From assembly GCA_013375405.1 (NCBI GenBank), contig JABXJU010000082.1:1-17376 (forward strand): a stretch of DNA of 17,376 nt, in the 5' to 3' direction. Numbering within the stretch: position 1 is the stretch's first letter; the number at the start of each line of letters is the position of its first letter. Below the pieces are notes generated by a model. That model did no database searches, was not told where the DNA came from, and saw only the letters and a list, made by a program, of their open reading frames with translations. This DNA is from Candidatus Helarchaeota archaeon (GTDB lineage Archaea > Asgardarchaeota > Lokiarchaeia > Helarchaeales > HEL-GB-A). The translations under genes were made by a program, and so were the position numbers. Shown here in pieces: positions 1 to 17,376 of this stretch.

Positions 1-558
1 GGGAGTGATGTTGGCGGGGCGGGCATTAGCCACTATCAATATCAAATTGATACCAGCGAGTGGCTGACGGCTTCCACTTTTTCCCTTGCAGGATTTTCAG
101 ATGGTCCACATGTTATCTCTTATCGAGCCGTCGATGCCGTCGGCAATAATGGGACCGCCCAAAATATGACAGTGTATTTGTTAGCCAATCATACGGATTA
201 TGATGGCGATGGGTTGACGAATGCCGCTGAAGTCCACGTGCAGGGAACCGATGTCTTCAATCCGGATACGGATGGGGACGGGCTTTCGGATGGTCTGGAA
301 GTACAGACCTATAGGACGAATCCGAATGCCCGCGATACGGATGGGGATGGGCTTTCCGATAGCGAAGAAATCACTAAGGGCTCAGATCCGCTCGATCCAA
401 ATAATCCCCTGATTGGGAGGCTGCTCTTAATACTCGAACTAGTATGTGGTATAATAGTAACGGGTGTAATAATTCGAATTATAAGACAAGAAGAAAGATC
501 AGCACCCTCGAAAATGAGATTTGCTAAGAAAGGCAAAAAGCATGAGGATAGGAATTAA
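1..558 (+). CDS. C-terminal part of a membrane-anchored surface protein with Ig-like domain and TSP3-type calcium repeats (5' truncated)
   Basis: The frame is open from base 1, so the gene begins upstream; the ATG at 166 is internal. The first ~58 residues resemble an OmpL47/Ig-like beta domain (HYQYQIDTSEW, then DGPHVISYRAVDAVGNNG). Three tandem 23-residue repeats follow (196-264, 265-333, 334-402), each starting DxDGDGL and carrying a regularly spaced acidic pattern like thrombospondin type-3/dockerin-like calcium loops. A hydrophobic segment (about 409-480) and a basic tail rich in R and K come next, so the protein is probably anchored by its C-terminus with the repeats outside the cell. 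The coding DNA up to about 410 is visibly G+C-richer than the rest of the window, while the membrane segment and tail are AT-rich. Calcium binding and surface location follow from the repeat family; ligand and function are unknown. Confidence 0.85.
   Translation, partial: GSDVGGAGISHYQYQIDTSEWLTASTFSLAGFSDGPHVISYRAVDAVGNNGTAQNMTVYLLANHTDYDGDGLTNAAEVHVQGTDVFNPDTDGDGLSDGLEVQTYRTNPNARDTDGDGLSDSEEITKGSDPLDPNNPLIGRLLLILELVCGIIVTGVIIRIIRQEERSAPSKMRFAKKGKKHEDRN
196..402 (+). repeat. Three tandem 69-bp (23-residue) calcium-loop repeats
   Basis: Units are 196-264, 265-333 and 334-402. Units 2 and 3 are nearly identical at DNA level over their first ~27 bases (GATACGGATGGGGA, one variable base, then GGGCTTTC), which suggests recent duplication or gene conversion. 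Unit 1 has diverged (DYDGDGLTN against DTDGDGLSD). Confidence 0.85.
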
Positions 559-880
559 AAAGCATGGAGTAGAATCTTTGCTATAAAAAGGAAAAATTGA
601 TTCAGCGGTTAAATTAGTTATTTTATTTTTAATTTAAAATTAAATTATCTGGTCGCTGGTTGTGCTTTGCGGGGGGTGGGTTCTTTCGATATGGTAAATT
701 ATAGATAAAATTTTATTTAAATCAGAGATTTCTCAAATGTTGATTTCACTCCGATTGTTGGTTTATAGGAAGGTTTTTAGGTTGATTTGGTTTAATTGAC
801 TGTATTATTGTTAATAAAAAAATAGGAAAATGTTTTTATTGATTTTTTTATTTTTTTTCTAAAAATATAATATATTAAAT
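559..880. other. Gene-free region upstream of the ribosomal stalk operon
   Basis: I see no plausible coding frame in these 322 bases. It holds an AT-rich near-palindrome (about 628-646, TTTTTAATTTAAAATTAAA), a short isolated G-run (671-680, GGGGGGTGGG) and T-rich tracts before the L1 gene. It probably carries the 3' end of the surface-protein transcript and the promoter of the L1 operon. The G-run has no partner runs, so a quadruplex is not supported. Confidence 0.6.
862..872 (+). promoter_or_regulatory. Candidate TATA box of the L1-L10-L12 operon
   Basis: AAAATATAATA centred near 867 lies about 24 bases before the ATG at 890, the spacing expected if the transcript starts at or next to that ATG (leaderless or nearly so). 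The surroundings are very AT-rich, so other positions are possible. Confidence 0.4.
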
Positions 881-889
881 GTGAAGCGA

Positions 890-1567
890 ATGCCCATAAA
901 TATACCCCCAATACTCACAGCACTGGAAGAATTAAAGGACAAAACAAAGAAACGGAATTTTGTCCAGAGTATAGACCTGTCTATAAGAGTAAAGGATGTA
1001 GATCTAAAGCAACCTAAAAATAGAATTAATGCAGAAGTCTTTTTACCGCATGAAGTAGAAAAGGATAGAAAGATTTGTGTTGTGGGAAGTGGAGATTTAG
1101 GTATTAGGGCTAAAAATATGGGACTTGAAGTTTTAGATAAGAGTGAATTAGGGAAATTGAAAAACGATAAGAAGCAAGCAAAAAAATATGTCAAGGGTGT
1201 AGATGTCTTCATTGCGGGAGTCGATTTAATGCCAGAACTAGCAAAATCATTGGGGCCAGTTTTAGGACCGACTGGTAAAATGCCCTTAGGTCCGCCGAAA
1301 GGTAGAGGGATAATTCCTCCTAATACGGATTTAAATCCAATAGTTGAGGCATATAAAAAGATGGTCCGGATTCGCTTACGTAAAACTTTAGTTATGAATT
1401 GTAAAGTTGGAACCGAGAACATGACGCCCCAGCAATTAGCAGAGAATATTCAATCAGTTGCAAATTATCTGGAAGATCAATTAGAAAATGGATTGCGTAA
1501 TATCGCTAATATACGTATTAAAACAACGATGGGACCCTCCATCAGATTAGGTGTGAAAGTGGGTTAA
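890..1567 (+). CDS. rpl1: Large ribosomal subunit protein uL1 (L1)
   Basis: A 225-residue protein with archaeal L1 features: an N-terminal helix (ILTALEELKDKTKKRNFVQS), an INAEVFLPH segment, and the diagnostic loop GPVLGPTGKMPLGPPKGRG with the family's run of glycines and prolines. L1 forms the mobile stalk by the ribosomal E site, and in archaea and bacteria it often represses its own operon by binding the mRNA. It could also be read from GTG 881 (228 residues), but GTGA 881-884 looks like a Shine-Dalgarno core five bases before ATG 890, so I prefer 890. One base separates its stop from the L10 start, which implies translational coupling. In many archaea L11 directly precedes L1; here it does not. 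Confidence 0.95.
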   Translation: MPINIPPILTALEELKDKTKKRNFVQSIDLSIRVKDVDLKQPKNRINAEVFLPHEVEKDRKICVVGSGDLGIRAKNMGLEVLDKSELGKLKNDKKQAKKYVKGVDVFIAGVDLMPELAKSLGPVLGPTGKMPLGPPKGRGIIPPNTDLNPIVEAYKKMVRIRLRKTLVMNCKVGTENMTPQQLAENIQSVANYLEDQLENGLRNIANIRIKTTMGPSIRLGVKVG

Positions 1568-1568
1568 A

Positions 1569-2573
1569 ATGGCAGCTGAAAGTAAGCAAATATCTCAAAT
1601 TAAACTGGAAGAAGTTCAATTATTGAAGGAACTACTTGATCAACATGATGTTATTTGTTTAGCAAAGATGAACAAACTAGGAGCACACCAATTACAATCC
1701 ATAAGAAAGAAGCTCGCTGGAAAGATAATCATCCGTATGACAAAAAACAGGTTATTTAAAATTGCAGCTTCAAAAAGCAATAAAAAGAATATTAAAGAAT
1801 TTATGGAGAGAATTGAAGGTTCAACATCTTATATCTTCACTAAAATGAATCCCTTTAAACTAAAGTTATTCTTAGATGATAATAAAGTTAAGGCCCCCGC
1901 AAAAGGGGGAGATAAAGCACCAAAAGATATTATGGTTCCTGAGGGAAGTACAGGATTCCCGCCTGGACCGATGATTAGTGAATTTAAAGAGGTTGGAATT
2001 GACTCAATGGTAAAACGTGGGTCAATATATATTAAAAGAGATACTGTGGTGGCAAAAAAAGGAGAAGAAGTATCTCGAATGCTCGCCCTAGTGTTATCCA
2101 GATTAAATATCAGTCCAATGGAAATCGGGTTAAATCTTTATGCAGCATATGATAAAGGTGTTATATTAGAAGAATCAGACTTGGATATCAGTTTAAAAAG
2201 CACTTTAATCCAATTAAAAAATGCGATTTGGAATGCATTAAGTTTATCATTAGAAGTAGGATATCCAACAGAAGAAAATATCCAGCTTCTTATTCAAAAA
2301 GCCGTCATGAATGCTAAAGGTTTATCTCTTTCAGCCGGACTTGTAACAAAGGATACTATTTCAGAAATCCTTGTAAAAGCGAAGGCTAACGCCCTTGCTT
2401 TATCTAACATGATTCTAAAAGTGAATCCGGATGCGTTACCACCAGATTTTAAACAATCAGTGGAAAAAATAGGAATATCTGAAACAAAGATGGCTGAGCC
2501 AGAGAAGAAAGAAAAAGAGAAGGAAGAAGAAGATAAATCAAAAGATATAGGTTTAGGTGGTCTGTTCGATTAA
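1569..2573 (+). CDS. rpl10: Large ribosomal subunit protein uL10 (P0)
   Basis: A 334-residue acidic stalk base protein. The N-terminal third is the rRNA-binding L10 domain (KLAGKIIIRMTKNRLFKIA is typical). The middle (about residues 110-180) matches the archaeal/eukaryotic P0 insertion domain, with a FPPGPMISEFKEVGI segment. A helical spine (about 235-310) would carry the L12 dimers, followed by a charged Lys/Glu linker and the terminal GLGGLFD motif shared with P1/P2 proteins, which contacts translation GTPases. The length is normal for archaeal P0. The gene starts one base after the L1 stop. The GA-rich codons of the linker (about 2487-2545) form a purine tract like the one in the L12 gene. 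Confidence 0.96.
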   Translation: MAAESKQISQIKLEEVQLLKELLDQHDVICLAKMNKLGAHQLQSIRKKLAGKIIIRMTKNRLFKIAASKSNKKNIKEFMERIEGSTSYIFTKMNPFKLKLFLDDNKVKAPAKGGDKAPKDIMVPEGSTGFPPGPMISEFKEVGIDSMVKRGSIYIKRDTVVAKKGEEVSRMLALVLSRLNISPMEIGLNLYAAYDKGVILEESDLDISLKSTLIQLKNAIWNALSLSLEVGYPTEENIQLLIQKAVMNAKGLSLSAGLVTKDTISEILVKAKANALALSNMILKVNPDALPPDFKQSVEKIGISETKMAEPEKKEKEKEEEDKSKDIGLGGLFD

Positions 2574-2581
2574 AAAAATTT

Positions 2582-2587
2582 GGAGGT
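2582..2587 (+). promoter_or_regulatory. Shine-Dalgarno site of the L12 gene
   Basis: GGAGGT ends six bases before ATG 2594 and lies in the 20-base gap after the L10 gene. It is a strong site, consistent with L12 being made in several copies per ribosome. Confidence 0.85.
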
Positions 2588-2593
2588 AAAAAT

Positions 2594-2899
2594 ATGGAGT
2601 ATGTATATGCATCTCTTTTGTTGCATACAGTTGGAAAAAAAATTAATGAAGGAAATATTGGCTCTCTATTAAAGTCAATTGGAGCTAAAGTAAATGATGC
2701 ACAAGTAAAATCGATTATTGCTGCTCTGAAGGGTGTAGATATTGAGGTGGCCATAAGATCTGCGGCTATCCCAACTGCTGCACCTGTTGCATCGGCATCA
2801 AAAGAGCCCAAAAAAGGAAAGAAAAAAGAAGAGAAAAAAGAAGAGAAAGAAGAGAAAGAAGAAGAAGAAGTCGCGGGATTAGGCGCCCTTTTTGGTTAA
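2594..2899 (+). CDS. rpl12: Ribosomal stalk protein L12 (P1 family)
   Basis: A 101-residue archaeal/eukaryotic-type P1 protein, unrelated in fold to bacterial L7/L12. The N-terminal helical dimerisation domain (about 1-58: MEYVYASLLLHTVGKK, IGSLLKSIGAKVND, IIAALKGVDIEVAI) is followed by an Ala/Pro hinge, a long Lys/Glu-rich flexible linker, and the terminal GLGALFG motif that recruits elongation factors. The linker is a nearly pure purine tract on the + strand (about 2800-2870). It is the last gene of the stalk operon; its stop codon lies inside the left arm of an inverted repeat (2894-2949). Confidence 0.96.
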   Translation: MEYVYASLLLHTVGKKINEGNIGSLLKSIGAKVNDAQVKSIIAALKGVDIEVAIRSAAIPTAAPVASASKEPKKGKKKEEKKEEKEEKEEEEVAGLGALFG

Positions 2900-2949
2900 T
2901 CTACTTACAAATTTTTTTAGCTTTTAATGAAATACGAAGTAGATTAGCC
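2894..2949 (+). promoter_or_regulatory. Inverted repeat spanning the L12 stop codon, with a third competing copy downstream
   Basis: GGTTAATCTACTT (2894-2906) can pair with AAGTAGATTAGCC (2937-2949): twelve Watson-Crick pairs and one G-U, around a 30-base loop containing a T-run (2912-2918). A second AATCTACTT lies at 2992-3000, so the central AAGTAGATT could pair either upstream or downstream. It could be a termination or 3'-end stability element of the stalk operon; a regulatory switch is speculative. Confidence 0.5.
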
Positions 2950-3062
2950 ATTTCATTATTCCAGCTTTCTTAAATTAAGATTCTTTTTAAAAATCTACTT
3001 TTTAATGATTGTATTATTTCGGAAATTCTCAGTTAAACTTTTAATTCTATTAAAGGAAAAGA

Positions 3063-3075
3063 ATAAATATAAAAA
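3063..3075 (+). promoter_or_regulatory. Candidate TATA box of the longin-like/TPR protein gene
   Basis: TAAATATAAAAAG is close to the archaeal TATA consensus. Transcription would start near 3095, just upstream of the Shine-Dalgarno AGAGGTGA (3101-3108) and TTG 3116. If so, the ATG at 3005 lies upstream of the transcript. Confidence 0.5.
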
Positions 3076-3100
3076 GTCAAAGTCAATCACCTTATACGGT

Positions 3101-3108
3101 AGAGGTGA
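3101..3108 (+). promoter_or_regulatory. Shine-Dalgarno site selecting TTG 3116
   Basis: AGAGGTGA contains GAGGTGA, a seven-base match to the usual 16S 3' end, seven bases before TTG 3116. It decides the start of the following gene. Confidence 0.65.
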
Positions 3109-3115
3109 CACTCGT

Positions 3116-4858
3116 TTGCCATATGGAATCATCGTTGTTCGCTGGGATGACAAATTAGGCGTGGTGGTAGAGGGACTGCATCCAAAAATGCTCAAGATCA
3201 GTGAAGATCACATCATGCGAATTTTCACCACGCACGCTATGGGAGGTGGCGAAGCGGGATTCTTATCAATGAGTATTGAAAACTTAAACGTTGCGAGTTA
3301 TTACACTGGACTCCCCGAAGAGGGAAAAACTCAATATTATGTAGCTTTATTATTGCGGGATGAGGAAAATGCAGATATTTTCGAGGAGCCGCTATTAGAA
3401 GTTTCAAAATTATTAGTTGATCATATAAAGGACAAATTTTTCAACCAATTTTTAGCAAAACAATTTGGAGACGTTGTGAAATTAACTGAAATGACAGAAG
3501 AGCAACGGTATTCAATGATACATCGTGATCAAAGGAGGATCTTAGTTCTTCGAAAGTTAGGGCTGGGTGCTCTTCCAAAAGATGAGTTAAGAAAGTGGTT
3601 GTCTGATCATTTAGGTGAGGATATTTTAGATTTAGACACAATTTTATCTCCATTTTTCAAGACACAGATGATCCATGAGCTTCCAGTTGAAACGATGGAT
3701 GGATCGAAAACAAATTGTATTTTTTTAATACAAGATGTTTTTTCAATGAGGAGTCCAGTCGAAAAATTTTATAAAATTTCCAAGGATGGAGGAGCACCTC
3801 CCGAGATGGGGAGGGTATTTCAAATTTATAAAGAAGAAACAGATAATTTTTTTAAGAATTATCGATTAGGAGATGCGGACTCAAAGCAAATTGCAGATAT
3901 TGTTGCGGATCCGAATAATTATAACTTAGTTACAATTTTACGAAATAATTATATTGAAATTAATCAATTGCCAGATATTTATGAAAAGAGTTTGGACCAG
4001 ATAATGCCGCAAATAAATGACATGATACGTCATAATGTAATACAGGAAATTAAAGATAAAAAAGGTAATAGATGGATCTTTTTAAAATCGGATATTGTCT
4101 TTCCAACATTTTTTCCAGAATATATTGTAGATTCCATACGACGGAGATGGATGGAGAAGGGGATCACACAAAATTTAGCATTAAAACACCTTGAACTACT
4201 GAAATCTGTTTATCGTGGAGAAGAAGAAAAGCTCGAACTTCCGGGGGAGGGAGCAGAAAAGCCTGTCTTTTTAGAACAATTACCACCAAAAGTGCCTAAA
4301 AAAGAAGTACCAGTTGTGGCAGCTGTTAAAGTAATTTCAGATGAAGAAATATTTAACTTTGTAGAACAGGTCAATTACTTGAGAAAGGAAGCAAAGATAG
4401 ATTTGGACAATAAAAATCGAGAAGCAGCATACGATAAAATACAAGAAGCCATTAAAATAACAAATGATTTGATAGCTATTGGAGCTGTTGGGCAAGAAAC
4501 GAGGTTAGAGAAATTGGAGCTCGTTGCGAAAAGTGTAAAAAAGCTTATTGACAAAGAAAAAGTCAAAAAGCCCTCAATACCAACGCCAGCAGCAGCTCCG
4601 AAGATGTCACCCGCACCGAGAGCTCCAACACCAGCAGGTAAGCCCTCGGTAGAAAGGCTGAAACTATTACGAAAGGACCGTGATAATGCTATTGCAAGTG
4701 CCGATAAAGCGCTAACTGCAGGGAACTTCAAAGAAGCAATCAGTTATCTTGAAAAAGCCGCAGAATTATCTGAAAACATGGGAGAGAAGGAGAAAGCCGC
4801 TGAAATTAGGAAAATGGCAAGTGATATTAAAAATAAATTAGAAAAATTAGGAAGATAA
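3116..4858 (+). CDS. Unrecognised multi-domain protein: longin/roadblock-like N-terminus, winged-helix-like centre, TPR-like C-terminus
   Basis: I do not recognise this 580-residue protein as a named family. Residues 1-105 (GIIVVRWDDKLGVVV, then GEAGFLSMSI and YYVALLLRDE) have the strand-strand-helix pattern of profilin-like longin/roadblock domains, which Asgard genomes carry in number. Residues 140-210 and 255-335 look like winged helices (helix-turn-helix followed by a beta hairpin, for example DKKGNRWIFL). A proline linker leads to two helical TPR-like units (about 410-485 and 515-580) separated by a Pro/Ala-rich hinge. There is no signal peptide. An ATG at 3005 would add 37 residues, but that stretch looks non-coding and contains a good TATA box. 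TTG 3116 has AGAGGTGA seven bases upstream and puts the domain right at the N-terminus. Domain calls are by eye; a scaffold or regulatory role is inference. Confidence 0.8.
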   Translation: MPYGIIVVRWDDKLGVVVEGLHPKMLKISEDHIMRIFTTHAMGGGEAGFLSMSIENLNVASYYTGLPEEGKTQYYVALLLRDEENADIFEEPLLEVSKLLVDHIKDKFFNQFLAKQFGDVVKLTEMTEEQRYSMIHRDQRRILVLRKLGLGALPKDELRKWLSDHLGEDILDLDTILSPFFKTQMIHELPVETMDGSKTNCIFLIQDVFSMRSPVEKFYKISKDGGAPPEMGRVFQIYKEETDNFFKNYRLGDADSKQIADIVADPNNYNLVTILRNNYIEINQLPDIYEKSLDQIMPQINDMIRHNVIQEIKDKKGNRWIFLKSDIVFPTFFPEYIVDSIRRRWMEKGITQNLALKHLELLKSVYRGEEEKLELPGEGAEKPVFLEQLPPKVPKKEVPVVAAVKVISDEEIFNFVEQVNYLRKEAKIDLDNKNREAAYDKIQEAIKITNDLIAIGAVGQETRLEKLELVAKSVKKLIDKEKVKKPSIPTPAAAPKMSPAPRAPTPAGKPSVERLKLLRKDRDNAIASADKALTAGNFKEAISYLEKAAELSENMGEKEKAAEIRKMASDIKNKLEKLGR

Positions 4859-4974
4859 TTTTAATTTTATTTCTTTTACTTCTATTTTACGTAATTTTAT
4901 GAAAAGTTTCTTAAAAATAGTAGCAATTAAAGAAATTTTTTTATTCTATCATCACCTAAGTAAAATTAGCAAGG
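4859..4974 (+). terminator. T-rich downstream region, probable archaeal-type termination
   Basis: Several T-runs follow the stop codon within 60 bases (TTTTAATTTTATTTCTTTTACTTC), with no gene on either strand before 4998. Archaeal polymerase terminates at such oligo-T clusters without a hairpin. The exact site cannot be read. Confidence 0.4.
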
Positions 4975-4982
4975 TTATATAA
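4975..4982 (+). promoter_or_regulatory. TATA box of the 171-residue protein gene
   Basis: TTATATAA lies about 20 bases before ATG 4998. No clear Shine-Dalgarno is present (only AAGAGAG), so the message may be leaderless or nearly so. Confidence 0.5.
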
Positions 4983-4997
4983 GAAGAGAGAAATTAT

Positions 4998-5513
4998 ATG
5001 CCTATTCAAGATACTCCGGATTCGAAACTGAGCTCTTTTGAAAAAGGAATCAAGAGGCGCCTCAGCAAAGAACGACAGGTAATTGAGTGGCTAATGGGAG
5101 AATATATAGTTGGAGTCAATTCTAAATGGCATAGTGACAATTTTCCAAGCACTCAACTAACAAAAGTTGTTTTAAACATCACTAGACGAAGTAAAAGAGA
5201 TTTTTCGTCGACTCACCGTGTAATTCGGGAAATTTTAAGAGATTGGGAAAATTATGGCCTGTGTGAATATGTGACTACGACGAAATATGCCCATTGTAGA
5301 AAAACTAAAATGATATATCATTTTCCTCCCAGTGGATTGAAAAAAATTAAAGAAATGATAATAGATTGTCATATCGATTTCATTAAGAACTGGGATAAAT
5401 GGGAAAAATATGTTAGGGGGGAAAATGTCATGAAAACCCGCGAAAATACGATGAAGTTAATCCTTTTTGAGTACACGAACCATATTCAGGAAAATATTAT
5501 GAATTATTCTTGA
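4998..5513 (+). CDS. Unrecognised small basic protein, possibly winged-helix
   Basis: A 171-residue protein I cannot assign. It is rich in Lys, Arg and Trp, with no membrane segment or signal peptide. Residues 19-35 form a charged helix (KRRLSKERQVIEWLMGE). Residues 70-115 read like helix-turn-helix plus wing (STHRVIREILRDWENYGLCEY, then a beta-like TKMIYHF, then GLKKIKEMI), which suggests nucleic-acid binding. The C-terminal 40 residues are helical. It is transcribed alone, with its own TATA box and 110 bases before the next gene. The intact frame supports a real gene; a DNA-binding role is inference from pattern only. Confidence 0.65.
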   Translation: MPIQDTPDSKLSSFEKGIKRRLSKERQVIEWLMGEYIVGVNSKWHSDNFPSTQLTKVVLNITRRSKRDFSSTHRVIREILRDWENYGLCEYVTTTKYAHCRKTKMIYHFPPSGLKKIKEMIIDCHIDFIKNWDKWEKYVRGENVMKTRENTMKLILFEYTNHIQENIMNYS

Positions 5514-5541
5514 TTTAAACCTGATATCACTTTTAATTTTC

Positions 5542-5566
5542 TGGTAATATTATATGGATATTACCA
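5542..5566. promoter_or_regulatory. Perfect 9-bp inverted repeat, candidate operator of the ribbon-helix-helix gene
   Basis: TGGTAATAT and ATATTACCA are exact reverse complements around a 7-base spacer (TATATGG), 58 bases upstream of the RHH start. The spacer and arms overlap a TATA-like sequence. RHH dimers bind inverted repeats, often in their own promoter, so autoregulation is a reasonable guess; the link is by position only. Confidence 0.5.
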
Positions 5567-5623
5567 CACTTTAATTGATTTTTGTGACATTGCTATAATA
5601 GAAAAGTCAAGGAATGAGAAAAA

Positions 5624-5767
5624 ATGAGATTAGTAACGGTTCATCTGCCGAGAAGTTATATTGAAGGATTAGAAGAATTAGTAAAAGACCATATTTACCC
5701 GAATAGAAGTGAAGCTATTCGTGTAGCCGTTAGGGACATGCTTAAATCTGAATTGTGGAAAAAATAA
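5624..5767 (+). CDS. Ribbon-helix-helix (CopG/Arc-like) DNA-binding protein
   Basis: A 47-residue protein, just the RHH domain. The N-terminal strand MRLVTVHLP makes the DNA-contacting ribbon in the dimer. It is followed by helix 1 (YIEGLEELVKD), a turn (YPNRSE), and helix 2 (AIRVAVRDMLKSEL). The turn sequence NRSEAIRxAVRD is highly typical of archaeal CopG-type regulators. The small size fits the family's single-domain members. A TATA-like GCTATAATA (5591-5599) about 25 bases upstream would give a leaderless message. The palindrome at 5542-5566 is the likely target. It could regulate itself or the methyltransferase gene that follows on the same strand. Confidence 0.85.
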   Translation: MRLVTVHLPRSYIEGLEELVKDHIYPNRSEAIRVAVRDMLKSELWKK

Positions 5768-5774
5768 AAAAATA

Positions 5775-5828
5775 GCTTTCCTTCTTTTTAATAGAGGATA
5801 AAATTTTCTTCTATTAAAGTGGAAAGGC
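5775..5828 (+). promoter_or_regulatory. Long interrupted hairpin just before the methyltransferase start
   Basis: CTTTCC (5776-5781) pairs with GGAAAG (5821-5826). Inside it, TTTAATAG (5787-5794) pairs with CTATTAAA (5811-5818), with a further C-G pair at 5784/5819 and a two-base bulge. The loop is 16 bases. The right arm contains the only purine-rich ribosome-binding candidate (GGAAAGG) for ATG 5830, so folding could hide it; it could equally be the 3' end of the RHH message. Confidence 0.4.
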
Positions 5829-5829
5829 A

Positions 5830-6423
5830 ATGAGTCATAAAAAAACCGTAAAGTCACTCTACGATGAAACGACGGATATTTATGATAGGCGTTACCAGAA
5901 AATACAAGATGTGAAATATGAAATCATACTAAGAAACATTTCAATTACAACTGGACAAGTTATTTTGGAAGTAGGGTGTGGGACAGGGAATTTTTTTCAG
6001 TTTTTAGAAAGGAATGAATGTAATAAATATGGAATCGATTTCTCAATTGAGTCTCTGAAAAAATATAGGAAAAAAATTAGTAATAGGCAGAATCAGGTTC
6101 TTTGTGCTGACGTTGAATTTCTTCCATTTAGAGAAAAGTATTTTGATATTATTTTTGCAATTACAATACTTCAGAACTTGCCAGATCCGATAAAAAGTCT
6201 TGAAGAAATGAAAAATATCTGTAAGCAGAATGGACTCTTAATTTTATCATTGTTAAAGAAAAAATTTCAAATGGCTCAAATTGAAAACCTACTTAAAGAT
6301 GCAAAACTCACTCCAACACAAATAATAGATGACAATAGTTGTGAAGATATCATTGTAATAGTTGAAAATAAGAAATGGGGAAATTATTCAAATTTTAGAG
6401 AAATTTTTAAAGGGTTTAAATAA
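5830..6423 (+). CDS. Class I SAM-dependent methyltransferase
   Basis: A 197-residue Rossmann-fold methyltransferase. Motif I is VILEVGCGTGNFF (about residues 44-56), which binds S-adenosylmethionine. An acidic residue at the end of strand 2 (GIDFS, D70) would contact the ribose, motif III is CADVEFLPF (92-100), and the post-III segment FDIIFAITILQNLPDP (105-120) matches the UbiE/Methyltransf_11 group. The N-terminus (YDETTDIYDRRY) is the helical cap seen in that group. The substrate cannot be told from sequence; small molecules are usual for this subfamily. At 197 residues it is somewhat shorter than typical UbiE enzymes, but no motif is missing. It converges on the next gene, with only eight bases between the stops. 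Confidence 0.88.
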   Translation: MSHKKTVKSLYDETTDIYDRRYQKIQDVKYEIILRNISITTGQVILEVGCGTGNFFQFLERNECNKYGIDFSIESLKKYRKKISNRQNQVLCADVEFLPFREKYFDIIFAITILQNLPDPIKSLEEMKNICKQNGLLILSLLKKKFQMAQIENLLKDAKLTPTQIIDDNSCEDIIVIVENKKWGNYSNFREIFKGFK

Positions 6424-6431
6424 AAGAGAGA

Positions 6432-7802
6432 TTATTTTTCTTTAGATTTTGCTAAATACTTTCGATATTTTTCATTGTGGAGAGATTCTCCTTTATAGTC
6501 TCCTAAATTTTTAGATATTTTACTTGCCTGTTTGTATAATTGAGCTGCAGCATTATACTTTCCTTCTGCGACATTGTTCCTTGCACTTTTGAGAACCATT
6601 GCTAATTCACTCTGGAGAAGTTCTCGATATTTTTTAGTGTAAAGATTTTCAGATCGATAATCTTTTAATTTATTAGATAATTTTACTGCCTGTTTATACA
6701 ATTGAACTGCAGCAAGATGCATTCCTTCAGTTATACGAGACCGTGCTTCTTTAAGAACCATTGCACGCTCATCTAGCAGATTTTGTTTTTCAACTTCTAA
6801 TAGAGGTGATTTAGGTTTTGTAAAATGAGCATGGTAGAGATAAAGTCCAATGCCGACTGCTGTGATTAAGATGATTATTATGATAAAGATGTTAAAAAAA
6901 GTGGGTATCTCTGTAATAATAGTCCATTGAATTAGATTAGCCCATAAACGTAAATTATCCACAGCTTCAATCCAGGGAACTCCAACATAGGAAGATTCTC
7001 CAGAATCTGTGACGTTCAGATCACTGAAAATAATTGTTGAACCGCAGAGTATAATCCTAGACGTGCCCTGTTGAGTGGCATATAACCAAGGTGTTTCATA
7101 AATTTTATCGTTAGTCTGGTTTCTTAGATAAGAATGGGAGTACCCTGTTGCAATAATATCTTGATTCTGAGTTACGTTTAATCCTGAAGAAAATATTAAA
7201 ACAGTTTTAATTTTCCGACTTATGGGATGGAAGTCTTGAAAATTTGAGTCTTCAATTTCGGTTATCCATCTTGGTCCTAACGGGATATGAGTGTCATTAG
7301 TCCATAGATCATAGTATGTGAAGGAAACAGGGAGATTTAATTCTTGGGTTATATTATTTAAATATGAGGCCTGACCTGTAATATTTTCATCAGGGATAGC
7401 TACTCCTACATCGTGGTAATTAGAGAGAAGAAACAGATTTCCACCTTCATCGACGTATTTTGTAAGATTTTTTATTTCACCTACAGAAAAATTGCCATTT
7501 GGTCCTGGATTTCCAATGATAATAAAATCGTAACGTAGTAATTTGGTATAATTGTTTAATTCACCTGAGTTCAAAAACACTTCAAAATCAGCGGTTTGGT
7601 TAAGATAGTCTAAAGCAGTTTTGAAGCGCCCATTTGAATAGGTATAATACTGATCATGTCCCTCATCAAAAAGAATTAAATAAGGTCCTGAAGTAGATTG
7701 GGCTTTAACATTTAAAAGCATAAATTGAGAGAAAAATAAGAAAAACAAGGTAATAATCATAAGAATTGATGAGAATTTTTTGTGATGTGTAGTGGGTTTC
7801 AA
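6432..7802 (-). CDS. Secreted/membrane GATase-like (DUF4350/IFT52-like) protein with cytoplasmic TPR-like repeats
   Basis: A 456-residue type I membrane protein. An N-terminal signal sequence (hydrophobic 12-30, likely cut after VKA) leads an outside domain (about 38-290) resembling glutamine-amidotransferase-like folds of the DUF4350/GldG/IFT52 kind: YLILFDEGHD, RYDFIIIGNPG, LTKYVDEGGNLFLLSNYHD. No catalytic Cys-His pair is evident, so it is probably a binding domain. Many NxT/S sites (for example NQT, NIT, NVT) suit a glycosylated surface protein. One membrane span lies at about 301-323, followed by two 54-residue repeats (343-396, 397-450), each a TPR-like helical pair with AxQLYKQAxKxS. 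The start is TTG 7802, supported by GAGGT (7811-7815) eight bases upstream; the next ATG would cut into the signal peptide. Function unknown. Confidence 0.8.
   Translation of the reverse strand: MKPTTHHKKFSSILMIITLFFLFFSQFMLLNVKAQSTSGPYLILFDEGHDQYYTYSNGRFKTALDYLNQTADFEVFLNSGELNNYTKLLRYDFIIIGNPGPNGNFSVGEIKNLTKYVDEGGNLFLLSNYHDVGVAIPDENITGQASYLNNITQELNLPVSFTYYDLWTNDTHIPLGPRWITEIEDSNFQDFHPISRKIKTVLIFSSGLNVTQNQDIIATGYSHSYLRNQTNDKIYETPWLYATQQGTSRIILCGSTIIFSDLNVTDSGESSYVGVPWIEAVDNLRLWANLIQWTIITEIPTFFNIFIIIIILITAVGIGLYLYHAHFTKPKSPLLEVEKQNLLDERAMVLKEARSRITEGMHLAAVQLYKQAVKLSNKLKDYRSENLYTKKYRELLQSELAMVLKSARNNVAEGKYNAAAQLYKQASKISKNLGDYKGESLHNEKYRKYLAKSKEK
6453..6776 (-). repeat. Tandem 162-bp duplication coding for two TPR-like units
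   Basis: Units 6615-6776 and 6453-6614 encode 54 residues each and keep AMVLK, AR, EG, AAxQLYKQA, YRSE/YKGE and KKYRELL/EKYRKYL at matching positions. DNA similarity is still visible (CTGCAGC and TTTCCTTC-type blocks in both), so the duplication is fairly recent or under constraint. Confidence 0.8.
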
Positions 7803-7810
7803 ACTCTAAT

Positions 7811-7815
7811 ACCTC
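7811..7815 (-). promoter_or_regulatory. Shine-Dalgarno site selecting TTG 7802
   Basis: GAGGT on the minus strand lies eight bases before the TTG start. It supports a non-ATG start that gives a complete signal peptide. Confidence 0.6.
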
Positions 7816-7981
7816 GAGTGGAAATATTACCGCTGTATTATATTTATTAATCGCTTTTTTGACCGACTTAATTCAATTAACTATTAATGAAGAAAATTTC
7901 TAATGATTATAATTAACTTTTGGCTTTTACATAAAAACTAAATCATGTATTAGATTAGAGGCGAGAGGCCTTTAACCGGAT

Positions 7982-7987
7982 AGGTGA
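7982..7987 (+). promoter_or_regulatory. Shine-Dalgarno site of the DNA polymerase D large subunit
   Basis: AGGTGA ends five bases before ATG 7993. The GTG inside it (7984) is in frame and could be mistaken for the start. A possible TATA element (TTTACATAAAAAC, about 7926-7938) lies upstream. Confidence 0.65.
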
Positions 7988-7992
7988 AATCG

Positions 7993-10900
7993 ATGCAGGG
8001 CTGTAGTGAGGAAATGGCACGTTATTTTGCGACTTTAGATGTTAAATTGGGGCATATTTATGAGATTGCCAAAAAGGCAAGAGAAGTTGGCTTAGATCCA
8101 ACTGAATTTCCTGAAATTTATCCAGCAAAAGATCTTGCATCTCGAGTAGAAGCCTTGACAGGACCAACAGGGGTTGCAGGCCGCATAAGAGAATTAAGTA
8201 AGAAAATGGATGGGGAAGAAACTGCGTTTAAAATAGCAGAAGAAATTGTCAATGGTAAATTTGATTTGAGTGAAAAGGATGAAAGTGAAGAAAAGAGTGT
8301 TACTGACAGATTTGATCCAGCAGAAAAGAATAAAATTGCAGAATTAGCGACACGTGCTGCCTTGTCTATTTTAACTGGTGGAATTACTGCAGCACCTATA
8401 GAGGGTATTTCCAGTGTCAAGATTCGAGAGAATTTTGACAGAACAGAATATTTAGCAATATATTTTGCCGGACCAATTCGATCAGCTGGAGGAACAGAAG
8501 CAGCACTTGCTGTATTGGTGGGTGATTGGGTAAGAACTTTATTGAAATTAGATAAATATAAACCAACTCAGAAAGAAGTTGAACGATATATAGAAGAAGT
8601 TCAGGCATATAAGAGGGAGGTTAATTTACAATATCCTTCCAGTCAAGAAGAAATTCGAACGGCAGCTATGAACATTCCGATCGAAATAACAGGGGAGCCT
8701 ACTGAAAGAGTTGAAGTTTCAGGATTCAGAGATCTAACGCGAGTAGAAACAAATCAACTTCGGGGTGGGGCATGTCTTGTTTTAAATGATGGGATTATAG
8801 GAAAAGCTCATAAATTAACTAAGATTATTAAAAAATTAGATATATTAGGTTGGAAATGGATAGAACATCTTCAAATAAAAAAAGATTCAGGAGACGATGA
8901 AGAAAAAGAAAGAATCCCACCAAAGGATAAATTCATTGCAAAAGTAATAACAGGTCGCCCAGTATTTGCCTATCCATCAAGAATTGGGGGTTTTAGGGTA
9001 CGATATGGACGATCAAGAAATACAGGTTTTGCAGCAGTTGGTTTGAATCCAGCAACAATGATTTTACTTGATAATTTTTTGGTACCAGGGACACAATTTA
9101 TTACTGAACGACCAGGAAAAGGATCGATTGTGCTTCCAGTTGATTCCATAGAAGGCCCAATCGTTCGATTAAAAGGGGGACAAGTTCTACAAATCAATTC
9201 AGCGACACAGGCTATTGATCTCAAAGATAAGGTAGAGAGGTTTCATTTCTTGGGGGATTGTCTAATTGCGTTTGGAGAGTTTTTAGAAAATAACCACATT
9301 TTGATTCCTCCAGGATACTGTGAAGAATGGTGGTGTGAGGAATTAAGAAGCGCTCTTGAAAAAAAATACAGCAATTTGAACGAGGCTACGGATGATTTAT
9401 CAATTTCAGCTGAGATTTTAGAAGATTTTATGGATTTTCCATTTTTTAAAGCTCCAAATGAGGCCCAAACTTTAGTATTATCTGAGAAATTACAAATTCC
9501 TATTCATCCTAAATATAACTATTTTTGGAGTAGCGTTTCTGAACAAGAAATTCTTTCGCTTCAACAATGGTTAAAAAAGGGAAAATTAGAGAATGAACCC
9601 CCATCTATTAAATGCATTCATGATGATTTAATGAAAAACCTTCTTGAAAAATTAGGGGTTCCTCATAATTTAATCAGTAACCAAATAATTTTGACGAAAC
9701 ATGCTAAAATCATAAAAACATTATTTGCACTTGAATCAGACTATTTTGAATTTAATCGTCCATCAAAAGAAAGTCTTTGGAAAGGATCAATTTCCTCTTA
9801 TTTAATTCAGGATCGGGCACCCTACTATATTGGAGCTCGGATGGGGCGGCCAGAAAAGGCGAAAGGTCGAGAATTTTTTCACGTTTTATTTCCCGTTGGA
9901 ATTGAGGGAGGGAATAGAAGGAGTGTGATAAAAGCCGCGGAATCCAAAAAAATTAGTGTAGAAATTGTGTATCGTGAGTGTCCAAGCTGTGGAAATAAAA
10001 CATTTCTTAATAAATGTGGTAAATGTAAAGTTAAAACCAATCCAGTCCAGAAATGTTCTCAAATAAATTGTCAAACAAAAACCCAAGATGAATATTGTCC
10101 AAGATGCGGTAATGTTACTAGATTTTACGATCAAAGAGATATTCCTATTAGGAAATTATTGTCTGATAGATTAAGAAGATTAAATGAACCGTTGCCGAAG
10201 GAAATAAAGGGTGTAAGAGGACTCATGAGTAAGAAAAAAATTCCAGAAATCCTCGAAAAAGGAATTCTTCGTGCTAAACACAATTTATTTGCGTATCGAG
10301 ACGGGACTATTCGTTTTGATGCAACCGATGCACCCGTCACTCATTTTACACCTTCCGAAATTGGTGTTCCTGTTGCGCAACTAAGAGATTTAGGATATCT
10401 TAATGATTATGTGGGAAACTCCCTTGAAACCAAAGATCAAATTCTGGAGCTTAAAGTACAAGATATCATAATTCCCATAGTGGGTGTAAAATTTTTAATA
10501 GAAGTTGCCAATTTTATTGATGAACTCTTAATTAAAGTCTATCACCTAGAACCCTTTTATAATATTTCTAAAAAAGAGGAGTTACTCGGGCATTTAATAA
10601 TAGGGTTAGCCCCACATATTTCTGCAGGTGTGGTAGGGAGGATTATTGGATTTACCACTGCAAGACTCTGTTATGCACATCCCTACTGGCATTCTGCAAA
10701 GAGAAGAAATTGCGATGGTGACGAAGATACGATTATTCTAGGACTTGATGCAGTTCTTAATTTTTCAAGAAGTTATTTACCACAGAAGAAGGGAGGGATG
10801 ATGGATGCGCCTCTAGTTTTAACCTCCCAATTAAATCCTAGTGAGATTGATGATGAAGTTTTTAATATGGAAATCGCTAAAAAGTTTTCAATTGAGTTTT

Positions 10901-11460
10901 ATGAAAAATCGTTAAAATATGCACATCCGAAAGAAGTTCAAAGGATTATCGATATTGTAGAACACCGTATAGGATGTGCGACTCAATTTGAAGGTTTATA
11001 TTTTACGCATCCGACAAGTAATATAAATCAAGGTCCTAGAAATTCACGGTATAAAGAATTAAAATCAGTAAAAGAAAAAGTACATGCACAGTTGACATTA
11101 GCTGCAAAAACGGAAGCTGCAGATGCTCAGGATGAAGCCCGTCGCCTTTTACATACTCATTTTATCCCGGATATTATTGGGAATTTACGATCATTCTCAA
11201 CTCAAAAATTTCGTTGTATTAAATGTAATACCAAATATCGCCGCTTACCTCTATCAAATCGATGTCTTCGGTGTGGTGGGAAGATAATCCTCACGGTAAC
11301 AGAAGGCGGAATCATAAAATATTTAGGATTGTCCCTAGAGATTGTTAAAAAATATAACCTCGATATTTACACAGAGCAACGACTTTTACTTGCGCAAGAT
11401 TATGTGGATTCGATCTTTACAAGTGATAGAGGCCGTCAATTAAAATTAGATAAATTTTAA
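7993..11460 (+). CDS. polC: DNA polymerase D large subunit (DP2)
   Basis: This 1155-residue protein is the catalytic large subunit of the archaeal replicative polymerase PolD. It pairs with the exonuclease subunit DP1, which is not in the window. The N-terminus (YFATLDVKLGHIYEIAKKAREVG) and the segment GPIRSAGGTEAALAVLVGDW are characteristic of DP2. The double-psi beta-barrel core has the metal-binding motif NCDGDED at residues 906-912. Cysteine clusters at about 663-705 (CPSCG ... CPRCG) and 1075-1094 (CIKC ... CLRCG) are the zinc sites. The last residues, GRQLKLDKF, resemble a PCNA-interacting box (Q, L at +3, F at +6). DP2 genes are often split by an intein at the NCDGDED site; here the frame is continuous. 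Length is within the family range. I chose ATG 7993 over GTG 7984 because that GTG is part of the AGGTGA ribosome-binding site. Confidence 0.97.
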   Translation: MQGCSEEMARYFATLDVKLGHIYEIAKKAREVGLDPTEFPEIYPAKDLASRVEALTGPTGVAGRIRELSKKMDGEETAFKIAEEIVNGKFDLSEKDESEEKSVTDRFDPAEKNKIAELATRAALSILTGGITAAPIEGISSVKIRENFDRTEYLAIYFAGPIRSAGGTEAALAVLVGDWVRTLLKLDKYKPTQKEVERYIEEVQAYKREVNLQYPSSQEEIRTAAMNIPIEITGEPTERVEVSGFRDLTRVETNQLRGGACLVLNDGIIGKAHKLTKIIKKLDILGWKWIEHLQIKKDSGDDEEKERIPPKDKFIAKVITGRPVFAYPSRIGGFRVRYGRSRNTGFAAVGLNPATMILLDNFLVPGTQFITERPGKGSIVLPVDSIEGPIVRLKGGQVLQINSATQAIDLKDKVERFHFLGDCLIAFGEFLENNHILIPPGYCEEWWCEELRSALEKKYSNLNEATDDLSISAEILEDFMDFPFFKAPNEAQTLVLSEKLQIPIHPKYNYFWSSVSEQEILSLQQWLKKGKLENEPPSIKCIHDDLMKNLLEKLGVPHNLISNQIILTKHAKIIKTLFALESDYFEFNRPSKESLWKGSISSYLIQDRAPYYIGARMGRPEKAKGREFFHVLFPVGIEGGNRRSVIKAAESKKISVEIVYRECPSCGNKTFLNKCGKCKVKTNPVQKCSQINCQTKTQDEYCPRCGNVTRFYDQRDIPIRKLLSDRLRRLNEPLPKEIKGVRGLMSKKKIPEILEKGILRAKHNLFAYRDGTIRFDATDAPVTHFTPSEIGVPVAQLRDLGYLNDYVGNSLETKDQILELKVQDIIIPIVGVKFLIEVANFIDELLIKVYHLEPFYNISKKEELLGHLIIGLAPHISAGVVGRIIGFTTARLCYAHPYWHSAKRRNCDGDEDTIILGLDAVLNFSRSYLPQKKGGMMDAPLVLTSQLNPSEIDDEVFNMEIAKKFSIEFYEKSLKYAHPKEVQRIIDIVEHRIGCATQFEGLYFTHPTSNINQGPRNSRYKELKSVKEKVHAQLTLAAKTEAADAQDEARRLLHTHFIPDIIGNLRSFSTQKFRCIKCNTKYRRLPLSNRCLRCGGKIILTVTEGGIIKYLGLSLEIVKKYNLDIYTEQRLLLAQDYVDSIFTSDRGRQLKLDKF

Positions 11461-11464
11461 ATTT

Positions 11465-12301
11465 TTAGTTCTTATTTTGAAACGCAGTTACAAGTGTTTC
11501 ATCTTCGACCATCCCGATTAACTCGCCTCTAGCATCGAGGACAGGAATCTGATCAATTTTATTTTTCCACATTTTATTTGCGCATTCGGATAGGGAGCTA
11601 AATTCATTTGTAGTTATAAGCTTTTTTGTCATTACGTCGCGCACTGGTTTATTTGGTAATTTAAGTTTTTTCTTGGTAATTAAAAGGATATCGCTTGTTT
11701 CCCAACTCCATTCTTTGTCGGAGGAGCTTGAAATAGAGGATGATTTTTCTTCTGAGACAATTTTACTTTCTTTAATAAAATCGACATCTGATACAATACC
11801 AGAGAGACCCCCGTTATCATCAATACACAAGAGAGTTCGAACATTTCCCATCCGCATGATACTTGGGACTGCAGAAAGTGGCGTGCCCTCCCAAACAACA
11901 TGAATATTAGTATTAATTAGATCTTTTATAGGGATTTTGATAGTCATTTTAGAAATTGCTTTGATGATATCACCAATACTAACCATTCCCACAACTTCTT
12001 TGCCTTTAGTAACTGGAAGACGTCGTAATTTTTTATCTATCATCAAGTTGACTAATTCTTTTATAGAGGTATTAGGACTTATTTTAATGGGATCTCGGCT
12101 CATTAACAATGCTATTTGGTCCTCATCAGGATTAAGAAGCAAATCAGTCTGAGAAATGACGCCTACGATCTCTTTAGTTCCCTTTTTCACGACAGGCATA
12201 GCTTTAATATTGTGATTTTGAATTATTTCCATGACATCTTTCCTATTGCCCGGTACTTCTACATATACCACATCCGTATGCATAATTTCTTCAACTTTCA
12301 T
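11465..12301 (-). CDS. Protein with four CBS domains (two Bateman modules)
   Basis: A 278-residue soluble protein made of CBS motifs only: about residues 1-57, 63-118, 125-180 and 218-274. Each shows the family pattern of a V/I-rich strand, helix, and GxVSxxD-type end (IVGVISQTDLL, VVGMVSIGDII, LSGIVSDVDFI, LIGMVEDETLV). Paired CBS motifs bind adenine nucleotides such as AMP, ATP or SAM and usually act as energy sensors, either alone or on a partner. A serine-rich linker (187-194) separates motif 3 from motif 4. The start has GGAGG (12311-12315) nine bases upstream and an ATTAATAAAT-like TATA element beyond. It converges on the polymerase gene with four bases between stops. No effector domain is attached, so its target is unknown. 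Confidence 0.9.
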   Translation of the reverse strand: MKVEEIMHTDVVYVEVPGNRKDVMEIIQNHNIKAMPVVKKGTKEIVGVISQTDLLLNPDEDQIALLMSRDPIKISPNTSIKELVNLMIDKKLRRLPVTKGKEVVGMVSIGDIIKAISKMTIKIPIKDLINTNIHVVWEGTPLSAVPSIMRMGNVRTLLCIDDNGGLSGIVSDVDFIKESKIVSEEKSSSISSSSDKEWSWETSDILLITKKKLKLPNKPVRDVMTKKLITTNEFSSLSECANKMWKNKIDQIPVLDARGELIGMVEDETLVTAFQNKN

Positions 12302-12428
12302 GCTATTAAGCCTCCAGTTAAGTATAATGTACTCGATTGACCATTTATTAATGAAAATGAGTTAGTACTGAAGAATTTAATAAATTCTTAATCTATAAAG
12401 TTTTTCTCTTATTCATTTTTTAGAAATA

Positions 12429-12743
12429 TTATTTAAAATCACACATACATGGATTTTTACGGCATTTTGGACAAATATTGGGGTATTTTTCATATAACAC
12501 CGCTTCTAAGTCGATCTCAAGTACATTAGCTAAGGATGCTATCCAAGCTATAACATCTGCCATTTCCATTTCCACGTTTTTAAGTTCTTTTCGATTTTCA
12601 TTTTGTTCTTGATATTTCCGTAACGCCTCAGCTAATTCTCCAATTTCTTCAATGATCCACAAAAATATTTTCGAAAAGCCCCGACCTTTATCACGCTCTA
12701 GGTATAATGTCCTCATTAATTCTTGGAACTCATGAATGTGCAT
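12429..12743 (-). CDS. MazG-like nucleotide pyrophosphohydrolase with C-terminal Cys cluster
   Basis: A 104-residue all-alpha NTP pyrophosphohydrolase domain. The magnesium-binding motifs are visible: ExxE in IEEIGELAEA (E33, E36) and ExxD in EMADVIAWI (E60, D63), in the spacing of the MazG/dUTPase-like superfamily. Such enzymes hydrolyse nucleoside triphosphates to monophosphates and pyrophosphate, often cleaning damaged nucleotides. The C-terminus carries CPKCRKNPCMC (C91, C94, C99, C101), a likely zinc site known from archaeal members of this group. It is divergently transcribed from the Sec61-beta gene, 61 bases apart. The exact substrate is unknown. Confidence 0.88.
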   Translation of the reverse strand: MHIHEFQELMRTLYLERDKGRGFSKIFLWIIEEIGELAEALRKYQEQNENRKELKNVEMEMADVIAWIASLANVLEIDLEAVLYEKYPNICPKCRKNPCMCDFK

Positions 12744-12764
12744 AATATTATTAAATAATTTAAC

Positions 12765-12774
12765 ATTTATAATT
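12765..12774 (+). promoter_or_regulatory. Candidate TATA box of the Sec61-beta gene
   Basis: ATTTATAATT is centred about 35 bases before ATG 12805. This predicts a start near 12796 and a very short leader. The divergent MazG-like gene shares this intergenic region. Confidence 0.45.
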
Positions 12775-12804
12775 TTTAGATTACATTTTTTAAGGGATTA
12801 AATT

Positions 12805-13018
12805 ATGTCAAAGAAAAAATCAAAACGCTCGCGACGTCGCGGTAGAGAAGGACCGATTTTACTTATATAGGTTAAGTAACGGTAAGCCTTTCGCAGGAGC
12901 GGGTTTAATTCGATTTTTTGAGGAAGAATCTAGTGGAGTTAAAGTTGGACCGGTTGCAACGATTGTCCTTGCATTAATCTTGATTATCGGAGTTGCAGTT
13001 GGGCTTGCGATTTCCTAA
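12805..13018 (+). CDS. secG: Preprotein translocase Sec61-beta subunit, split by a BHB intron: join(12805..12857,12886..13018)
   Basis: The small beta subunit of the SecYEG/Sec61 protein-conducting channel. Exon 1 encodes a basic cytosolic N-terminus (MSKKKSKRSRRRGREGP). Exon 2 encodes the family signature FAGAGLIRFFEEE, a short SSGVKVGP segment, and a single membrane helix (VATIVLALILIIGVAVGLAI). The exons are in different frames: frame 1 stops at TAG 12868, inside the intron. Removing 28 bases (12858-12885) at the sites predicted by the BHB fold joins CCG-AT to G-CCT, creating Met18 and the text GPMPFAGAGL, exactly the motif expected in archaeal Sec61-beta. The spliced product is 61 residues, normal for the family. 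A frameshift pseudogene or sequencing error would not explain the fold together with the restored motif. Confidence 0.9.
12858..12885 (+). other. 28-nt bulge-helix-bulge (archaeal) intron in the Sec61-beta mRNA
   Basis: The fold spans 12847-12891. The outer helix is AAGG (12848-12851) with CCTT (12887-12890) plus a G-U pair (12847/12891). The central 4-bp helix is ACCG (12852-12855) with CGGT (12880-12883). The three-base bulges are ATT (12856-12858) and AAG (12884-12886), one on each strand. The inner helix is TTACTTA (12859-12865) with TAAGTAA (12873-12879), closed by a 7-base loop. This is the arrangement of archaeal tRNA introns, in which the EndA-type endonuclease cuts after the second base of each bulge, giving intron 12858-12885. 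Its length is not a multiple of three, and it holds an in-frame TAG. The cut sites are inferred from the tRNA rule but independently confirmed by the restored reading frame. Confidence 0.9.
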
Positions 13019-13023
13019 CCGTG

Positions 13024-13042
13024 ATTAAAAAAAGAAAAATAT
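13024..13042 (-). terminator. T-rich terminator candidate after the ESCRT-III operon
   Basis: On the minus strand, TATTTTTCTTTTTTTAATC follows the stop of the Vps20/32/60-like gene by about 20 bases, in the 41-base gap between convergent genes. Oligo-T tracts of this kind end archaeal transcripts. Confidence 0.5.
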
Positions 13043-13059
13043 TGTGTTTAACTTATAAA

Positions 13060-13689
13060 TTAATCTCCTTCGGTTAATTTCCGGAGTTCTTCAATCTCTT
13101 TTTTCGCCTTTTCTTTGCGAGTAAGCGGCTCTCCCATCCCGCCCTGAGGCGCATCAGGAAGGGGGCCTTCACCCAAAATCATTTCAGCTTCAAAACGTGA
13201 AAGTTCCTGGTCAGCTTCCGTATCGAAGTCGAGGTCATCCGTGGATGACATTTCAGCATATATTTCTCCAACTTGGTCAATTTCAGCCATGGCAGCATCT
13301 GATTCAGCTGCAACTTGTTCGGCTTTTTCAATACTAATATCTTTTTGGATACTTTTCATTTCTACGAGGCCCATTTTGACAGCCTCATCGACTCCTTTGA
13401 TATCCATCGCTTGATCAATTACGATTATCATGTTCTCTAGTCTTGAGGAATAATTTACATAACGTTCAGAGTATTTATTCAATCGGGACCATTTTTTAAG
13501 AGCTTGCTTCGCGGCGCGCTTATTACCAGATCGATAATATTGTTTCGCCTTATAATAATCCATTTGGGCGCGTTTTTTAAAAGCCCGTTCTCTTAATTCT
13601 AATTTATTAATCATTTGTCGGAGTCTGGCAATAGTGCTCTCTTTATCTTTCTTCTTACGCCCAGGTAATATCTTTTTCATGAAAGACAA
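13060..13689 (-). CDS. ESCRT-III family protein, Vps20/32/60 (Snf7)-like
   Basis: A 209-residue ESCRT-III subunit. The N-terminus is short and basic (MKKILPGRKKKDKE), as in Snf7 proteins that touch membrane. Residues 18-95 form the long alpha1-alpha2 hairpin (ARLRQMINKLELRERAFKKR, then YRSGNKRAAKQALKKW). The pattern NKRAAKQALK closely echoes the Snf7/CHMP4 helix 2 (NKRAALQALK). Helices 3-5 and an acidic linker follow. The C-terminus has a proline motif (GPLPDAP, 176-181) recalling MIT-interacting motif 2, and a final charged helix (KKEIEELRKL) that does not fit MIM1 spacing. ESCRT-III filaments constrict and cut membranes from inside, in archaeal division for instance. The TTG start (13689) has AAGTGA four bases upstream; ATG 13680 is the alternative. 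It is 56 bases behind the HerA-like gene with no clear promoter between, so probably cotranscribed. Confidence 0.9.
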   Translation of the reverse strand: MSFMKKILPGRKKKDKESTIARLRQMINKLELRERAFKKRAQMDYYKAKQYYRSGNKRAAKQALKKWSRLNKYSERYVNYSSRLENMIIVIDQAMDIKGVDEAVKMGLVEMKSIQKDISIEKAEQVAAESDAAMAEIDQVGEIYAEMSSTDDLDFDTEADQELSRFEAEMILGEGPLPDAPQGGMGEPLTRKEKAKKEIEELRKLTEGD

Positions 13690-13745
13690 TCAATCACTTC
13701 CCAATGTCATTTTTCTTAAGTCGTTTTAACAATTTAAACATTTCA

Positions 13746-16397
13746 TTAATCATTAGAAATAATTGCGTTAAAAAGATGTTCAAGTTTTGAGTGATCGGGT
13801 CTATTTGGAGTAGTCCCAACGAAAATAAGAATGGAGTCATCTGAATCAGTAAGCTTAGCAAGAGAAATACCGATCCGAAACTGATTTTTTGAAATGAGTA
13901 ACACAGGGAGGTCGGAGTCCGAGATTTTTTCATTTATTACCCATTCATTTTCAAGCAAAAAATCTTGAATTTGGTTAAGGACATCAGAAGGTTTTTTAGT
14001 GAGGGTATGGAAGATAATTTTTTCATGCACCTTTTTACTTCCAGCAGGGAAAAGGTGGTTACGATATTTATACAATAATAATCGCTTCATGTAATCCTTG
14101 AGTTGATTTTTGGGGAGATTTATTACAAATTTTTGTGAAGATGGGGGTATTTCTACTGGAGCTTGAGGTGTTTGAGGGAGTGTAATGTAAGTGCTAGCAT
14201 CAGACGATTCTGTTGATGATGCGGCTTCCCGTGAAATAACAGGCCGATCCATTTGGTCTATAATTTTTGGAAGCGCTTCTCGTCCGGCGTGCTGGCTAAT
14301 TCGAGGGCGTATTCTCGCAAGAAAAACACGGTTTGTGGTGATAGATTCGTCTGCAATAACTCCAACTCCAACGGGAAGACTACGAAAGAACGCAGTTTCT
14401 CTTAGGTCGCTGGGGACCTCACCTGGAGCACGGTGGGTAAAAGCGTCAATATCTGAAGTGTAGGTAAGGAAGTGAGTAATAGAAATATCCAGCTGGGAAA
14501 GGATTTGAGTATTGGTCGCACTAGGTTGCTGAGTACAGAGAATAATTCCACATCCAGGTTTCCGACCTAGTTTGGCATATTGGATGAGAGGGGCTGTCGC
14601 GGCAGTGCTCCCACGAGCTGGTACGAGGAGGTGAGCCTCATCAATTAAAAGCCAAGTAATTGGAATACCTTCAATGGGTTCAGCTACTTTTTCAATAGAG
14701 ATCTTAGCAGCTTCAGTCTGCCGTGATAAATGGATACGTGCGCGGAGAATTTTTCGAGCAAGAATACCTGAAATCAAGGCGTGAAGACCTTCGTCAAGCA
14801 TGCTTACATCGATGATCGTTAACTGGTCTGGTATACTGAGATCGATAAGTGGCGTCCCTTTAGTTGAAAATATACCCCATTCTTTTGCAATTTCAAATCG
14901 AGATACCATGGCTCTCCGAGTTTGGCGGGTAAAACCCTTATCTTTATTTACAATAAAAGTAGAAGTATTAATACAACGAATAATATCTTGAATTGAATAA
15001 TTATCACCTTTCCCTCTCACCTTGATTATCGCATCTTCCAATTCAGCTTCGTATCCCTCTCGAATTAATTTGAGTGTTTTTTCAACAAGAATCCCGCGCG
15101 GACTAAATCGACCAACCTTAAATACATACGACCAGTCGTCGGCACTTAATTCAGACGGCTTAATGGAAAATGGTTCATCCTTTGTTTCTTTCGGTGTTAA
15201 ATTAAATTGACCTAATGGAACAAAAACACGGACGCTATCGGCGAAAGATTTTGGTTCAAGATTCCACTTTTTTAGAAGTGTCAGTTCTTTTTCTTCCCAA
15301 TTAGCGTATTTCATACTCCAATAGACTCCCAGAGGGTCTATAATAATAACGCCGATCCCGACTTTAGCCATAGCAAGTTCTTCTGCAATTACACCCATAG
15401 TATAACTTTTGCCGCTCCCTCGATGGCCCGATATAAAAATGACATGAGGTTGCGTGCAATCTAATAAAAGTTTTCGAGAGAAATGACCAATTCCATGGAA
15501 TGGTCGTTCAGAAATTTTACCAATTTCTAATGTTCCTTTCAAACGAATTTTTCGATGAAGAGATTCAGATCGGCCAACGATAGCGGATTCAGTCTCAGTA
15601 TCAATTAATAATTTCAAATAGTCCTCTATGACAGGAGTATGATTCCCGAAAATTTCTTCTCCCCAAAATTCAGTTTCCCCGAGAATATACGCTAATGCTA
15701 AATGAAATGATTGGAGATCCGATACTTCACCTTTTATGAGCTGATCTACTTTTGTACCTAAATATTGGCGGAATTCAGGGGTTGCGGGATATCTAGCGGC
15801 ATTATAATCCGTTACCTCCCAAATATAATAATCAAGAGTATCACCTTTTGATAGTTCTTCTAATGGAATAACAAGCTCATACGCCTGGGTTAAATAATCT
15901 TCTATTCGTGTTAATAAATAACAAATAGCAAGACATCTTACTTTCTCAAGTCCAGTTACATTCTCAACATTCTCTAAAATTTTTTCCTGATATTTTTCTT
16001 CCTTAGTTTTTTCATATGCTTGATAAAGGATTGTAGAGGAACCTGGATTCAGAGGCTCATTTTGAAGTACATGATTGAAAAGAACATCTGGAATTTTTTT
16101 CAAAAAAGGAAACTCCTCAATTTTCAGTGTAGAAATTATAGCATGATTGAGGCGGACAGCAGAAGTCGGATCTTCTCTAAATAGTTTGATTAGCCAGTCC
16201 TCCGTATCAACATCTGGCAAGATCTCTTGAATTAATTTCACTAATTCCTCTCTCATATTTGTAAGGTGACGCTGATCGCTCAGTAATTCATATTGTAATA
16301 CCCAAATATCTAATAGATGAATTTGTTCTTCTATTGATTGGGGTTTAAGATCTCTAATTTTATTAAAAATTTTACCAATTTCGGTGTGTTCTATCAC
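13746..16397 (-). CDS. HerA/FtsK-type ATPase (DNA-pump-like) with large helical N-terminal domain, located between two ESCRT-III genes
   Basis: An 883-residue protein. Residues 1-270 are helical and HEAT-like in feel, with no motif I know. A HerA-like ATPase follows: Walker A GHRGSGKSYT (324-333), an IIIDPLGVYWSM segment (351-362), Walker B WLLIDEAH (582-589), sensor-type LCTQQPS (620-626) and a GRK at 611-613 that may supply an arginine finger. HerA/FtsK ATPases form hexamers that pump DNA; HerA works with NurA in end resection, but no NurA is nearby. The C-terminal 160 residues carry a Ser/Pro linker and an unassigned alpha/beta domain. GTG 16406 is in frame but lies inside the ribosome-binding site AGGTGA (16403-16408), so GTG 16397 is preferred. 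A TATA-like TCTATAAAAT (16463-16472) suggests it can also be transcribed separately. Role in division is inferred from neighbours. Confidence 0.88.
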   Translation of the reverse strand: MIEHTEIGKIFNKIRDLKPQSIEEQIHLLDIWVLQYELLSDQRHLTNMREELVKLIQEILPDVDTEDWLIKLFREDPTSAVRLNHAIISTLKIEEFPFLKKIPDVLFNHVLQNEPLNPGSSTILYQAYEKTKEEKYQEKILENVENVTGLEKVRCLAICYLLTRIEDYLTQAYELVIPLEELSKGDTLDYYIWEVTDYNAARYPATPEFRQYLGTKVDQLIKGEVSDLQSFHLALAYILGETEFWGEEIFGNHTPVIEDYLKLLIDTETESAIVGRSESLHRKIRLKGTLEIGKISERPFHGIGHFSRKLLLDCTQPHVIFISGHRGSGKSYTMGVIAEELAMAKVGIGVIIIDPLGVYWSMKYANWEEKELTLLKKWNLEPKSFADSVRVFVPLGQFNLTPKETKDEPFSIKPSELSADDWSYVFKVGRFSPRGILVEKTLKLIREGYEAELEDAIIKVRGKGDNYSIQDIIRCINTSTFIVNKDKGFTRQTRRAMVSRFEIAKEWGIFSTKGTPLIDLSIPDQLTIIDVSMLDEGLHALISGILARKILRARIHLSRQTEAAKISIEKVAEPIEGIPITWLLIDEAHLLVPARGSTAATAPLIQYAKLGRKPGCGIILCTQQPSATNTQILSQLDISITHFLTYTSDIDAFTHRAPGEVPSDLRETAFFRSLPVGVGVIADESITTNRVFLARIRPRISQHAGREALPKIIDQMDRPVISREAASSTESSDASTYITLPQTPQAPVEIPPSSQKFVINLPKNQLKDYMKRLLLYKYRNHLFPAGSKKVHEKIIFHTLTKKPSDVLNQIQDFLLENEWVINEKISDSDLPVLLISKNQFRIGISLAKLTDSDDSILIFVGTTPNRPDHSKLEHLFNAIISND

Positions 16398-16402
16398 CCT
16401 GC

Positions 16403-16408
16403 TCACCT
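16403..16408 (-). promoter_or_regulatory. Shine-Dalgarno site of the HerA-like gene
   Basis: AGGTGA on the minus strand ends five bases before GTG 16397, the same sequence and spacing as before the polymerase gene. The GTG it contains is not the likely start. Confidence 0.6.
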
Positions 16409-16462
16409 ACTTTTTACAAAAGACTCCTATTTGATTCATAAAAATTAAAAAAAGTTTGAAAA

Positions 16463-16472
16463 ATTTTATAGA
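16463..16472 (-). promoter_or_regulatory. Possible internal TATA box before the HerA-like gene
   Basis: TCTATAAAAT on the minus strand would start transcription near 16441, giving a leader of about 44 bases to GTG 16397. It lies in the 85-base gap between the ESCRT-III and HerA-like genes. Confidence 0.4.
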
Positions 16473-16491
16473 CAAAAGATACATAGATTTC

Positions 16492-17106
16492 TTATCTTTC
16501 CTCTTTAATCCTTCTAATTTCATCTTCTAATTTTGAAATTCGGCTATCAGCTGGAGTGGTTGGTAAAGCAACTCCAGTTTCCACGGCTATTTCTTGATTT
16601 ATTTCGTCCATTGTTCTTTGAACATCCGAATCCTTCACTTCGGTTGAAACAGTAATTTCTTCTAGGCCCCCTTCGGCTATTTCTTGAGTCATTTCGAAAT
16701 GTTCGATTTGAGAGTCAATGTTATCAACTAATTGGGCAACATTTTGGGTTCGTACAGCACTTCTTAAGGCCCCTAACGCATTAGTAATTCCGCCTAATAT
16801 CTTTGCCGTTTCAGCTACAGCCTGAGATTGTTTTAGCTTCATTAATAAATTCATGATGTGCAACCGGTAAGTATCAACCCCAATTGCCCACTTATTATAT
16901 TTGACATAATGTTGAGCATATAACCGAGCAGAATCCGAATTGCCATCCAATTGATATTTTTTCGCCTTAGTTCGATTATTTCTCGCTTCTTTCTCTAGTT
17001 GCTTCCTTTGCCGATCTAATTTACGGGTAAAAACATCTACCCTAAAAATGATATCATTTAAATTGGCTCCCTTCAACCAACTTACAAATTTTCTCCAAGC
17101 GCCCAT
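16492..17106 (-). CDS. ESCRT-III family protein, Vps2/24/46 (CHMP1/2)-like
   Basis: A 204-residue ESCRT-III subunit of the second eukaryote-like class. Residues 20-95 form the helical hairpin (TRKLDRQRKQLEKEARNNR, then GNSDSARLYAQHYVKYNKWA), with the GNxxxARxxAxxxxxxKN pattern of CHMP1/Vps46. The middle helices (100-145) contain VAQLVDNIDSQIEHFE, like the helix-4 region of that class. The C-terminal SKLEDEIRRIK (191-201) fits MIT-interacting motif 1 (LxxRLxxLK) at L193, I197, I200 and K201, but has Glu196 where the consensus has Arg. MIM1 recruits the Vps4 ATPase that disassembles filaments; no Vps4 gene is in the window. It is the first gene of the cluster, with a strong TATA box 27-34 bases upstream. 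Class assignment is by sequence pattern and could be checked by phylogeny. Confidence 0.9.
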   Translation of the reverse strand: MGAWRKFVSWLKGANLNDIIFRVDVFTRKLDRQRKQLEKEARNNRTKAKKYQLDGNSDSARLYAQHYVKYNKWAIGVDTYRLHIMNLLMKLKQSQAVAETAKILGGITNALGALRSAVRTQNVAQLVDNIDSQIEHFEMTQEIAEGGLEEITVSTEVKDSDVQRTMDEINQEIAVETGVALPTTPADSRISKLEDEIRRIKEER

Positions 17107-17376
17107 TTTTTAATCATCTGTTCAAATTTTCTTTTTTATACATTATTACATAAATAAATCCTACTTTATTTATTTGATGTCTCTCTAATAACTAATAATC
17201 AAAAGATATGAAAAATTGAATTAATTGAGGATTAATATTTTTAGGTTATAAAAGAGCTTGTAAACTATATAATTGGGAAAGTTTATGTTTTGATGTTATT
17301 TATTTTTTGGCTAATAAAATAAAGCGTACTGAGAGAGAAGTTTTTTTTGATAGGAGGGTATCGAAAATTTTAAGAA
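17107..17376. other. AT-rich region upstream of the ESCRT-III cluster, no gene seen
   Basis: I see no supported coding region. It holds the ESCRT-III promoter (17133-17140) and, at the right edge, AGGAGGG (17352-17358), a possible ribosome-binding site for a + strand gene starting beyond the window; no start codon follows within the remaining bases. Confidence 0.5.
17133..17140 (-). promoter_or_regulatory. TATA box of the ESCRT-III/HerA cluster
   Basis: TATAAAAA on the minus strand (within GTATAAAAAAG) predicts a transcript start near 17111, only about five bases before ATG 17106, so the first message is probably leaderless or nearly so. No Shine-Dalgarno is seen there, which agrees. Confidence 0.6.

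Follow-up and report, generated by a model that had tools for sequence, protein, structure and literature searches.

How does an archaeon make Sec61-beta from a gene that appears to be broken? The gene in question lies at 12805-13018 on the + strand of the window, by which we mean the whole 17.4-kb stretch of DNA analysed here. Read straight through, its first exon runs into an in-frame TAG at 12868-12870, and what should follow is in a different frame. The cause is a 28-nt insertion at 12858-12885. An earlier note had claimed that this insertion is a bulge-helix-bulge (BHB) intron, removed from the message by splicing, and we are highly confident that it is an mRNA intron cut by EndA, likely sealed by RtcB, and one of a scattered population of such introns in Asgard mRNAs. 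In the mechanism we propose, EndA (the tRNA-splicing endonuclease) would cut the pre-mRNA after bulge base two in both 3-nt bulges, RtcB would probably join the exons, and translation of the spliced message would give a normal Sec61-beta of 61 aa.

The broken gene and its fold

Exon 1 (12805..12857, +) encodes MSKKKSKRSRRRGREGP plus bases 1-2 of a Met codon. Exon 2 (12886..13018, +) supplies the G of that codon, followed by PFAGAGLIRFFEEE..., the membrane helix and the stop. Excision of the predicted intron (12858..12885, +), which holds the frame-breaking TAG, gives a single 61-aa frame with the junction protein MSKKKSKRSRRRGREGPMPFAGAGLIRFFEEESSGVKVGP. The mended protein matches Pfam Sec61_beta with an E of 8.9e-11. 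Exon 2 by itself scores 4.9e-11, so the Pfam match is no test of the junction. Homologues, by comparison, read across it. The spliced protein is identical to the intron-free P0001 over 40 residues and to P0007 over 46; among the matches listed, 10 of 33 homologues have N-terminal identity running past the junction, for 35 to 46 residues. The named proteins nearest to it come mostly from Candidatus Helarchaeota MAGs, which makes a Helarchaeon or a near relative the likely source of the DNA. Set against the gene of Hel_GB_A (L005), the first 57 codons of the exons hold 21 synonymous and 10 non-synonymous codon differences, as would be expected of a gene under constraint. The existing gene call in the window (P0028) has its start in the wrong frame.

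The fold described in the earlier note is all there, coordinates, helices and bulges included, as are the break at TAG 12868 and the change of frame. Along the + strand, AAGG (12848..12851) is the 5' strand of the outer helix and pairs with CCTT (12887..12890). ACCG (12852..12855) pairs with CGGT (12880..12883) to make the central 4-bp helix. The 5' bulge, ATT, occupies 12856..12858, with the predicted cut at 12857/12858, and the 3' bulge, AAG, occupies 12884..12886, with the predicted cut at 12885/12886. The inner hairpin (12859..12879) consists of TTACTTA (12859-12865), a loop (12866-12872) and TAAGTAA (12873-12879). Cuts after the second base of both bulges remove 12858-12885 and produce the family motif, just as had been claimed, and this is the same border that homology alone sets, without ambiguity (ambiguity 1).

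Folded as an isolated 43-nt piece, the element is a BHB with a 4-bp central helix between two 3-nt bulges on opposite strands, an inner helix of 7 bp and an outer helix of 4 bp (MFE -10.2, z -2.1; 8 of 200 shuffles were equally good). Given 101 nt of context, the element keeps its central and inner helices but loses the outer one to competing pairs, and its energy does not stand out (z -0.78; 42 of 200 shuffles equally good). We defined a strict BHB as one with Watson-Crick outer and central helices of 4 bp each, an inner helix of 7 without mismatch and an intron of at most 60 nt. The window has one, counting both strands; 200 Markov-shuffled windows gave 18 in all (0.09 each), which by simple arithmetic is a chance of about 2.6e-6 per strand position. 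That sole strict BHB sits exactly at the point where the Sec61-beta frame needs mending. A loose scan returned about 62 matches per shuffled window and was too weak to use, so candidates were ranked by energy instead. Among 108 candidates, three Sec61-beta introns took ranks 2-4. Rank 1 (L035) was rejected, since we read it as the antisense of what we take to be a polD zinc finger.

Could the gene simply be a decayed copy, or the insertion a sequencing or assembly error, a neutral or artefactual break with nothing to splice? The frame is broken, after all, and there may be a second copy elsewhere in the host genome. We consider this very unlikely. Apart from the insertion, neither exon is damaged, and both match their kin past the junction; a strict BHB with a residue-exact cut is not a product of errors. 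More improbable still is that the ribosome hops over the insertion, or shifts frame there in a programmed way, leaving the RNA uncut. There is a hairpin inside the insertion, and ribosome hop elements also contain hairpins. The bypass element of T4 gene 60, however, has matched take-off and landing codons, whereas the borders of the window's insertion hold no repeat that could give such a pair (ambiguity 1), and the fold has the 4-bp and 3-nt geometry specific to EndA. A frameshift, for its part, would add intron-coded residues that are absent from every intron-free homologue. We give almost no credence to the idea that EndA cuts the BHB mainly as a switch, lowering Sec61-beta expression by cutting without joining: excerpts of two papers have Haloferax EndA cutting BHB sites in the HVO_1309 5' UTR (PMC7714728) and propose a negative-regulator role for the cbf5 intron (PMC2738675), but the element here lies within the frame and its cuts give back the exact protein; no full product could be made without joining.

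Sec61-beta in related genomes

Relatives show what the gene looks like without the insertion. The 76 Sec61-beta loci found on GTDB contigs are all unbroken, as judged by the pattern LIRFF[EQ][ED]E, which is blind to genes broken within the pattern itself. We also searched the 83 genomes of the class of Hel_GB_A, which we take to be Lokiarchaeia. There the gene was matched in 78. Over the matched stretch it is unbroken in 76 of these; in the other two it is split. None of the 76 GTDB loci or the 78 matched genomes of the class has an intron at the window's site. A wider search of the phylum matched Sec61-beta in 214 of 227 genomes; our intron counts rest on the 83-genome class search and not on this one. 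The 13 genomes without a match, together with G015 (E 0.07), were searched again with P0106, giving weak matches in 4 of the 14, none of which we accepted as an exon. A scan of viral contigs turned up no relative.

The two split genes, in G030 and G031, are broken at GAGL^MRFF by 32 nt, a site different from the window's. The two genomes are siblings (94% identical over 12 kb), and we therefore count their insertion as one event. A possible BHB can be drawn around it, with outer helix GGCGCA/TGCGCT, central helix GGTC/GATT, bulges TAA and AAA and 9 of 10 inner pairs, lying above the best fold by 2.3 kcal/mol in G030 and 1.3 in G031. Cutting after bulge base two gives GAGLMRFFED, and GAGLMRF occurs in all 120 Sec61-beta homologues among the matches listed (120 of 453). 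Both insertions, 28 and 32 nt, are thus cut by the same rule: one rule, two insertions, one gene. The exons of the siblings differ at 2 synonymous and 6 non-synonymous codons, so that the pair alone is no demonstration of selection. Each has one Sec61-beta locus in the searches made. A shared insertion in genomes with one locus each is hard to square with a decayed copy or an error. Alignment with related genes, which the earlier note had put forward as a check, has in this way produced both intron-free orthologues and intron-bearing ones, the latter at another site.

Several other candidates fell away. G167 looked short only because its match is at a contig end; in G082 and G083 the gene is intact; L148 (G099:C139:150-257) has an in-frame TAA after LIRFF with no insertion, and G099 has other intact copies. 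Among metagenome and Helarchaeota records, four proteins (P0029-P0032) start with MPFAGAG and one (P0033) with MRFFEEE, adjoining the two Sec61-beta intron sites. From their sequences, these are possibly shortened calls of more intron-bearing Sec61-beta genes.

The same geometry in other genes

A scan of 400 kb of G031 for frame-bridging BHBs put the gene for ribosomal protein uL11 at the top of 64 candidates. Its 30-nt intron has one in-frame TAA, and splicing yields GPPIGPVVGPTGINIK. A second 400 kb of the same genome gave Sec61-beta again and nothing else strong in the same scan, which would overlook introns whose outer helices are weak, as at uL11 sites B and D (below). Across the class, uL11 was matched in 74 of 83 genomes, with the gene split or stopped in many. 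We aligned 45 of the 74 loci by spliced alignment, a method blind to RNA structure, with an intron-free uL11 protein from G022 as the reference. Of these, 29 were suspects, being split, interrupted by stops or late in starting, and 16 were intact controls, including the source of the reference protein. Of the suspects, 27 (L205, L206, L210-L224, L226-L229 and L230-L235) came out with introns, 36 in total, and the 16 controls with none. The two suspects without an intron were G061, at a contig edge, and G005, rejected as intron-bearing because its TAA is the gene's own stop. The introns are 28-37 nt long, up to three per gene (three in G042; G046 carries one, on a contig of 3.34 Mb), and fall at four sites: A, GPV^VGPTG (2 introns); B, GPTGIN^IKD (15); C, GPPI^GP (7); and D, TGGS^ASGG (12).

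Does EndA's geometry lie at these borders too? With the three Sec61-beta introns added, 35 of 39 introns have a full 4-bp central helix at the border that homology sets. The other four, all at uL11 site C, have 3 of 4 pairs each. When the borders of the first 31 introns were slid, a full central helix appeared in 5.1% of placements (both ends moved) or 4.0% (3' end only). The genomes are related and the 39 introns not independent, so the safer count is six distinct sites in two genes. Outer helices are weak at sites B and D. At these sites, several changes keep the pairing. The first central pair at site D is T-A in 6 of the 12 genomes and A-T in the other 6, paired in all 12; among the sequences listed, the exon side changes silently (GGT/GGA) and the intron base changes to match. 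At sites B and D, 6 of 8 inner-helix positions have changed on both strands with pairing preserved in some genomes. Depending on the position, 8 to 15 of the 15 introns at B are paired, and 6 to 12 of the 12 at D. These covariation figures are raw genome counts that ignore kinship.

An all-against-all comparison of 192 loci (1.82 Mb) carried the search to other Asgard MAGs. It gave 29 split candidates (rows of split HSPs), of which 8, duplicates included, resolved into 8 introns in 4 genes of four MAGs. Three are in a GlyA gene of a Baldrarchaeota MAG (L008; minus-strand positions 6672-6699, 6763-6788 and 7454-7482; 28, 26 and 29 nt) and three in that of an Odinarchaeota MAG (L006; 4794-4821, 4885-4910 and 5576-5604; again 28, 26 and 29 nt). 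The Asgard MAG LC30 (L065) has one in GlyA (6490-6530, 41 nt), and Baldrarchaeum L003 one in a PorC/KorC-family gamma subunit gene (6939-6966, 28 nt). Six of the 8 have all four central pairs; the third GlyA intron has 3 of 4 pairs in one case and 2 of 4 in the other. The names GlyA (serine hydroxymethyltransferase) and PorC-like come from an NCBIfam scan of the intron-free query proteins. The remaining 21 rows were rejected. Ten were inspected and had 0-3 of 4 central pairs or, in L095, all four bridging a stretch of N; the other 11 repeated these queries or duplicated loci. The main query among the rejected rows is antisense to a gene read as eIF2-alpha.

The same geometry, then, is seen again in uL11, GlyA and a PorC-like gene, which is a further strike against decay or error in the window. 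Pseudogene, assembly error and bypass leave unexplained that homology-set borders coincide with the EndA position in one gene after another.

Enzymes, precedents and reach

An mRNA intron needs enzymes. EndA (PF01974) is present in all seven relatives tested, six of which have two paralogues, and RtcB in six of the seven. The one genome in which RtcB gave no match is G031; its sibling G030 has it. From their presence in relatives we infer EndA and RtcB in the window's host; cleavage and ligation of the Sec61-beta transcript are predicted, with RtcB as the presumed ligase. The Helarchaeal EndA of G002 is closest to PDB 3p1z_B (E 3.9e-45), which we take to be the Aeropyrum pernix enzyme, and keeps the histidine of GIDHAPF where 3ajv_B has alanine. 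A second paralogue, from G003, matches the archaeal EndA 1a79 (E 9.1e-22), with Thr in place of the His of 1a79. By sequence, the pair would fit an enzyme of two subunits, a kind that an excerpt of PMC2738675 associates with cbf5 splicing. With introns allowed, ARAGORN found three tRNAs (Glu, Pro and Ser) in 800 kb of G031 (L165-L204), all intron-bearing (44, 28 and 13 nt), and no intron-less tRNA; with default settings it found no tRNA in the 40 loci. Rfam gave no match in seven loci.

Taken together, the intron-free orthologues, the second BHB-type insertion at another Sec61-beta site in the siblings, the cut geometry at borders set by homology only, the pairing-keeping changes in uL11 and the EndA and RtcB of relatives make EndA-type splicing of the window's Sec61-beta a strongly supported reading of the DNA. 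The earlier note's interpretation is thereby supported. The window's intron is most likely one of the scattered small EndA-type mRNA introns of Asgard archaea, with Sec61-beta, uL11, GlyA and a PorC-like gene as hosts, and some Asgard genes most likely have two or three. We also think it probable that Asgard archaea carry EndA/RtcB-spliced introns in conserved mRNAs at many sites, up to three per gene and patchy among kin, giving multi-intron genes outside eukaryotes. Gene callers shorten intron-bearing genes, which is why such introns would have been overlooked.

Is any of this new? By analogy the mechanism would be cbf5-type archaeal pre-mRNA splicing, and we dropped the label 'categorically new' for that reason. 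Gene, phylum and scale are new; the class of mechanism was already known. According to excerpts of PMC2738675, cbf5 introns occur in two crenarchaeal orders, Desulfurococcales and Sulfolobales, measure 16-44 bp and follow a stated cut rule; like ours, they are small BHBs in a protein gene, with a predicted EndA cut between bulge bases 2 and 3, and have been gained and lost. The differences, on the same source, are that the host gene here is Sec61-beta and not cbf5, in another phylum, that cbf5 BHBs are mostly unconventional where the window's is canonical, and that cbf5 has one site in one gene where the Asgard set has several genes and sites. At 28 nt the window's intron is within the cbf5 range, and the same excerpts give 11-175 nt for archaeal tRNA introns and mention putative 12-bp introns in an archaeal virus. 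The earlier note's remark that the intron is among the smallest imaginable does not hold against these figures, nor against the 13-nt tRNA intron of G031.

Introns of archaeal tRNA and rRNA share the motif and, by inference, the enzymes; unlike them, the window's intron sits in an mRNA, where the splice must restore a reading frame. Eukaryotes have an mRNA of a related kind in HAC1/XBP1, cut by IRE1 in a stress response and not by EndA at a BHB. In the part of PMC4090602 drawn on here, its exons are joined by a ligase of the tRNA type and no spliceosome is involved, as is proposed for our intron. The HVO_1309 mRNA of Haloferax volcanii resembles our case in having a BHB cut by EndA, as is predicted here, and differs in that the BHB is in the 5' UTR and not in coding sequence (PMC7714728, excerpt). 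That excerpt names cbf5 as the only additional BHB intron reported as of 2020, to which it adds the 5' UTR cuts. On this and PMC2738675, so far as the excerpts go, the earlier note was right to call mRNA BHB introns rare, with cbf5 as the known case; our data suggest that they are less rare in Asgard archaea. Among open PMC titles and abstracts, we found no BHB introns reported in Sec61-beta, uL11 or other Asgard mRNAs, though a subscription or preprint report may exist.

Asgard archaea are the closest known relatives of eukaryotes, and tRNA-style mRNA splicing may be widespread among them. If so, the splicing of coding sequence would be no curiosity of cbf5 but something that recurs in the lineage nearest to eukaryotes. 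It also becomes possible to test how introns in mRNA arise, are tolerated and disappear where there is no spliceosome. On a practical note, Asgard gene calls at such sites, ribosomal and translocon genes included, can be shortened or wrong.

In the rest of the window, two ORFs on the + strand, 3005-4858 (617 aa) and 4998-5513 (171 aa), have no Pfam match at E 0.001, and a large ORF at 7984-11460 is presumably the PolD large subunit. Pfam matches elsewhere are to ribosomal proteins L1 and L10, an acidic P1-type protein, a CBS protein and MazG. Two Snf7-family (ESCRT-III-like) genes, at 13060-13689 (-) and 16492-17106 (-), flank a gene for a HerA-like ATPase.
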